From Acidimicrobiaceae bacterium (GTDB lineage Bacteria; Actinomycetota; Acidimicrobiia; Acidimicrobiales; RAAP-2): 64,000 nt of DNA. The notes below the pieces were generated by a model. That model was not told where the DNA came from, did not search any database, and saw nothing but the letters and a program-made list of their open reading frames with translations. Below, in pieces: positions 1 to 64,000 of the stretch. A program made the translations under genes and the position numbers. Position 1 is the first letter of the stretch. Every line of letters begins with the position of its first letter. The DNA lies in the NCBI GenBank assembly GCA_003142095.1, contig PLON01000073.1, positions 41,434 to 105,433 on the forward strand, written 5' to 3'.

Positions 1-195
1 GGGCTGACCGGGCGCGGAGACTTCCGCCATCGCTTCTTGATAACTACGCACTACCTACCTCCGTGTGGTCGGATACCAGTTGCCCTTGTCACTACTCAAC
101 ACTGCCAGATCGTCGACGTCACGAGAAACCTTTACGCCCCGCTGGCGATTCGCGCAAACCTACACTGCACGTAGCGACCACGGAAAGGACTCACC

Positions 196-495
196 ATGCT
201 GGCGTCAAGTTATCCCCTACTAGATGTCTTCGTATCCACGCTGTATCTCGTGCTGTTCCTCTTTTGGATCATCCTGGTCTTTCACATCATGTTCGACATT
301 TTTCGCAGCCACGATCTGAGCGGGCCCGGCAAGGCTCTCTGGATTGTCTTCATGCTGGTGTTCCCGCTTCTCGGGTGCCTCATCTACGTCCTGGTACGCG
401 GCGGATCAATGCACGAGCGAGAAATAAAAGCGACGCAGATGAACCAAAAGGCGTTCGAGGACTACATCCGTCAGGTAGCGAACACCAAGGAGTGA
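196..495 (+). CDS. Small membrane protein, PLDc_N (cardiolipin synthase N-terminal)-like
   Basis: ORF 99 aa; two hydrophobic helices with FHIMFDIFRSHDLSGPGKALWIVFMLVFPLLGCLIYVLVRG, typical of PLDc_N; SD-like ggaaagg upstream. Confidence 0.75.
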   Translation: MLASSYPLLDVFVSTLYLVLFLFWIILVFHIMFDIFRSHDLSGPGKALWIVFMLVFPLLGCLIYVLVRGGSMHEREIKATQMNQKAFEDYIRQVANTKE

Positions 496-508
496 CGCCG
501 CGTTCGTG

Positions 509-1441
509 TCAGCGTACGCCGAGGGGCGACTTCATCATCGCCGCCTTCTGGGCCATGCGCTCAACGGACTCGGCGATTTTCGCCTTCACGTTGACGAGAT
601 CGATGCGCGCCAGTTCGGCCTCTTTGGTGAGGCCCTTTAGATGCTCGATGTCCCAAAGACTCAGCACCGGTGTCAAGACGTCGCCCAGATACTGGCCGAG
701 TCCGTAGATGCCCTCCTTCGCGATCCGCACCGCGTGACGCGTGAAAGATGGAATACCGGTGCCGGGCATGGCGAAGGTGCTCACCTGCTTCGAGACCGCG
801 ATCATCATCGCCGACGGGTCGATCGCGAAGGCCGCGAGCGTTAGGTCGCGATAAAAGAGATAGTGCTTGGTCTCATCACCGGCGATCAACGCAAGAACAT
901 TGCGACCGATCCTGTCGTCCTTGGGTAATTTCGCTCCGGTGTTGCGGTGCGCGATCTGCGTCGCGCGCTCTTGGAACGAGACGTAGGCGATGAGTTCGGC
1001 GAAGGTGGCCGGGTGGGGTACTTCGCCCTTTTGCATCTGCACGCGGCGACCGTCTTCGAGCAGCGTTGGATTGATGCAGCGACTGATATGCACCCAGTCG
1101 CGCATGACCATGGCGTGGCGGTTTTCTTCCATTGTCCACTGGTACGTCCACTCGCGAATGGGGTGGCCCCGCGGCGAGTGTTCGAGGATGCTGTCGGTGT
1201 AGTACGGCAGGTTGTCTTCGGTCAAGAGGTTGACGTAGATCGAACTTCGCACGCCTTCACCGAGGGGGTAATCGTTGGGCGACCACGGGTGCTCACCGAA
1301 GTTCTCGCCTTCACCCCAATTAATCTGCTCGTGTGGATACCAGAGGCGAGGGGCCTCCATGTGCCGGTTGAAAAGACGCTCCACATCGGGAGTAATCTCC
1401 TCCAACAAATCAACTCGGCTCTTGGCCACTCGAGTGCTCAA
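509..1441 (-). CDS. Acyl-ACP desaturase (ferritin-like, stearoyl-ACP desaturase family)
   Basis: 310 aa; di-iron motifs EENRHAMVMRDW and DETKHYLFYRDL; TTG start with GGAGAGG upstream. Confidence 0.85.
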   Translation of the reverse strand: MSTRVAKSRVDLLEEITPDVERLFNRHMEAPRLWYPHEQINWGEGENFGEHPWSPNDYPLGEGVRSSIYVNLLTEDNLPYYTDSILEHSPRGHPIREWTYQWTMEENRHAMVMRDWVHISRCINPTLLEDGRRVQMQKGEVPHPATFAELIAYVSFQERATQIAHRNTGAKLPKDDRIGRNVLALIAGDETKHYLFYRDLTLAAFAIDPSAMMIAVSKQVSTFAMPGTGIPSFTRHAVRIAKEGIYGLGQYLGDVLTPVLSLWDIEHLKGLTKEAELARIDLVNVKAKIAESVERMAQKAAMMKSPLGVR

Positions 1442-1562
1442 GTCGTGGCACCTCTCCGTTCATGCATTGTGCTAACACCCCAACAATAACCTTCCACGTC
1501 AGGGCTGCTTCTTCACTCATGTGATCGGTCGCACAAGAGTGCTCATGTAGCCTGATGACCCT

Positions 1563-2828
1563 GTGAAACCCCTCGACGCTCTCGTTCCGATCGATTTTCG
1601 GTCGTCGATACGCGGACCCTTACGCCGTTTTTACGCGTGCTCGTTCATCGCGTGCATCGGCAACGGACTCACGTTGTCGCTGTTCGTTATCTATCTGCAC
1701 AACGTGCGAGGATTCTCGACGAGCTTCGCGACGTTGCTGCTCGCGCTCTCGGCCGTAGTGGGACTTGCGAGCACACCACTGTGGGGAACGATGACCGACC
1801 GGCTCGGTCCACTGCCGGTCATCTTGTTCGCTTACGCGGCCGACGCCGTCGCCCTGGTCTTTTGGGCCTTCGCGCACACTCACGAGCAGGCCGTGCTCGC
1901 CGCTCTCTTGATCGCCGTCTTCGGGGGCGCGGGCTGGGGACCGTCGTCGACCATGCTGAGCCGACTGGTGTCACCCCAACATCGCCAACGAGCCTTCGGC
2001 GTCAACTTCATGTTGGTCAACCTCGGCATTGGCTTCGGTTCGCTCATCTCGGCGAGCGTGGTCGACCTACGAAGCCCCGACACGTTCGTCGCCCTCTACA
2101 TTTTCAACGCCGGTGTGACGCTGCTCGCCGGCTTCTTCTACTTGAGTCTTCGCCAGCACGGCGGTCCCATCAAAGAGCACCACGACGACCCCGAAAAGAG
2201 CGCCCAGGGGTGGCGAAAAGTTGTGCGCGACACGCGCATAATTCGCTACGTCATCGCCTCGGTATTTTTAATGATTGGCGGGTACGGATCCCTGGACGCG
2301 GGGCTCAGTCTTTTTGTCGTGAACAATTTGAAGTTGTCGGTGCACACGATCGGTGTCATTTTCTTCTTCAATACGACGACCATCGTGCTCGCCCAACTGT
2401 GGGTCCTCAATCGCATCGAGGGCAAGAGTCGCACGCGCGTGATGGGGATCGTCGCGGCGTTCTGGTTCATCTTCTGGATCATTCTGGAATCAACGTTGCA
2501 ACTGCCGGCCGCGGCGTCCGTCCCGATGATCTGTCTCGCGATGGTCGTCTTCGCCATCGGAGAGACCATGCTGCAACCCGTGGGTTCCGCAATCGTGAAC
2601 GACATCGCGCCCGAACACCTGCGCGGACGTTACAACGCGGCCGCGGGACTGTCCTGGGGCATCTCGAGTTCGCTGGCCCCCGCTATTACGGCCCTCTATT
2701 TCTCCATTCATTTGGGCAATTGGTGGCCCCTCGGCACCGGAATCACCGCACTGGTCGGTGGTCTCATGATGATGGACCTTCGCCGTCACATCAGCGCGAG
2801 CGCCGACGGCCGCAGCGTCGCGAACTGA
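1563..2828 (+). CDS. MFS transporter
   Basis: 421 aa, about 12 hydrophobic segments, GTMTDRLGPLPV loop motif. Confidence 0.85.
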   Translation: MKPLDALVPIDFRSSIRGPLRRFYACSFIACIGNGLTLSLFVIYLHNVRGFSTSFATLLLALSAVVGLASTPLWGTMTDRLGPLPVILFAYAADAVALVFWAFAHTHEQAVLAALLIAVFGGAGWGPSSTMLSRLVSPQHRQRAFGVNFMLVNLGIGFGSLISASVVDLRSPDTFVALYIFNAGVTLLAGFFYLSLRQHGGPIKEHHDDPEKSAQGWRKVVRDTRIIRYVIASVFLMIGGYGSLDAGLSLFVVNNLKLSVHTIGVIFFFNTTTIVLAQLWVLNRIEGKSRTRVMGIVAAFWFIFWIILESTLQLPAAASVPMICLAMVVFAIGETMLQPVGSAIVNDIAPEHLRGRYNAAAGLSWGISSSLAPAITALYFSIHLGNWWPLGTGITALVGGLMMMDLRRHISASADGRSVAN

Positions 2829-2900
2829 CGTGGAGTTCGCGCTCGGCGCGTACCCCACCGGCGGCACCGTGACGTGGCACAAGTCGCTCGACGATCGGTC

Positions 2901-3818
2901 CTAGCCCTCCGGTAAATGTGTGCCGAGAGACGAAAGCGCGTCGCTGGGCACATGAATCCATCCTTCGCGCAGCGCGGCCTCGCGTGATTCCTCGGGCGTC
3001 GGGTGCGTGACCTTGGCTCGCGTGGCCAAGGCGACGAGCGCACAGACGAACGCGTCGAGCGTGTGGTCAGAGGCCACGGCCTCATCGCGCAGCGCATCGG
3101 GTACTCGTAACCACGAGTTGGTCTGCTCTTCGATCTCGCCCATCATGCGCGCCCGCTCTGAACGCTGACCTTCGCGCAGCTCACCAACACCACCACCCTT
3201 GTAACGAACGCCCCGGCGCGCGAGCAGACCCCAGGCGCGCAGCGCCGCGGCGGGATAGGTCTCCACGAGTCGGCCGCTCCCGTCGCGCGGTTCGAGGCGC
3301 CCCCACTTTTGCGCCCACGCCGACTGCAGCCACGCGCCACGCATGGCGACGACGCCGATCAAGTCCGATGAGACCGACAGTGGCGTCGAGCCGAGGTCGA
3401 GCGATCGCACGAAGAGGTCGGTCTTACGATGACGAAGACTCTCACGAATCTTGTCGGTGCTGCGATGTTCGAACGTTGGCCAGCGCGCGCTCTGACGGTG
3501 CGCCGTGACGGCGGAGACGAAATCATCGGGCCAGCCGAGAGGCGAGTCCAGTCCCACCACGGTGGCTCGATCGACAATCTCAACCAGCCCGCGATCGTCG
3601 GCCACGAATCCTTCGGCGGGCATCGAGGCGACCGCCGTCGCTCCGTTGACGGTGACGATGACGACGCCAGTGCGTTTCGCCTCAGTGGCGAGATCTATCC
3701 CGACGTAACGTCGAACGGGGACCGGTTGAGTGTCCTTTTTCGCGTCGCGCCGCTCCGACGCTCGTCGGTCGGCCTTGGTGGTGTCAGCTGGACTTATTGG
3801 CCCAGTGTACGGCCTCAC
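2901..3818 (-). CDS. DUF429-like protein (predicted RNase H-like nuclease)
   Basis: YVGIDLATEAKRTGVV ... VVGLDSPLGWP ... ETYPAAALRAWG; start uncertain, in-frame GTG at 3818 used rather than ATG 3860. Confidence 0.6.
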   Translation of the reverse strand: MRPYTGPISPADTTKADRRASERRDAKKDTQPVPVRRYVGIDLATEAKRTGVVIVTVNGATAVASMPAEGFVADDRGLVEIVDRATVVGLDSPLGWPDDFVSAVTAHRQSARWPTFEHRSTDKIRESLRHRKTDLFVRSLDLGSTPLSVSSDLIGVVAMRGAWLQSAWAQKWGRLEPRDGSGRLVETYPAAALRAWGLLARRGVRYKGGGVGELREGQRSERARMMGEIEEQTNSWLRVPDALRDEAVASDHTLDAFVCALVALATRAKVTHPTPEESREAALREGWIHVPSDALSSLGTHLPEG

Positions 3819-4245
3819 CGGTACTGCGGAACAACCGCAGCGCGAAGAAGGCCTGAACAACGCCGGCTATCAGGACGATGAAAATGCCGAAGCGCGGACC
3901 GTAACTGTAAGCGGCGTACGCGCCACTGCCTCGTGGCAGTGTCACCCATTTCAGGATCACGATGACTGCCCCGAGTGCCGAAGCGCCCAGCACGAGAACG
4001 CCGGGACCGTACGAGGTCTTGGGCATGTTCGATCCTGAACGCAGGAAGACGAGATAGACGCCCGCGGCGATAATGAGCAGTGCGCCCAATATCCCGTATC
4101 CCGAGCTGAAACCGTCCGACGACGCGCTTCCAAATGGAGAAGAAACTCCGTACCACGGCAAAAACAACCCAATGAGGGTAATCAACGCCGTCACTGAAAT
4201 TACCTTGTCCGTTGATGACAACTTCTTCCAATCAAATGCTGCCAT
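3784..4245 (-). CDS. Integral membrane protein (4 TM), unknown function
   Basis: 153 aa hydrophobic; SD ggagggg before ATG. Confidence 0.65.
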   Translation of the reverse strand: MAAFDWKKLSSTDKVISVTALITLIGLFLPWYGVSSPFGSASSDGFSSGYGILGALLIIAAGVYLVFLRSGSNMPKTSYGPGVLVLGASALGAVIVILKWVTLPRGSGAYAAYSYGPRFGIFIVLIAGVVQAFFALRLFRSTGEAVHWANKSS

Positions 4246-4474
4246 GGACCCCTCCGTCCCTCGTTGGCTCTGAGATGCCTACTGCCGGACCCGGATGCGT
4301 CCTCGACCTATCGCTCTCGCGATAAACCCGCAGTAAGGCGACCTCTACTTAATGAAAATAGACGTCGAATATATATCACACCTATAGACGTCGCGCTCGT
4401 GAACGTTTCCGTACTTGAGCATGTGCGCCGAGGAGTTGAAAACCAAGAGACGGACGTGAAGACTCGGGGTGAAC

Positions 4475-4495
4475 CGTGGGTGAGTCTCACCCACG
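4475..4495. promoter_or_regulatory. 21-bp perfect palindrome CGTGGGTGAG-T-CTCACCCACG
   Basis: 10-bp perfect arms around one base in the 750-bp non-coding gap. Confidence 0.5.
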
Positions 4496-4745
4496 ACGAA
4501 CGACACAGGCCGCTCTCTTCGCGACTGCGTGGGCGCACCGCGCGGCGCGCTCTAGTGAGGGCTGGGCGACGCGGTCGCCCTAGCCCCATTCGTCGTCGGT
4601 GCGCAGTAGTTGGCGTCCGTATAACAGATAACGGGCCCAACCTACTGACCAGTACGAGCGTCGCCTAGGGACACCTTTGACCCCAAAACGGCACCAAAAT
4701 CGACGCCGGTGTAAAAAATTTATCCCAAGACGCACCCGTATTGAC

Positions 4746-4760
4746 CAGGTACTATACCTG
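4746..4760. promoter_or_regulatory. Palindrome CAGGTA-CTA-TACCTG
   Basis: 6-bp arms, upstream of the putative Rpf promoter. Confidence 0.4.
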
Positions 4761-4812
4761 CGCCCTGTGGATAAATTGGCCGCCTAGGGCACAAAAAAAG
4801 GGCCTCCACGGT

Positions 4813-4818
4813 TAGGCT
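4813..4818 (+). promoter_or_regulatory. Putative -10 hexamer TAGGCT for the Rpf-like gene
   Basis: Matches the TANNNT class seen at leaderless starts in this window; would place the TSS near 4825 and give a leader of about 170 nt. Confidence 0.4.
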
Positions 4819-4824
4819 TTCATC

Positions 4825-4993
4825 CGGCAGTATCGACTGCTCCATATGTCGCCCCACAGAGTTGTGGAACCGGGTGACCAACCATTGTGCCCCTTGGTGG
4901 GGGGTCTACATATATCCCACCAAGTTCGGACGTACGCCAGCGAATTGTTTCGCTCGCTGCGGCCGTGGTGCAGAACTAAGGAGAAGAAAAGCT
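4825..4993 (+). ncRNA. Structured 5' leader of the Rpf-like gene; candidate c-di-AMP (ydaO-yuaA) riboswitch or other cis-RNA
   Basis: Hairpins CCACA/TGTGG (4854-4867), CTTGGTGGG/CCCACCAAG (4893-4924), AGCGAA/TTCGCT (4939-4954); GGAACCGGGTGACCAACC...CCCCTTGGTGGGG resembles the ydaO 5' half as I remember it; the 3' half is not a clear match. Confidence 0.35.
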
Positions 4994-5440
4994 GTGCAAA
5001 GAGTTATGTTCGCCTTGCTCGTGGCTTTAGCCATCCCTCTGGCCCTGCTCACCAGCCCGGCGCTGAACGCTCCGGCGGGCGCCGCCACGAAGCCGAGGCC
5101 TAAGCCCGCCGCTCAGGTCCGTCGACACGTCGTGAGCCTCATTGCCCTCGACGAGATCCACGCCCTGGTCGCCGACGCCCACTCTCGTGGCGTCGGCGTG
5201 GTTGGTCTGCGCGCCGAGTGGCAGCGCGTGGCGGTCTGCGAAGTGGCCGGCGACTGGTCGATGGTGGGCCCGAACTATTCGGGCATCGGATTCCAAAACG
5301 GCACCTGGAACGAGTACGGGGGCACCCGCTACGCCCCCCTGGCCGGGCGTGCCAGCGAAGATGCGCAAATTGTGGTCGGAATGCGCGTGACGCGGGGCTG
5401 GGTCCCTGATCAGTACGGGTGTGACCCCGGTGGCTGGTAG
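4994..5440 (+). CDS. Secreted resuscitation-promoting-factor-like (transglycosylase-like) protein
   Basis: GTG start with AAGGAG SD at 4978; signal peptide FALLVALAIPLALLTSPALNAPAGAA; C-terminal WQRVAVCEVAGDWSMVGPNYSGIGFQNGTWNEYGG resembles the Rpf catalytic fold motif. Confidence 0.7.
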   Translation: MQRVMFALLVALAIPLALLTSPALNAPAGAATKPRPKPAAQVRRHVVSLIALDEIHALVADAHSRGVGVVGLRAEWQRVAVCEVAGDWSMVGPNYSGIGFQNGTWNEYGGTRYAPLAGRASEDAQIVVGMRVTRGWVPDQYGCDPGGW

Positions 5441-5515
5441 AAACCCCGAGACTCACGAGATTGTAAGACGCCTGCCAGACGAAGCCCGTGAGGTCAGGCG
5501 TAGCATTGATCTTGC

Positions 5516-7378
5516 GTGCGAGTTCCCCTGACGAAGTGTTTCGCCGCCCTAGCCCTCTCAGTTTTGGCGCTAGCGGCGAACGTCGGCGTTGCGGCGGCGA
5601 CCGCCCCCACCCTGGCCCCCACTGCAACCGGCTTCGATATCAGTTTCCCCCAGTGCGCGAGCCCGCTCCCGGTGTCCCCAGGTTTCGGGATAGTCGGGGT
5701 CAATAACGGCTCGCCCCTCACCATAAACAACTGCCTCGCGCGCGAACTCTCGTGGGCGAACGGCGCCACGAACACCGTCGCCGGCTTCTACGCCAATACC
5801 GGCAACGGCGGCCCGACCGGGGTGGGCTGGCCGAAGGGTCAGCAGAGTCCCGACGTCTGTGGGGACGCAAACTCGGTGCCCTGCTCGTATGACTACGGGT
5901 GGAACGCCGCACGCACGGCCTTCGCAAACGCCGTCAACGCCGAAAGCGTCGACGGCTCGGCGTCGCCCTCCACGGCCGCCATGACGGCGCCGTGGTGGAT
6001 GGACGTAGAGACCGGAAACGCCTGGGAGACCATCGAGAACGGGCGCCGCGCCGCGACTGAGGGGTACGACCTCGCCATGCTCGAAGGAATGGTCGCCTCG
6101 TTCACCAACATCGGCGTGAAGTCGCTGGGCATCTACTCCACAGCAAACATGTGGTCAGAGATCACCGGCGGATCGGGCTCAACTTTCGCGTCGATTCCCG
6201 TGTGGATCCCGGGAATCGCCACCCTCACGGCCGCCGAGGCGGCCTGTTCGTTGACGTCGTTCACTGGCGGACGAGTCGGCATGATTCAGTACCCCTCCCA
6301 GGGGTACGACGGCGACTACTTCTGTGGTCTCTTAAGTACCCCGGTGACAACGTCCGTCGCGGTGGGGGCCTCGGCGACCTTCAGCGATCAACTCGTGACC
6401 GCCAACAACGCCGGAGCCGTGACCTATACCCAAACAGCCGGCACGCCCGATCTCGTCGTGTCGCCGACGGGGCTCGTCACGACCAGTGGCGCGCTGGCGA
6501 CAGGAACCTACAGCGCGACTGGCACCACGGTTGACGCCGCTGGAAACACCGGTACCTTCTCGCTCAACCTCGACGTCGGCGTGTTAATCCAGAGTTCTGC
6601 CGTGACCGCAACGGTCAAAGTGAGTGGGTCCGCGGCCTTCACTCAGCAGGTCGCGGTGTCGGGCAGCGACGGCGCGGTGGCCTACGTGCAAGCAACCGAC
6701 ACGCCCGATCTCGTGGTGTCGCCGACGGGTGTCGTGACGACGAGTGGCGCGCTGGCGACAGGAACCTACAGCGCAACGGGAACCGAATCAGACCCCGCGG
6801 GCAACAAGGGCACCTTCAAATTGACCCTCACCGTGGGCGCCCTCGTCCAACGCGCGCCTACCGCGGCGACGGTCACCACGAGTGACTCGGCGACCTTCAG
6901 CCAGCAACTGGACGTCGGCGCCAATCTCGGGGCCATGACCTTCGTGCAGACGAGCGGCACTCCGAGCGTGCTTGTAAGTTCGTCGGGCCTCGTGACGACG
7001 AGTGGGAAGCTCGCCGTCGGGACATACCCAGTCGCAGGGACGGTCAGCGACGCCACGGGTGACATGGGTAAGTTCACCTTCACCGTGAGCGTCCATGCTC
7101 TGCCTCCCCCGCCACCGCCGTCTCCCTCGGCGACACGAGTCATCGGATACGTCGTGGCCGGTAGAACGGTCACCATCACGATCGACGGAGCAAACTTCTA
7201 CGGTCAACCCCACGTGACGAGCCACCCCGGCACTGTCGCCACGGTCCTCCGCGACCAAGGCGCGTCATTGGTCGTACGCGTCACGTCGCGCGCCCGCTCG
7301 CGTAACGGCGTCTTCACCTTCACGATCACGGCGCCCGACGGCGCCACGTGCCAGGTGCGCTACAACCAGCGAAAATAA
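5516..7378 (+). CDS. Secreted GH25-like/TIM-barrel protein with three tandem ~86-aa Ig-like repeats and a C-terminal IPT/TIG-like domain
   Basis: Signal peptide; GFDISFPQCASPLP ... WWMDVETGNAWE ... GIYSTANMW ... PVWIPG; repeats DLVVSPTGxVTTSGALATGTYSATGT; proline-rich linker. Confidence 0.65.
   Translation: MRVPLTKCFAALALSVLALAANVGVAAATAPTLAPTATGFDISFPQCASPLPVSPGFGIVGVNNGSPLTINNCLARELSWANGATNTVAGFYANTGNGGPTGVGWPKGQQSPDVCGDANSVPCSYDYGWNAARTAFANAVNAESVDGSASPSTAAMTAPWWMDVETGNAWETIENGRRAATEGYDLAMLEGMVASFTNIGVKSLGIYSTANMWSEITGGSGSTFASIPVWIPGIATLTAAEAACSLTSFTGGRVGMIQYPSQGYDGDYFCGLLSTPVTTSVAVGASATFSDQLVTANNAGAVTYTQTAGTPDLVVSPTGLVTTSGALATGTYSATGTTVDAAGNTGTFSLNLDVGVLIQSSAVTATVKVSGSAAFTQQVAVSGSDGAVAYVQATDTPDLVVSPTGVVTTSGALATGTYSATGTESDPAGNKGTFKLTLTVGALVQRAPTAATVTTSDSATFSQQLDVGANLGAMTFVQTSGTPSVLVSSSGLVTTSGKLAVGTYPVAGTVSDATGDMGKFTFTVSVHALPPPPPPSPSATRVIGYVVAGRTVTITIDGANFYGQPHVTSHPGTVATVLRDQGASLVVRVTSRARSRNGVFTFTITAPDGATCQVRYNQRK
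6370..7110 (+). repeat. Three tandem coding repeats (~258 bp period)
   Basis: acgcccgatctcgt(c/g)gtgtcgccgacggg ... agtggcgcgctggcgacaggaacctacagcgc at about 6443 and about 6701, near-identical DNA; third copy diverged. Confidence 0.8.
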
Positions 7379-7459
7379 CCCCCTTACCATTTCCTGGCGC
7401 CAAATTCCCTGATAAACGCCCATTCTCTCGATATGGTGGGCGTAATCAAGGGAGACGGC

Positions 7460-7846
7460 ATGTTTGGCGCAGCAGTCGCAGCGGATTCAGCAATAGCGTT
7501 TTTGATCGTCTTTCTGGTGATGATCGCGCTGATCATCTTCTACGTGGCCGCCTTCTGGCGAATCTTGGAGAAAGCCGGAGTACCGGGATGGGGTGCGATC
7601 ATACCGATCTACAACGTCTATCTGTGGTGCAAAGTAGTGGGCCGTCCCGGTTGGTGGGTGATTTTGTTGTTCATCCCCGTCGTGAGCGTCATCGTGATGC
7701 TGATCCTCTCGTTGGATCTCGCGAAGGCCTTCGCGAAGTCAGCGAGCTTCGGGTTCTGGCTCTGGCTCCTCAGCATTATTTTCGTCCCGATCCTGGGCTT
7801 TGGTTCAGCGACGTACATCGGGCCAAACCCCACTGCTCTGATCTAG
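7460..7846 (+). CDS. DUF5684-like small membrane protein
   Basis: WRILEKAGVPGWGAIIPIYNVYLWCKVVGRPGWW motif; ATG 7460 after AAGGGAG. Confidence 0.65.
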   Translation: MFGAAVAADSAIAFLIVFLVMIALIIFYVAAFWRILEKAGVPGWGAIIPIYNVYLWCKVVGRPGWWVILLFIPVVSVIVMLILSLDLAKAFAKSASFGFWLWLLSIIFVPILGFGSATYIGPNPTALI

Positions 7847-8673
7847 ACGAAGTATCGCCCGCGTCGAAACCGCCGCTGAGTATCCCACCACACGAGGTTG
7901 AGCGGAAATTCACGCGCCACACGGGGCAGGACACGGTGCGTCGCCACCGAAACGCGACAGAGTGCGTCGAAGCGCCGCTGACGGCGATCGTCCCACGTGA
8001 GGCCCAGCTCGGTACGAAAGGGCTCAGGGAGAAAGCCCGCGGTGATGAACTCGTGCAAAGGGCCAAGTCCCACGCTCAACGCTCTCGGCAGAAAGTTCAG
8101 ACGGACAAATCCACGCAGATAGGTGCGCGTCGTCTCGTCCATCGCCACGTGTTCCAACGCGCTGCGCCAGTAGTCATCAAACGCGGCGGGACTTTCCGGC
8201 CAGAGCTCGGGCGAAACTTGCAACGTGGTCGCAAAGCGCGAGCAGTGTTGATAGACCTCCGCGAGTCGCTCGGGTGACGGTGGGCCATTTATTAACGTGA
8301 TCGCATCGAGTGCGCCGCGATACATGCACGCCGCCACCCATAGCTGCAACTCGGGGTCGAAGGCGTCGTAGGTGACCGAGTCGCCGTCCGTGGAGTGCAC
8401 GTCGCGATGCTGACGATTCACTTCGCGACGCACGAAGTCTCGAAGCTCATCATCTCCGAACAGCGACGCCGTAATGTAGCCGAGGGTCGTACGCGTTCGT
8501 TTAATCGGGTGACGTGTCAACGCCCCGCCCTCGACGCGACTCTTCGCCACACCGTGTCCGACGGGTAGGCGCGAGAGCTGCATGACCACGTTGGCGCCCG
8601 CGGGCGCGAGTCCGAGGCCATTCATCATGATGGGACGCAACTCCGCCGACACGCCTCTCTCGACGTTGCTCAA
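7843..8673 (-). CDS. Oxygenase MpaB family (DUF2236)-like protein
   Basis: 276 aa; LLxLxHP-like region GGALTRHPIKRTRTTLGYI ... FDPELQLWVAACMYRGALDA. Confidence 0.7.
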   Translation of the reverse strand: MSNVERGVSAELRPIMMNGLGLAPAGANVVMQLSRLPVGHGVAKSRVEGGALTRHPIKRTRTTLGYITASLFGDDELRDFVRREVNRQHRDVHSTDGDSVTYDAFDPELQLWVAACMYRGALDAITLINGPPSPERLAEVYQHCSRFATTLQVSPELWPESPAAFDDYWRSALEHVAMDETTRTYLRGFVRLNFLPRALSVGLGPLHEFITAGFLPEPFRTELGLTWDDRRQRRFDALCRVSVATHRVLPRVAREFPLNLVWWDTQRRFRRGRYFV

Positions 8674-9085
8674 CGACGTCTCCCAGGTGTGGTTGCAATG
8701 TTCGCCCGACAGTCGTGCATCGCTTCCGGTTTAGTCGATGTCACCTGACCGAAAGTCGCGTCTCGGTCAACTTGCTCGAGCGCACCTGATAATTACAACA
8801 AGCCGTCGATCTGTCCGAGGGCCAGGGCCATCCCTTCTTCCATACCCAGTGCTGATCACCGTCCTGTCGCAAGCGACTCGTGGCAGAACCCGGTGCTCCC
8901 CTTTGGGCAACGCCCTTATGACGCTGGAGTCAATTTGTAGCGTCGGCAAAGATTCACCCCAAGACCTTCAGGTGGTTCACGTCGGGCAGCGAGTCCGCTG
9001 ACGCACCGAGCTAATGGGCGGCAAACAATCTGCGACTTGACCGAAAATACATTGCGACGCAGCTCGCCAGGAGCGTCGTCATCCC

Positions 9086-9946
9086 CTATTCGGTCGTATG
9101 CAACCGAAAAAGGTGAGCCGCGAGCGGCGCTGCCAGAGCAAGGATGGCGAGCGACCATAAGAGCGCCGTCTCGATGGGATGCTGCATCGGCCATGCGTGG
9201 ATCATCGCCGAGGGATTTGGGTTGCCCCACATCTTCCGCGTTCCGGCTACGACGGCGCTCACGGGGTTCCATGTGGTGATGGCTTGCAGCCAGCCGGGCA
9301 TGTGCTGGGTGGGCACCATGGCGTTGGACACCATGGTCATCGGAAAGAGGACGATGAACCCGAACGAGGCTGCCGATTCGGGGCTTTTCGAGTTGAGTCC
9401 CACGCAGGCGGCCATCCACGAGACGGCGTAGGCGAAGAACAGCACCAACGAGAACCCGCCAAGGATCGAAATGATGCTGGCGTCTGGTCGCCATCCCACG
9501 GCCAGTCCGCTGAGCGCCACGACCAGCGCACATAAGAGCGACGTGAGAAGGTCCGCGAAGGAACGCCCCACGAGCACAGCCGTGCGCCACATGGGAAGGG
9601 TCCGAAACCGGTCGACCACCCCCTCGTGAAGGTCGGTGCTGAGCCCCACGGCGGTTCCCATGGTGGAGGTGACCAGGTTCAGCGTCAGCACTCCGGCTAG
9701 TAGAAAGTCCACGAACCGTCCGCCGCCGGGGAGAGGTATGGCGCCTCCGAAGAGGTAGACGAAAAGGACGGTGAAGAGCAACGGTTGGACGGTCACGTCC
9801 GACAGTTGCATCGGCTCTCGAGAGATGTGCACCAGGTTGCGCCGTGTCATGAACCAGACATCCGAGACCGCGCCGAGCATCGCCTCGACCCTTCGTGGGC
9901 GGCCCCTTCCCTCAACCACTCGGTCCGTCGCCGTCGCCGCCGTCAT
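9086..9946 (-). CDS. ABC-2 type transporter permease (DrrB-like)
   Basis: 286 aa; VQPLLFTVLFVYLFGGAI ... FPMTMVSNAMVPTQHMPGWLQAITTWNPVS. Confidence 0.88.
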   Translation of the reverse strand: MTAATATDRVVEGRGRPRRVEAMLGAVSDVWFMTRRNLVHISREPMQLSDVTVQPLLFTVLFVYLFGGAIPLPGGGRFVDFLLAGVLTLNLVTSTMGTAVGLSTDLHEGVVDRFRTLPMWRTAVLVGRSFADLLTSLLCALVVALSGLAVGWRPDASIISILGGFSLVLFFAYAVSWMAACVGLNSKSPESAASFGFIVLFPMTMVSNAMVPTQHMPGWLQAITTWNPVSAVVAGTRKMWGNPNPSAMIHAWPMQHPIETALLWSLAILALAAPLAAHLFRLHTTE

Positions 9947-10986
9947 GCTCCGACCTCGACCGCGTCGACATTACTGCTGTGCTCGAGAACGCCCGCTACG
10001 GACCTGGCCGCGCCCAGGTCAACGGCATCGTCCGCATCGGTAGTGGAAACATGGCCACCGGTGAGTGAGAAGAAGACGTCGTCGTCGAGAGAGGGTTGGC
10101 GCATCTCGATGTTGTCCACCAGCACACCGACGGCATCGAGCGCCCGCACTACAGACGTGGCGATGCCGGAGCTCGCGTCAACCTCTGCACTGAGTCGACG
10201 CCCGTCGGCACTCAGGTGGACCGGGCCGACGACCAGAGGTGCGATCGCCGCGATGGCGCCAGGGTGCGGGGCACTCAGCGCCACCTCTAGACGAGCACTC
10301 CCGCTGGCCGCTTTGAGCTCACGCGGCGTCCCGTGTGCGATCACCTTTCCGTGATCGATGACCACGATCTGGTTGGCCAGTGCATCGGCTTCGTCGAGGT
10401 ATTGGGTCGTGAGCAACACCGTGACCCCTTGTGCGACCAACTCGCGAATGGATTCCCAGACGCGCTGGCGACTGGTGGGATCAAGTCCCGTGGTGGGCTC
10501 GTCTAGAAACAGCACAGGCGGGCGAGTCATTATCGAAGCGGCGAGGTCAAGTCGACGTCGCATACCGCCGGAGTACCCCTTGAGCACCCGATCAGCGGCG
10601 TCGGTCAACTCGAACTGCTCCAGGAGCTCGGCTGCCCGAGCCTTTGATGCCGATCGGGACATGTCGGACAAGCCCCCAACCAGGGCGAGGTTCTGGCGCC
10701 CCGTGAGAAGTGGGTCAAGAGTCGCATCCTGAGCGGCTACGCCGATTCGACGACGCACTTCACCCGGATGTTCGACGACGTCGATGCCGCCCACGCGCCC
10801 ACGTCCGGCGTCCGGGAGCGCCAAAGTTGTGAGGATTCGCACCGCCGTGGTCTTACCAGCGCCATTGGGACCGAGCAATCCCAGAATCGAACCCGATTCA
10901 ACCGAGAAGTCAACGCCCGCCAGTGCCTGGGTTTCCCCATATCGCTTGGTCAGCCCTTCCACCTCGATCATCATCGAAGGCATCAC
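9943..10986 (-). CDS. ABC transporter ATP-binding protein (DrrA-like, drug/lipid export)
   Basis: Walker A GPNGAGKTTAV, signature YSGGMRRRLDLAASI, Walker B PVLFLDEPTTGLD; 4-bp overlap with permease. Confidence 0.9.
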   Translation of the reverse strand: MMPSMMIEVEGLTKRYGETQALAGVDFSVESGSILGLLGPNGAGKTTAVRILTTLALPDAGRGRVGGIDVVEHPGEVRRRIGVAAQDATLDPLLTGRQNLALVGGLSDMSRSASKARAAELLEQFELTDAADRVLKGYSGGMRRRLDLAASIMTRPPVLFLDEPTTGLDPTSRQRVWESIRELVAQGVTVLLTTQYLDEADALANQIVVIDHGKVIAHGTPRELKAASGSARLEVALSAPHPGAIAAIAPLVVGPVHLSADGRRLSAEVDASSGIATSVVRALDAVGVLVDNIEMRQPSLDDDVFFSLTGGHVSTTDADDAVDLGAARSVAGVLEHSSNVDAVEVGA

Positions 10987-11082
10987 AACTCCTCACCTCG
11001 TTGCACAGAGGATTCCGCATCAAGCACCAATGCTCCTTGCTGACCGGGGAAGTCGTCCAGGGTTGAATGTCCCAAATCTCTC

Positions 11083-11101
11083 TCATGAGTGCAACTCATG
11101 A
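11083..11101. promoter_or_regulatory. Perfect palindrome TCATGAGT-GCA-ACTCATGA upstream of the ABC exporter
   Basis: 8-bp arms, 3-bp spacer, about 97 bp upstream of the ATPase start. Confidence 0.5.
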
Positions 11102-11308
11102 CTATGTGGCGAAGGAAACACGGCGGCCTATGGGACACCTAAGGGCTGTTATTAACTCCCGTGGATCTGTGGCCATCATGATTCCATCAGAGACGCGAGA
11201 CGGTGATGGGTTCTGCCAAGGAATCCGCTCAAGGAAGACATTGCTCCCAACGACTTGTGATCGCTCTGACTGTGAATCGAAGCCTCTCAGGCTCGAATCA
11301 GCTTGACG

Positions 11309-14182
11309 TCATGAGCAGCCGCTCGTCGCACCGCAACTCGAGCAGACAAAGCACGAGCCAGCGCGCTGCATTGAGTTGCCGCACTGGTAACACATGGGCG
11401 CGTCACGCTGAGCAGATCGGAAGATCAACTCCCCTTGAGTTGAGCCTGGAGTGGGCGATCCAGCGATCGTTGTAATCGTTCTGTCATTGAACTCGATCAA
11501 AGACTGCTGCACGGGCAAGTTGTATGTCGGGGTCGCTTGCTCGGCGATCTCGGGCAACGTGGGCTGGAGTCTCTCATTCGTGGAGAGAACTCCGAGTTCT
11601 TCGCGCTGAGTTGGACTTAAGTAGTCGAGCGCCAGACGACGGAAGATGTAGTCAACGAGTGACGTCGCGATACGAAGATCCGCGTCGTCGGTCATGCCCG
11701 ACGGCTCGAACTTCATGTTGGCGTACTTCTTCACGTACGTCTCGAGTGGCACACCGTGCTGCAGACCGAGGCTGATCGAGATCGAGAAGGCGTCCATAAT
11801 GCCCGCCAACGTCGAACCCTGCTTCGCGACCTTGATGAAGACCTCACCGGGACGACCGTCTTCGTACTCACCCACCGTGACGTACCCTTCGCAGTCCGCA
11901 ACGCGGAACGCGAAGGTCGATGAGCGACGACGACGCGGGAGCCGCTCGCGCAGAGCCCCCACTAAGACGTGCGCTCCCTCGTCGCGGGCGTGCTCGAGAG
12001 CAGCCTCCAGACGGCCGATGCGTGCGTAGAGGTCTAGGACCTCGGCAGCGTCGACGTCAACGACAATCTCGTCGGGCGCGCTTTGACCAACGCCACCCTT
12101 CGTCGCCGTCGAGAGGGGCTGGCCAACCTTGCAGTTGTCGCGGTAGATCGCAACGGCCTTGATACCCAGGCGCCACGCGTCGAGGTGCAGGTTCTCGACA
12201 TCCTCGATCGTCGCGTCCTCGGGCATATTCACCGTCTTGGATATTGCACCCGAGATGAACGGCTGCACCGCACCCATCATGCGTACGTGTCCGGAGTAGT
12301 GAATCGTGTTGTCGCCCATCGAGCAGGCGAAGACCGGCAGGTGTTCGGCCTTGAGGGCCGGAGCGCCGACGATGGTCTTGTGTTCGTCGATGTAAGCGAT
12401 GATCGCCTCGACCTCGTCGACGGAGTAGCCGAGCACGCGAAGAGCACGCGGCACCGTCTGGTTCACGATGGCCATGTTGCCGCCACCGACGAGCTTCTTG
12501 AACTTCACGAGTCCGAGGTCGGGCTCAATACCCGTGGTGTCACAGTCCATCAACAGTCCAATGGTGCCGGTCGGTGCGAGCACCGTCGCCTGGGCGTTAC
12601 GCACGCCGTGTCGCGTGCCGAGGTCGACGGCCTCTTCCCACGCGCTCTGGGCGGCCTGGAGGATGTTGGCGGGCGCGAGCTTCTCGTCGATCTGGTACGA
12701 CGCGTCACGGTGCATCCGCAAGACGTTGATCATCGGCTCGGCGTTCTCGGCGAAACCCTCGTGGGGACCCATGCGACCGGCGGTGCGCGCGCTCGTGGCG
12801 TAGGCGTGACCGGTCATGAGCGCGGTGATCGCCGCCGCCCAGGCCCGACCAGCGTCGGAGTCGTAGGCGAGACCGGAGGCCATGAGCAACGCCCCAATGT
12901 TCGCGTAGCCGAGGCCGAGCTGGCGGAATTTGCGCGAGTTCTCGCCGATCTTCTCGGTCGGGTAGTCGGCCGCGCCGACGAGGATCTCCTGCGCGCTGAA
13001 CATAACCTCCACGGCGGCTTTGAAGGAGTCGACGTTGAAGCCGCCATCCTCGTCGAGGAATTTCATCAGGTTGATACTCGCGAGGTTGCAGGCCGAGTTG
13101 TCGATGTGCATGTACTCCGAGCAGGGGTTCGAGCCATTGATGCGGTCGGTGTTGGAGGACGTGTGCCACTTGTTGATCGTCGTGTCGAACTGCAGACCGG
13201 GGTCCGCGCACTCCCACGCGGCGCGCGCCATCTGACGCCAGAGGTCGCGGGCCTTCACGGTACGTACCGTGGCGTTGCCGTGGCGTGCGGTGAGATGCCA
13301 GTCGCCATCGGCGAGTACGGTCTCCATGAACTCGTCGGAGACCCGCACGGAGTTGTTGGCGTTCTGATATTGGATTGAGTTGATGTCGCGACCATCAAGG
13401 TCCATGTCGAAGCCCGCGTCGCGAAGGGCGCGCGCCTTCTTCTCTTCGTGCGCCTTGCACCAGATGAACTCCTCAACGTCGGGGTGGTTCGCGTCGAGGA
13501 TGACCATCTTCGCCGCACGGCGGGTCTTGCCGCCGGACTTGATGGTGCCGGCTGACGCGTCCGCCCCGCGCATAAACGACACCGGACCACTCGCCGTGCC
13601 GCCGCCCTCGAGGGCCTCGGCGCTCGAGCGGATCTTGGACAGGTTCACACCCGCACCCGAACCACCCTTGAAGATGATCCCCTCTTCGGTGTACCAGTTG
13701 AGGATCGAACGCATCGAGTCCTCGACGGCGAGAATGAAACAGGCGCTGGCCTGCTGGGGAACGTCCTTCACGCCGATGTTGAACCACACGGGTGAGTTGA
13801 AGGCGGCCTTTTGTGTAATGAGGAGGTGCTTCAGTTCGGCGCGGAAGGTCTCGGCCTCTTCTTCATCGACGAAGTAGTCGCCGTCGATGCCCCAGGACGT
13901 GATCGTGTCGGCGATGCGGTCAACGACCTGCTTCAACGAGGTCTCGCGCTCGGGCGTGCCGAGGGTGCCACGGAAGTACTTCTGGGCGAGAATGTTCGTC
14001 GCGTTGAACGACCACGTCGAAGGCACTTCCACGCCCAGCTGCTCGAAGGCGACCGTGCCGTCGCGAAAGTTCGAGATGCGCGCCTCGCGACGGTCCCAGA
14101 CAACCTCGTCATAGGGATGACGATCCTCGGTCGTGAAATACCGACGAATTCCAATTCCGAGTCGCTGAGGTGCGATGGCCAT
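11309..14182 (-). CDS. nrdJ: Vitamin B12-dependent (class II) ribonucleoside-diphosphate reductase
   Basis: 957 aa; NPCSEYMHIDNSACNLASINLM, LAPTGTIGLLMDCDTTGIEPD, Cys-rich tail CYQCGNSMQRAGSCFVCSSCGATSGCS. Confidence 0.95.
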   Translation of the reverse strand: MAIAPQRLGIGIRRYFTTEDRHPYDEVVWDRREARISNFRDGTVAFEQLGVEVPSTWSFNATNILAQKYFRGTLGTPERETSLKQVVDRIADTITSWGIDGDYFVDEEEAETFRAELKHLLITQKAAFNSPVWFNIGVKDVPQQASACFILAVEDSMRSILNWYTEEGIIFKGGSGAGVNLSKIRSSAEALEGGGTASGPVSFMRGADASAGTIKSGGKTRRAAKMVILDANHPDVEEFIWCKAHEEKKARALRDAGFDMDLDGRDINSIQYQNANNSVRVSDEFMETVLADGDWHLTARHGNATVRTVKARDLWRQMARAAWECADPGLQFDTTINKWHTSSNTDRINGSNPCSEYMHIDNSACNLASINLMKFLDEDGGFNVDSFKAAVEVMFSAQEILVGAADYPTEKIGENSRKFRQLGLGYANIGALLMASGLAYDSDAGRAWAAAITALMTGHAYATSARTAGRMGPHEGFAENAEPMINVLRMHRDASYQIDEKLAPANILQAAQSAWEEAVDLGTRHGVRNAQATVLAPTGTIGLLMDCDTTGIEPDLGLVKFKKLVGGGNMAIVNQTVPRALRVLGYSVDEVEAIIAYIDEHKTIVGAPALKAEHLPVFACSMGDNTIHYSGHVRMMGAVQPFISGAISKTVNMPEDATIEDVENLHLDAWRLGIKAVAIYRDNCKVGQPLSTATKGGVGQSAPDEIVVDVDAAEVLDLYARIGRLEAALEHARDEGAHVLVGALRERLPRRRRSSTFAFRVADCEGYVTVGEYEDGRPGEVFIKVAKQGSTLAGIMDAFSISISLGLQHGVPLETYVKKYANMKFEPSGMTDDADLRIATSLVDYIFRRLALDYLSPTQREELGVLSTNERLQPTLPEIAEQATPTYNLPVQQSLIEFNDRTITTIAGSPTPGSTQGELIFRSAQRDAPMCYQCGNSMQRAGSCFVCSSCGATSGCS

Positions 14183-14276
14183 TTCTCTCTCTTTTCTCTT
14201 CTGCTAACCGACACTGAGAACGCAACCGGCGTCGCGGAGTAGAAAAGTCAAGGATATGTGACCCTTGGCCCCCTAG

Positions 14277-14292
14277 CCACAAGATGTAGTGG
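14277..14292. promoter_or_regulatory. NrdR-box-like site CCACAAGATGTAGTGG
   Basis: Fits acaCwAtATaTwGtgt-type palindrome; upstream of nrdJ. Confidence 0.6.
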
Positions 14293-14307
14293 TTATCCCA
14301 CTTCGCG

Positions 14308-14323
14308 TCGCAAGATGCTGTGT
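14308..14323. promoter_or_regulatory. Second NrdR-box-like site TCGCAAGATGCTGTGT
   Basis: Exactly 31 bp from the first box, about 3 helical turns. Confidence 0.6.
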
Positions 14324-14324
14324 C

Positions 14325-14340
14325 ATTACAGCACTGTAAT
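14325..14340. promoter_or_regulatory. Palindrome ATTACAG-CA-CTGTAAT
   Basis: 7-bp perfect arms, 2-bp spacer, in the nrdJ/glpK divergent region. Confidence 0.4.
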
Positions 14341-14409
14341 TACACGATGTCAACTACTTTTTCGAAGACTTTCGAACAATTCTCTTATCACCAGCCTAGG
14401 GCCCAAAAT

Positions 14410-14426
14410 CGAGGGCTCAACCCTCG
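14410..14426. promoter_or_regulatory. Inverted repeat CGAGGG-ctcaa-CCCTCG abutting the glpK -10
   Basis: 6-bp perfect arms directly upstream of TAACCT (14428-14433). Confidence 0.35.
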
Positions 14427-14427
14427 T

Positions 14428-14433
14428 TAACCT
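14428..14433 (+). promoter_or_regulatory. Leaderless-type -10 TAACCT, N6, GTG (14440)
   Basis: TANNNT-N6-start pattern. Confidence 0.5.
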
Positions 14434-14439
14434 GGCGCC

Positions 14440-15912
14440 GTGCAGCTGATCTTCGCGCTCGACGCCGGCACGACCGGAGTGCGCACCGTCGCCTTTGACG
14501 CGAATCTCGAGGTCGTCGACGAGTCCTACCGCGAACTTACCCAATATTTCCCCTTCCCCGGCGAGGTCGAACACGACCCCCTGGAGATCGCCCAACTCGC
14601 CATTTCAACCCTTAGCGACGTGGGCACCCGAGCGGCCAAGGCGGGGCACCACGTCGTCGCCCTCGGGGTCACCAACCAACGTGAAACAACGGTCGCCTTT
14701 GACCGCGATTCGGGCGAACCCTTGCAGCGAGCCATCGTCTGGCAGGACCGTCGAACCGCCGATCTCTGTCACGACCTCGAACGCCAGGGACACGGACCGA
14801 CCGTACGTGCAGCCACTGGCCTCGTCCTTGACTCGTACTTTTCGGCGACCAAGATGACATGGATGCTGGATCACGGTGTCGCGAACGGCGCCACGAGTCC
14901 GAGCTTCGCCACCGTCGACACGTGGTTGTTGTGGGTCCTCACCGGGGGCGCCGAGGGCGGAGTCTTTCTTACGGAACCGTCCAACGCATCACGTACGTCT
15001 TTGATGGATCTCGTCACGCTCGATTGGTCCAGCGACATGCTCGCGCTCTTTGGCGTCGATGCGTCCATGCTCGCATCGATTCGACCGTCCTCGACACACT
15101 TCGGAACAGTGAGCGGGGACGTCGTCGAGTCTCTCGCGGGTGTGCCGATCACCGGCATTCTCGGCGATCAACAGGCGGCTCTCTTCGGCCAAGCATGCTT
15201 CGAGCCGGGCATGGTCAAGGCGACCTACGGCACCGGTGCCTTCGTTCTCGCGAACGCCGGAACCACGGTGCCCCGCGTCGTCGACGGACTCGTGACCTCG
15301 CTCGCGTGGGACCTCGGAGCCTTTGGTCCGACGTCGTACGCGCTCGAGGGCTCGGCCTTCGTGGCCGGCGCCGCAGTCCAGTGGTTGCGCGACCTCGGAC
15401 TTATTGGTGCATCGCACGAACTCGAAGCGCTCGCCACCTCTGTCGCCGACTCAGCGGGCTCGCAGTTCGTGCCCGCCTTCACGGGACTCGGTTCACCGTT
15501 TTGGCGCGCGGACGCGCGCGGCGCGATCACCGGTCTTAGTTACGGCGTCGGACGCGGACAGATCGCGCGCGCTCTCGTGGAGGCCCTCGCCTATCAAGTG
15601 CGAGCGATCACTGACGCCTTTCGTGACGGCGGTGTCGAGGTACGCGAACTGCGCTGTGACGGGGGAGCCGCCGCGATGGATCTGCTCTTGAGCCTTCAGG
15701 CGACGAACTCGCGCGTCGAGGTGCTGCGCAGTTCAACGCTCGAGGCCACGGCGCGTGGAGCGGCGAGCATTGCCGGACTCGAGATTGGCGTCTGGCATTC
15801 ACTCGACGAACTGAGCGACCTGTGGCGCGCGAGCGCGCACTTCAGCCCCGACGAGCCACTCTTCGTCGACCTCGGCTACTCGTCGTGGCGTCGGGCCCTC
15901 GAACGGGCTTGA
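14440..15912 (+). CDS. glpK: Glycerol kinase (FGGY family)
   Basis: 490 aa; FALDAGTTGVRTVAFD, VTNQRETTVAFDRDSGEPLQRAIVWQDRR, ATYGTGAFVLANAGT, GDQQAALFGQ. Confidence 0.92.
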   Translation: MQLIFALDAGTTGVRTVAFDANLEVVDESYRELTQYFPFPGEVEHDPLEIAQLAISTLSDVGTRAAKAGHHVVALGVTNQRETTVAFDRDSGEPLQRAIVWQDRRTADLCHDLERQGHGPTVRAATGLVLDSYFSATKMTWMLDHGVANGATSPSFATVDTWLLWVLTGGAEGGVFLTEPSNASRTSLMDLVTLDWSSDMLALFGVDASMLASIRPSSTHFGTVSGDVVESLAGVPITGILGDQQAALFGQACFEPGMVKATYGTGAFVLANAGTTVPRVVDGLVTSLAWDLGAFGPTSYALEGSAFVAGAAVQWLRDLGLIGASHELEALATSVADSAGSQFVPAFTGLGSPFWRADARGAITGLSYGVGRGQIARALVEALAYQVRAITDAFRDGGVEVRELRCDGGAAAMDLLLSLQATNSRVEVLRSSTLEATARGAASIAGLEIGVWHSLDELSDLWRASAHFSPDEPLFVDLGYSSWRRALERA

Positions 15913-15919
15913 TACGTTT

Positions 15920-16813
15920 GTGACCAATCGGGAGGACATGGAAAAACTGCGTACACGCGTCGTGCGCGAAGGACTCGCTTTTGGCGAAAGCCCGCGTTGG
16001 CACCTGGGACGACTCTGGTACTCGGACTTCTATCGACACGGTATCTATTCGATGGACGCGTCCGGTGAGGAACGTCTCGAACACGTGGTGCCCGGCCAGC
16101 CCTCGGGGCTCGGGTGGTTGCCCAAGGGGGATCTGCTCTGCGTCTCCATGACCAATCACCAGGTTCTACGATTTCGCGACGGTGAAGCGTCGATCTTCTG
16201 CAACATCGCGCCCTACTGCGGGTTCTGGGCGAACGATTTGGTCACGTCGCAAAGCGGTGTCAGCTACGCGGGCAACTTTGGCTTCGACCTCGACGCGATA
16301 CGGCGCGATATCGGAGGTGCGGCGATGATGGCGATGCCCCCACCGACCACGAACGTCGTAGTGATCTCGCCCGAGGGGGACGTGTTGCAAGTGGTGCCCG
16401 ACATGGCCTTTCCGAACGGATCGGTCATCACTCCCGACGGCGCGACGCTCATCGTCGGTGAGACCATGGCCTTTCGCCTGAGCGCCTTCGACATCGCCAG
16501 CGACGGCACGTTGTCGAACCGACGGACGTGGGCGCAAATGGAATTCGTCGCCACCGACGGGATGTGCCTCGACGCCGAAGGCCAGATCTGGCTCGCGAAC
16601 GCCCTCACCAATCAGTGTTTGCGCGTACGAGAGGGTGGCGAGATCACGAGTGTCGTCGAGACGAGCCAGAACGCCTACGCCTGCATGCTGGGCGATGAGG
16701 AACGTCTCTATGTGATGACCGCACCGACGAGCGACCGATTCAAAATCGCCGACCAACTGGCCGGTCGCATCGAGGTCGTCGAGGTCTACGTCCCCGGCGC
16801 AGGACGCCTTTAA
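15920..16813 (+). CDS. SMP-30/gluconolactonase/LRE-like family protein
   Basis: 297 aa; GLAFGESPRWHLGRLWYSDF, FPNGSVITPDGATLIVGET, ATDGMCLDAEGQIWLAN. Confidence 0.85.
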   Translation: MTNREDMEKLRTRVVREGLAFGESPRWHLGRLWYSDFYRHGIYSMDASGEERLEHVVPGQPSGLGWLPKGDLLCVSMTNHQVLRFRDGEASIFCNIAPYCGFWANDLVTSQSGVSYAGNFGFDLDAIRRDIGGAAMMAMPPPTTNVVVISPEGDVLQVVPDMAFPNGSVITPDGATLIVGETMAFRLSAFDIASDGTLSNRRTWAQMEFVATDGMCLDAEGQIWLANALTNQCLRVREGGEITSVVETSQNAYACMLGDEERLYVMTAPTSDRFKIADQLAGRIEVVEVYVPGAGRL

Positions 16814-18009
16814 CCGAGTTTGCTGAGGGCCCGACGCAGATTGCGCACGGCCTGATGAGTGCGCAGTTCGTTTTCGATCAGAGCGAATCGCACGTGGCCG
16901 TCGCCTCCCTCGCCAAAGCCCACGCCGGGACTCGTCGCGACGTCGGCCTCTTCGATGAGGAATTTCGCGAACTCGAGTGAGTTCATTTCGCGATACGGCT
17001 CGGGGATCGGCGCCCACACGAACATCGAGCCGCGCGGTTTCACGACGTCCCAGCCCACGCGGTGCAGTCCCTCGATCAATGTGTCGCGACGGGACTGGTA
17101 GATGACGCGCAGCTGTTCGGGGTATTCCTGGGCTTCATTCATCGCGACGATGGCCGCGATCTGCACCGGTTGGAACGTGCCGTAGTCGAGGTAGCTCTTC
17201 AGCTTGGTCAGAGCCGCCACGATCTCGGGATTACCGACGACAAAGCCCACTCGCCAGCCGGCCATGGAGAAGGACTTCGTGAGCGTGTAGAGCTCGACGC
17301 AGCACTCCTTCGCGCGCGGCACTTGGAGAATTGAAGGCGGACGGTACCCGTCGAAGCCGAGGTCGGCGTAAGCGAAGTCGTGACAGATAACGACGTCGCG
17401 TTCGAGCGCGAAGGCCACCAGGCGCTCCATGAAGGCGAGATCGACGCAGGCGCTCGTCGGATTGTGAGGAAACGACACGACAATGACGCGCGGCTTCACG
17501 ACCGCCGTGTCCCACGCCGCGAGCAGGCCTTCGAAGAAGTCGTCGCCGGGATCGTTCGTGCTCACGCCGGGATCGAGAATCGGCACGGTGATCACGTTCG
17601 CGCCCGCGAATCCCGGACCGGCGAGGTGGATCGGGTAACTCGGGCTCGGCACAATCGCGCTATCACCCGGTCCGAGGAGGACCCACATCAAGTGGGTGAA
17701 GCCCTCCTTGGCGCCGATCGTCGTCACCACGTCTGTCTCGGGATCGAGGTCAACGTCAAAGAGCAACTTGTATCGATTCGCGATGGCGAGGCGTAAATTC
17801 GGAATGCCGCGACTGGCGCTGTAACGATGGTTCTTCGGATTGTGGGCGGCCTCGGCCAGCTTTTCGACCGCCACGTCGGGGCTCGGCAGGTCCGGATTAC
17901 CGAATCCGAAGTCGATCACGTCGCGGCCGTGGGCGCGCGCGTCGGCTTTCAACCCGTTGATCTGTGCGAAGACGTAGGGCGGCAGGCCCGTGATGCGGCG
18001 GAACTCCAT
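16810..18009 (-). CDS. Pyridoxal-phosphate aminotransferase class I/II (alanine transaminase-like)
   Basis: 399 aa; RYSASRGIPNLRLAIA, VSFPHNPTSACVD, YTLTKSFSMAGWRVGF (PLP lysine). Confidence 0.9.
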   Translation of the reverse strand: MEFRRITGLPPYVFAQINGLKADARAHGRDVIDFGFGNPDLPSPDVAVEKLAEAAHNPKNHRYSASRGIPNLRLAIANRYKLLFDVDLDPETDVVTTIGAKEGFTHLMWVLLGPGDSAIVPSPSYPIHLAGPGFAGANVITVPILDPGVSTNDPGDDFFEGLLAAWDTAVVKPRVIVVSFPHNPTSACVDLAFMERLVAFALERDVVICHDFAYADLGFDGYRPPSILQVPRAKECCVELYTLTKSFSMAGWRVGFVVGNPEIVAALTKLKSYLDYGTFQPVQIAAIVAMNEAQEYPEQLRVIYQSRRDTLIEGLHRVGWDVVKPRGSMFVWAPIPEPYREMNSLEFAKFLIEEADVATSPGVGFGEGGDGHVRFALIENELRTHQAVRNLRRALSKLG

Positions 18010-18027
18010 CTATAAACCGTAGATGAG

Positions 18028-18699
18028 TCAGTGCGAGCGACGCCACTCTTTCAATTCGTCCAAGGGCGCAGGCACGCTGACGACCGCCCACGTGGCGCCC
18101 GCTTCTTCGAGCGCACTCAAGGTCGCCGTCGCGTCGCGACCGAGTGGACCGGCCCAGGTGACGGGTCCGTTCGCGGCTTCCTCGCGCACCACGTGTGCGG
18201 CAACTCCCCAGAGATTCAGTGCGACACCGTGCTCGCGCGCCACCGTATTGGTTGCCGGCGACCCCGCCCCGCACCACACGTTCATCAGTGGGGCGAGGGC
18301 CGTAACCGCGTCACTCAAGAGGCGCCGCCGTTCACTCGCGCTCGGGTAGTCGATGCCGTAGGCGTCATGCTCGGGTTTCGAGAGATCGTCACCCGTGCCG
18401 AGTGCGGCGATAACGCGACCGGGGGCAATCGCCTCGAGGGTCGTGAACTGCTCGACGAGCTTCGCTTCACCGACGAGACCGACGCGCGCCACGAGCGTGC
18501 CGACGCTGACAGAGAAGCGAGCGGCCACCGCACCGAGCACGGGCATCGGCGCAAGCGCCGGGCGTTCGGGCGATCCGATGGGCCAGAGGTGATCAAACGC
18601 GAAAACGCCATCGAGTCCCGCGCGCTGTGCACGATCCGCGAGCGCCAGCGCGTCGTTGGCGTTGTCGCAAAATGTTGGCAGTAAGACGCCGAGCTTCAC
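18028..18699 (-). CDS. LLM-class flavin (F420)-dependent oxidoreductase, short form
   Basis: 223 aa; LALADRAQRAGLDGVFAFDHLWP, SVGTLVARVGL, GRVIAALGTGD. Confidence 0.75.
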   Translation of the reverse strand: MKLGVLLPTFCDNANDALALADRAQRAGLDGVFAFDHLWPIGSPERPALAPMPVLGAVAARFSVSVGTLVARVGLVGEAKLVEQFTTLEAIAPGRVIAALGTGDDLSKPEHDAYGIDYPSASERRRLLSDAVTALAPLMNVWCGAGSPATNTVAREHGVALNLWGVAAHVVREEAANGPVTWAGPLGRDATATLSALEEAGATWAVVSVPAPLDELKEWRRSH

Positions 18700-19667
18700 G
18701 CTCTCTCAAAGGCGACGAGCGTGGCGCCCATGGCCCCCGAGCGCGCGCCAAACATTGAGGTCGTTACCGTGATGGTGGGACGAGCGTCGTAGCCTTCGAC
18801 GAGCTCGGCGAGATATTCTCGCGCGGCCGGCAAGACCAAATCGGACGCCTCCGAGAGACCTCCGCCGATAACGAAGTGTCCACAGTCCAAAATGGCGACC
18901 AGGTTCGAGAGGCCGAGCGCGAGCCACCACCCGACTTCGCGCATGAGTGCGACGGCTTCGTCGAGCCCTTCGGCCGCGGCCGCGGTGACGTCCTCGGCGC
19001 GTACCGCGCGCGGGTCGCCGGCACATTGTTCGACGAGTGTGGCGAGTCGGCCCTCGAGAGCCGCCTCCCTGGTTAAGCGGTGCAGTCCCCCGCCCGAGGC
19101 GTAGCGCTCCCAACAGCCGTGTCCGCCGCAGAGACACGGAGCGCCGTGGGCGTCGATGACCATGTGGCCAATCTCACCGGCGAAGCCACTTCGTCCGCGC
19201 ACGAGTTGGCCGTCAGCCACGACTCCGCCGCCGATACCGGTACCTAAGGTCACCATCACGAAATCGGAGATTCCCCGTCCCGCACCCCATTCGTGTTCGG
19301 CGAGCGCCGCGCAGTTGGCGTCGTTTTCGCAGAAGACACTCGAGTTCGCGAGCGCGTCGCCCAACTGGGCGCCGAGATCGGCGCCCGAGGCGGTTTGCAA
19401 GTTCGGCGCGAACGCGAGATGACCGTCACGGCGCATCATGCCCGGCAGCCCCACGCCGATCGGCACCTGCGAGGGATCAAGCGACTGACGCTCGCAGAGT
19501 TCGTAGATTTGGTCCACGAGCACCTTGGCGGTCGCTTCGCCCGCGTCGAAACCTTCATCGTGGGGAGTCTGCGACTTCATCTCGCCCACGACGCGCCCGT
19601 CGCGTGCCACCATGAGTGCGAGAGCTTTCGTGCCGCCAACGTCGATGCCGATTGCGACGTTACTCAT
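18696..19667 (-). CDS. ROK family sugar kinase (glucokinase-like)
   Basis: 323 aa; GIDVGGTKALALMV, VTLGTGIGGGVVADGQ, GEIGHMVIDAHGAPCLCGGHGCWERYASG. Confidence 0.9.
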   Translation of the reverse strand: MSNVAIGIDVGGTKALALMVARDGRVVGEMKSQTPHDEGFDAGEATAKVLVDQIYELCERQSLDPSQVPIGVGLPGMMRRDGHLAFAPNLQTASGADLGAQLGDALANSSVFCENDANCAALAEHEWGAGRGISDFVMVTLGTGIGGGVVADGQLVRGRSGFAGEIGHMVIDAHGAPCLCGGHGCWERYASGGGLHRLTREAALEGRLATLVEQCAGDPRAVRAEDVTAAAAEGLDEAVALMREVGWWLALGLSNLVAILDCGHFVIGGGLSEASDLVLPAAREYLAELVEGYDARPTITVTTSMFGARSGAMGATLVAFERA

Positions 19668-20101
19668 ACGGCTTCCGCTTGAGCTTTGAGTTCACGCAGC
19701 GCTTGGTCTTGGATGCGATGCGCCGCGCGCGATCTCACGAAGGTGGGGATGGGTACCGAAAGCTCCACCTCGAGATCGTAGGTGAGGAGCGTTCCCTCGG
19801 GCGCCGGCTCAAATCGATACTGGCCATTGAGTACCGACGTGAGATCGCCCTTGGTCTGGTGCCACATGAGAACGTCGGGAGCGCGGCTGTAGTCGTAGCG
19901 AAGGGTGTAGGTGGTAGAGCGTCCAAAGGCGGCCGCGCGAAACTCCACTTCGAGAGGTCGTCCAGCGGCATCGCGCTCGAGCACCTCGATCTTCTTTAGA
20001 TCACTCACCCAGTTCCGGTAGTTCTCGAAGGCGGTGACGACACCGTACACAACCGCGGGCGGCGCGTGGACCAGGGTCGACTCGGTCGCTCGCTGGGTCA
20101 C
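19664..20101 (-). CDS. SRPBCC (START/polyketide cyclase-like) protein
   Basis: TESTLVHAPPAVVYGVVTAFENYRNWVSDLKKIEV; GTG start at about 20101 preferred over ATG 20158 because it avoids overlap with the upstream gene. Confidence 0.75.
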   Translation of the reverse strand: MTQRATESTLVHAPPAVVYGVVTAFENYRNWVSDLKKIEVLERDAAGRPLEVEFRAAAFGRSTTYTLRYDYSRAPDVLMWHQTKGDLTSVLNGQYRFEPAPEGTLLTYDLEVELSVPIPTFVRSRAAHRIQDQALRELKAQAEAV

Positions 20102-20123
20102 GTCACCTCCATTGACCCCAACC

Positions 20124-21284
20124 TTAGGCCAGCGGCGTCGTGCGACGTTCGCGGTCAAAGGGATCTAGTTGGCGAGAGAGTTCGCGCGCGAGGTGGTCCC
20201 ACGCGACGTCGCGCCTCGCCACCACGAGAGCGCGACTCGCGAGGCGTACTCGTTGTTCGTCGTCGCGCACGAGCGTCGCGATCGCTTCGGCGAGGTCATC
20301 GACGCTGCGCGGATTGTCGACGACTATGCCCGTCTCAGCGTTTCGCACGGCGTCGTGACTGCCGCCCGATCGCCCAGCCACCTGGGCAAGGCCGCAGGCC
20401 GCCGCTTCGATGAAGACAATGCCGAAGCCCTCCTGTTCGAGGCCGAGCCACCGACTCCGACAGTCCATCACCATCAGATCGCATGCGGCGATCCACCTCG
20501 GTTGCTGAGCCTCGTCGACGTGACCGAGAAACGTCACGGGCGCGTGAAGTTTGTGCGCGAGACGCTCGAGACGTGCGCGATCGCGACCGTCACCGCCAAT
20601 GAGGACGCGAAGGTGCGGGAACTCGCCGCTCAGTTGAGCGCCCGCGCGAATGAGAGTGTCGAAGCCTTTACGTGGTACGAGACGTGACCACGACGCAATC
20701 AGGAATTCGTCATCTCGTCGACCGAGCGACTCGCGTACGTCGTGGCGAGCCTCGTCGCTGATGGGATGAAAGCGAGAGGTGTCCGCTCCAGGCGGAATCT
20801 GAATGACCGGGCAGAGATCATCCGCCGCGTTACGACGCGCCTCTCGCTCGGGAAACGGGCCCGCGCAAATAGCCACCTCGGCGTGGCGCAGTACGTAGCG
20901 CAGTGATGACGCGACGAACGGTAGGCGACTGGGAATCGTCACCTCGGCCCCGTGCAAGATGACGCCGTAGGGACGAGAGAGCCACGGACCGAGCAACCCG
21001 AGGGGCCACGCCGGGTCAAGTAGAACGAGCTCGGGTTGGTGATGCTCAATGGCCGCCTCAATGGCGCGGTACGCGCGCCACGAAGGCAAAAACAAGGTGG
21101 GCGCGGGGACGCGTTCTACAACTACGTCGCTTGACTCATCGAAGTCGGCGGCGCTTTCGTGCGACGACGCGGTCAGCACGGCCGCGCGCCCAGGCTCCAG
21201 TCGTCGCCAGAGTTCATGAAGGTAAACCTGGATACCGCCGGTTTTCGGGAGGTAGTCGTTGGTCACCAGAAGGTGGCGGGCCAT
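20124..21284 (-). CDS. Glycosyltransferase family 4 (PimB-like mannosyltransferase)
   Basis: 386 aa; LVTNDYLPKTGGIQVYLHELWRRL, IASWSRLVPRKGFDTLIRA, EQEGFGIVFIEAAACGLAQVAGRSGG. Confidence 0.85.
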   Translation of the reverse strand: MARHLLVTNDYLPKTGGIQVYLHELWRRLEPGRAAVLTASSHESAADFDESSDVVVERVPAPTLFLPSWRAYRAIEAAIEHHQPELVLLDPAWPLGLLGPWLSRPYGVILHGAEVTIPSRLPFVASSLRYVLRHAEVAICAGPFPEREARRNAADDLCPVIQIPPGADTSRFHPISDEARHDVRESLGRRDDEFLIASWSRLVPRKGFDTLIRAGAQLSGEFPHLRVLIGGDGRDRARLERLAHKLHAPVTFLGHVDEAQQPRWIAACDLMVMDCRSRWLGLEQEGFGIVFIEAAACGLAQVAGRSGGSHDAVRNAETGIVVDNPRSVDDLAEAIATLVRDDEQRVRLASRALVVARRDVAWDHLARELSRQLDPFDRERRTTPLA

Positions 21285-21290
21285 GGGACC

Positions 21291-21296
21291 ACGCTA
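21291..21296 (-). promoter_or_regulatory. Leaderless-type -10 TAGCGT, N6, ATG (21284)
   Basis: TANNNT-N6-start pattern. Confidence 0.5.
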
Positions 21297-21312
21297 GACC
21301 TCGACGCGGGGA

Positions 21313-21516
21313 CTACCGAACGACGGGGTGGAACTTCAGGGTCGGAACCAGCCCTTCGGCGGTAAACAGTTGCACGACGTGTGCCTCGTCTTCGGTGAGG
21401 TTCAGAGCCTCAGGTTCTTCGCCGAGGATAAAGGTGACGAGACAGTCCGAACAGTCCGGCGTTCCACGCCGCACGCAGTCACGACAACTAATCGACAGTT
21501 CAATTTCCTTGGTCAT
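21313..21516 (-). CDS. Small Cys-rich conserved hypothetical (CxxC...CxxC)
   Basis: MTKEIELSISCRDCVRRGTPDCSDCLVTFILGEE; GAGAGG SD before ATG 21516; the longer 21564 start is also possible. Confidence 0.55.
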   Translation of the reverse strand: MTKEIELSISCRDCVRRGTPDCSDCLVTFILGEEPEALNLTEDEAHVVQLFTAEGLVPTLKFHPVVR

Positions 21517-21563
21517 GAGGTACCTCTCACTCGATGTACTCATCTTGAGCGGGGTCTGTGACA

Positions 21564-21971
21564 TCAGGACTCAAGAAATGACGCAATCTCCGTTTTCACT
21601 TGGGCTGGCGCGAAGACGACGCCTTCAGTTGCCACTCGTTGACGCGCCGCATCGATGAGCACATAGAAGGGGGCGGATCGAATATCGAGTTCCATCAACG
21701 TCTCGGGCGACACGATGACGCGTTGGCGAGCATTGCGCCATTCGTCAGCAGCGGTGGCACTCACGATGACGACGTCGACATCGTTCAGTTCTTCCAGCTC
21801 GCCGTCAATAAAGTCGCGACAACCGTCACAGTTGGGTTTCACCGCGACGATCAGGGTCATTCGCTCAATAGCGTGGCGCCAATCGTCACCGTCGAGAGTA
21901 CGACCTGAGAGCTCACGCGGCGCAGATCGCTCGCGTGGCGCGTCGAATGAGTGTGCGCGAAAGTCGCTCAC
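21564..21971 (-). CDS. Thioredoxin-like small protein with NCDGC motif
   Basis: 135 aa; TLIVAVKPNCDGCRDFIDGELEEL, coupled (4-bp overlap) to upstream gene. Confidence 0.5.
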   Translation of the reverse strand: MSDFRAHSFDAPRERSAPRELSGRTLDGDDWRHAIERMTLIVAVKPNCDGCRDFIDGELEELNDVDVVIVSATAADEWRNARQRVIVSPETLMELDIRSAPFYVLIDAARQRVATEGVVFAPAQVKTEIASFLES

Positions 21972-22177
21972 TCGGACTCGGAGAGCACCTCAACGCCACG
22001 TCCGTGTCCGCACCAGCGACACGTCACCGATTCGACGCTGTGCGCAATGATCTCTGGCTCTTCGATGTTCAGCTCACCACCCACGCTGTAGTGATGAAAT
22101 GAACGCACCGACGTCGTCTCCACTACATCGAATCGAGTCAGATTGCCGCACGCGTTGCAACGATATCGGTTAGTCAC
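21968..22177 (-). CDS. Zinc-ribbon small protein
   Basis: 69 aa; YRCNACGNLTRFD ... CRWCGHG. Confidence 0.6.
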   Translation of the reverse strand: MTNRYRCNACGNLTRFDVVETTSVRSFHHYSVGGELNIEEPEIIAHSVESVTCRWCGHGRGVEVLSESE

Positions 22178-22206
22178 GAATTCACCGTACTGGAATTATG
22201 GATGCC

Positions 22207-22776
22207 TCATTCGTAACGACGGCGCTGCCATTCGTCGGGGAGCACCTCGTACGGGGACGCGTCGGCGTCCTCGTAGGTGTAGACGGTGTCGAACGGATCG
22301 CTCTGGGAATCAACCGCGTTGCGCTCGGCGTCGATCAGTCGGCACAGCGCCGCGGGATGTCGAACGAGCCCGATCGGCATCGCGGCGCCCAACGTTTCAA
22401 GGTAGACAAACCCGCGTCGCGATAAGCGCTCGGTCACGCGTTGATCGACGCGGGTAGCAAACACGTCGCGCATCTCGACGGCCGAGCGCTGGTGACGTAG
22501 CACTCCCCCTTCGATGATGATCCTTTCGTTCGTGATGTGGATCTTGTGCGAACGCCAGCGCCACGTCCTGGTGAGGGTCACGGCCGTCAACGGTAAGACG
22601 AAAACCACCATCAGTAACTCTTCGAAGCGGTGAACATACAAGAAGCGCGACGCTCCCTCGACGATAAGAGCCAGCGTGGTCACCGTGAGAAGAAAGGGTC
22701 GCAGCACGCCGCGCGACACGGGAGTGACCGAAATAATTCGAACTTCGCCCTCGCGCCATAGGTCGCGCCTACTCAT
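22207..22776 (-). CDS. PH-domain (DUF304-like) membrane protein
   Basis: 189 aa; two TM then HKIHITNERIIIEGGVLRHQRSAVEMRDV, the bacterial PH motif. Confidence 0.75.
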   Translation of the reverse strand: MSRRDLWREGEVRIISVTPVSRGVLRPFLLTVTTLALIVEGASRFLYVHRFEELLMVVFVLPLTAVTLTRTWRWRSHKIHITNERIIIEGGVLRHQRSAVEMRDVFATRVDQRVTERLSRRGFVYLETLGAAMPIGLVRHPAALCRLIDAERNAVDSQSDPFDTVYTYEDADASPYEVLPDEWQRRRYE

Positions 22777-22782
22777 ACTCCC

Positions 22783-22789
22783 TAGCGTA
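22783..22789. promoter_or_regulatory. Symmetric TAGCGTA element, candidate bidirectional -10
   Basis: Reads TAGCGT on + and TACGCT on -, between divergent starts 22776 (-, N7) and 22809 (+). Confidence 0.4.
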
Positions 22790-22808
22790 AGGAGTTTGGA
22801 GCACCGAT

Positions 22809-23774
22809 ATGCGGAGGGGATGTGTCACGACGGACACCTATCCTTCGAAGGTGACTGCGCCAACATCTCGCTCGTGGGTACCCGCTTACGTGGCGACAGG
22901 AATCGTATGGGGGTGCTCGTTTCTCTTCATCAAGTATTCCCTCGGTTTTCTGACGCCCTTCGGCGTGGCGTTCATGCGCTGCGCGCTGGGGGCGTTGACT
23001 CTCCTTCTCATCGCAGCGATCAAACGCGTCGCGCTACCGAAAGAGTTCATTGTCTGGTGCCACCTTTGGATCGTCGCGATGTGTCTCAATATCGTCCCCG
23101 GGGTCCTCTTCGCCCTGGCTGAAACGCGAACAACGTCGATCGTTGCGGGCATCGTTAACGCCATGACTCCCCTCACGACGCTGTTCTTCATCCTCTTCGT
23201 GTTTCGTGGGGAAGCAATGAAACGTTTCCAAATCGTCGGTCTCGGAGTCGGGCTCATTGGCGTACTTACAGTCCTCGGCGTCTGGCAGGGATTTGGCGCG
23301 AATCCATGGTGGGCGGTCGTCGCGCTGCTCGGCGCCGTGACGCTCTACGGCATCTCATATCCCTATACGCGGCGCAACCTCATCCCTCGCGGTCTGCCAC
23401 CGGTCTCTCTCGCGAGCGCTCAACTTCTCCTCGCGGCGCTGACACTCCTTCCAACGTTCCTCTTTGATGGGGCGAATGGCCATGCTTTAAGCGTGCACGC
23501 TGTCTTGGGCGTGTTCGCACTGGGGATCTTCGGCAGCGGTTTCGCCTTCATGTGGAACTATCGCGTCATCGCTGCCGCGGGCAGCTCCATCGCCAGCACC
23601 GTCACATATCTAACGCCGGTGGTCGCGGTCGTCGTTGGAGTCATCTTCTTGAGCGAGCCGCTGACATGGTTCGAGCCGGTGGGTGGCGCGATCGTGTTAT
23701 TCGGAGTCGCGATCGGACAAGGTCGGATTCGTCTAGACGTTACGAAGCTGATTCGCCGCCATCGCGAAGTATGA
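22809..23774 (+). CDS. DMT/EamA family transporter
   Basis: 321 aa, 10 TM; duplicated EamA pattern. Confidence 0.88.
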   Translation: MRRGCVTTDTYPSKVTAPTSRSWVPAYVATGIVWGCSFLFIKYSLGFLTPFGVAFMRCALGALTLLLIAAIKRVALPKEFIVWCHLWIVAMCLNIVPGVLFALAETRTTSIVAGIVNAMTPLTTLFFILFVFRGEAMKRFQIVGLGVGLIGVLTVLGVWQGFGANPWWAVVALLGAVTLYGISYPYTRRNLIPRGLPPVSLASAQLLLAALTLLPTFLFDGANGHALSVHAVLGVFALGIFGSGFAFMWNYRVIAAAGSSIASTVTYLTPVVAVVVGVIFLSEPLTWFEPVGGAIVLFGVAIGQGRIRLDVTKLIRRHREV

Positions 23775-24107
23775 CGACATCTCGGTGAACTGTTCGTCGT
23801 TTAGTTGGTCTCGCATGTTCTCGAGGGCCTTGCCCATAGCGCTCAGCCACGCGTCGCGGGCGGTCTTCGTCACGCGAAAGGGAGCGTGACGCATTCTCAA
23901 ACGAGGGTGTCCGCGCTCGTCTTGGTAGGTGCGGGCACCACCCCAATACTGCACGAGGAACAACGTCAAATGACGTCGAGCGTCCGTTAGATCGTCGGGA
24001 TACATGGGCCGCAGCGTCTCGTCAGTTTCAACAACCGCGTAGAACGCGTCCACTAACTGTACGAAGAACGCATCACCGCCGACCTGATCGAAGAGCGATT
24101 CTTCCAC
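23733..24107 (-). CDS. glbO: Group II truncated hemoglobin (GlbO/trHbO-like)
   Basis: LFDQVGGDAFFVQLVDAFYAVVETDETLRPMYP, YWGGARTYQDERGHPRLRMRHAPF, MGKAL. Confidence 0.88.
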   Translation of the reverse strand: MEESLFDQVGGDAFFVQLVDAFYAVVETDETLRPMYPDDLTDARRHLTLFLVQYWGGARTYQDERGHPRLRMRHAPFRVTKTARDAWLSAMGKALENMRDQLNDEQFTEMSSYFAMAANQLRNV

Positions 24108-24113
24108 CTCGCC

Positions 24114-24119
24114 ACGCTA
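24114..24119 (-). promoter_or_regulatory. Leaderless-type -10 TAGCGT, N6, GTG (24107)
   Basis: TANNNT-N6-start pattern. Confidence 0.5.
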
Positions 24120-24159
24120 ATCGCATGGCCTAGAATGGATATCCCAGTCTCCTTGAGAC

Positions 24160-24235
<76 letters not shown>

Positions 24236-24476
24236 CCTGATCAACGTGCTGGAGCGCGTTCACGCAGTCAGTTAAGACTCGCCCAGAATCCAGGACGCCA
24301 CGAGGCGGTCCCGAACCAGAAAGTCCTGAGTGGAAGTGGCGTCAGCCACGTTCATCAGGCAGACTGAAACCAATGACCACGTGTGGCTGTTTTCGATGCA
24401 CAGGTGTGGCTGTTTTGGTTGCGCATTGACAGCGAGCGAAAGTCCCGTCAGCGGAGATCCGACGGACGTACCACCA

Positions 24477-25364
24477 ATGATCGGCGCCATCGAAGCCGGG
24501 GGGACCAAGATGATTTGCGCGGTGGGCCGAAGCTGGCGCGAGGTTCGAGACGCGAAGAAGTACGTCGTGACAACCACGGCACCCGACGAGACAACGACGA
24601 CGGTGATGGAATGGTTCGCGTCGCAGCACGAGATAACGCCACTTGGCGCCATTGGTGTCGCCTCGTTTGGACCAATTGACTTCGCCACGAACAGCATCGC
24701 ACGCTCGACCCCCAAGGAGGCCTGGCGCGGGGTCAGCTGGCGCGACGCCGTCACGAATTACCTTGGTCCGATCGCCCTCGGCTTTGACACCGACACCAGC
24801 GCGGCCGGTCTCGCCGAGTGGCACTGGGGCGCGGCGCAACGTCGTCGCGTGGTGGTCTACGTGACGATTGGTACTGGCATCGGGGGCGGACTCATCATTG
24901 ACGGCGAAGCGTTGCACGGTCTGTTGCACCCCGAATTCGGCCACATGTTCGTTCCTCGTCAGCGCGGCGACGAGTTCGCTGGCACCTGTCCCACTCACGG
25001 CGACTGCCTCGAAGGCCTCGCATGTGGACTCGCGGTCAACCGGCGCTGGAATGGTTCGAGTGAACAGTTGGCGCCCGAACACGCCGCGTGGGAACTCGAG
25101 AGCGACTACCTCGCTCTCGCCATGGTGAACATCATCATGGTCGCATCGCCCGAGGTCATCGTGCTCGGTGGCGGTGTTATGAAGGTCGAGGGCCTGATGG
25201 AGAAGGTCCGCACGAAGACGCGTGATCTCGTCGCGGGCTATATCGCCAAGGACGCATTGTCGAGCGAGATCGACACGTACCTAGTCACCCCGGGACTCGG
25301 TTCGTCGTCGGGCGTCGTGGGCGCGTTCGTCCTCGGCGCACGCGCGTGTAGAAACTCGGCGTAA
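24477..25364 (+). CDS. ROK family fructokinase-like sugar kinase
   Basis: GAIEAGGTKMICAVG, VYVTIGTGIGGGLIIDGEALHGLLHPEFGHMFV, HGDCLEGLACG. Confidence 0.88.
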   Translation: MIGAIEAGGTKMICAVGRSWREVRDAKKYVVTTTAPDETTTTVMEWFASQHEITPLGAIGVASFGPIDFATNSIARSTPKEAWRGVSWRDAVTNYLGPIALGFDTDTSAAGLAEWHWGAAQRRRVVVYVTIGTGIGGGLIIDGEALHGLLHPEFGHMFVPRQRGDEFAGTCPTHGDCLEGLACGLAVNRRWNGSSEQLAPEHAAWELESDYLALAMVNIIMVASPEVIVLGGGVMKVEGLMEKVRTKTRDLVAGYIAKDALSSEIDTYLVTPGLGSSSGVVGAFVLGARACRNSA

Positions 25365-25839
25365 CGATCCGACGATTCACTCAACGGGGTCATCCAAGCG
25401 AATCATCCGTCGGCGGCCAAAGCGGCGAGTGTCCGCGGTTCATCGCGTCCTCGAAGCCTTGACGCGCCCTACGGCCCCATCAGAAACGTCGCCGTTCGCT
25501 GACCCGTTTGCCACACCGCCGGAAATTGGCAGCGCGTTCGATCAATTTTTCTGTGCTTACGCAATACTCGCCGCTTGCACACTTGAGCCACTAGTGTAGA
25601 CCGGCGTCGTTTTCGACCCTTAATCCGACACCCCAAGAGCTGTGCAGTGATTAACCGCAGACGAATCTCTGACACTACTCAGAGTACGTACGACCTCCGT
25701 TTCGAATTTGAAGACGTTCCAGACGAAATGGGGCTGATCGCTCATGCGACGGCCTTCCCGTTGTGATATCGACGCCCCAATGTGAGTGACCAGGTCTACT
25801 GTAAATGGCAACTCGCAGCTCGCTAAGAGGAGACGAAAA

Positions 25840-26400
25840 ATGACCACTTTGAAAGATCGGCCAAACACCGCGTTGATCGTCGTCGACGTCCAGAACGGTG
25901 TTGTTGAAGGCGCTCATGAACGCGACAGCGTCGTTGCGAACATCGACGCCCTCGTCCAGAAAGCGCGCAAGGAAGGCGTTCCCGTCGTTTGGGTTCAACA
26001 TTCCGACGAGCAACTTGAGCCAGGCAGCGATGAATGGAAGATCGTCCCCGAGCTGACGCCCAATAGCGCCGAGCCGCTCGTCGCGAAGAACTATGGTGAC
26101 TCCTTCGAAGACACGACTTTGGAAAGCGTGTTATCAGACCTCGCGGTAGGTCGACTCATCGTCACCGGAGCACAGACCGACGCGTGTATTCGTTCGACTC
26201 TCCACGGTGCATTCGCGAGAGGATATGACGCCACTCTCGTCAGTGACGCGCACACGACCGAGGACAGTACCGAGTGGGGCGCGCCGTCGCCTGATTTGGT
26301 GATCGCCCACACGAACCTGTATTGGAAATTTCAGAGCGCGCCCGGGAGAAGAGCCGGCACCGTGGAAACCAAGGATGTGGACTTCGCCGCTTCCGCGTAA
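25840..26400 (+). CDS. Isochorismatase-family cysteine hydrolase
   Basis: ALIVVDVQNGVVEGAHERD, VTGAQTDACIRSTLHGAFARGYDATLVSDAHTT; ATG 25840 after AAGAGGAG. Confidence 0.88.
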   Translation: MTTLKDRPNTALIVVDVQNGVVEGAHERDSVVANIDALVQKARKEGVPVVWVQHSDEQLEPGSDEWKIVPELTPNSAEPLVAKNYGDSFEDTTLESVLSDLAVGRLIVTGAQTDACIRSTLHGAFARGYDATLVSDAHTTEDSTEWGAPSPDLVIAHTNLYWKFQSAPGRRAGTVETKDVDFAASA

Positions 26401-26455
26401 ATTCGTCGCCGTTGTGATTCCCCGGCCAAAACGTACTGACAAAGTCTGGAGCACC

Positions 26456-27766
26456 GTGAAGAGAATCAGGGTGTCGTTAACCGTGTTCGCTCTTGTGGTT
26501 GGCGCCACAGTTGTCGCGAGCGAACCCGTCGGAGCCGCCGTCACTACCTCGAGCGTTTCGCGAGTCTGGACCGAGCCAGAGAGCGGGTACAGCTTCATTG
26601 ACGCTGCAATCGATGAAGCGCACAAAAGTATCGATCTCTCGATGTACGAACTGTCGGACCCAACGATTGAACGCGACCTCGTCATCAGGGCTCGTGACGG
26701 CGTCGACGTCCGAGTAATTCTCAACGCCGCGTACGACGGCACTAGAGAGAACGCCACGGCGGCTGCGGTACTGCGGTCAGGTTCAGTCCATGTGGTGTGG
26801 GCGCCGACGAACCAGATCTTCCACGCGAAGTACCTGGTTGTCGATAACAGAATCGCCTACATCGGCACCGGAAATCTCGTGCCGTCCGACTACCCGACAA
26901 CGCGCGACTTCTGGGTCAGTGATATTCAGCCCCGAGACGTGTCGGTGATCGTGGCGACCTTCAACGGAGACTTTGACCATGGGGGTACAACGAGTCACCA
27001 GGCCGGAGGCTTGGTGTGGAGTCCTGGCTCGACGGCCACGCTCATCGGTTTGATTTCGGCCGCTCACCGCACTCTTCTCGTAGAGAACGAAGAGATGGAT
27101 TCGTCGTCGATCGAAGACGCCCTTATCTCCGCCGCTCGACGCGGAGTGTCCGTCGACGTGGTGATGACGGAGGACCCTGAGTGGACGGTGGCACTCAATC
27201 GTCTCGCGGCCGCTGGGGTTCACGTGCACGTTCTCAACGAGTCGCAGATCTACATTCACGCCAAGGCCATCTGTGCTGACTGCACTACGACGTCGGGGAC
27301 CGTGTTCATTGGCAGCGAGAATTTCTCAACGTCGTCGCTTTCGTACAATCGTGAACTCGGCGTCATTACTTCGACGCCCGCCGCAGTTCGGGCGGTGCGA
27401 AGCGCGGTGGACTCTGACTACGCGGCGGGCACCCCCGTCCGATCAACGCCAAGTACGCCAACCACCACTCCGATCGTCTCTTCGGGTCACGGAGTCACGA
27501 TCACGTCCGTCATCGTGTCTATTCGCCCGGGCGATTATGAGTCGTTGAACGCGCATTCGGCCAAAGCCGGCGACAGTTGCTCGCTCTCCGTCGTTCTGCC
27601 AAGCGGTTACTCCAGCGAGTCTCGTGGTCTTGGTCACTCGGCGACGAACGCCGAAGGAAACGTGACATGGACCTGGAAGATCGGAACCAGCACCGATCCT
27701 GGAACGGCCACAGCTACCGTGACGTGCACGGCTGGGCGCGCAAGCAGGAATTTCACCATCTCCTGA
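26456..27766 (+). CDS. Secreted phospholipase D-like protein (two HKD motifs)
   Basis: Signal peptide VSLTVFALVVGATVVASEPVGAA; HAKYLVVD...GTGNL and HAKAICAD...GSENF; Ser/Thr/Pro linker and C-terminal beta domain. Confidence 0.8.
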   Translation: MKRIRVSLTVFALVVGATVVASEPVGAAVTTSSVSRVWTEPESGYSFIDAAIDEAHKSIDLSMYELSDPTIERDLVIRARDGVDVRVILNAAYDGTRENATAAAVLRSGSVHVVWAPTNQIFHAKYLVVDNRIAYIGTGNLVPSDYPTTRDFWVSDIQPRDVSVIVATFNGDFDHGGTTSHQAGGLVWSPGSTATLIGLISAAHRTLLVENEEMDSSSIEDALISAARRGVSVDVVMTEDPEWTVALNRLAAAGVHVHVLNESQIYIHAKAICADCTTTSGTVFIGSENFSTSSLSYNRELGVITSTPAAVRAVRSAVDSDYAAGTPVRSTPSTPTTTPIVSSGHGVTITSVIVSIRPGDYESLNAHSAKAGDSCSLSVVLPSGYSSESRGLGHSATNAEGNVTWTWKIGTSTDPGTATATVTCTAGRASRNFTIS

Positions 27767-27775
27767 GCGAGACGG

Positions 27776-28663
27776 CTACGACTTTACGGCGAGCCCCCGA
27801 CTGGCCGCACTGACGTCAAGCCCGCTCGACCCATTCTCAACGAGGGAGTGCCAACGTTCGGCGATCACTGAGGCGACGGGTGCAGCGTCCGTCCCCGCGT
27901 CGGCGCCGACGAGTTCCAGATCCTTGAGTGCCCAGTCGAGCGAGAAATCCGGACGAAAGTCGGCGTCGATCATCTTTTCAAGTTTGGCCACCGCGTACGG
28001 CGACGCGAGGGCGTTATCACGTAGCGCTTCGAGGAGAAGCGACGGTTCCGTTTGCAGTCGCGTCGCGAGCGACAGCGACTCGGCAGCCCCCTCGGTTTGA
28101 AAGGCGAGCCACGTGTTCAAAATCAATTTCATTCGGCTTCCCGCACCGATGGGACCGAGCCACATTGTCTTTCGCCCAATGGCGTCAAAGACATCCTGGA
28201 GCAGTGGCGCTACAGATTCGTCACCCGACGCGAGAATGAGGAGTTCGCCTGATTCGGCCGGTCCCCGACTTCCCGATACCGGCGCATCAATGAACGCCAC
28301 ATCCGATCGGAGTGAACGCGCCCGATCCGCGATGTCGTCAGTCGCTTTCGGCCCGATAGTCGCCATCTGGACCCAGATGGCGTCACGTTGCATCGCCTGC
28401 AGTCCTTGCTCATCGAACATGAGGTTCTCGGTCACGTCCGCCGTTGGCAACATGGTCAGCACCACGTCGGCTTTAGCCACGGCGTCTTTGGCCTCCGGGT
28501 GGCTCGTTGCGCCGAGATCGACTAACGGAATGATCGTCAGCTCGTGGCGAGACCAGACGTCGACGTCGAAGTGGGCGACGAGAAGCCGCTTGGCCATCGC
28601 GGCGCCCATCGTGCCAGCGCCGATAACAGCGATGCGCGATGAGCTGAGTGTTGTGTCTGTCAT
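27776..28663 (-). CDS. NAD(P)-dependent beta-hydroxyacid dehydrogenase (HIBADH family)
   Basis: IAVIGAGTMGAAMAKRL, FIDAPVSGSRGPAESGELLILASG, GPIGAGSRMKLILN. Confidence 0.88.
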   Translation of the reverse strand: MTDTTLSSSRIAVIGAGTMGAAMAKRLLVAHFDVDVWSRHELTIIPLVDLGATSHPEAKDAVAKADVVLTMLPTADVTENLMFDEQGLQAMQRDAIWVQMATIGPKATDDIADRARSLRSDVAFIDAPVSGSRGPAESGELLILASGDESVAPLLQDVFDAIGRKTMWLGPIGAGSRMKLILNTWLAFQTEGAAESLSLATRLQTEPSLLLEALRDNALASPYAVAKLEKMIDADFRPDFSLDWALKDLELVGADAGTDAAPVASVIAERWHSLVENGSSGLDVSAASRGLAVKS

Positions 28664-28877
28664 GGGCGGATTCCTCTCACTTCATTTCCAAGGCACGACA
28701 AAGAGGTCGCGATTCGTGTCGATCAGTTGCGCGTGCTCCTTTGGACTCAGCGTATATGCGAGCCCTCGCATTCGTCACGACAATCACCGCGTCAACGTCA
28801 CTGCTTTTCTTGAAGCGAGTGCGACTTTGTGATCAACCCGCAAAGAATTCAGTTCGTTCACTGTCACTACGCTCACT

Positions 28878-28883
28878 TAACCT
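28878..28883 (+). promoter_or_regulatory. Leaderless-type -10 TAACCT, N6, ATG (28890)
   Basis: TANNNT-N6-start pattern. Confidence 0.5.
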
Positions 28884-28889
28884 AGAACG

Positions 28890-30143
28890 ATGAGAAAAAA
28901 ACTCGCCGTGATTGAGCTCGCGAGGCATCGCGAGCCAGCTCTGCTGATTTCGGGGCAGGCGGTGTCAAACTTTGGTGACGGCGTCGCCCTAGTGGCGCTG
29001 ACGTTGCTCGTCTTAGATACCACTCACAGTGTTACCGCCCTTGGTTGGTTCGCCGCCGCCCGAATGACGCCGCAAGTTGTCTTTTTACTTATTGGCGGAG
29101 CGATTGTCGACCGCTTTTCTCGCCGACTTCTTCTCATCCTCTCCGACGTCGCGCGAGCCGTTCTCACGGGCGCCATCGTCGTCTTGATCATGACGCACTC
29201 CTTGCATTTCTGGGAACTCATCGTCTTCGCCGTTCTCTTCGGCTGCTTTGACGCCGTCTTCTTTCCCGCGATCTCGGCGCTAACGCCAGAGATTGTGCCT
29301 GAGGATTTGTTGCCGGCCATGAACGCGGTGCGACCACTGACTAACAACCTCTTGGGCAGCACAATTGGCCCCGCGGTCGGAGGACTGCTCGCGGCGTTCA
29401 GTGCCAGCCTCTCCATTGGAGTCGACTGTGCCACGTTTGTCTTGAGTGCCACGGCGCTGGCTCTCATGAAATCTACGCCCAAGCCCGCACGCGACGCGGC
29501 CGCCACGATGATCGGGGATATCAAAGAGGGGCTGCGCTACGTCTTTCGCACGCGTTGGCTCTGGACGACGTCAGTCTCAGTGACGTTGGTGAACGCCTTC
29601 GTCTTAACGCCGATGTTTGTACTGATCCCTTACTTCTTGCGGCACAACCTGCACCTCGCCAAGGACTACGTCGGCTTCGCCGTCGCGGCGGCGGGCGTGA
29701 CGGGCGCGCTCGGTGCACTGATCGTGGCCAATCTTCCCTCGCCCAAACGTCGCATCCGCATGATGTGGGTGTACTGGTCGATCGCGTCGCTCTCGGCGCT
29801 CGTGATGGGCTTTGCCACGAACTTCTGGGAAGTGATCATTTTTCCGGCCGTCGTGTCGCCCATGATCATTTTCGGCAACGTGATCTTCGAGTCAATGATG
29901 CAAACTGAGGTCCCGCGGGAACTTCTCGGCCGCGCGAGTTCGGTCGACTGGTTCGTCTCGCTCGGCGTCGCTCCCATTGGACTCGTCGTCGCGAGTGAAA
30001 TCGCCAACTTCATTGGGGTACGTGCGTACTTCGTCATTTTCAGCATCATCTGTGTGGTGCCGGGACTTTGGATCATGGTATCGAAGCGAATCAACGCCGT
30101 CGACGCTGAGCGAATTAACCCAGTGGCAGCTTTGGAGCACTAG
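28890..30143 (+). CDS. MFS transporter (enterobactin-exporter-like)
   Basis: 417 aa; SGQAVSNFGDGVALVALTLLVLD, GGAIVDRFSRRLLLILSD. Confidence 0.85.
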   Translation: MRKKLAVIELARHREPALLISGQAVSNFGDGVALVALTLLVLDTTHSVTALGWFAAARMTPQVVFLLIGGAIVDRFSRRLLLILSDVARAVLTGAIVVLIMTHSLHFWELIVFAVLFGCFDAVFFPAISALTPEIVPEDLLPAMNAVRPLTNNLLGSTIGPAVGGLLAAFSASLSIGVDCATFVLSATALALMKSTPKPARDAAATMIGDIKEGLRYVFRTRWLWTTSVSVTLVNAFVLTPMFVLIPYFLRHNLHLAKDYVGFAVAAAGVTGALGALIVANLPSPKRRIRMMWVYWSIASLSALVMGFATNFWEVIIFPAVVSPMIIFGNVIFESMMQTEVPRELLGRASSVDWFVSLGVAPIGLVVASEIANFIGVRAYFVIFSIICVVPGLWIMVSKRINAVDAERINPVAALEH

Positions 30144-30420
30144 CGAGCGAGAGCCCGACGACGCGCGCGCCCTTGCGTGCTTCTCCAGGAAAGATGAGAT
30201 CGGGACGAAACGAGCGACCCTTCGCTTCACCCACTCGCCCTCCGCGGACCTCCACCCATTCATCACCGGTCGCCTCGTTGACGACGTGGGCCACAAAAGT
30301 CCAGTGCTGGCGCCTCTCCTTGGGTGCGTTCACGACCACGGCGTCACCGTCACGGACGCCGTTCCACTGACTCGAGCGCACGATGAGCCCGCGGCGAATC
30401 GTGACGGGCTTCTTCGACAT
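30115..30420 (-). CDS. Conserved hypothetical, 101 aa
   Basis: MSKKPVTIRRGLIVRSSQWNGVRDGDAVVVNAPKERRQHWTFVAHV; short start chosen because it avoids the shadow over recB-like gene. Confidence 0.55.
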   Translation of the reverse strand: MSKKPVTIRRGLIVRSSQWNGVRDGDAVVVNAPKERRQHWTFVAHVVNEATGDEWVEVRGGRVGEAKGRSFRPDLIFPGEARKGARVVGLSLASAPKLPLG

Positions 30421-30462
30421 ACCTCCATTGTTACCTGTTCTCGTGACGTCACAGTCGTGACG

Positions 30463-30468
30463 TAGCGT
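30463..30468 (+). promoter_or_regulatory. Leaderless-type -10 TAGCGT, N6, ATG (30475)
   Basis: TANNNT-N6-start pattern. Confidence 0.5.
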
Positions 30469-30474
30469 TTCTTC

Positions 30475-31266
30475 ATGGCCTTTGAACAACCACTCCCCCA
30501 GTCGCTCTCGCCGTCGCGCTTGGCCGACTTTCAGGCCTGTCCCCGCCGCTACCAGCACGCGTCCATTGAGCGCATCCCCCAGCCCGCGACGTACGCCACC
30601 GCAAAAGGGCGCTTCGTGCACTACGTTTTCGAACGTCTTCATCAGCTCCCCGCCGACGAACGCACGATCGATCGTACGCGCGACTTCGTGGCGAGCGCGG
30701 CCGACGAGATCCTCACCGATGACGTTCGCCAGGAGATCGCTCTCGACGACGCGATGATGACCCGCCTGCTCGACGAGACCGATACCATCATCGCTCGGTA
30801 CTTCGAGATGGAAGATCCGAAAGAAGTTCAGCACGAGGGAGTGGAGCTACGTATTGGCGTCGACGTGAAGGGTGCGCCGCTCTATGGGATCTTGGACCGA
30901 CTCGACCGCGAAGAGGACGGCTCGCTCACGATCGTCGACTACAAGACCGGCGGACTACCGAATCGCAACTACGACAGTCACACTTTCGCGAACGCCGAAC
31001 TCTACGCCGCTCTCTGTGAGGCCCACCTCGGCGAACGACCGACGAAGATTCGTCTGATGTACGTGGCCCACGGTCAGTCGATCGAGCGGCCGGTGAGCGA
31101 AGTCGTCACGAACGCGAGAGCACAGGCCGCCGCGGGCGCATGGTCACGTATTACTCGCTACTACGACGAGGGCGATTTTCCGGCCACTCCATCAACGAAC
31201 TCCTGTCGCTTTTGCGCCTTTAAGGATCGCTGCCGCGCAAACGGCGTGGCCGTACCGGGACGCTAA
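30475..31266 (+). CDS. RecB-family PD-(D/E)XK nuclease (PDDEXK_1)
   Basis: LSPSRLADFQACPRRYQHASIERIP, GILDRLDREEDGSLTIVDYKTG, C-terminal CRFCAFKDRC Fe-S-like cluster. Confidence 0.85.
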   Translation: MAFEQPLPQSLSPSRLADFQACPRRYQHASIERIPQPATYATAKGRFVHYVFERLHQLPADERTIDRTRDFVASAADEILTDDVRQEIALDDAMMTRLLDETDTIIARYFEMEDPKEVQHEGVELRIGVDVKGAPLYGILDRLDREEDGSLTIVDYKTGGLPNRNYDSHTFANAELYAALCEAHLGERPTKIRLMYVAHGQSIERPVSEVVTNARAQAAAGAWSRITRYYDEGDFPATPSTNSCRFCAFKDRCRANGVAVPGR

Positions 31267-31283
31267 CTCCCTAGGCTGACTTG

Positions 31284-31880
31284 GTGCCGGCCTTTCAACT
31301 CTCCTACGACTACCGTTGCCCCTTCGCCAAAAACATTCATCTGCACGTCGTGACGGCGCTGCGCGCCGGGGCCGATTTTGACGTGACCTTCGTGCCCTGG
31401 ACGATGAGTCAGGGTTACCGTGCTGACGGAGCGCCCGACGTGTGGGACGATCCGGCGCGCGACGCCGAACACTTCGCGTTAGCCGTGAGTACCTCTATCC
31501 GCGACCTCGCGCCCGAACGCTTTCTTGACGCTCACAAAGCACTCTTTCGAGCTCGCCACGAACGGGCCATTCGCCTCGTCAACGAGCGGGAGATCACCGA
31601 TGCGCTGGACGGACTTCAACTCGATCTCGGAACGATCTTCGAGGACGTGGCGTCGCGTCGACCCCACAAAGTCATTGGAGAGAGCTTCCGCGAGTTCGAG
31701 CAATACGAGGCCTTTGGTGTACCCACGTTCGTCGTCAACGGTGACGCGACGTTCGTGCGCTACATGAACCCCCCGAATGACGATCCCACCGCGTCGATTA
31801 CGGTCATTCAGTCACTCATCGATCTCATGAGCAACCAGAGTGCCCTGAACGAGTTCAAGCACACCAAAGTGGCGATGTAG
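31284..31880 (+). CDS. DsbA-family thioredoxin-like protein
   Basis: QLSYDYRCPFAKNIHLHVV, YEAFGVPTFVVNGDATFVRY; TAGGCT-N6-GTG. Confidence 0.75.
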   Translation: MPAFQLSYDYRCPFAKNIHLHVVTALRAGADFDVTFVPWTMSQGYRADGAPDVWDDPARDAEHFALAVSTSIRDLAPERFLDAHKALFRARHERAIRLVNEREITDALDGLQLDLGTIFEDVASRRPHKVIGESFREFEQYEAFGVPTFVVNGDATFVRYMNPPNDDPTASITVIQSLIDLMSNQSALNEFKHTKVAM

Positions 31881-31887
31881 CTCGTCT

Positions 31888-32253
31888 CTAGGCGAGGCGA
31901 AAGATCACTTCGAGGAGTGCCACGACCCCGAGGGCGAGCGCCGGCGTGAAGTATTTCGCCTTGTCATCGTTTCGAAGGTGAAAGACGACGGCCATGGCCA
32001 TCATTACCGTCAGTCCGGCTGCGCCCACTTCATTGATCACGCCCAGTGCCGACGTTCGTGGGGCGACGAGACCGGCCATCACGGCAATGCCACCGAGTAC
32101 TTCGACGATGCCAATTCGCTGATACCCGCGTTTGGTGAATCCGAGGTGTTCCGCGGCCTTGGACATCGCCGGGTTGAAGACAACCTTCTGGGCTCCAGCT
32201 GAGGCAAATGCCAGAAAAAGCAGTATGGACAACAGGGCAGCAGCAACAGACAT
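31888..32253 (-). CDS. DoxX family membrane protein
   Basis: FASAGAQKVVFNPAMSKAAEHLGFTKRGYQRIGIVEVLGGIAVMAGL. Confidence 0.85.
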   Translation of the reverse strand: MSVAAALLSILLFLAFASAGAQKVVFNPAMSKAAEHLGFTKRGYQRIGIVEVLGGIAVMAGLVAPRTSALGVINEVGAAGLTVMMAMAVVFHLRNDDKAKYFTPALALGVVALLEVIFRLA

Positions 32254-32403
32254 TTATATACCTCGGTAGGGGCCAATTTTAACGTTGACTTGCAACGGAA
32301 CTCGGATGATCGACTTTAATCGGTTCGAATAGACCACGAATTTCATTCGCTCGCGAAACACACTGGCGCGGGTGGTCGTCACTTCGCCGCTATCGTCTCG
32401 AAC

Positions 32404-33561
32404 GTGTCGAACCTCCATACTTCACACAGCTTCACCCGCGTTGGAGTGGTGGGAGCCGGACAGCTCGCCCACATGATGGGTGAATGCGCGAGCGACCTCG
32501 GTCTCGAGCTTTCGGTGCTCGCTCTCGCCAGCGACGACTCCGCGACAAAGACCATTCACGACGTCGTGCTGGGCTCGGCGACCGACGCTGGCGCTCTTCA
32601 CCGCTTGGCCGAGCGCGTCGACGTCATCACCTTCGACCACGAACTGGTGGACCTCGAGATTCTCGAGGCACTCGAAGCAGACGGCGTCGTTCTTCGACCG
32701 AGCGCTCAAGCTCTGCGCTTCGCTGTCGACAAAGCGTTCCAGCGTCGCGCCTTTCGCCATCACCATCTACCCGTCCCGCGTTTTCTCGTCGTCAGTTCAT
32801 CGCGCGACGAGCGTCTCGTGCCATTCCTCGACGAACTCGGAGCCGCGCCGGTGGTGAAGGCCTCACGCGGGGGCTACGATGGACGAGGCGTCGCGTTCGC
32901 GAAGAATCGCGAAGACTCGCTCGCCCTTGTTGACGAATTGGCGAGGTCCGGTGACGTCGTGGTGGAAGAGCGACTTCACCTACGTAGCGAAGTTGCGCAA
33001 CTCGTCGCGCGCACGGCCGATGGCGAACTGAGTTACTTCCCCGTCGTGACAACAGTCCAGCGAAACGGCATGTGTGTCGAGGTTCGTCACCCGAGCGAAC
33101 TCGACGATGCAATTCGCGCCGAAGCAGAACGCCTGAGTGGGGCGGTGGCGTCCCTGGTTCGCGGAGTCGGCATTATGGCGATCGAGTATTTGGTAACCGC
33201 CGAGGGACTCGTGATCAATGAAGTCGCCCTACGACCTCACAACAGTGGTCACTGGTCAATCGAAGGGGCCACGACAAGCCAGTTCGCTCAGCACCTGCGC
33301 TGCGTAAGCGGCCAGCCCCTCGGACCAGTTGAACCCACGAGCAACTTCGCGGTCATGGTCAACGTGGTGGGCGCTCTGGTGCCCGGCTCGCTCGACGCGG
33401 CGCGTCAAATCAAAGACGTGTACGTGCACGACTACGGAAAATCATGGCGCCCGGGCCGCAAACTCGGCCACGTAACCGCACTCGGTGATGAGCCCCGCGA
33501 ACCCCACGTGAGAGCATGGAAGAGTGCCCGCGCGTACGGCACCGTAACCCAGGAGGCGTAG
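32404..33561 (+). CDS. purK: 5-(carboxyamino)imidazole ribonucleotide synthase
   Basis: [66 protein letters not shown]. Confidence 0.93.
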
Positions 33562-34049
33562 TGCAACCAGTCGTGGGAATCGTAATGGGCTCGTCGTCCG
33601 ACCTCGAGGTCATGAACGACGCGGCGAAGATCCTCGCCCGTTTCGAGGTGGAGCACGAAGTACGCGTTCTCTCCGCACACCGCACCCCGTCGGCCATGCT
33701 CGAATACGCAAGCGACGCCCAGGGACGCGGTCTGAAGGTGCTCATCGCCGGGGCCGGCGGTGCCGCGCACCTGCCCGGCATGCTCGCGGCGTCCACCACG
33801 CTGCCCGTCATTGGCGTACCGGTAGCACTGGCTCGCCTGGACGGCCTCGACTCACTGTTGTCGATTGTCCAGATGCCCCGCGGAGTACCCGTCGCGACCG
33901 TCGCCATCAACGGAGCCACGAACGCTGGGCTCTTGGCGTTACGAATTCTCGCAACGTCGAACGAGACTCTCGCCAGCGAGCTCGAGACGTACCGACTCGA
34001 GCTCGCTGGCGAAGCCCGGGCGCAGGACACAGATTTACCAAGAAATTAA
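33561..34049 (+). CDS. purE: 5-(carboxyamino)imidazole ribonucleotide mutase
   Basis: [61 protein letters not shown]. Confidence 0.93.
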
Positions 34050-34133
34050 GTTCGATGACGACGCGCGACCGCGTGCGTCGAACTCCTTGCACCAGTTCGC
34101 TCTAGTCTGGTCGGGTAACAAAAGGAGGCCCAC

Positions 34134-34892
34134 GTGGGCATAATGAAGCGCGTCCAGACAATCTTTCAGGCGAAGGCCAACGACGCACTAAACAAGGCCG
34201 AGGATCCTCGTCAAACGCTCGACCTCTCGTACGAACAGCAGTTAGAAAACCTCACCAAGGTGAAGCGAGCCGTGGCCGATGTCGCGACCGCGAAGAAGCG
34301 CGTCGAAATCCAAGCCGAACAGCTGAAGAGCCAAGGGGACAAGCTCGCCGAGCAGGCGAAGGCGGCGCTCGGGCAGGGCAACGAGCCCCTCGCGCGTGAG
34401 GCGTTAACCCGTCGCGAGGCCATTGCCAGTCAACTCAAGGACCTTGAAGTCCAGCACGCCTCGATTGACGATCAACTCCAGAAGCTCGAAGCGACCGCCA
34501 CAAAGTTGCAGACCGAAATCGAAGCCTTCCGGACGAAGAAGGAGACGATCAAGGCCACGTACACCGCCGCAGAGGCGTCCGCGCACGTGAACGAGGCGGT
34601 TAGTGGTATCTCGACCTCAATGGGTGACGCCGGTGCCGCGATGCAACGCGCCCAAGACAAAGTCGCGCAGATGCAGGCGCGCAGCGGCGCCCTTGACGAG
34701 CTGCTGTCGTCGGGAGCTCTCACGGATCTCACGAACACCAACGACGACATCCAGGCTCAGCTCGATAAGGCCTCCGCGCAGTCCGACATCGACGCACAGT
34801 TGGCCGCCCTCAAGGCGACCGGTACTACCACCCAACTACCCGCGGGAACGAGCGAGACTCCCGCAGAAGCGCCGACAACCGAAAGTAACTAG
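34134..34892 (+). CDS. pspA: PspA/IM30 (ESCRT-III-like) family protein
   Basis: 252 aa coiled coil; MKRVQTIFQAKANDALNKAEDPRQTLDLSYEQQLENL; AAGGAGG SD. Confidence 0.85.
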   Translation: MGIMKRVQTIFQAKANDALNKAEDPRQTLDLSYEQQLENLTKVKRAVADVATAKKRVEIQAEQLKSQGDKLAEQAKAALGQGNEPLAREALTRREAIASQLKDLEVQHASIDDQLQKLEATATKLQTEIEAFRTKKETIKATYTAAEASAHVNEAVSGISTSMGDAGAAMQRAQDKVAQMQARSGALDELLSSGALTDLTNTNDDIQAQLDKASAQSDIDAQLAALKATGTTTQLPAGTSETPAEAPTTESN

Positions 34893-34894
34893 CC

Positions 34895-35803
34895 GTGGCG
34901 ACTTCCAAGATTGAGACAGACCATAAGTTAAACGTGCGCATGTTCATCACGGGCCTCGCGCTCGTGGCGCTCTACGCGATCATCGTTTCGGTCATGATCA
35001 GCCTGGGCGTCTCACTTGTGCTGGTGATCATCATCGCTGGCGGACTGCTCTTTTCTCAGTACTACTTCTCGGACAAAATCGCGATGTTCTCGATGCACGC
35101 TCACGAGGTCACGCCCCAGCAAGAGCCCAAGCTCCACGAGATCGTTGACCGTCTGTGCCTGCTCGCCAATATGAAAAAGCCCCGCGTGGGTGTGTCCGAG
35201 ATGGACATGCCTAATGCCTTCGCCACAGGGCGCAGTCCCAATCACGCGGTCATCTGTGCGACGCGCGGTTTGATGAACCGCTTGAGTGACGAAGAGCTCG
35301 AAGCCGTCTTGGCTCACGAACTGAGCCACGTGGCGCATCGTGACGTGGCCGTTATGACGATCGCGTCTGGGGTGGGCATGCTGGCCGGCCTCGTGAGTCG
35401 CGTCGCGCTCTTCGGTGCCATGTTCGGCGGCGGCGGACGCGGCGGGCGCGGCGGCCAGAACATCGTCTTGCTCGAGATGGCCACCATGCTCATCTCGATT
35501 CTTATCTACATCGTCGCCTACCTCTTGACCATGGCGCTTTCTCGTTACCGCGAACTCGCGGCGGATCGTTCGGGTGCCATCTTGATCGGCAAGCCCAGCG
35601 TCCTCGCCAGCGCACTCGTGCACATCACGGGCGATATGGGAAAGATTCCGCGTAACGACCTGCGTAAGTCCGAAGGCATGAACGCCTTCTTCTTTGCGCC
35701 GGCGCTCGCCGGAGGCACGGCCGCGAACCTCTTTTCGACGCACCCGTCGCTCGAAGTGCGCCTCAACCAGTTGAGCAAGCTCGAAAAGGAACTCAACGGC
35801 TAG
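34895..35803 (+). CDS. htpX: M48 zinc metalloprotease HtpX
   Basis: LAHELSHVAHRDVAVMT, RYRELAADRSGA, FSTHPSLEVRLNQL. Confidence 0.92.
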   Translation: MATSKIETDHKLNVRMFITGLALVALYAIIVSVMISLGVSLVLVIIIAGGLLFSQYYFSDKIAMFSMHAHEVTPQQEPKLHEIVDRLCLLANMKKPRVGVSEMDMPNAFATGRSPNHAVICATRGLMNRLSDEELEAVLAHELSHVAHRDVAVMTIASGVGMLAGLVSRVALFGAMFGGGGRGGRGGQNIVLLEMATMLISILIYIVAYLLTMALSRYRELAADRSGAILIGKPSVLASALVHITGDMGKIPRNDLRKSEGMNAFFFAPALAGGTAANLFSTHPSLEVRLNQLSKLEKELNG

Positions 35804-36378
35804 TGGGGCTGCGCGACACGATCTTCGGGCGCACCAAGCAAGCCGCTCCGAATCTCGACAATCTCTTCGCCCTGTCAACAGCCGCACTTACGTTGGAGAG
35901 CGAACTCGACCTCGTACCCTCCGGTCACGGGGGTCTGTGCTTCAAGGCCGGCAACGGCGAAGGCACCATCACGACGGATGCCGACATCAAAGAACTCTTG
36001 AACTTTGACGAAACGAACGACAAAGTGACCATGACAAAAGATGATCTCGGCTTCGAGTGGCTCCTCGTCGCAGATCCCGATCTCGAATCCCTCGTGACAC
36101 GCGTTCACTCTGCCAACACGTCAATGGTGGAGCACGGGCTCGGGTCGCGACTGCTCTGTGCGGTCTTCGGTTTCGTGCCCAAGACCCCGCCCGGCGAGGG
36201 TAGTCTGCGCCTGGTGTATCTCTTGAAGCAAGGGACGTTCTACCCCTTCGCTCCGACCGGGCCCTCCCAGCGCAACAACGAACTCGAACTACGCGTGCGA
36301 TCGTTTCTCAGCACGGACCTACCGATCGAAAAGGACCTTTCGCGCTGGATGGCGCTCTGGAATCTGCCAGTCGAATAG
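35803..36378 (+). CDS. PspA-associated protein PspAB family
   Basis: MGLRDTIFGRTKQAAPNLDNLFALSTAALTLE...LGFEWLLVADPDLESLVTRVHSANTSMVEHGLGSRLLCAVFGF. Confidence 0.8.
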   Translation: MGLRDTIFGRTKQAAPNLDNLFALSTAALTLESELDLVPSGHGGLCFKAGNGEGTITTDADIKELLNFDETNDKVTMTKDDLGFEWLLVADPDLESLVTRVHSANTSMVEHGLGSRLLCAVFGFVPKTPPGEGSLRLVYLLKQGTFYPFAPTGPSQRNNELELRVRSFLSTDLPIEKDLSRWMALWNLPVE

Positions 36379-36448
36379 ACGCGGTCAAATGTCCGCAGCT
36401 CGAGTGTAGGTTTCGAATACGGCAAGATTCTTGCCACGTTGGAGGACC

Positions 36449-36751
36449 ATGCGCGTTGACGAATTAACATCTAGCGACTCACCCTTTGAGGGCGACGTGG
36501 TCAGCGACGACGAGTTGACCGCAATGGCGTTGGCGGCCGATCCCGACGCCCCGATCGATCCCGACGCGCAGCCGTGGCACTTCTCGCAGGGCTTCTCACG
36601 AAACCTCCTGCCCGAGTGGTACATGCCAATTCCTATGGCTCGTGGACGCGGGCGCGGCGCACAGATTGCCGCTGTCTCGGTTGTCGTCGGCATGATCGTG
36701 ATCTGTGCCTTCGGACTCTGCATTACCTCGGGGTTCTTGCAGCTCGCGTAA
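36449..36751 (+). CDS. Small acidic protein with C-terminal TM helix, unknown
   Basis: RGAQIAAVSVVVGMIVICAFGLCITSGFLQLA; GGAGG SD. Confidence 0.55.
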   Translation: MRVDELTSSDSPFEGDVVSDDELTAMALAADPDAPIDPDAQPWHFSQGFSRNLLPEWYMPIPMARGRGRGAQIAAVSVVVGMIVICAFGLCITSGFLQLA

Positions 36752-36753
36752 CC

Positions 36754-38142
36754 CTACGGGTGAGTCATCTCCTCGGGGACGACGGCCGCGTCAAACTCTT
36801 CGCCCGTCAGGAAGCCGAGCGCCAACGCCGCTTCGCGTAACGTCTTGCGCTCCTTGAGCGCCTTCTTCGCCACGAGTGCCGCCTTGTCGTACCCGATGAT
36901 CGGGTTGAGGGCGGTCACGAGCATTAAGGAGTTGTTGAGGTGGTTTTGAATCTGCTCGTAGTCGGGTTGCAGACCCTCAACGCAAAACTCGCGGAATCTG
37001 TCGCAGGCGTCGGTGAGAAGATCGACCGAGTTACAGAAGTTGTAGATGATCACGGGCTTGCACACGTTGAGTTCGAGATTGCCCCTCGACCCGCCGATGG
37101 CAATCGCGGTGTCATTACCGAAAACCTGTACGCCGACCATGATCATGGCTTCGCTCTGGGTGGGGTTCACCTTGCCCGGCATGATCGAACTTCCAGGTTC
37201 ATTTTCGGGTAATTGAAGTTCGCCCAGACCCGAGCGCGGGCCCGAGCCGAGCCAGCGAAGGTCCTCGGCGATTTTCGTGAGGCTGGTGGCGAGGGTCTTG
37301 ATGGCGCCGTGGGCAAAGACGAGCGCGTCGTGCGCAGCGAGGGCCGCAAACTTGTTCGGCGCCGTCACGAAAGGCTGATGAGTAAGAGCGGCGATCTCCG
37401 CCGCAACCCGCTCGCCGAACTCAGGGTGAGTATTGAGGCCGGTTCCCACAGCTGTTCCGCCGGCGGCCAGCTCGTACAGACCGGGCAGGACCAACGTGAG
37501 GCGAGTGAGGTCGGCGTCTAGCTGAGCGACGTAGCCCGAGAACTCCTGGCCGAGCGTCAAGGGAACAGCGTCCATCAGATGGGTTCGCCCTATCTTCGTC
37601 ACGTCGGCGTATTCCTTGGCCTTGACGTCGAGCGCGTCGCGAAGTCGCTGAACTGAAGGAACCAGTCGGCCGGTGATCTCCATGACCGCAGCGATGTGCA
37701 TCGCCGTCGGAAACGTGTCGTTGGACGACTGTGACATATTGACGTCGTCGTTTGGGTGGATAGGCACTTTGGAACCCATCTCGCCGCCCGCCAGTTCGAT
37801 AGCGCGATTGGAAATCACCTCATTGACGTTCATGTTCGTTTGAGTTCCCGATCCGGTCTGCCAGATTCGAAGAGGGAACTCGTTCGCCAAAGCTCCATCG
37901 ATAACCTCGCTCGCCGCACGTTCGATAAGAGCAGCCTTCTCGCTGTCCAATTTTCCTAGATCGTTATTCACCTTCGCGGAAGCAAGTTTCAAGATGCCGA
38001 ACGCGGTGATAACCGCGGGGGGCATGATCTCACGGCTGATTGCGAAGTGGTGCAGGCTCCGCTCCGTTTGTGCCCCCCAGTAGTGATCCGCGGGCACCTC
38101 AATGGAGCCCATCGAGTCGGATTCGACGCGCACATTACTCAT
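36754..38142 (-). CDS. fumC: Class II fumarate hydratase
   Basis: [40 protein letters not shown]. Confidence 0.95.
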
Positions 38143-38150
38143 TGCATCTC

Positions 38151-39572
38151 CTACTTCTTCGCCGACTTCTTGGTCGCCGACTTCTTGGTCGCCGACTTCT
38201 TGGTCGCCGACTTCTTGGTCGACTTCTTGGCGAGTTTCTTGGCCGACTTCTTGGCCAACTTCTTCGTCGACTTCGTGGCGACCTTCTTCACAGATTTCTT
38301 CGCTAATTTCTTCGCCGACTTCGCGGCTTTCGTCGTCGTCCTTTTGACCGCACTCTTCGTCAACTTTTTGGCGGCCCTCTTCGTGGCCTTCGAATTCGTC
38401 TTCTTTGCAGCCTTCTTGGCTAGTTTCTTGGCCGACTTCTTTGCCGCCGACTTCGCCGCCTTTTTAGCCGGGGTAGCACTGACCTTCTTCGTCACCTTCG
38501 AACTCGCCTTCTTCGTCGTTTTCTTTGCCACTTTCTTGGTCGACTTCGTTGACTTCTTCGCTTCCTTCTTTGCTGTGGCCTTTGCCGGAGCAGTCGCCTT
38601 CGTTGGAGCCTTCACTGTTTTCGAGACGCTCTTCACGGGCGGTGGCGTGAAGGCGGCGGTCACAGGCAGAGACTCCTCCCAGTTGGCTACGCCGTCATAG
38701 AGTTCAATGCCAGCCATCACGACCTGCTTCGCGACGGTGACGTCTTCAGCGCGCGGTCCATCTCCCGAACCCGGCACCTCGAGAATCAGCGGGAGGTTTC
38801 GGATTAGTGGGTGTCCGACAAGTGGCGCGAGGCCGCGACCGCCGATTGTGCCCTCGCCGATGTTGGCGTGACGATCGCGGTTGCCACCGAGTTCAATCTT
38901 CGAATCGTTCAAGTGAAAACAGCGAAGGCGTTCCATGCCCACGCCGAGTTCAATCTCTTTGATGAGACGTTCCGTGCCAGCGACGCTCGAATAGTCGAAG
39001 CCACTCGCCCACAGGTGCTGGGTGTCGATGCACAGCCCGAGTCGATCGTCACCGTTACAGGCGTCAATCAAAAAGCGGATCTCCTCCAGTGAACGTCCAA
39101 CGGTTCCGCCCGAGCCCGCAGCGTTCTCGATGAGAATCGGACAGTCGGCAACGCCCTCGGGAGTCGGATCCGCTTCGGCGAGTGCGCGCTCGAACGCGTC
39201 GGCAATCTGACGCACGACGTCGTCGAAGCCGGCTCCGAGGTGTGAGCCCACATGCAAGACGAGCCCCGATGACCCGAGGCCGCGCGCCACGGAAAGGTTG
39301 TGAATGAGACAAACGACCGACTTCTCGTAGAGGTCGAGATCGGCGGACGCCAGATTAATGAGATACGTCGCGTGACAGAACGTGTCGGTGATCGTGGGAT
39401 GCGTCGACGCCGCTTCTCGGTACGCCGCTAAGACCTCGGGCGCGTACTGCGACGGCTTCCACATTCGAGGGCTCTGCGTGAAGATTTGGATGGACGTCGC
39501 ACCCATTTCCACGCCGTATTCGAGAGAAGAAACGAGCTTGCCACCGCCGCGTACATGCGCACCTATGTTCAT
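38151..39572 (-). CDS. nfo: Endonuclease IV with long lysine-rich repetitive C-terminal tail
   Basis: [75 protein letters not shown]; tail of about 150 aa of (S/A)(K)KxxKK. Confidence 0.92.
38161..38220 (+). repeat. Perfect 4x 15-bp tandem repeat GCCGACTTCTTGGTC within the nfo tail
   Basis: 38161-175, 176-190, 191-205 and 206-220 identical; encodes (TKKSA)n on the minus strand. Confidence 0.97.
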
Positions 39573-39579
39573 TACAGTA

Positions 39580-39585
39580 AAACTA
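39580..39585 (-). promoter_or_regulatory. Leaderless-type -10 TAGTTT, N7, ATG (39572)
   Basis: TANNNT-N7-start pattern. Confidence 0.5.
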
Positions 39586-39618
39586 GTAGGCCTCTCTCAA
39601 TCAACGCACAGGAGTTTC

Positions 39619-40020
39619 GTGTCTGACACTTTCACCCCCGCCGCACGGGCCATCTTCGACAAGCGAGTGCTGGCGCACGTCGCCAGTCTTGACGCCGATG
39701 GCGCGCCCAACGTCTCTCCCGTCTGGGTGGGCCTCGACGGTGACGACATCGTGATCAATACGGCACTAGGACGTGCGAAAGCGCGCAACCTCGCGTCGGA
39801 TTCGCGTGTCGCGGTTTCGCTGACCGATCCCGACGACCCATCGACCAGCATCACCGTGCGCGGAACGGTCGTCGTTTTTACGACTGACGGTGCCGACGCC
39901 GTCATCGACGCCTTCGCCAAGAAGTACACGGGCGCCGACGCTTACCCGCGAAACTCCCCAGGTGAAGTGCGCGTGACGGTCAAGATTCGCCCCGATCGCA
40001 TCTCGCGTCAGCCCGACTAA
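39619..40020 (+). CDS. PPOX-class F420-dependent enzyme
   Basis: FDKRVLAHVASLDADGAPNVSPVWVGLDGDDIVINTALGRAKARNLASDSRVAVSLTDPDDP; GTG start with GGAG. Confidence 0.85.
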   Translation: MSDTFTPAARAIFDKRVLAHVASLDADGAPNVSPVWVGLDGDDIVINTALGRAKARNLASDSRVAVSLTDPDDPSTSITVRGTVVVFTTDGADAVIDAFAKKYTGADAYPRNSPGEVRVTVKIRPDRISRQPD

Positions 40021-40502
40021 CCCTCGAAGTACGTGAGGTCCGCGACGTCGGTGACTTGGTGACGAACTACCCGCAAGGTCACGTCGCCACTCGTCAGTGC
40101 ATCATCGTCGTAACTCCACACGGTGATCGGCCGCGGCGGCGCAGGTCGGCTGTACGCGTGGCGCAACGTTGCAACGGAATTAGAGAAGTTGACCTCCTCG
40201 CCGGTGAGGAGCGCCCGCACGAGGTCGGCGTGCTCATGGGCCCTATCGGGCGCCGCGATCACCACGTGGCACAGATCCGTCAGCACCGACAGGGTCCTCA
40301 CGTCGCGCGCGGCGACCTGCGCTGGATAGTCGGACCCCACCCCAAGCCACGCCCCCACCTCGCGAGTTAACTGTTCGCGCCAGGAGGCGAGGACAATGGC
40401 GGTGTCGCCGTCGGCGCACTGAAAGAGCGGTGTCGCATCGTCGCTGAACTCTGTCAGGGCGCTGCTCGACGTGCGCGACGCGACGACGCGTACGAGACGC
40501 AT
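40017..40502 (-). CDS. Hypothetical protein, 161 aa
   Basis: Intact ORF between DUF2469 gene and the F420 enzyme; no recognised motif. Confidence 0.5.
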   Translation of the reverse strand: MRLVRVVASRTSSSALTEFSDDATPLFQCADGDTAIVLASWREQLTREVGAWLGVGSDYPAQVAARDVRTLSVLTDLCHVVIAAPDRAHEHADLVRALLTGEEVNFSNSVATLRHAYSRPAPPRPITVWSYDDDALTSGDVTLRVVRHQVTDVADLTYFEG

Positions 40503-40503
40503 C

Positions 40504-40803
40504 TCAGGGCTGAAGATCTTCTTTGGGCAGACGTTCGATGTTCACGTCGCGAAACGTCAGTATTCGAACCGACGGCACGAAGCGCGCAGCGCGATACATG
40601 TCCCAGACCCACGCGTCGTGCAAAGTGATCTCGAGAAGCGTCGGCGTCGCGTTCGAGCGAACTTCAACGGCCACATCGTTGGCGAGATAAAAACGGCGAT
40701 CGGTCTCCACCGCGAAGTCGAACATGCCGACCACGGCTTTGTACTCTTGGACTAGCGCGAGTTCGAGGGTCGACTCGTAGTCGTCAAGCTCTTCTTCGCC
40801 CAC
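40504..40803 (-). CDS. DUF2469 family protein
   Basis: EEELDDYESTLELALVQEYKAVVGMFDFAVETDRRFYLANDV. Confidence 0.88.
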   Translation of the reverse strand: MGEEELDDYESTLELALVQEYKAVVGMFDFAVETDRRFYLANDVAVEVRSNATPTLLEITLHDAWVWDMYRAARFVPSVRILTFRDVNIERLPKEDLQP

Positions 40804-40809
40804 CAGCGA

Positions 40810-41166
40810 CTACGCGCGCTCGTTGACGCGAAGTTCCTTAATCTTGGCGGCGCGGCCGCGCAGATCACGCAGGTAGTACAACTTCGCGCGCCGTACGTCG
40901 CCGTACGACTCGACTTCGATCTTCGCAATCGTCGGGGTGTGCACGGGGAACGTGCGCTCCACGCCAACGCCGAAGCTGATTTTGCGCACCGTGAAGGTCT
41001 CCTGGACTCCGGAGCCTTGACGGCGAATCACGACGCCCTGGAAGACCTGGACGCGCTGGCGGGTGCCCTCCACGACGCGCACGTGCACCTTGACGGTGTC
41101 ACCGGGGCGGAACGAGGGAATGTCGTCGCGGAGCGAATCGCGGTCGACGAGGTCGGTGGGGTTCAT
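40810..41166 (-). CDS. rplS: 50S ribosomal protein L19
   Basis: [56 protein letters not shown]. Confidence 0.96.
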
Positions 41167-41202
41167 GAGAGCGGTCCCTTTCGGATCAGAGGCTTTACGA
41201 GT

Positions 41203-41955
41203 TTAGCCGCTTCCTTCGACCTCATCCATTTCCGGGAATTCATCGAGGATGGCCTGGTCGTGCTCGCTAAGTCCCCCTCGGCGCGCGATCAGGTCGGGCC
41301 GTCGGGCCACGGTCAGTCGCAGCGCCTGAGCGCGGCGCCAGCGCGCGATGCGCTCGTGGTTACCCGAGAGGAGAATTTCGGGGACGTGGCGTCCACGGAC
41401 GTCAGCCGGTTTGGTGAACTGGGGGTATTCCAAGAGCCCGTCGCTGAAGGATTCGTCGTCGCTCGACGCGTCATTACCGAGCCCACCGGGCAATAACCGT
41501 ACGACGGATTCGATCACGCAGAGCGCCGCGAGCTCTCCCCCGGCCAAGACGAAGTCGCCCAAGGAGATCTCGTCGTCGACGACAAGATCGAGGGCTCGCT
41601 GGTCGAAGCCTTCGTAGCGACCGCTGAGCAACGTGAAACCCGAAAGTGCACTCAGTTCGAGGGCAACCTCGTGGGTGAAGACCCGTCCCGACGGCGTCAG
41701 CGCGATGACGGGTCTCGCGAGATCGGGGATCGATTCGATGGTCGCGACAATGGGCTCTGCGCGCAGCACCATCCCGGCCCCACCACCGAAGGGCGTGTCG
41801 TCGACGCTTCGGTGCGGATCCGTGGTGGCGTCGCGAAAATCGTGCACGTGCAGTTCGAAGACGCCTCGTTCACCGGCGCGCCCGAGCACCGACGTCGTGA
41901 CGTAGTTCGTAATCGCTTCCGGAAAGAGGGTCAACACGTCAACGCGAAGCGTCAT
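41203..41955 (-). CDS. trmD: tRNA (guanine-N1-)-methyltransferase
   Basis: VDVLTLFPEAI, DDTPFGGGAGMVL, SGRYEGFDQRALD, EISLGDFVLAGGE. Confidence 0.95.
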   Translation of the reverse strand: MTLRVDVLTLFPEAITNYVTTSVLGRAGERGVFELHVHDFRDATTDPHRSVDDTPFGGGAGMVLRAEPIVATIESIPDLARPVIALTPSGRVFTHEVALELSALSGFTLLSGRYEGFDQRALDLVVDDEISLGDFVLAGGELAALCVIESVVRLLPGGLGNDASSDDESFSDGLLEYPQFTKPADVRGRHVPEILLSGNHERIARWRRAQALRLTVARRPDLIARRGGLSEHDQAILDEFPEMDEVEGSG

Positions 41956-42425
41956 TCGAAGAGCCCTTCGGGCGGATCGATCTCCACGCGACGATTGGCC
42001 TCGACGGCCACCACGAAGGTGAGAGGTACCAGGGCACCCGAGTCGAGCACCATGAGGTCGCTCGCCGGGTTGGCCTCCACGTCCACGACGACGCCTCGAC
42101 GCACCCCGGCGGCGTCAACGACCTCGGCTCCATAGAGTTGGTCGATCCAGATCACACTCGTGTCGTCGATGCGCGGCGCCGACAACACGACGCCACGCCA
42201 ACGCTCGGCCTCTTCACGACTATCGATGCGATCGAAGGTCACGATGAAGCGGGCCTGGTGTGCGGCGGCGGCCACGACGACGAGGGGCCCACGCTCGCTA
42301 AAGAGAGTGTTGCCCGCAGTGAGTCGCTCGACACGATCGCTCCAGAGGTCGACCAATACTTGGCCGCGCAGTCCCTGGGCTTTGACGATACGCCCGACGT
42401 CGAGCGTGGCACGCTCGTCGGACAC
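41952..42425 (-). CDS. rimM: Ribosome maturation factor RimM
   Basis: VGRIVKAQGLRGQVLVD, SREEAERWRG, PWRD-region variant; position in rps16-trmD operon. Confidence 0.88.
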   Translation of the reverse strand: MSDERATLDVGRIVKAQGLRGQVLVDLWSDRVERLTAGNTLFSERGPLVVVAAAAHQARFIVTFDRIDSREEAERWRGVVLSAPRIDDTSVIWIDQLYGAEVVDAAGVRRGVVVDVEANPASDLMVLDSGALVPLTFVVAVEANRRVEIDPPEGLFE

Positions 42426-42427
42426 GG

Positions 42428-42778
42428 TTAGTCGACGATGTCGACGGAAGTGGTCACACCGTCACGCGCCCCCGCGGCGCCCACCAGCGCACGAATGGCC
42501 TGCGCGGTGCGTCCGCGACGTCCGATGATGCGGCCCATGTCGTTGGGTCCGACGCTGAGCGACAGAATAACTTTTCCCTGGCGCTCGCTGACTTCGATCT
42601 CTACGGCGTTCGGGTCTTCGGCGAGTGACTTCGCGATGAACTCGAGCACCGCGGTCGCAGCGGCGGCCCGGTCGGCGCCGACTTCGTTAGCGTCGTCGTG
42701 ATTGCCGTCGAAGTCGCCACCGTTGTCGTCAATGGTGTTGATGTCGCCCGCAACGTAGTCATCGTCAGCGTCGCTCAT
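42428..42778 (-). CDS. khpA: KH-domain RNA-binding protein (KhpA/YlqC-like) with acidic N-terminal extension
   Basis: VLSLSVGPNDMGRIIGRRGRTAQAIRALVGAAG. Confidence 0.9.
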   Translation of the reverse strand: MSDADDDYVAGDINTIDDNGGDFDGNHDDANEVGADRAAAATAVLEFIAKSLAEDPNAVEIEVSERQGKVILSLSVGPNDMGRIIGRRGRTAQAIRALVGAAGARDGVTTSVDIVD

Positions 42779-43062
42779 TTGGCGGCCTTCGCGGCCTCAA
42801 ATGCCTCAAGGGCACCGCTGACCTTCAAAAGTTTCGCGACGCGTTCGGTGGGCTGGGCACCCTGGCGCAGCCAACGCACTACCTTGTCGTTGTCGATCTT
42901 GAGCACCATCTCGGGCTCGGCGATGGAAAGTCCGCGCGGCTGGTAGGTGCCGACGATCTCCAGAAAGGCGCCAGAACGGGCGCGTCGGCTCTCCGCGGCG
43001 ACGACGCGATAGGTGGGTTGCTTCTTCTTACCCATTCGCACCAAACGTAGTTTTACAGCCAC
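42775..43062 (-). CDS. rpsP: 30S ribosomal protein S16
   Basis: VAVKLRLVRMGKKKQPTYRVVAAESRRARSGAFLEIVGTYQP; GTG start at 43062. Confidence 0.95.
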   Translation of the reverse strand: MAVKLRLVRMGKKKQPTYRVVAAESRRARSGAFLEIVGTYQPRGLSIAEPEMVLKIDNDKVVRWLRQGAQPTERVAKLLKVSGALEAFEAAKAAK

Positions 43063-43129
43063 GGCGAAAATCCCTTCGAACCTTTTTCGTCCCAATGCGG
43101 GACAGGGCGATATACCCGAGCGTCAAAGT

Positions 43130-44605
43130 TTAGCGTTGTTTGGGAGGGGTAACTCTCCCGCCCTTCTTCTTCTTGTTTTTTCCACCGCGTGACGCCGCGG
43201 CGTTCGCCATTCCCGCACCCAACGCTTCAAAGCCCGCCGGCAGAGTCTCCGTGCCCTTGGCCCCACGAGCGGCCATCGACGCCATACGCCCGAGTCCCCC
43301 GGGCATCGACGGCATTGAGCCGTTACCCATCTGGCGCATCATCTTTCGCATCTCGGTGAACTGCTTCAAGAGTTGGTTCACGGCAGCGACGCTCGTGGCC
43401 GATCCGCGCGCGATGCGCGTGCGTCGCGATCCGTCGATGATCGCCGGATCGCGACGCTCCCGGGGCGTCATCGAGCGAACGATTGCCTCGACGCGCGCGA
43501 CCTCCCCGTCGTCAATGTTGTTCGCCGCAGAGCGCATCTCTTTCGTGACGCCCGGCATGAGCTTCATGATGCCGCCCAGTGAACCCATGCGACGGACCTG
43601 ATTGAGTTGAGCGAGGAAGTCGTCCAACGTGAACGTGCCGCTCATCATGCGCCCCGCGGATTCGGCGACGACGTCGGCGTCCATCGTGCGTTCGGCCTGT
43701 TCGATTAGTGAAAGAACGTCGCCCATCCCGAGAATGCGCGAGGCCATTCGTTCGGGGTAAAAGAGGTCAAAGTCAGCGATCTTCTCGCCGCTCGAGGCGA
43801 ACACCACGGGACGGCCCACCACGCCGCGTGCCGAGAGGACTGCTCCCCCGCGCGCGTCATAGTCGAGCTTGGTGACGATGAGTCCCGACAGTTCGAGGAC
43901 GTCGTGAAAACTCCTCGCCGTGTGCACCGCGTCCTGGCCGGTGACCGCGTCAATGACGAGAAACGTATAGTGCGGCGAGGTCGCGTCCGAGATCGCGCGA
44001 ACCTCATCCATGAGCGCCTGGTCGATCGCCAAGCGTCCGGCGGTGTCAATAATGACGACGTCGCGCCCGAGACGACTCGCTTCGCTGAGACCCTTGCGCG
44101 CCACCTCGACGGGCGAACTCGGTTCCGAGAAGACGTCGACGCCTACCTGCGCACCGAGCACGCGCAACTGCTCGACGGCGGCGGGGCGCTGTAAGTCAGC
44201 CGCAATTAGGTAAGGCTGACGCCCCTGCTGCTTAAACCAATTGGCCAGCTTCGCCGCGGTGGTCGTTTTACCGGCACCCTGGAGGCCCGCGAGTAGCACA
44301 ACCGTCGGTGGCTTCGACGCGTAGGTGACCTTGAGCGGTGTCGCGCCGAGCACTTCGATGAGCTGTTCATGGACGGCTTTGATGACCTGCTGGCCCGGAG
44401 AGAGACTCTGACTAAGAACTTCACCGTTCAGACGCTCGCGCACCGCGTCGAGAAACGCGCGCACCACTCCGAGTTCGACGTCGGCCTCGAGGAGCGCCGA
44501 ACGGACGTCGCCCAGGGCTTCGTCAAGGTCAGTGTCGCTGAGACGCCCCTTGGAGCGCAGCGACGAGCTCAGTCGATCGAGGCGTTCACTCAGGGCGTCA
44601 AACAT
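43130..44605 (-). CDS. ffh: Signal recognition particle protein Ffh
   Basis: AGLQGAGKTTTAAKLANWF, TAGRLAIDQALMDE, Met-rich C-terminus; ATG 44605. Confidence 0.95.
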   Translation of the reverse strand: MFDALSERLDRLSSSLRSKGRLSDTDLDEALGDVRSALLEADVELGVVRAFLDAVRERLNGEVLSQSLSPGQQVIKAVHEQLIEVLGATPLKVTYASKPPTVVLLAGLQGAGKTTTAAKLANWFKQQGRQPYLIAADLQRPAAVEQLRVLGAQVGVDVFSEPSSPVEVARKGLSEASRLGRDVVIIDTAGRLAIDQALMDEVRAISDATSPHYTFLVIDAVTGQDAVHTARSFHDVLELSGLIVTKLDYDARGGAVLSARGVVGRPVVFASSGEKIADFDLFYPERMASRILGMGDVLSLIEQAERTMDADVVAESAGRMMSGTFTLDDFLAQLNQVRRMGSLGGIMKLMPGVTKEMRSAANNIDDGEVARVEAIVRSMTPRERRDPAIIDGSRRTRIARGSATSVAAVNQLLKQFTEMRKMMRQMGNGSMPSMPGGLGRMASMAARGAKGTETLPAGFEALGAGMANAAASRGGKNKKKKGGRVTPPKQR

Positions 44606-44612
44606 GATTCGA

Positions 44613-44618
44613 AGGCTA
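44613..44618 (-). promoter_or_regulatory. Leaderless-type -10 TAGCCT, N7, ATG (44605)
   Basis: TANNNT-N7-start pattern. Confidence 0.5.
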
Positions 44619-44621
44619 GCG

Positions 44622-45668
44622 TTACGCCCCGAGAAGCGAATCCACGAAGGCGTGGGGCTCAAAGACGATGAGATCGTCGACCCCTTCGCCGACGCCCACG
44701 AACTTGACGGGAATGCCCAGGTCTCGTTCGATGGCCACGACGATTCCCCCACGCGCGGTGCCGTCGAGTTTGGTCAAGACGATTCCCGTCACATTCGCCG
44801 CGGCCAAAAATTCGCGCGCTTGACTAAGCGCGTTCTGACCAGTCGTCGCATCGAGCACCAAGAGTGTCTCTACGACCTCGCCGGGTTCGCGATCGGCAAC
44901 GCGTCGTACTTTCGTGAGTTCGTCCAACAGGTTCGAACTATTGGCGCGGCGCCCGGCGGTGTCGGCGAGCACTATGCCAATGTTGCGCGCGTGCGCGCGA
45001 CCGATGGCGTCGTGCACCACCGAGCCGGGGTCGGCGCCCTCGTGAGCGCGCACGATCTCCGCCCCACTGCGCGTCGCCCACTCTTCGAGTTGATCCGCCG
45101 CCGCCGCACGAAAAGTGTCTCCCGCCGCGAGCAGGACGCTGCGACCTTGGTCGTGGTATTTCTTGGCCAGTTTGCCGATCGTCGTCGTTTTGCCGACACC
45201 GTTGACCCCCACGAAGAGCCAGACCGCCACGCGTCCGTCGTCGGCGTCCGTTCGTACGTCTCGGTCACCGCCAAAGGAGTCGATCAGAATCGTGCGCAAC
45301 GCGGCCGCGATACCGTCGGGCGCACCGTTGGTTCTCAATTCGTCGAGTATCGAGTTCGTCATCGCGACGCCCACGTCACTTCGCAGCAACACTTCTTCTA
45401 CAACGTTGAGTTGCTCGGCGCTGACGTCGCCAACGCCCGAGAGAGAGCGCACCCGGTCGAAGACACCCCTCGACGACGCCAGGCGCGTCTCGAGCGAAGC
45501 GTCCTCCAGTACCGGCATCGGTGCTGATTCGGTGACGAGCACCTCGGGCATCGCGGCGCGCGGGGGTGCGACGAGCGCGGGACGTCGAACACGTCGGCGC
45601 CGACGCACCACGACGGTCGCACCCGCGACCACAACGATGACGGCCAGTACTACGTACAGGACGATCAC
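44622..45668 (-). CDS. ftsY: SRP receptor FtsY
   Basis: VGVNGVGKTTTIGKLAKKY, ADTAGRRANSSNLLDEL, VLTKLDGTARGGIVVAI; N-terminal TM. Confidence 0.95.
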   Translation of the reverse strand: MIVLYVVLAVIVVVAGATVVVRRRRRVRRPALVAPPRAAMPEVLVTESAPMPVLEDASLETRLASSRGVFDRVRSLSGVGDVSAEQLNVVEEVLLRSDVGVAMTNSILDELRTNGAPDGIAAALRTILIDSFGGDRDVRTDADDGRVAVWLFVGVNGVGKTTTIGKLAKKYHDQGRSVLLAAGDTFRAAAADQLEEWATRSGAEIVRAHEGADPGSVVHDAIGRAHARNIGIVLADTAGRRANSSNLLDELTKVRRVADREPGEVVETLLVLDATTGQNALSQAREFLAAANVTGIVLTKLDGTARGGIVVAIERDLGIPVKFVGVGEGVDDLIVFEPHAFVDSLLGA

Positions 45669-48600
45669 GCCGTTTCAACTTCCTTCGGTCGATTAACGCG
45701 TTGGCTGACGACCTTCGACGACGCGCCGGGCACCATCGTGACGCCGTAGAGCGCGTCGGCCGACTCCATCGTGCGCTTTTGGTGCGTCACGATGAGCAAC
45801 TGTGCTTCGTTGCGGAACTCGTCCACCAGATTGAGGAAACGTTGGAGGTTGACGTCGTCGAGGGCGGCTTCCACCTCGTCCATCAGGTAAAAGGGCGAAG
45901 GGCGCGAACGAAAGACGGCGAAGAGAAACGCTAAAGCCGCCATTGAGCGCTCGCCACCCGAGAGCAGCGAGATTCGACGGACGTTTCGACCCATGGGTCG
46001 AACTTCAATTTCGACACCAGTGTTCAAGGGGTCCTCAGGTTCGCTCATGTTGAGCCGCCCCTGACCACCGGGAAAGAGCATCGCGATCAGTGACGAGAAG
46101 TGCTCGTTCACGTCAGCGAAGGCCGCCGTGAAGGTCTGCATGATCTCCTCATCAAGGGCGCGAAGAACCTCTTGGAGTTCACGACGTGCGTGGCGCACGT
46201 CACTGACTTGGGCGTCGAGTTCTTTATAGCGATCCTCGAGGGCCGATAGCTCTTCGAGTGCGAGCGGGTTGATGGGTCCCAGTGACGTGATGCGGGCTTC
46301 GAGCTCACCGACGCGTAATTCGAGGGTGACGCCCTCGGGTAGGTCCACGTGAGGAGCGGGACCCATCTCGTGGGGCTCCACACCGAGATCGCGATGAATG
46401 ATTTCGTGAACGTTGGAGACCTTTACGACGAGTTCGGCCTGTTCGATTTCATAGCGGCGCATGACCTCGCCGAGTTCGCTGAGCCGTGAGTCAGCGCCGT
46501 GGCGAGCTTGGCGAACTTCTTCGAGGAGTTCGGCACTGGCGCGAGTGGCTTCGAGTTGCCCGCGGTAGGTCGAATCCATCGCCTCTTGCGCGACGCGGAT
46601 CTCGTCGGCGGCGCGCTCGACGAGGGCGGCGAGGCGACGCAGCACCTGAGCGTCGTATTCGAGGAGTTGGCGTTTCGCGGCGGCGGCTTCACGCTCGCCG
46701 GTGCGTCCTTCGAGACGCTGTTCAATCTCACTCTGACGTTGTTCAATGAGTCGACGTCGTTCGCCGTAACGGGCCTCACTCTGTGAGAGTGTCGTCGCGA
46801 AATCATCGACCTCGCGACGACGAGCTTCGAGTTCACTTTTCGCTTCGATGAGACGCCCAGCTCGTTCGGCGCTGTCGTTCACGGTTTCTTCGAGAGTGGG
46901 CAGGGCCTCGCGCACTGCGGTGAGTTCCTTGGTGAGCGCTGCACGCTGAGAGACGAGTTCCTCGACGTCTCCGCGCAAAGTCTCGATCGTGGTCGCCAAT
47001 TCGTCACTGTCGAACTTGAGCCGCTCCACGTCGCCACGTAGTCGCTCGATCTCGCCGCGCACGTGCACGATCGCCGCAGTGGCGACGTGGTGTTGCTCCA
47101 GCGCCGCGGTCAGGTTCTCGTCGGCCTGATCGCGATGTTCGCGAAGTGACGTCAACGCGCTCTCGGCCGCCGCGGCCGTGGCCTGCGCCTCGTCGACGGT
47201 TACGCGCGTGACGACCGCTCGACCAGAAGCGACCCGCCAACCCGACGAAGAGAATCGATCGCCGTCCATGGTCACGATCGTGAGATCGGGATTCGCCAAG
47301 GCAACTTCAATGCCTGACTCCCAGTCGCTCGCGACGAACGAACGCGAAAAGAGAGCGTCGAGAACGCGCGTTACGTGCTGGGGCGCGTGGTTACGCGCTC
47401 GCACCAACTCGCGAAGCGCCCGGGTCCCTGCGGGCGCCGCCATTGGAGCGACGTCGGACTCGCCGATCGGCAAGATGAGTCCGGCGCCGCCTTCTCGTCG
47501 TAGGGCAGCGAGGGCTGCGCGAGCCGAACGACGTCCGTCGACGACCATTGCGCCCACCGAGGCGCCCGCGGCCGACTCAACGGCGCGCTCACTACCCGCG
47601 TCGATTTCAATGAGATCGAGGAAGGAGCCGAGCACTCCTTCGAGGTCGCCAATGATCGCGCGGCCGTCGGCCCCGGAGAATTCTTCGAGTGCGCGAGCGA
47701 GCGTTTCCGCGCGGGCCTGTGCGCGCGACACGCGGTCGGCCCCTTCGGCGAAAGCTACGGTGGCAGCGCGGCGATCGTGCTGGGCAGTCTCTTCGTTGGC
47801 GGCCGTGTCATCGAGGATCCCCGTGGCGTCGTTCAGACTGCTGAGCGCTTCGGCGAGTTCGTCCTGGGCGACGACACGCGCCTCGGCGATCGCGCTGGAA
47901 CGCGCTTCGGCCGCGTCAAGTCGCGTGCGCCCACGTTGTTCGCTGTCTTCTATCGAGGCCAGCGAACGTTCGAGGAGTCCGAGTTTTTCGTGCGCGGCCC
48001 GTAGCGCTGCTTCGTCCTGCTCCAACGATGAGCCGCCGACATCGTCAACGTGCGCCTCAGCAGTCGCGAACAGTTCGCGCGACGCGGTGAGGGCATTACG
48101 CAGTTCGCCGAGCGAGAACTCCTCGGCGCGAAGAGCCTCGAGGTCGGTGACCAGTCGGGCGGCGTCGGCCTCGAGAGTGGCGATGACGTTTTCGTCGGCC
48201 GAGGCAATGAGTGCTTGGCGCAGAGAGCGCTCGCGCTCTCGGATCACCGACGAGGTCCCGCGAGCCCGCTCGCCGAGGCCCTGCAGTGTTCCGAGTGTCG
48301 ACGCCAGCATCTCCTCTTTGCGTGAGGCCATCTCCGCCGCCGCGTTCGTGGCCTGGGCGTCGAGAGTTACCAGTTCGTGTCGCAGTTCGCGTTCGCGCAC
48401 CGCCGCCTCTTCGAGGGAGTGCTCGAGTTCGCGCCGACGCTGTTCGAAGTGGTGCAGGCGCGACGCGAAAAGGGCGTGACGAGCCTCGCGTAGCTCGCTC
48501 TCGACGTCGGAGTAGCTGCGCGCGGACGCCGCTTGACGCTCGAGCGGACGCATTTGACGGCGCACTTCGCGTACGAGGTCCCCGAGTCGTTCGAGGTTCT

Positions 48601-49156
48601 CTTGGGTGGCGGCGAGTCGTCGCTCGGAACGTTCCTTGCGACGACGGTGCTTCAACACGCCGGCGGCCTCTTCGATGACCGCGCGGCGGTTCTCGGGGTT
48701 CGACGAGAGGATGGAGTCAAGCTGACCCTGTCCGATGATCATGTGTTGTTGACGGCCAACGCCCGAGTCGCCGAGAAGTTCTTGCACGTCGAGCAGACGA
48801 CACGTCGTGCCGTTGATGGCGTAGTCGGAGTCGCCGTTTCGAAATAGCGTGCGCGAGATCGTCACTTCCGCGCCGTCAATCGCGAGGCGACCAGAGGAGT
48901 TGTCAATCGTCAGGGCGACTTCCGCGCGACCGAGGGCGGCACGATTGGCCGTTCCCATGAAAATGACATCGTCCATTCGCGAACTGCGAAGCGCTCTCGT
49001 GCTCTGGGCGCCCAGCACCCAGGTGACGGCGTCGACCACGTTGGACTTGCCCGAACCGTTCGGCCCGACGACCGCCGTTACACCGGGTTCGAACTCTAAA
49101 ACCGTGGTATCGGCGAAGGACTTGAATCCCTTCATGGTCAATCGCTTAAGAAACAC
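45665..49156 (-). CDS. smc: Chromosome segregation protein SMC
   Basis: MKGFKSFADTTVLEF, VVGPNGSGKSNVVDA, LLSGGERSMAALAFLFA, PFYLMDEVEAALDD. Confidence 0.97.
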   Translation of the reverse strand: MFLKRLTMKGFKSFADTTVLEFEPGVTAVVGPNGSGKSNVVDAVTWVLGAQSTRALRSSRMDDVIFMGTANRAALGRAEVALTIDNSSGRLAIDGAEVTISRTLFRNGDSDYAINGTTCRLLDVQELLGDSGVGRQQHMIIGQGQLDSILSSNPENRRAVIEEAAGVLKHRRRKERSERRLAATQENLERLGDLVREVRRQMRPLERQAASARSYSDVESELREARHALFASRLHHFEQRRRELEHSLEEAAVRERELRHELVTLDAQATNAAAEMASRKEEMLASTLGTLQGLGERARGTSSVIRERERSLRQALIASADENVIATLEADAARLVTDLEALRAEEFSLGELRNALTASRELFATAEAHVDDVGGSSLEQDEAALRAAHEKLGLLERSLASIEDSEQRGRTRLDAAEARSSAIAEARVVAQDELAEALSSLNDATGILDDTAANEETAQHDRRAATVAFAEGADRVSRAQARAETLARALEEFSGADGRAIIGDLEGVLGSFLDLIEIDAGSERAVESAAGASVGAMVVDGRRSARAALAALRREGGAGLILPIGESDVAPMAAPAGTRALRELVRARNHAPQHVTRVLDALFSRSFVASDWESGIEVALANPDLTIVTMDGDRFSSSGWRVASGRAVVTRVTVDEAQATAAAAESALTSLREHRDQADENLTAALEQHHVATAAIVHVRGEIERLRGDVERLKFDSDELATTIETLRGDVEELVSQRAALTKELTAVREALPTLEETVNDSAERAGRLIEAKSELEARRREVDDFATTLSQSEARYGERRRLIEQRQSEIEQRLEGRTGEREAAAAKRQLLEYDAQVLRRLAALVERAADEIRVAQEAMDSTYRGQLEATRASAELLEEVRQARHGADSRLSELGEVMRRYEIEQAELVVKVSNVHEIIHRDLGVEPHEMGPAPHVDLPEGVTLELRVGELEARITSLGPINPLALEELSALEDRYKELDAQVSDVRHARRELQEVLRALDEEIMQTFTAAFADVNEHFSSLIAMLFPGGQGRLNMSEPEDPLNTGVEIEVRPMGRNVRRISLLSGGERSMAALAFLFAVFRSRPSPFYLMDEVEAALDDVNLQRFLNLVDEFRNEAQLLIVTHQKRTMESADALYGVTMVPGASSKVVSQRVNRPKEVETA

Positions 49157-49162
49157 GCATGA

Positions 49163-49168
49163 ACGCTA
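49163..49168 (-). promoter_or_regulatory. Leaderless-type -10 TAGCGT, N6, GTG (49156)
   Basis: TANNNT-N6-start pattern. Confidence 0.5.
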
Positions 49169-49194
49169 GCAACCTTCTGGTCGCGGGCCGGGAG

Positions 49195-50100
49195 TTACGC
49201 CTGGCACTTCTCGCAGTAGTAGGTAGATCGTCCGCGTACCGTCTCGCGGCGAATGGGCTGGCGACACTGGAGGCATGGTTGGCCCTCGCGGTTGTAGACC
49301 TGATGGAACTTTTGGAAGTTGCCGGGCTTGTCGTCGGGGTCCACGAACTGCTCGTCGTCGAGCGTTGATCCCCCGTGTTTGATGGCTTCAGTCAAGACCT
49401 CGCTGATGGCGCGGTGCAGACGTCGAATCTCGATGGTCGAGAGCGACTCAGCGTGACGATCGAAACGCAGACCGGCCGAAAAGAGAATCTCGTCGGAGTA
49501 GATGTTGCCGATTCCCGCAATGATGTCCTGATCAGTCAGAACAGCCTTCAGGGGCGTCGAGCGACTGCGCAAAATAGCCGCGAGGCGGTCCCAACCAATC
49601 TGGTCTTCGAAGGGATCGAGGCCGAGGTGCGCAAGTTCCGGGACCGCTCGGCGCAGCGCCAGTCCCTCGCCCCCAATGGAGAGGCGCGCGAACTTCGAGA
49701 TTTCAACCGGCGGATCATCCTCACTGGGGGCCTTCGACACGTAGAGCTCACCGAACGTCCGCGGATCGACGTAGCGCAGTTCCCCACCCTGGGTGAAGGT
49801 AAAGACGACGTGGGTGTGCTTGGGCTTAAGATCCTTCGGGCCCTTTGAGCGCAACAGTTGCCCACTCATGCCGAGGTGAATGACGAGGTGCGAACCGTTG
49901 TCGAGGCCCACGATCAAGTTCTTACCGAGGCGCTGCACCGAGCGCACGCTGTGACCCTCGAGCATGGCGCGAAAGTCTTTGGCCGTTTTGTGACGGCGCA
50001 CCACGCGGCCGTTCGTGACCGAGACGGTCTTGAATTTCTTACCAATGAGGTCACGCGCCAGCGAGGCACGTACCGTTTCCACTTCAGCGAGTTCAGGCAT
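49195..50100 (-). CDS. mutM: Formamidopyrimidine-DNA glycosylase
   Basis: MPELAEVETVRASL, HLGMSGQLL, GIGNIYSDEILF, C-terminal zinc finger CLQCRQPIRRETVRGRSTYYCEKCQ. Confidence 0.95.
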   Translation of the reverse strand: MPELAEVETVRASLARDLIGKKFKTVSVTNGRVVRRHKTAKDFRAMLEGHSVRSVQRLGKNLIVGLDNGSHLVIHLGMSGQLLRSKGPKDLKPKHTHVVFTFTQGGELRYVDPRTFGELYVSKAPSEDDPPVEISKFARLSIGGEGLALRRAVPELAHLGLDPFEDQIGWDRLAAILRSRSTPLKAVLTDQDIIAGIGNIYSDEILFSAGLRFDRHAESLSTIEIRRLHRAISEVLTEAIKHGGSTLDDEQFVDPDDKPGNFQKFHQVYNREGQPCLQCRQPIRRETVRGRSTYYCEKCQA

Positions 50101-50770
50101 CGTCGTGACCCAGCCACGCCGCGCGAGCGGCCTCACCCTCAGCACTCTTCTTCGAGCGGCCCTCGCCCACCGCAACCAGGTCTCCTACCCGCACCGTTGC
50201 GTAGTACGTCGCCGCATGCGCGGGACCTTCGGCGCTGACCTCGTAGAGCGGGGTACCGAGCCTGCGCGACTCGGCCCACTGGCGCAGACGAGTCTTCGGG
50301 TCAACGTCACCGGGCGCGAGCGCCGCCGCGACGACGTCGTCCGCCAGCGCGGCGTGAACGAACTCCTTGGCGGCGTCGTAACCGCGTTCGAAATAGAGAG
50401 CCGCGACGACTGCTTCGAACGCGTCGGCGAGCAACGACGGTCGCTCGGCGCCGTTTTCCTTTCGTACGCCGCGTCCGACGCGCAGGACCGCTCCAAGTTC
50501 GAGCCGGCGCGCGGCGCGCGCGAGCGCCGCTTCGTTGACGACGCGACTGCGCACGAGCGAACCCGAACCCTCGTCGAGTTGCGGGTAACGCGTCACTATG
50601 AGGTCCGCGATCGCCAGATCGACGACGGCGTCACCGAGAAATTCGAGACGCTCGTTCGATTCGACGTTGTGCTCGGCGGCGAAACTGGAGTGCGTCAGTG
50701 CCATCACTAGTAGCGGGCTCGTGGGATCGAGCCCGAGGCGCTCCGCGACGGTGTCGAGGGACGAGACCAT
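50093..50770 (-). CDS. rnc: Ribonuclease III
   Basis: NERLEFLGDAVVDLAIADL, ADAFEAVVAALYFERG, dsRBD at C-terminus. Confidence 0.95.
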   Translation of the reverse strand: MVSSLDTVAERLGLDPTSPLLVMALTHSSFAAEHNVESNERLEFLGDAVVDLAIADLIVTRYPQLDEGSGSLVRSRVVNEAALARAARRLELGAVLRVGRGVRKENGAERPSLLADAFEAVVAALYFERGYDAAKEFVHAALADDVVAAALAPGDVDPKTRLRQWAESRRLGTPLYEVSAEGPAHAATYYATVRVGDLVAVGEGRSKKSAEGEAARAAWLGHDDA

Positions 50771-50787
50771 GAGGCTCACGCGCCTCG

Positions 50788-51072
50788 TTAGCTAACCTGC
50801 AGTTTGAGCGCCACGTAGTTGACGGCGTCACGAACCGAGGCGAGACCCTCTAGGTCCTCGTCGTCGATGTGAAAACCGGCAGAGTACGTTGACAAACTCT
50901 CCTCAAGGCCCTCGACGAGCTCAATCAACGCAAGCGAGTCCGCGCCCAGGTCTTCGAACGAGACGTCTTCGGCGATATCGCTGGGACTCTTTTCGAGGAT
51001 TTCGGCCAGTTGGTCACGCACGAGCACCAAGATGCCGGCTCGGTCCAACGGTGCGGTGGTGTCAGCGCTCAT
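50788..51072 (-). CDS. acpP: Acyl carrier protein
   Basis: EDVSFEDLGADSLALIELVEGLEE, Ser of DSL motif. Confidence 0.92.
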   Translation of the reverse strand: MSADTTAPLDRAGILVLVRDQLAEILEKSPSDIAEDVSFEDLGADSLALIELVEGLEESLSTYSAGFHIDDEDLEGLASVRDAVNYVALKLQVS

Positions 51073-51138
51073 GACGCCTCCTTATAAACGTGTCTCAACA
51101 CTAGTGAATGTCGGCGCTCGAGCGGCTAGTTAGGCAGC

Positions 51139-52116
51139 TTAATCAGGACGTATGGTGGCAGCCAATTTTGCCACCACGTCCCCAGCGTCAACCTCGGCCG
51201 CGACGCGCAGTGCGTTCATGATGGCCGTGGCGTTTGACGAACCGTGACTGATGATGCAGATCCCCTGGACACCGAGCAGCATCGCGCCGCCCTGACTTTC
51301 GGGCGTGAGCTGCGACGCGACCGGCCAGAGGTGTTCCAAGAGCACGTCGCCGGCCGCCTTCGTGGCCTCGTTAGTGCCGATCGCGTCGAGTACCGCGGAG
51401 AAGACGAATTTCAGTCCCCCTTCGAGGGTCTTGAGTGCGACGTTGCCGGTGAAACCGTCAGTGACGATGACGTCGACGGGTGACGGAATGAAGTCACGAC
51501 CTTCGACGTTGCCCACGAAGTTCAACGTGGATGTCTCCGAAAGAAGTTGATGCGTGGCCTTCACGAGGGGATTGCCCTTCGAGGCCTCTTCACCAATGGA
51601 GAGCAACCCGATCTTGGGCGACGCCACGCCGTAACGCGCGGCGACGTAGGTCGAGGCCATCTGGGCGAACTGCAGGAGCATCTCGGGCGTGCATTCAGCG
51701 TTCGCCCCCGCGTCAACCAACACCACCGGCGTGCGATTGGGGTTGGGAATCGGCGTCACGATACAGGGCCGGTGCACACCCGGGAGGCGCCCCAAACGCA
51801 GCAGCGCCGAGGCCATCGTGGCGCCGGTGTTGCCGGCTGACACCATGGCAGATGCTTTACCGTCGCGCACGAGTTCCGCGGCGCGCACCAAGGACGAGTC
51901 CTTCTTCTTGCGTACGCTGGCGCCGGGATCGTCGTCCATGGCGATGACCTCGCTGCACTCAACGACGTCGAGGCCGAGGGGGTCGCCCATCAGTTCGGGC
52001 ACGCCGACGAGGGTGACGCTTAGTCCCAGTTCATCGACCGCACGGCGAGCGCCCGCGATGATCTCTTTGGGAGCAAAGTCACCACCCATCGCGTCTAAGG
52101 CGATGGGCAGCGTCAA
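51139..52116 (-). CDS. plsX: Phosphate acyltransferase PlsX
   Basis: IALDAMGGDFAPKEIIAGA, SAGNTGATMASALLRLGRLPGV, VIVTDGFTGNVALKTLEG. Confidence 0.95.
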   Translation of the reverse strand: MTLPIALDAMGGDFAPKEIIAGARRAVDELGLSVTLVGVPELMGDPLGLDVVECSEVIAMDDDPGASVRKKKDSSLVRAAELVRDGKASAMVSAGNTGATMASALLRLGRLPGVHRPCIVTPIPNPNRTPVVLVDAGANAECTPEMLLQFAQMASTYVAARYGVASPKIGLLSIGEEASKGNPLVKATHQLLSETSTLNFVGNVEGRDFIPSPVDVIVTDGFTGNVALKTLEGGLKFVFSAVLDAIGTNEATKAAGDVLLEHLWPVASQLTPESQGGAMLLGVQGICIISHGSSNATAIMNALRVAAEVDAGDVVAKLAATIRPD

Positions 52117-52117
52117 C

Positions 52118-52297
52118 TCAGTTGACCTCTACTGCGACGCGGTTCTTGTACCAACCGCAGTTCGGGCACACGATGTGGGGCAACTTCGAGGTCGCGCACT
52201 GGGGACAGACGCTACGAGCCGGTCGCTCCAAGCGCCAGTTGGCCGCACGGCGGCTGCGGGTCTTTGCTTTGCTGGTCTTGCGCTTGGGTACGGCCAT
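52118..52297 (-). CDS. rpmF: 50S ribosomal protein L32 (59 aa, not in the supplied ORF track)
   Basis: Manual translation MAVPKRKTSKAKTRSRRAANWRLERPARSVCPQCATSKLPHIVCPNCGWYKNRVAVEVN. Confidence 0.96.
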   Translation of the reverse strand: MAVPKRKTSKAKTRSRRAANWRLERPARSVCPQCATSKLPHIVCPNCGWYKNRVAVEVN

Positions 52298-52338
52298 CGA
52301 TCTTCTCTTTCACCAGAAACGGGCGCACCCGTCACTCT

Positions 52339-52884
52339 TTAGGATCCCTCGGACTCGGGGTCCGCAAATTGGAGTCCGTCCAGTGTAGCCCACCGGGGAT
52401 CACGTGGCGCCCGGCAGTCGCAGCGGGCCTCGTTGCGATCGATGCCGCAGTACGGACAGAGTCCTTGGCAGTCCGCCCGACATAGCGGCGCGAGCGGCAA
52501 CTCCAACAGAATCGCGTCGTGCACCAAGGGGGCGAGATCAACGAAGGACTGATCGATCGGGTAGGTCAGTTCGTCGGTGACGTCGGGATCGTCGACGAAG
52601 CGTTCGTTGACGGCGACGTTGGTTACGCCGAGTACCGGCGCGGAGCAGCGCCGACAGAACCCGTGCCAGGGGGCTTCCACGCAACCACGCGCGCGCAGTC
52701 CCCCGCTGAAACTCTCGAGACGAAGCTTCACGCGCACCAGGGCCCCGGGGAAAACGTCGGTTTCGACGGGTCCGCGCGGGGCGAACTCGTGGAGCTCGTC
52801 AAAGGGAGCTTCGAAGTCCACCGGCAACGACGAGGGCACGTCACGTAAAAGCGCCGCGACGGGGACGAGATACGGCGACGCCAC
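52339..52884 (-). CDS. DUF177/YceD family protein
   Basis: Upstream of rpmF; ARGCVEAPWHGFCRRCSAPV ... CRADCQGLCPYCGIDRNEARCDC. Confidence 0.88.
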   Translation of the reverse strand: MASPYLVPVAALLRDVPSSLPVDFEAPFDELHEFAPRGPVETDVFPGALVRVKLRLESFSGGLRARGCVEAPWHGFCRRCSAPVLGVTNVAVNERFVDDPDVTDELTYPIDQSFVDLAPLVHDAILLELPLAPLCRADCQGLCPYCGIDRNEARCDCRAPRDPRWATLDGLQFADPESEGS

Positions 52885-52888
52885 GGCT

Positions 52889-53521
52889 CTAGAAGGAGTC
52901 CTGATCGAAGAAGGAGCCCTCGGCCGCGCCGGACTCCTCGGGCGCGAGTGCTGGGGCGGGAGCCGGTGAGAGGAAGTCGTCGCTCGGGTAGTCGGGACTC
53001 AGCATCGATGTCGGCAGTCCCTGGGCGCTCAAGCGTTCGCGTCCCGAGTGCGCGGTTTTTAGCAATCGTTCGAGCACGATTTCGAATCCGCCGAGCTTGC
53101 CGTCGATGAAGTCTTCGGACTCATTGATCATCTGACGGGCCTGGGCGTGGGCGTCGGCAATGATCTGCTCAGCCTTGAGGCGCGACTGGCGAACGATTTC
53201 GGTCTTGTCGACCATGCGTGCCGCCTCCGCGCGGACCTGGTTCATCAGTTGCTCGGCCTTTTGTACCTCGGCCGCCATCAGCTCCTCACGGTCGCGTAGC
53301 GCCCAGCGGGCTTCACGAATCTCGTCGGGCAAGCTGTGCAACGCCTGTTCCAGCAAGGAGAGGACCTCATCGCGCGAGATGAGGGCCGAGTTCGACAGCG
53401 GCATCTGCTTGGCGTTGGCGACAATGTCGATGAGGTCGCGCAGATCGGCCTCGATGTCGCGGCGCACGTGGCGAGCCGCCTCTTCTAACTCCTCACCGTC
53501 GTAACCGTCAAAGGAGGTCAT
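52889..53521 (-). CDS. DivIVA-like coiled-coil protein
   Basis: 210 aa; RREELMAAEVQKAEQLMNQVRAEAARMV...QIIADAHAQARQMI. Confidence 0.65.
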   Translation of the reverse strand: MTSFDGYDGEELEEAARHVRRDIEADLRDLIDIVANAKQMPLSNSALISRDEVLSLLEQALHSLPDEIREARWALRDREELMAAEVQKAEQLMNQVRAEAARMVDKTEIVRQSRLKAEQIIADAHAQARQMINESEDFIDGKLGGFEIVLERLLKTAHSGRERLSAQGLPTSMLSPDYPSDDFLSPAPAPALAPEESGAAEGSFFDQDSF

Positions 53522-54006
53522 TGGCCACCGCCTGGGAACTTTTCGGCCAGTCGTTTGGCGACCGACTCAGGCACGAAGGACGTGACGTCGCCGCCGTAGC
53601 GCGCGACCTCGCGCAACAGTCGCGACGCGATAAAGGAGTGGTGCGAGCTCGACGGCAGAAACAGCGTTTCCACGCCCGAGAGAGAACGGTTCATCTGTGC
53701 CATCTGCAGTTCGCTCTCGAAATCCGAGACGGCCCGGAGGCCCTTCACGATGGCCGTCGCGTTGACGTCGCGCGCGACATTGACGAGCAGCGTCGAGATG
53801 GAGACAATGCGGACGTTGTTCACGTGAACCAGGCAGTCCGCGATCATCTCTCGGCGTTCATCGAGGTCAAAGAGTGCTTCGGACTTTTGGGGGTTGCGAA
53901 TCGCCGCCACGACGATCTCGTCAAAGATCTGCGAGGCGCGTTCCACTATTTCCAGGTGACCGTTGTGGAAGGGGTCAAAAGAGCCCGGAATCAGTCCAAC
54001 CGTCAC
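53518..54006 (-). CDS. coaD: Phosphopantetheine adenylyltransferase
   Basis: GLIPGSFDPFHNGHLEIVERA, KGLRAVSDFESELQMAQMNRSLSGVETLFL, SSSHHSFIASRLLREVA. Confidence 0.96.
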   Translation of the reverse strand: MTVGLIPGSFDPFHNGHLEIVERASQIFDEIVVAAIRNPQKSEALFDLDERREMIADCLVHVNNVRIVSISTLLVNVARDVNATAIVKGLRAVSDFESELQMAQMNRSLSGVETLFLPSSSHHSFIASRLLREVARYGGDVTSFVPESVAKRLAEKFPGGGQ

Positions 54007-54530
54007 TTCTCGTCCCCTCTGGTGGGTTCCAACATCGTTACGAGCGTAGTGCCGTATCGCTTGGTTTTCGTCACGAGCCAGCCGTCGGGCGCGTCCATGT
54101 GCCGATCGTTTTCAATGACCACGCGATTGGCGGAGACGTCATGGAGAACACTCGCGAGGTCGAGCGGCCCGTAGGGTGGGTCGGCCAAGACGAGATCGAG
54201 GTCGCGTGGCGGCTGCCACATCGGCAAGTTGGCGCGCACGAAGACCGCCTCGCCGGCCAGCTTCAGTGGTTCGAGGTTGTTCTTCGCGGCCGCGAGGCAG
54301 GCCTGGTCGGCGTCGATGAAGTACACCTTGGCCGCACCGCGTGAGAGCGCCTCGATCCCCATGGCGCCCGAACCGCTGTAGAGATCGGCGACGACGAGAT
54401 CGCTCAGTCCGCCGCGGCTCTCGAGCATGGAGAAGATGGCTTCACGCGCGTAGTCCGTCGTCGGGCGGACCGTGGGCGGCAGTTTCGCCTTGAGCTGACG
54501 CCCGCGGGCCGTACCACCAATTACTCGCAC
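54003..54530 (-). CDS. rsmD: 16S rRNA (guanine(966)-N(2))-methyltransferase RsmD
   Basis: MRVIGGTARGRQLK, VADLYSGSGAMGIEALSRGA, LVLADPPY. Confidence 0.95.
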   Translation of the reverse strand: MRVIGGTARGRQLKAKLPPTVRPTTDYAREAIFSMLESRGGLSDLVVADLYSGSGAMGIEALSRGAAKVYFIDADQACLAAAKNNLEPLKLAGEAVFVRANLPMWQPPRDLDLVLADPPYGPLDLASVLHDVSANRVVIENDRHMDAPDGWLVTKTKRYGTTLVTMLEPTRGDEK

Positions 54531-54536
54531 TCTCTA

Positions 54537-54542
54537 AGGGTA
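54537..54542 (-). promoter_or_regulatory. Leaderless-type -10 TACCCT, N6, GTG (54530)
   Basis: TANNNT-N6-start pattern. Confidence 0.5.
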
Positions 54543-54546
54543 GGGC

Positions 54547-56754
54547 CTACGACTTAAACAGGTAGGTAGCGTCGTCGTCATCCACGAACAGGCGCAGTTC
54601 GTCCTCCATGGCCGCGAGCGAGTCGTCGTTCTCTTCGACCATGGACGCCGCTAGTTGTTGCGCCCCCACGAGGAGGTCTTCATCCTCCTTTAACTTCGCG
54701 AGGCGCAGATCGCTGCGCCCCTGCTGGCGTGCACCGAGCAACGTTCCTTCGCCGCGCATCGCGAGGTCCACGTCGGCGAGCTCAAAGCCGTCGTTTGACG
54801 CCACGAGCGCGTTCAGTCGCGCCTCGCCATCCTCGTTCGGGGGCGTGCCGAGCAGGTAGCAGTAGCTCTGAAACTCGGAGCGCCCGACGCGCCCGCGCAA
54901 TTGGTGTAACTGCGCGAGGCCGAAGCGCCAGGCGTCTTCAATCACGATGACGCTGGCTTCGGGCACGTCGACACCCACCTCGATCACGACAGTGGCGACC
55001 AGCACGTCGATCTCGCCCGCGCGGAACTGGTTCATGACGTCTTCTTTCTCACCACTCTTCATCTGGCCGTGCAAGAGGCCGACCGCGAGACCACGAAGCT
55101 CGTGCAGTGCGAGGCGCGTTCGCTCTTCGACCGCGCTCGTCGCCTCGACCCGGTCGGAGCCTTCGACGAGCGGACAGATGACGTAGGCCCGACGTCCGGC
55201 CGCCACCTCGTCGCGCACGCGTTGCCAGCAGGCGTTGATCTCGTTGTCTTCGCGCGCCCACGTCGTGTCAATCGGGCGTCGACCGGCGGGCAGTTCGTCA
55301 AGCACGGAGACGTCGAGATCACCGAAGAGCACCATGGCCGCCGTGCGCGGAATCGGCGTCGCGGTCATCACTAAGAGATCGGGGTCAGCGCCTTCGTCGG
55401 AGCGTTCACGACCCTGGTCGCGCAGGTGGGATCGTTGTTCAACGCCGAAGCGATGCTGCTCGTCAATGACGATGAGCCCGAGCGAGCGAAAGCGCAGGTC
55501 GTCACTCAACAGGGCGTGCGTGCCGACCACGATGTCGACCGATCCGCTCGCGAGGCCGTTCAGGACCGCCTGGCGCTCTTTTGCCCGCACTCGTCCGGTG
55601 AGGAGCTGCACCGACACGCCGCGCTCTCCCGCGAGTACTGCGTCGTCGGCGACGACGAGGCCCGCCAGGTCGCGACGAAGTGAGACCAGATGTTGTTCGG
55701 CGAGTACCTCGGTTGGCGCCATCAACACGCTCTGGCGTTTTCCGTCGAGCGCTCCCAACATCGCCGTCACGGCAACGAGTGTCTTACCCGAACCGACGTC
55801 GCCTTGAAGGAGCCGGTGCATGGGAAGCGGTCCCGCCATGTCACCCGCAACGTCCTCGAGGACGCGTCGCTGAGCCCTCGTGAGCGAAAAGCGGTGCTCG
55901 GCGAGAAAACGTCGAACGAGCGAATCCTCGCGTGACACGAGCGCTCCCGACGCGACGTCGAGGTCGGCCACTTCCATGGGGTGGCGAATACCGGCGGCCG
56001 ATTCCTCAAGACGCCGGCGACGTAAGGCCAAGATCAACTGGAGTCGAAAGAATTCGTCGAAGGCGAGACGGCGTCGTGCGGGCGCGACCTCGCTCAGATC
56101 TTCGGGCAGGTGAATACCCCAAAAGGCGCGCGTTCGCTCTACGAGTTCGAGCGGTTCGCGCTGAACGTCCGATAGGGGATCGAAAAGAGGCCCGGCGCGA
56201 CGCAATGACTCTTCAATGAAGCCGCCCATCTCCCAACTGGTGAGGCCGGCTTTACCCGACGCGGGATAGATCGCGACGACCCGACCCACCTTCGACGCGT
56301 CGCGCTCGTCGCCCGCCGCTCCAACGATGACGTCGACGACGGGGTTGGTCATCTGACGTTGTCCGCGGTAGTCGCCCACTTTGCCGAAAAACAGTGCCTG
56401 CACCCCGACGAGCAGCTGGCGCTCGCGCCACGCCTGATTGAAGAAGACGATCTTGATGGACTCGCCGTCGTCGCTCACGGTGACCTCCACCATGACCTTG
56501 CCCTGGCGCGTGCGACGGCTGGCGACCTTCGTTACTTCGGCGAAAACGGCGGCCTCGTCGCCCACCGAGAGATCACTGAGGTCGACTTGGCGCGTGCGAT
56601 CGATGTAGCGGCGCGGATAGATGGTGATGAGGTCAAAAACATTCGAAATACCCATCGACTCAAGCGCCGCCGCACGCTTTTCCCCGACGTGGCGCAACTG
56701 GCTAACCGACACGTCGCCCAGCTGGCGAAGTCGCCGCGCCGGCGCGTCACTCAC
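54547..56754 (-). CDS. recG: ATP-dependent DNA helicase RecG
   Basis: LLQGDVGSGKTLVAVTAM, VIDEQHRFGVEQR, MTATPIPRTAAMVLFGDLDVS, HQLRGRVGRSEFQSYCYL. Confidence 0.96.
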   Translation of the reverse strand: MSDAPARRLRQLGDVSVSQLRHVGEKRAAALESMGISNVFDLITIYPRRYIDRTRQVDLSDLSVGDEAAVFAEVTKVASRRTRQGKVMVEVTVSDDGESIKIVFFNQAWRERQLLVGVQALFFGKVGDYRGQRQMTNPVVDVIVGAAGDERDASKVGRVVAIYPASGKAGLTSWEMGGFIEESLRRAGPLFDPLSDVQREPLELVERTRAFWGIHLPEDLSEVAPARRRLAFDEFFRLQLILALRRRRLEESAAGIRHPMEVADLDVASGALVSREDSLVRRFLAEHRFSLTRAQRRVLEDVAGDMAGPLPMHRLLQGDVGSGKTLVAVTAMLGALDGKRQSVLMAPTEVLAEQHLVSLRRDLAGLVVADDAVLAGERGVSVQLLTGRVRAKERQAVLNGLASGSVDIVVGTHALLSDDLRFRSLGLIVIDEQHRFGVEQRSHLRDQGRERSDEGADPDLLVMTATPIPRTAAMVLFGDLDVSVLDELPAGRRPIDTTWAREDNEINACWQRVRDEVAAGRRAYVICPLVEGSDRVEATSAVEERTRLALHELRGLAVGLLHGQMKSGEKEDVMNQFRAGEIDVLVATVVIEVGVDVPEASVIVIEDAWRFGLAQLHQLRGRVGRSEFQSYCYLLGTPPNEDGEARLNALVASNDGFELADVDLAMRGEGTLLGARQQGRSDLRLAKLKEDEDLLVGAQQLAASMVEENDDSLAAMEDELRLFVDDDDATYLFKS

Positions 56755-58379
56755 TCGAGGCCGAAATAGTAGGGGTAGAGGGGCTGGCCACCGTGGTGCA
56801 CCTCGGGAATGATCTGGGGAAAAGCTTCGGCGAGGTATTCCGTGATTCGGCGCGTGTTCGCGGGCGTCGCGCCGTCACCTTCGATGATGGTGAGAAGTTC
56901 GTGCTCGGGCCGAATGAGCGTCGCGAGCAGTTGATTGCTGGCCGCGGCGATGGAGTCGGCGATCGCGAGAACCCCCGACGCCCCGAGTCCGATCCAGTCG
57001 CCCTCGTGCACCTCGCCGGCGTCGGTCGCGCTGTCTCGTACCGCGCGCGTCACTTCGCCGGCCACCACATTGCACGCCGAGGCGCGCATGGCGGTGGCGT
57101 TCGCTTCGAGCGACGCGTCGGGGTCGTACGCGAGAAGCGCCGCGAAGCCTTCGACAATGGAATTCGTCGCCACGACCGCGACACGCTCCTCTACCAGGTC
57201 GCCGACCTGATTAGCCACCGGGGTGATGTTCTTGTTGTTGGGTAAGACCACGACCTGGCTGGAACCCGTCGCGCGCACGGCGTCGGCGAGTTCGCTGGTC
57301 GAGGGATTCATTGACTGACCCCCGAAGACCAATTGATGCACGCCGAGCGAACGAAAGATGCGACCCACGCCTTCGCCCACGACGACCGCCACCACCGACG
57401 TCGTGGGCGCGTCCACGTGCGGTTCCTCTACCGGAGTCCCGGTGGCCTCGCGCACCCAGCGTTCTTCAATGACCTGTTCGGCGAGGTCGGTGACCCGAAT
57501 GTTGCGAGGTCGGCCCGCGTCGAGCGACGCCTCGATGGCGGCACCGACGTCGTCGGTATGAATGTGACAGTTATAGAGACCGTCGTCGCCCACGATGACG
57601 ATCGAATCACCGAGTCCCGCCCAGACTTCGCGAAACGCGGTCATTTTCGTGTCGTCGGCGTCGAGATGGTACATCACTTCGTAGCGCAACTCGGTGGAGT
57701 GTTCGCTCAGGTCTTCGTGCACGTGAACCTCGATGGAGTCGACGGGCGGCGCCGTCGGTAGGTCATCGCCGGCGAAGACGTAACAGAGTGCGTCGAAGAG
57801 GAGCACGAGACCGGTCCCGCCGCTATCGACGACACCGGCCTGCTTTAAGACCGCGAGTTGTTCGGGCGTTTTTGCCAGTGCTTCTTTCGCTGCGTCGCGA
57901 GCGCCGCGAGCGAGCTCGACCAGCGAGTCTTTGTGCGCGAGGGCACCCTGCGCCCCCGCGCGCGCGACGCTCAGAATTGTGCCTTCGACCGGGCGCACCA
58001 CGGCCTGACGCGCGAGTTCGTCCGCGTGATGGAGTGCGTCAGCCAGTTCCGGAGCGCTGACTTCGCCCTCGGAGGGAAACGCCGCGACGAGCCCGCGCAG
58101 TAGTTGAGACAAAATGACCCCGGAGTTTCCCCGGGCGCCCATCAACGAGCTTTTTGCAATGGTCCCGGCCACCTCGCCTAAACGGGCGTTTTCGTCGAGG
58201 GAGTTGAGCGCGGTGACGACCGATTCAATCGTGAGGGCCATATTGGTCCCGGTATCCCCGTCGGGTACGGGGTAGACGTTGAGTCGATTGATAACGTCGC
58301 GATGCGAACGCAGAAGATCTCCGTAAGTGTTCATCGCCGCGCGCAGATCATTGGCCGCCAGCGTTGAGGGAGAGCTCAT
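56751..58379 (-). CDS. DAK2-domain (FakA/YloV-like) protein
   Basis: INRLNVYPVPDGDTGTNMALTIESVV, SLMGARGNSGVILSQLLRG; exact start uncertain (58403 also possible). Confidence 0.88.
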   Translation of the reverse strand: MSSPSTLAANDLRAAMNTYGDLLRSHRDVINRLNVYPVPDGDTGTNMALTIESVVTALNSLDENARLGEVAGTIAKSSLMGARGNSGVILSQLLRGLVAAFPSEGEVSAPELADALHHADELARQAVVRPVEGTILSVARAGAQGALAHKDSLVELARGARDAAKEALAKTPEQLAVLKQAGVVDSGGTGLVLLFDALCYVFAGDDLPTAPPVDSIEVHVHEDLSEHSTELRYEVMYHLDADDTKMTAFREVWAGLGDSIVIVGDDGLYNCHIHTDDVGAAIEASLDAGRPRNIRVTDLAEQVIEERWVREATGTPVEEPHVDAPTTSVVAVVVGEGVGRIFRSLGVHQLVFGGQSMNPSTSELADAVRATGSSQVVVLPNNKNITPVANQVGDLVEERVAVVATNSIVEGFAALLAYDPDASLEANATAMRASACNVVAGEVTRAVRDSATDAGEVHEGDWIGLGASGVLAIADSIAAASNQLLATLIRPEHELLTIIEGDGATPANTRRITEYLAEAFPQIIPEVHHGGQPLYPYYFGLE

Positions 58380-58390
58380 CGCTAGCGATG
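58377..58390. promoter_or_regulatory. 14-bp perfect palindrome CATCGCTAGCGATG adjacent to TACAAT
   Basis: Between the DAK2 gene start and rpmB, immediately before the -10-like TACAAT. Confidence 0.4.
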
Positions 58391-58454
58391 CTACAATGGA
58401 CATTCGGTTTGACCCTCCGGTGCAATCGGCCCGGACCTAAGGAGAATGTTCACC

Positions 58455-58664
58455 ATGGCATCAGTCTGCGAAATCTGCGGTAAGAAGCCGTCATTCGGTA
58501 TGAACGTCTCCCACTCGCACCGCCGCACCAAGCGTCGCTGGAACCCAAACATCCAGCGCGTGCGCGCACTCGTGAACGGCACGCCCAAGCGCGTGAACGT
58601 CTGCACGGGGTGCCTGCGCTCAGGCAAGATCGTCAAGCCCTCACGCGCGACGCTACGCGCCTAA
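58455..58664 (+). CDS. rpmB: 50S ribosomal protein L28
   Basis: [38 protein letters not shown]...[16 protein letters not shown] upstream. Confidence 0.96.
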
Positions 58665-58671
58665 CTCTCTC

Positions 58672-59616
58672 TCACAGCCGGTGCTGAAAACCCCGGCGTG
58701 CGAGGTCCTTTCCGCGTAACGTGCGCGTCGTCATCTCTGGCACCACGCGACCAATCGTGATCGGCTCACGAAGACCGCGATCGTAGAACATCATTCGCAG
58801 TCGAGCGGGGTCGTTCGTCGCAATCAGCAACTCGTAGTCCTCGCCACCACTCGTCGCTTCTTCTTCGGTCGCGCCCGCGGCCACCGGCAGGTCATCGAGC
58901 GCGAAACCCACCTGCGATGCGTCCGCGAGCCGGTGTAGGTCGAGCGCAATACCGTCGCTCAAGTCCATCATGGCGTGCACGTGGGCGCCACGCGCCGCCA
59001 TTCCTTCGGCGAGACGCGGCCACGGTCGCCGGTGAGCTTCGACGAGTTCATCACTTAACTCCGCTCCCTCTCGTCGCCGTCTCAGTCCCGCGGCCGCGCG
59101 ACCAAGGGGCCCGGTGACCAACAGTTCGTCGCCCGCTCGCGCGCCGCTGCGCAGCACCGCCCCGCGCCCGGGACACTCCCCTAAGACCGTGACCGCCACG
59201 GTGACGTCACGCCCGCCCGAGAGATCTCCGCCGACGATGACGGTACCGGTGGCCCGCGTCGCTTCTACGGCACCCTGGTGAATCTCCTCGAGGTCCGTTC
59301 CGGGCGGAGCACTCACGGCCAGCAGGACGCCGCGTGGACGTGCGCCCATGGCGGCGAGGTCCGACAGGGCGCTCGTCACAGCCTTGTAGCCCAGGTCACG
59401 AAGTGAAAAAAGTTCCGCGTCCAAGTGAATTCCCAGAACTGCCACGTCAGTGGAGACAATCGCCTCGCCCACAAAGGGTTTCAGTACCGCCGCGTCGTCA
59501 CCCACGTAGTGCTCGCCGACAGAAACGACGCCCGCACCGACAATTTTGGCTATACGCTCCAATACGTCATCTTCGTGCTGGCTTCGTTCTTTGGTTGGGT
59601 CAGTTGGCGCGTTCAT
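58672..59616 (-). CDS. thiL: Thiamine-monophosphate kinase
   Basis: VGDDAAVLKP, STDVAVLGIHLD, VIVGGDLSGGRDVTVAVTVLG, MMDLSDGIALDLHRLA. Confidence 0.92.
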   Translation of the reverse strand: MNAPTDPTKERSQHEDDVLERIAKIVGAGVVSVGEHYVGDDAAVLKPFVGEAIVSTDVAVLGIHLDAELFSLRDLGYKAVTSALSDLAAMGARPRGVLLAVSAPPGTDLEEIHQGAVEATRATGTVIVGGDLSGGRDVTVAVTVLGECPGRGAVLRSGARAGDELLVTGPLGRAAAGLRRRREGAELSDELVEAHRRPWPRLAEGMAARGAHVHAMMDLSDGIALDLHRLADASQVGFALDDLPVAAGATEEEATSGGEDYELLIATNDPARLRMMFYDRGLREPITIGRVVPEMTTRTLRGKDLARRGFQHRL

Positions 59617-59655
59617 GACTGCGGTTGTTGTATCACGTCGTAACGAGACGGCGTG

Positions 59656-61467
59656 ATGAACGTAAACGAGGATGACGTGACGTACCCAACCAAAAATAGA
59701 CAGCTCATTGAATGGGTCGAGGAAGTGGCGCGGCTCACAACCCCTGATCGTATCCACTGGTGCGACGGGTCGGCCGAGGAGTACGACGAGTTGTGCCAGA
59801 TGCTCGTAGACGCTGGCACCTTCACCAAGCTCTCCGAGGCGAAGCGTCCGAACAGCTACTACGCACACTCCGACCCCGGTGACGTCGCACGCGTCGAAGA
59901 CCGTACGTTCATCTGCTCGAAGGACGAGGCCGACGCCGGTCCGACCAACAACTGGCGCGAACCCTCCGAGATGCGCGAAACACTGAACACCCTCTTCACT
60001 GGATCAATGAAGGGCCGCACGATGTACGTAGTGCCCTTCTCGATGGGCCCTCTCGGCTCCAAAATCTCTCACATCGGCGTCGAGATCACCGACTCGCCGT
60101 ACGTCGCGACCTCGATGCGCATCATGACGCGCATGGGGCGCGGTGCTTTGGAAGTACTTGGCGACACCGGCAAGTTCGTGCCGTGCCTGCACTCGGTTGG
60201 TATGCCCCTCAACGAAGGTGACGTCGACGTGCCATGGCCCTGCGATGCGGAGAACAAGTACATCGTCCAATTCCCCGAAACCCACGAGATCATCTCGTTC
60301 GGTTCGGGATACGGCGGTAACGCGCTGCTGGGCAAGAAGTGCTTCGCGCTGCGCATTGCGTCGGTACTCGCGCGTGACGACGGCTGGCTCGCCGAGCACA
60401 TGTTGATCTTGAAGTTGACGAGCCCCGCGGGCGAGTCGCGCTACGTGACCGGCGCCTTTCCGAGCGCGTGCGGTAAGACCAATCTTGCGATGCTCGTGCC
60501 GACGCTTCCGGGCTGGAAAGTCGAAACCGTCGGTGACGACATCTGCTGGATGAAGCCGGGCCCCGACGGTCGGCTCTACGCCATCAACCCCGAGGCCGGA
60601 TTCTTCGGCGTCGCGCCGGGCACCAGCATGGAGACCAACCCCAACGCCATGTACTCGGTCGAAGCGAACACCATCTTCACGAATACCGCTCTCACCGCCG
60701 ATGGCGACATCTGGTGGGAGGGCATGGGCGAGCCGCCCGAAGGTCTCATCGATTGGACGGGCAAGCCCTGGTCGAAGGAGCTCGGCACGCCGGCCGCACA
60801 CCCGAACTCGCGCTTTACGACGCCGGCCGACCAGGACCCCGCGATCGCGCCCGAGTGGCAAGATCCGGCGGGCGTGCCGATCGACGCCATCCTCTTCGGG
60901 GGTCGGCGCGCCAGCGTGATCCCGCTCGTCTTCCAGTCGCTCGGCTGGAACCACGGGGTCTTTCTCGGTTCGATCATGGCTTCAGAGACCACCGCGGCCG
61001 CGACGGGCGCCGTTGGGACCCTGCGGCGCGATCCCTTCGCGATGCTGCCCTTTTGCGGCTACAACATGGCCGACTACTTCGCGCACTGGCTCACGTTCTC
61101 CGAGCGCTTCGACGAAGAGAAGCTGCCGAAGATCTTCTACGTGAACTGGTTTCGCAAGAGTGACGACGGACGCTGGCTGTGGCCGGGCTTTGGTGAGAAC
61201 TCGCGCGTACTCGAATGGATATTTGAACGCACCGCCGGTCGCGGCGAGGCGACCGAGACGGCGATTGGCTACGTCCCGGCGACGGGAGCCATCAATATCG
61301 AAGGACTCAACGTCACGCCCGAGGACATGGACCAGTTGCTGCGCGTCAACTACGACGAGTGGCGTCACGAAGTGCCGCGCATTCGCGAACACTACGCCCA
61401 GTTCAACGAACACCTGCCGTCGAAACTCGACGACTTCGTGCTCGACCTCGAACGCAGACTCGGCTAG
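59656..61467 (+). CDS. pckG: Phosphoenolpyruvate carboxykinase (GTP)
   Basis: [60 protein letters not shown]. Confidence 0.96.
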
Positions 61468-61470
61468 CGC

Positions 61471-62784
61471 TTACTTCGCGGTCTCGGCGTCGGCCACGAT
61501 GAGCCGCGGCCCTGACGGCCAGTCGAAGTAGCGCCACGTCCAGTTGATGAACACGCGCAGTCGATTGCGAAATCCCACGAGATACCAGAGATGCAGGCCG
61601 AGCCACGCCATCCATCCCACGGTGCCTCGGATGACGCCGACGTGGGGAATCTTGGCGACCGCGGCGTGTCGACCGATGGTGGCCATGATGCCCTTATCAC
61701 GGTAGTGAAAGGGCTCGGTCGCCTCTCCCTCGAGGAGTCGCAGGATCTGCTTCGAGCAGTGAAGTCCCGACTGGATCGCGACGGGCGCGAGCTGGGGGTA
61801 AAACTTACTGGGGTCTCCGCGTTGCGGGATGGCGGCCGCGTCGCCGACGCACCAAACGTTGTCACTGTCGCGCAGTCGTAAATCCCCGTTCACCAACGCT
61901 CGTCCGTTCGGGCCGCTCGTCTCTTCGAGTTGGTCGGCGATCGTGCCGACCGCCGTCACGCCTCCCGCCCACACGACGGCCCCCGCTTCGAGCCGCTCGC
62001 CGTCGCTAAAGCGAATGGCGTGGGGTTCGACCTCAACAACCGAACGACCCAGTTCGACGTCGACCCCCATCGACTCAAGTTCTTCGCGTGCGTAGCTACT
62101 CGCTCGATCGGGAAAAGCGGTGAGGAGACGTGACGCGACGTCCACGAGGCGGATTCGCACGTTCACGGGATCCAACTTCATGCCGTCGCGTCGGATCACG
62201 ATCTCGATGAGCTCCGAGAGCGCACCGGCCGTCTCGACGCCGGTGGGTCCTCCCCCGACGACCACGAAGTTCAACTCCTTCGGTACAGTTTCGGCCGCGA
62301 CCTCCGCGTCTTCGAGCGAGCGCAGCAGTCGGTTTCTAAGTCGCCGGGCGTTGGCCAAGGTGTAGAGCGGCATCGAATAGTTCTTCGCGCCAGGGATGTC
62401 GAAGTACGCGGCGACCGCGCCCGTCGCCACGACCAAATGGTCGTAGGAGATCTCCGTGCCGTCTTCGAGAACAACGACGTTGCGCTCGCGCTCAACATCA
62501 CTGACGCGCGCGTGGCGTACGCGCACGTTCTTCGCGTGGCCGAAAATAGTGCGGATCGGATAGGCCACGTCGGCGGGTTCGAGACCGGCCGTGGCGACCT
62601 GATAGAGCAGTGGCAGAAAAGTGTGGAAGTTGTGGCGATCAATCAGCGTGACCCGTACGGCCTGATGTGCGAGGGCTCTGACCGCCGAGACGCCAGCGAA
62701 TCCCCCTCCGACCACGACCACGTGGGGTAGAGAAGCCGGATCCGGTGAGTCGACGTGCGCGCGGGGTGACGTTTCCATACTCAA
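61471..62784 (-). CDS. Type II NADH dehydrogenase-like NAD(P)/FAD-dependent oxidoreductase
   Basis: VVVGGGFAGVSAVRAL, NFHTFLPLLYQVATAGLEPADVAYPIR, VWCVGDAAAIPQ. Confidence 0.9.
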   Translation of the reverse strand: MSMETSPRAHVDSPDPASLPHVVVVGGGFAGVSAVRALAHQAVRVTLIDRHNFHTFLPLLYQVATAGLEPADVAYPIRTIFGHAKNVRVRHARVSDVERERNVVVLEDGTEISYDHLVVATGAVAAYFDIPGAKNYSMPLYTLANARRLRNRLLRSLEDAEVAAETVPKELNFVVVGGGPTGVETAGALSELIEIVIRRDGMKLDPVNVRIRLVDVASRLLTAFPDRASSYAREELESMGVDVELGRSVVEVEPHAIRFSDGERLEAGAVVWAGGVTAVGTIADQLEETSGPNGRALVNGDLRLRDSDNVWCVGDAAAIPQRGDPSKFYPQLAPVAIQSGLHCSKQILRLLEGEATEPFHYRDKGIMATIGRHAAVAKIPHVGVIRGTVGWMAWLGLHLWYLVGFRNRLRVFINWTWRYFDWPSGPRLIVADAETAK

Positions 62785-62794
62785 TTTAAGCAGG

Positions 62795-63997
62795 TCACCC
62801 TTCTCGCGCGTTACGCCGCCCGATCGGGTAGGCGACGCTCGCGATGATCATGAGCACGGCCAGTAGTCGGTCGCCGACGGAGAAGCTGAGCACGATGGCG
62901 ACGGGTATCAACGCCCCAATCACCCAGAGCAGCTGTTGGCGCACCGCGAACCGGGCGAAAGTGCGGCCCTGCGCACCAGGAGCGACGTTCCTCTGGGTAA
63001 TGGCGTCAAAACTCGGCTGGGCCACGGCGCCGCTCACGCCGAGCCAGCCCGCGAGCATGACTTGGATCCAGAGCACCGGATGCAGCGACGCGAGCGCGGC
63101 GCCAACCCCAGTCGCGAATAGCGCAATCGTCAGCAGCGTTGACTCTTTCAGGATGTTGCGCATACGGGTCACGAAGGCCAACCCGCCGAGCGATCCAATG
63201 CCACTAAAGCCGAGCGCGAAGGCGTACCATCCGAGCCCCGCCGAAACGCGCCGTAGACCAAAGGCGAGAAGGAACGTCGTAAAGCCCACGGAGAAGCGCA
63301 TCAACGAGGCTGCACCCAGTCCCCAGGCCACCTCGGAGTCACCCAGTGGGTTGAGGGCATTGCGATCGCGCTCCTCTTGGGTCAGCCCCGCCACTTCGTC
63401 GCGCACCATCTTCGTCGGGCGCTGCAGCCGCGCGCTGGCCACGGTCGCGCCCACGTAGACGATTGACGCGACGACGAGCACGCTCGTGGCGCCAATCCCC
63501 TTCAAAATTCCCGCCCCCACGGAGCCGGCGATCAGACCGACCAACGTGCCGAGCAGAGTGAGCTGGGCGTTGAAACCGGCGAAGCCCTTTTCTTCGTCCA
63601 CCTGCTGGTTCGGCCACCCAGCGTCGCCGACGCGCTCGGCGTGCTCGCGGAACTGGTCGGTGCGCGCCATCTCGGGCACAAGCGCGCCGCGCGTCACGAC
63701 GTAGAGCTTCGACGACACCAACAGCAAAAAGGCCAGCGGAAAGAGCCACAGCGAATTGAGGTGCTGGGCCATCAGAATGCAGAGGACGGCGCGTACGCCG
63801 GCCGAAAAGGCGACGAGCAACCGTCTCCCGTTGGCCGATCGGTCGATCAGGGGCCCGAGCAGCGGTGACACGACGGCGAAGGGCGCGATCGTGAGGAGCA
63901 GGTACAACAGCACCTTGCCCTTCGCCTCCGTGGGCGAAACCGAGAAGAAGAGTGAGCCGGCCAGTGAGACAGTCACGAGCGTGTCGCCGGCCATCAT
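62795..63997 (-). CDS. MFS transporter (reaches the window edge; 5' end may be cut)
   Basis: 400 aa, about 12 TM; GDTLVTVSLAGSLFFSVSPTEAKGKVLLYLLLTIAPFAVVSPLLGPLIDR. Confidence 0.8.
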   Translation of the reverse strand: MMAGDTLVTVSLAGSLFFSVSPTEAKGKVLLYLLLTIAPFAVVSPLLGPLIDRSANGRRLLVAFSAGVRAVLCILMAQHLNSLWLFPLAFLLLVSSKLYVVTRGALVPEMARTDQFREHAERVGDAGWPNQQVDEEKGFAGFNAQLTLLGTLVGLIAGSVGAGILKGIGATSVLVVASIVYVGATVASARLQRPTKMVRDEVAGLTQEERDRNALNPLGDSEVAWGLGAASLMRFSVGFTTFLLAFGLRRVSAGLGWYAFALGFSGIGSLGGLAFVTRMRNILKESTLLTIALFATGVGAALASLHPVLWIQVMLAGWLGVSGAVAQPSFDAITQRNVAPGAQGRTFARFAVRQQLLWVIGALIPVAIVLSFSVGDRLLAVLMIIASVAYPIGRRNAREG

Positions 63998-64000
63998 GAT

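Follow-up and report, generated by a model that had tools for sequence, protein, structure and literature searches.

Rpf enzymes help dormant actinobacteria to resume growth and, when misregulated, can kill the cell. A gene for an Rpf-like enzyme lies in the window, the whole stretch of 64,000 nucleotides of an Acidimicrobiaceae genome analysed here, and the question raised by this locus is whether the leader that precedes the gene is a functional RNA and, if so, of which kind. Leader RNAs of rpf genes are known from two other actinobacterial settings, namely, the ydaO riboswitch, which senses c-di-AMP and controls rpfA in Streptomyces (PMC10117811), and the rpfB RNA switch of M. tuberculosis, which attenuates transcription through an intrinsic terminator, occurs in some pathogenic mycobacteria only and has no known ligand (Schwenk et al., 2018; PMC6009663).

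The rpf-like gene, its promoter and its leader

The gene (4994..5440, + strand) has a GTG start in a conserved context and encodes a 148-aa Rpf-like secreted transglycosylase matching PF06737 (E 6.1e-13, 49.7 bits, cut-off 27). It is preceded by a Shine-Dalgarno sequence, AGGAG (4979..4983, +), which is invariant or nearly so in the leader alignment, and by a −10 promoter box, TAGGCT (4813..4818, +), the position of which is kept in homologues as TAGGCT, TAGAAT or TAAAAT. The predicted leader of about 170 nt begins some 7 bases after TAGGCT and ends at the GTG at 4994 (about 4825-4993). When relatives were searched at the DNA level with 4650-5440 as the query, the matches fell separately into the leader and the catalytic domain, with little in between (in G017, for instance, query bases 164-289 at 78% and 509-791 at 69%), and several of them began at query base 164, that is, at the −10 box. 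The DNA from 4813 onward, unlike the beginning of the coding sequence, is thus about 75%–79% conserved in several genomes of the same genus, and the onset of conservation at the −10 box argues against a transcription start close to 4994. The first-pass annotation had proposed that the Rpf-like gene has a structured leader and that this leader begins at the TAGGCT promoter, and this proposal was borne out by the PF06737 match, the conservation from 4813 and the covariation described below. Directly 3′ of the rpf gene, 5516-7378 (+) encodes a secreted protein of 620 aa that contains three Ig-like repeat segments and has a weak Big_13 match, possibly a partner protein at the cell surface.

Upstream of the promoter lies a further conserved site, TGACCAGG on the + strand and CCTGGTCA on the − strand (4742..4749, −), which reads CCTGRTCA in homologues. 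Most homologues of groups A and D (see below), and also several of group C, carry this motif or a close variant at −59 to −68 relative to the −10 box; it is inverted relative to most homologues in the window, at −71, and in L069, L077 and L084, at −64 to −70. Judged from this fixed spacing of about 66 bp to the rpf −10 box in either orientation, CCTGRTCA is a probable transcription factor site, bound by an activator or a repressor, and suggests a second, transcriptional layer of rpf control.

A common architecture among homologous leaders

Folded alone, the window leader is mildly unusual in its stability (z −1.94, 6/200 shuffles), and the single-sequence folding energies of the leaders in general are weakly better than those of shuffles; the case for a leader RNA therefore rests on comparison. 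With the protein as the query, orthologous genes were retrieved from some 50 genomes of the genus; their leaders form the groups A (window-like), B, C and D, with a small group E (L077, L084) in addition. These leaders have a common architecture that comprises P1, P2 and a long-range helix, P4, which encloses P3 and P3b and reaches to within a few bases of the Shine-Dalgarno sequence.

All elements lie on the + strand. P1 (4826..4841, GGCAG-TATCGA-CTGCT) is a hairpin with which the transcript is predicted to begin; its GCAG/CTGC stem and 6-nt loop are nearly invariant, and it occupies this place in groups A, C and D. According to the alignments, it is followed by a conserved unpaired linker, J1/2 (4842..4847), which is UUCGUY in homologues and CCATAT in the window. 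P2 (4848..4878) is a hairpin with a 3′ bulge (4868-4872) that separates P2a (4848-4853/4873-4878) from P2b (4854-4858/4863-4867) and shows compensatory changes; in alignment A2, which holds 28 full leaders, 89.6% and 92.8% of the cells of P2a and P2b, respectively, are paired. A second linker conserved in the alignment, J2/4 (4879..4884, CAACCA, also given as CAACCAA), leads into the 5′ strand of P4 (4885..4891, TTGTGCC), the partner of which (4967..4973, GGTGCAG) stops 5 nt short of the Shine-Dalgarno sequence. In the window, UUGUGCC (4885-4891) thus pairs with GGUGCAG (4967-4973), wobble pairs included, in a register that was taken from inspection, since the 3′ end of the window is misaligned in A2. 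The helix covaries among homologues, with compensatory changes in 5 of its 6 pairs, its strands being ACCGCGC/GCGCGGU in L062, ACCACGC/GCGUGGU in L071 and GCGUUCC/GGAACGC in L052. Within P4, the long stem P3 (4893..4924; 4893-4902/4915-4924) has 10 pairs, seven of them with compensatory changes, and 88.5% of its cells are paired; it contains the perfect 9-bp stem pointed out in the first-pass annotation, CTTGGTGGG (4893-4901) with CCCACCAAG (4916-4924), which is exact in the window, is extended by one G-U pair and covaries. P3b (4939..4954, AGCGAA-TTGT-TTCGCT) is a variable hairpin with 78.4% of cells paired and compensatory changes in four of five pairs.

Several other pairings were considered and rejected. 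A local hairpin, CCCC-UUGGU-GGGG, shows much weaker covariation than P3 (68.8% paired), and a pseudoknot to ACCAA is apparently compensated in a single case seen by eye (L075) and does not hold in others. Sequestration of the Shine-Dalgarno sequence by the 5′ strand of P3, CCCCUUGGU with ACCAAGGAG, fits the window and L075 and is broken in L065, L071 and L061, whereas an extension of P2, UUCGAU/AUUGA, is present in group D and absent from group A.

Covariation supports the structure

In alignment A1, which consists of the 24 leaders of the A and D core, 90.3% of the cells of P1, P2 and P3 are paired, as against 33%–49% when slid, and 12 pairs carry compensatory changes compared with a mean of 6.1 in shuffles that ignore relatedness (0/500). 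RNAalifold, run unaided on an alignment other than A2, recovered the same three helices. For the whole structure in A2, 87.8% of the cells are paired (30%–42% when slid; 0/500 shuffles), 21 of the 37 pairs have compensatory changes (shuffled mean 12.3, 0/500) and the number of compensatory cells reaches 74, compared with 25.9 in shuffles (0/500). P4 by itself is 86.8% paired in A2 (77.0% shuffled) and counts 23 doubly changed cells where shuffles average 6.4, in a tally to which the window does not properly contribute, its row being off by a few columns at the 3′ end.

Because the shuffles ignore relatedness and P4 had been spotted by inspecting the same sequences, a count over nearest-neighbour pairs was added. 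Across 14 disjoint pairs, 20 compensatory double changes keep the pairing, compared with 1-8 in six slid controls, and two compensatory changes, in P2 between L044 and L054 and in P4 between L039 and L038, separate sequences that are 8% apart at unpaired sites. In an unsupervised covariation ranking of all columns, the top place among those able to pair went to a pair of P4; this ranking is dominated by clade structure, which is why the nearest-neighbour test was used. Many pairs are G-U on the + strand (for example, columns 82/103 and 84/101) and would be A-C mismatches on the opposite strand, so that the functional RNA is that of the + strand, the rpf transcript. On this comparative evidence, the leader is a real conserved RNA with a structure shown by covariation.

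Distribution of the leader

A covariance model built from groups A and D (R2), with group C held out, recovered the leaders of group C over their full length at the homologous place with E-values of 1e-4 to 1e-12, scores that are raised somewhat by the Shine-Dalgarno and start codon columns included in the model. These leaders have P1 and the bulged P2 as in the modelled groups. Group C (L012, L013, L016, L073, L076, L078-L083) also has an extra hairpin after P3, ACGAACC...UUCGUUACGC, the near invariance of which suggests a sequence-specific role. Group B (L007, L059, L068, L070, L072, L005, L056) is more diverged, with R2 matches ranging from E 1e-5 (L005) down to not significant (L056, L068). 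Its members keep a bulged P2-like hairpin and have a different P1 stem, UCACG/CGUGA; we regard their leader as another version of the same one, either further diverged or replaced.

A second model, R1, gave matches in 35 of the 172 genomes of the family at E≤0.001, all in the genus of the window. Apart from two matches of about 28 bits that lie inside ORFs and were judged to be due to chance, one in a carboxyltransferase-like ORF (G126:C35) and one in a hydrolase-like ORF (G168:C71), the R1 matches are confident, occur once per genome (twice in G172) and, as far as checked, stand upstream of an rpf-like gene. Wider samples, comprising 298 genomes from the order, 296 from the class and 347 from the phylum, yielded no convincing element in scans with stricter filters that would miss strongly diverged relatives. 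Among weak matches outside the genus or at other loci, those in G657 and G746 (22-23 bits) lie within or beside ORFs and that in G398 has no rpf context by sequence, and all three were judged to be due to chance. As modelled from sequence, the element thus appears confined to the genus and to the region 5′ of rpf.

The leader and c-di-AMP

Genes of the rpf type are under the control of ydaO riboswitches in Streptomyces and Mycobacterium (PMC10117811; PMC6009663), and the leader has some local sequence likeness to ydaO; the first-pass annotation had considered a divergent member of this class and had named a search with the ydaO family, RF00379, as the check. This search (Rfam 15) gave no match in 4300-5400 of the window even at E≤10, and none was obtained in 150 genomes of the family, with B. 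subtilis and C. glutamicum positive as controls; nor did any Rfam family match 13 homologous loci at E≤5. The stretch taken to resemble the 5′ conserved half of ydaO, GGAACCGGGTGACCAACC, proved to be the 3′ side of P2 together with the linker that follows it, which is conserved in the leader RNA and is not part of RF00379. Nothing like the 3′ conserved half (CCGAAnCCGUCAGCUAACC) was seen by eye in the window or in the leader alignments. Furthermore, the diadenylate cyclase domain, PF02457, was detected in 0/61 genomes of the genus and in 11 of 14 control genomes; the 61 genomes are mostly drafts, and since the domain is missing from all of them, its absence is not due to incompleteness. The genus thus seems, from its gene content, to do without c-di-AMP, in which case a sensor of this molecule would have nothing to sense, and we consider a divergent ydaO riboswitch highly improbable. 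The combination that was obtained, covariation among homologous leaders together with the lack of an RF00379 match, is the one that the same annotation had associated with a new class.

The leader appears to be new as an RNA: none of the 4227 families of Rfam 15 matched the window leader or the 13 homologous loci, and no description of such an rpf leader was found in a search of open-licence papers. The kind to which it belongs, structured leaders of genes for cell-wall hydrolases, is already known. Like ydaO/yuaA, which precedes rpfA and further genes for cell-wall hydrolases in Streptomyces and Mycobacterium, the leader is a structured RNA of an Rpf-type gene in Actinomycetota, but it has the architecture P1-P2-P4(P3,P3b), shows no match to RF00379 in sequence or structure, lacks a terminator and occurs in a genus without a detected diadenylate cyclase. 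With the M. tuberculosis rpfB switch it shares the nature of a lineage-restricted RNA in an rpf 5′ UTR, and it differs in its lineage, its Shine-Dalgarno-proximal helix and the lack of a terminator, a distinction drawn from the description of that switch. As far as tested, the leader therefore has its gene context in common with both systems and its structure with neither. It also resembles the orphan structured leaders known from comparative genomics (Weinberg et al., 2010; PMC2864571) in its covariation and its link to a single gene family, and is set apart from them by the lack of an Rfam 15 match.

Level of control and alternative explanations

A terminator scan detected no intrinsic terminator in the leader. 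As the Shine-Dalgarno sequence is conserved and adjoined by P4, initiation of translation is the likelier level of control, and we consider it reasonably probable that the leader is a conserved, structured 5′-UTR RNA absent from Rfam that acts in cis on this step. In the mechanism that we propose, the P4 domain beside the Shine-Dalgarno sequence would open or close, some factor would recognize the conserved unpaired J1/2 (UUCGUY), the P2 bulge and J2/4 (CAACCAA) and thereby tune P4, and the state of P4 would set the output of a potentially self-lethal cell-wall hydrolase; the trigger might be a small molecule, a protein or temperature. A more specific version, which we advance tentatively, is that the leader represents a genus-restricted new class of riboswitch that gates rpf translation in response to a metabolite other than c-di-AMP, as an independently evolved replacement of ydaO control.

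Other explanations account for parts of these observations. The role of the structured 5′ UTR could be to protect the mRNA or to position it, with no signal being sensed; P1 would guard against RNases and the fold would keep the Shine-Dalgarno sequence clear. That P1 opens the predicted transcript in groups A, C and D is in line with this explanation, as are the single-stranded Shine-Dalgarno sequence of the consensus fold and the outcome of a search for a conserved alternative pairing that would mask it, which found none among the leaders; predicted accessibility and pairing partners of the Shine-Dalgarno sequence vary from sequence to sequence. However, the conserved unpaired segments and the long-range P4 exceed the needs of a stability hairpin and the leader is restricted to one gene, so that we hold a purely stabilizing role to be somewhat doubtful. 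The same bulge and linkers, which adjoin helices, could form the binding site of a regulatory protein, through autoregulation or an RNA-binding protein of the cell-wall stress response, and regulation of this kind, independent of a ligand, would give the same picture; with no candidate protein at hand, and with direct autoregulation unlikely for an exported protein such as Rpf, this explanation seems improbable to us. That the region is a conserved DNA operator or promoter, or encodes a leader peptide, is barely credible: CCTGRTCA demonstrates that a genuinely conserved DNA motif exists upstream, yet an operator does not explain the compensatory base-pair changes, and insertions and deletions of 1-2 nt, spread over the whole leader alignment, leave no conserved reading frame and rule out a leader peptide.

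The structured leader described here would be a third, unrelated rpf leader, found where c-di-AMP synthesis appears to be absent, and would suggest that RNA control of rpf genes has originated repeatedly. The leader also supplies a concrete RNA with which a resuscitation signal could be screened for in uncultured acidimicrobia.
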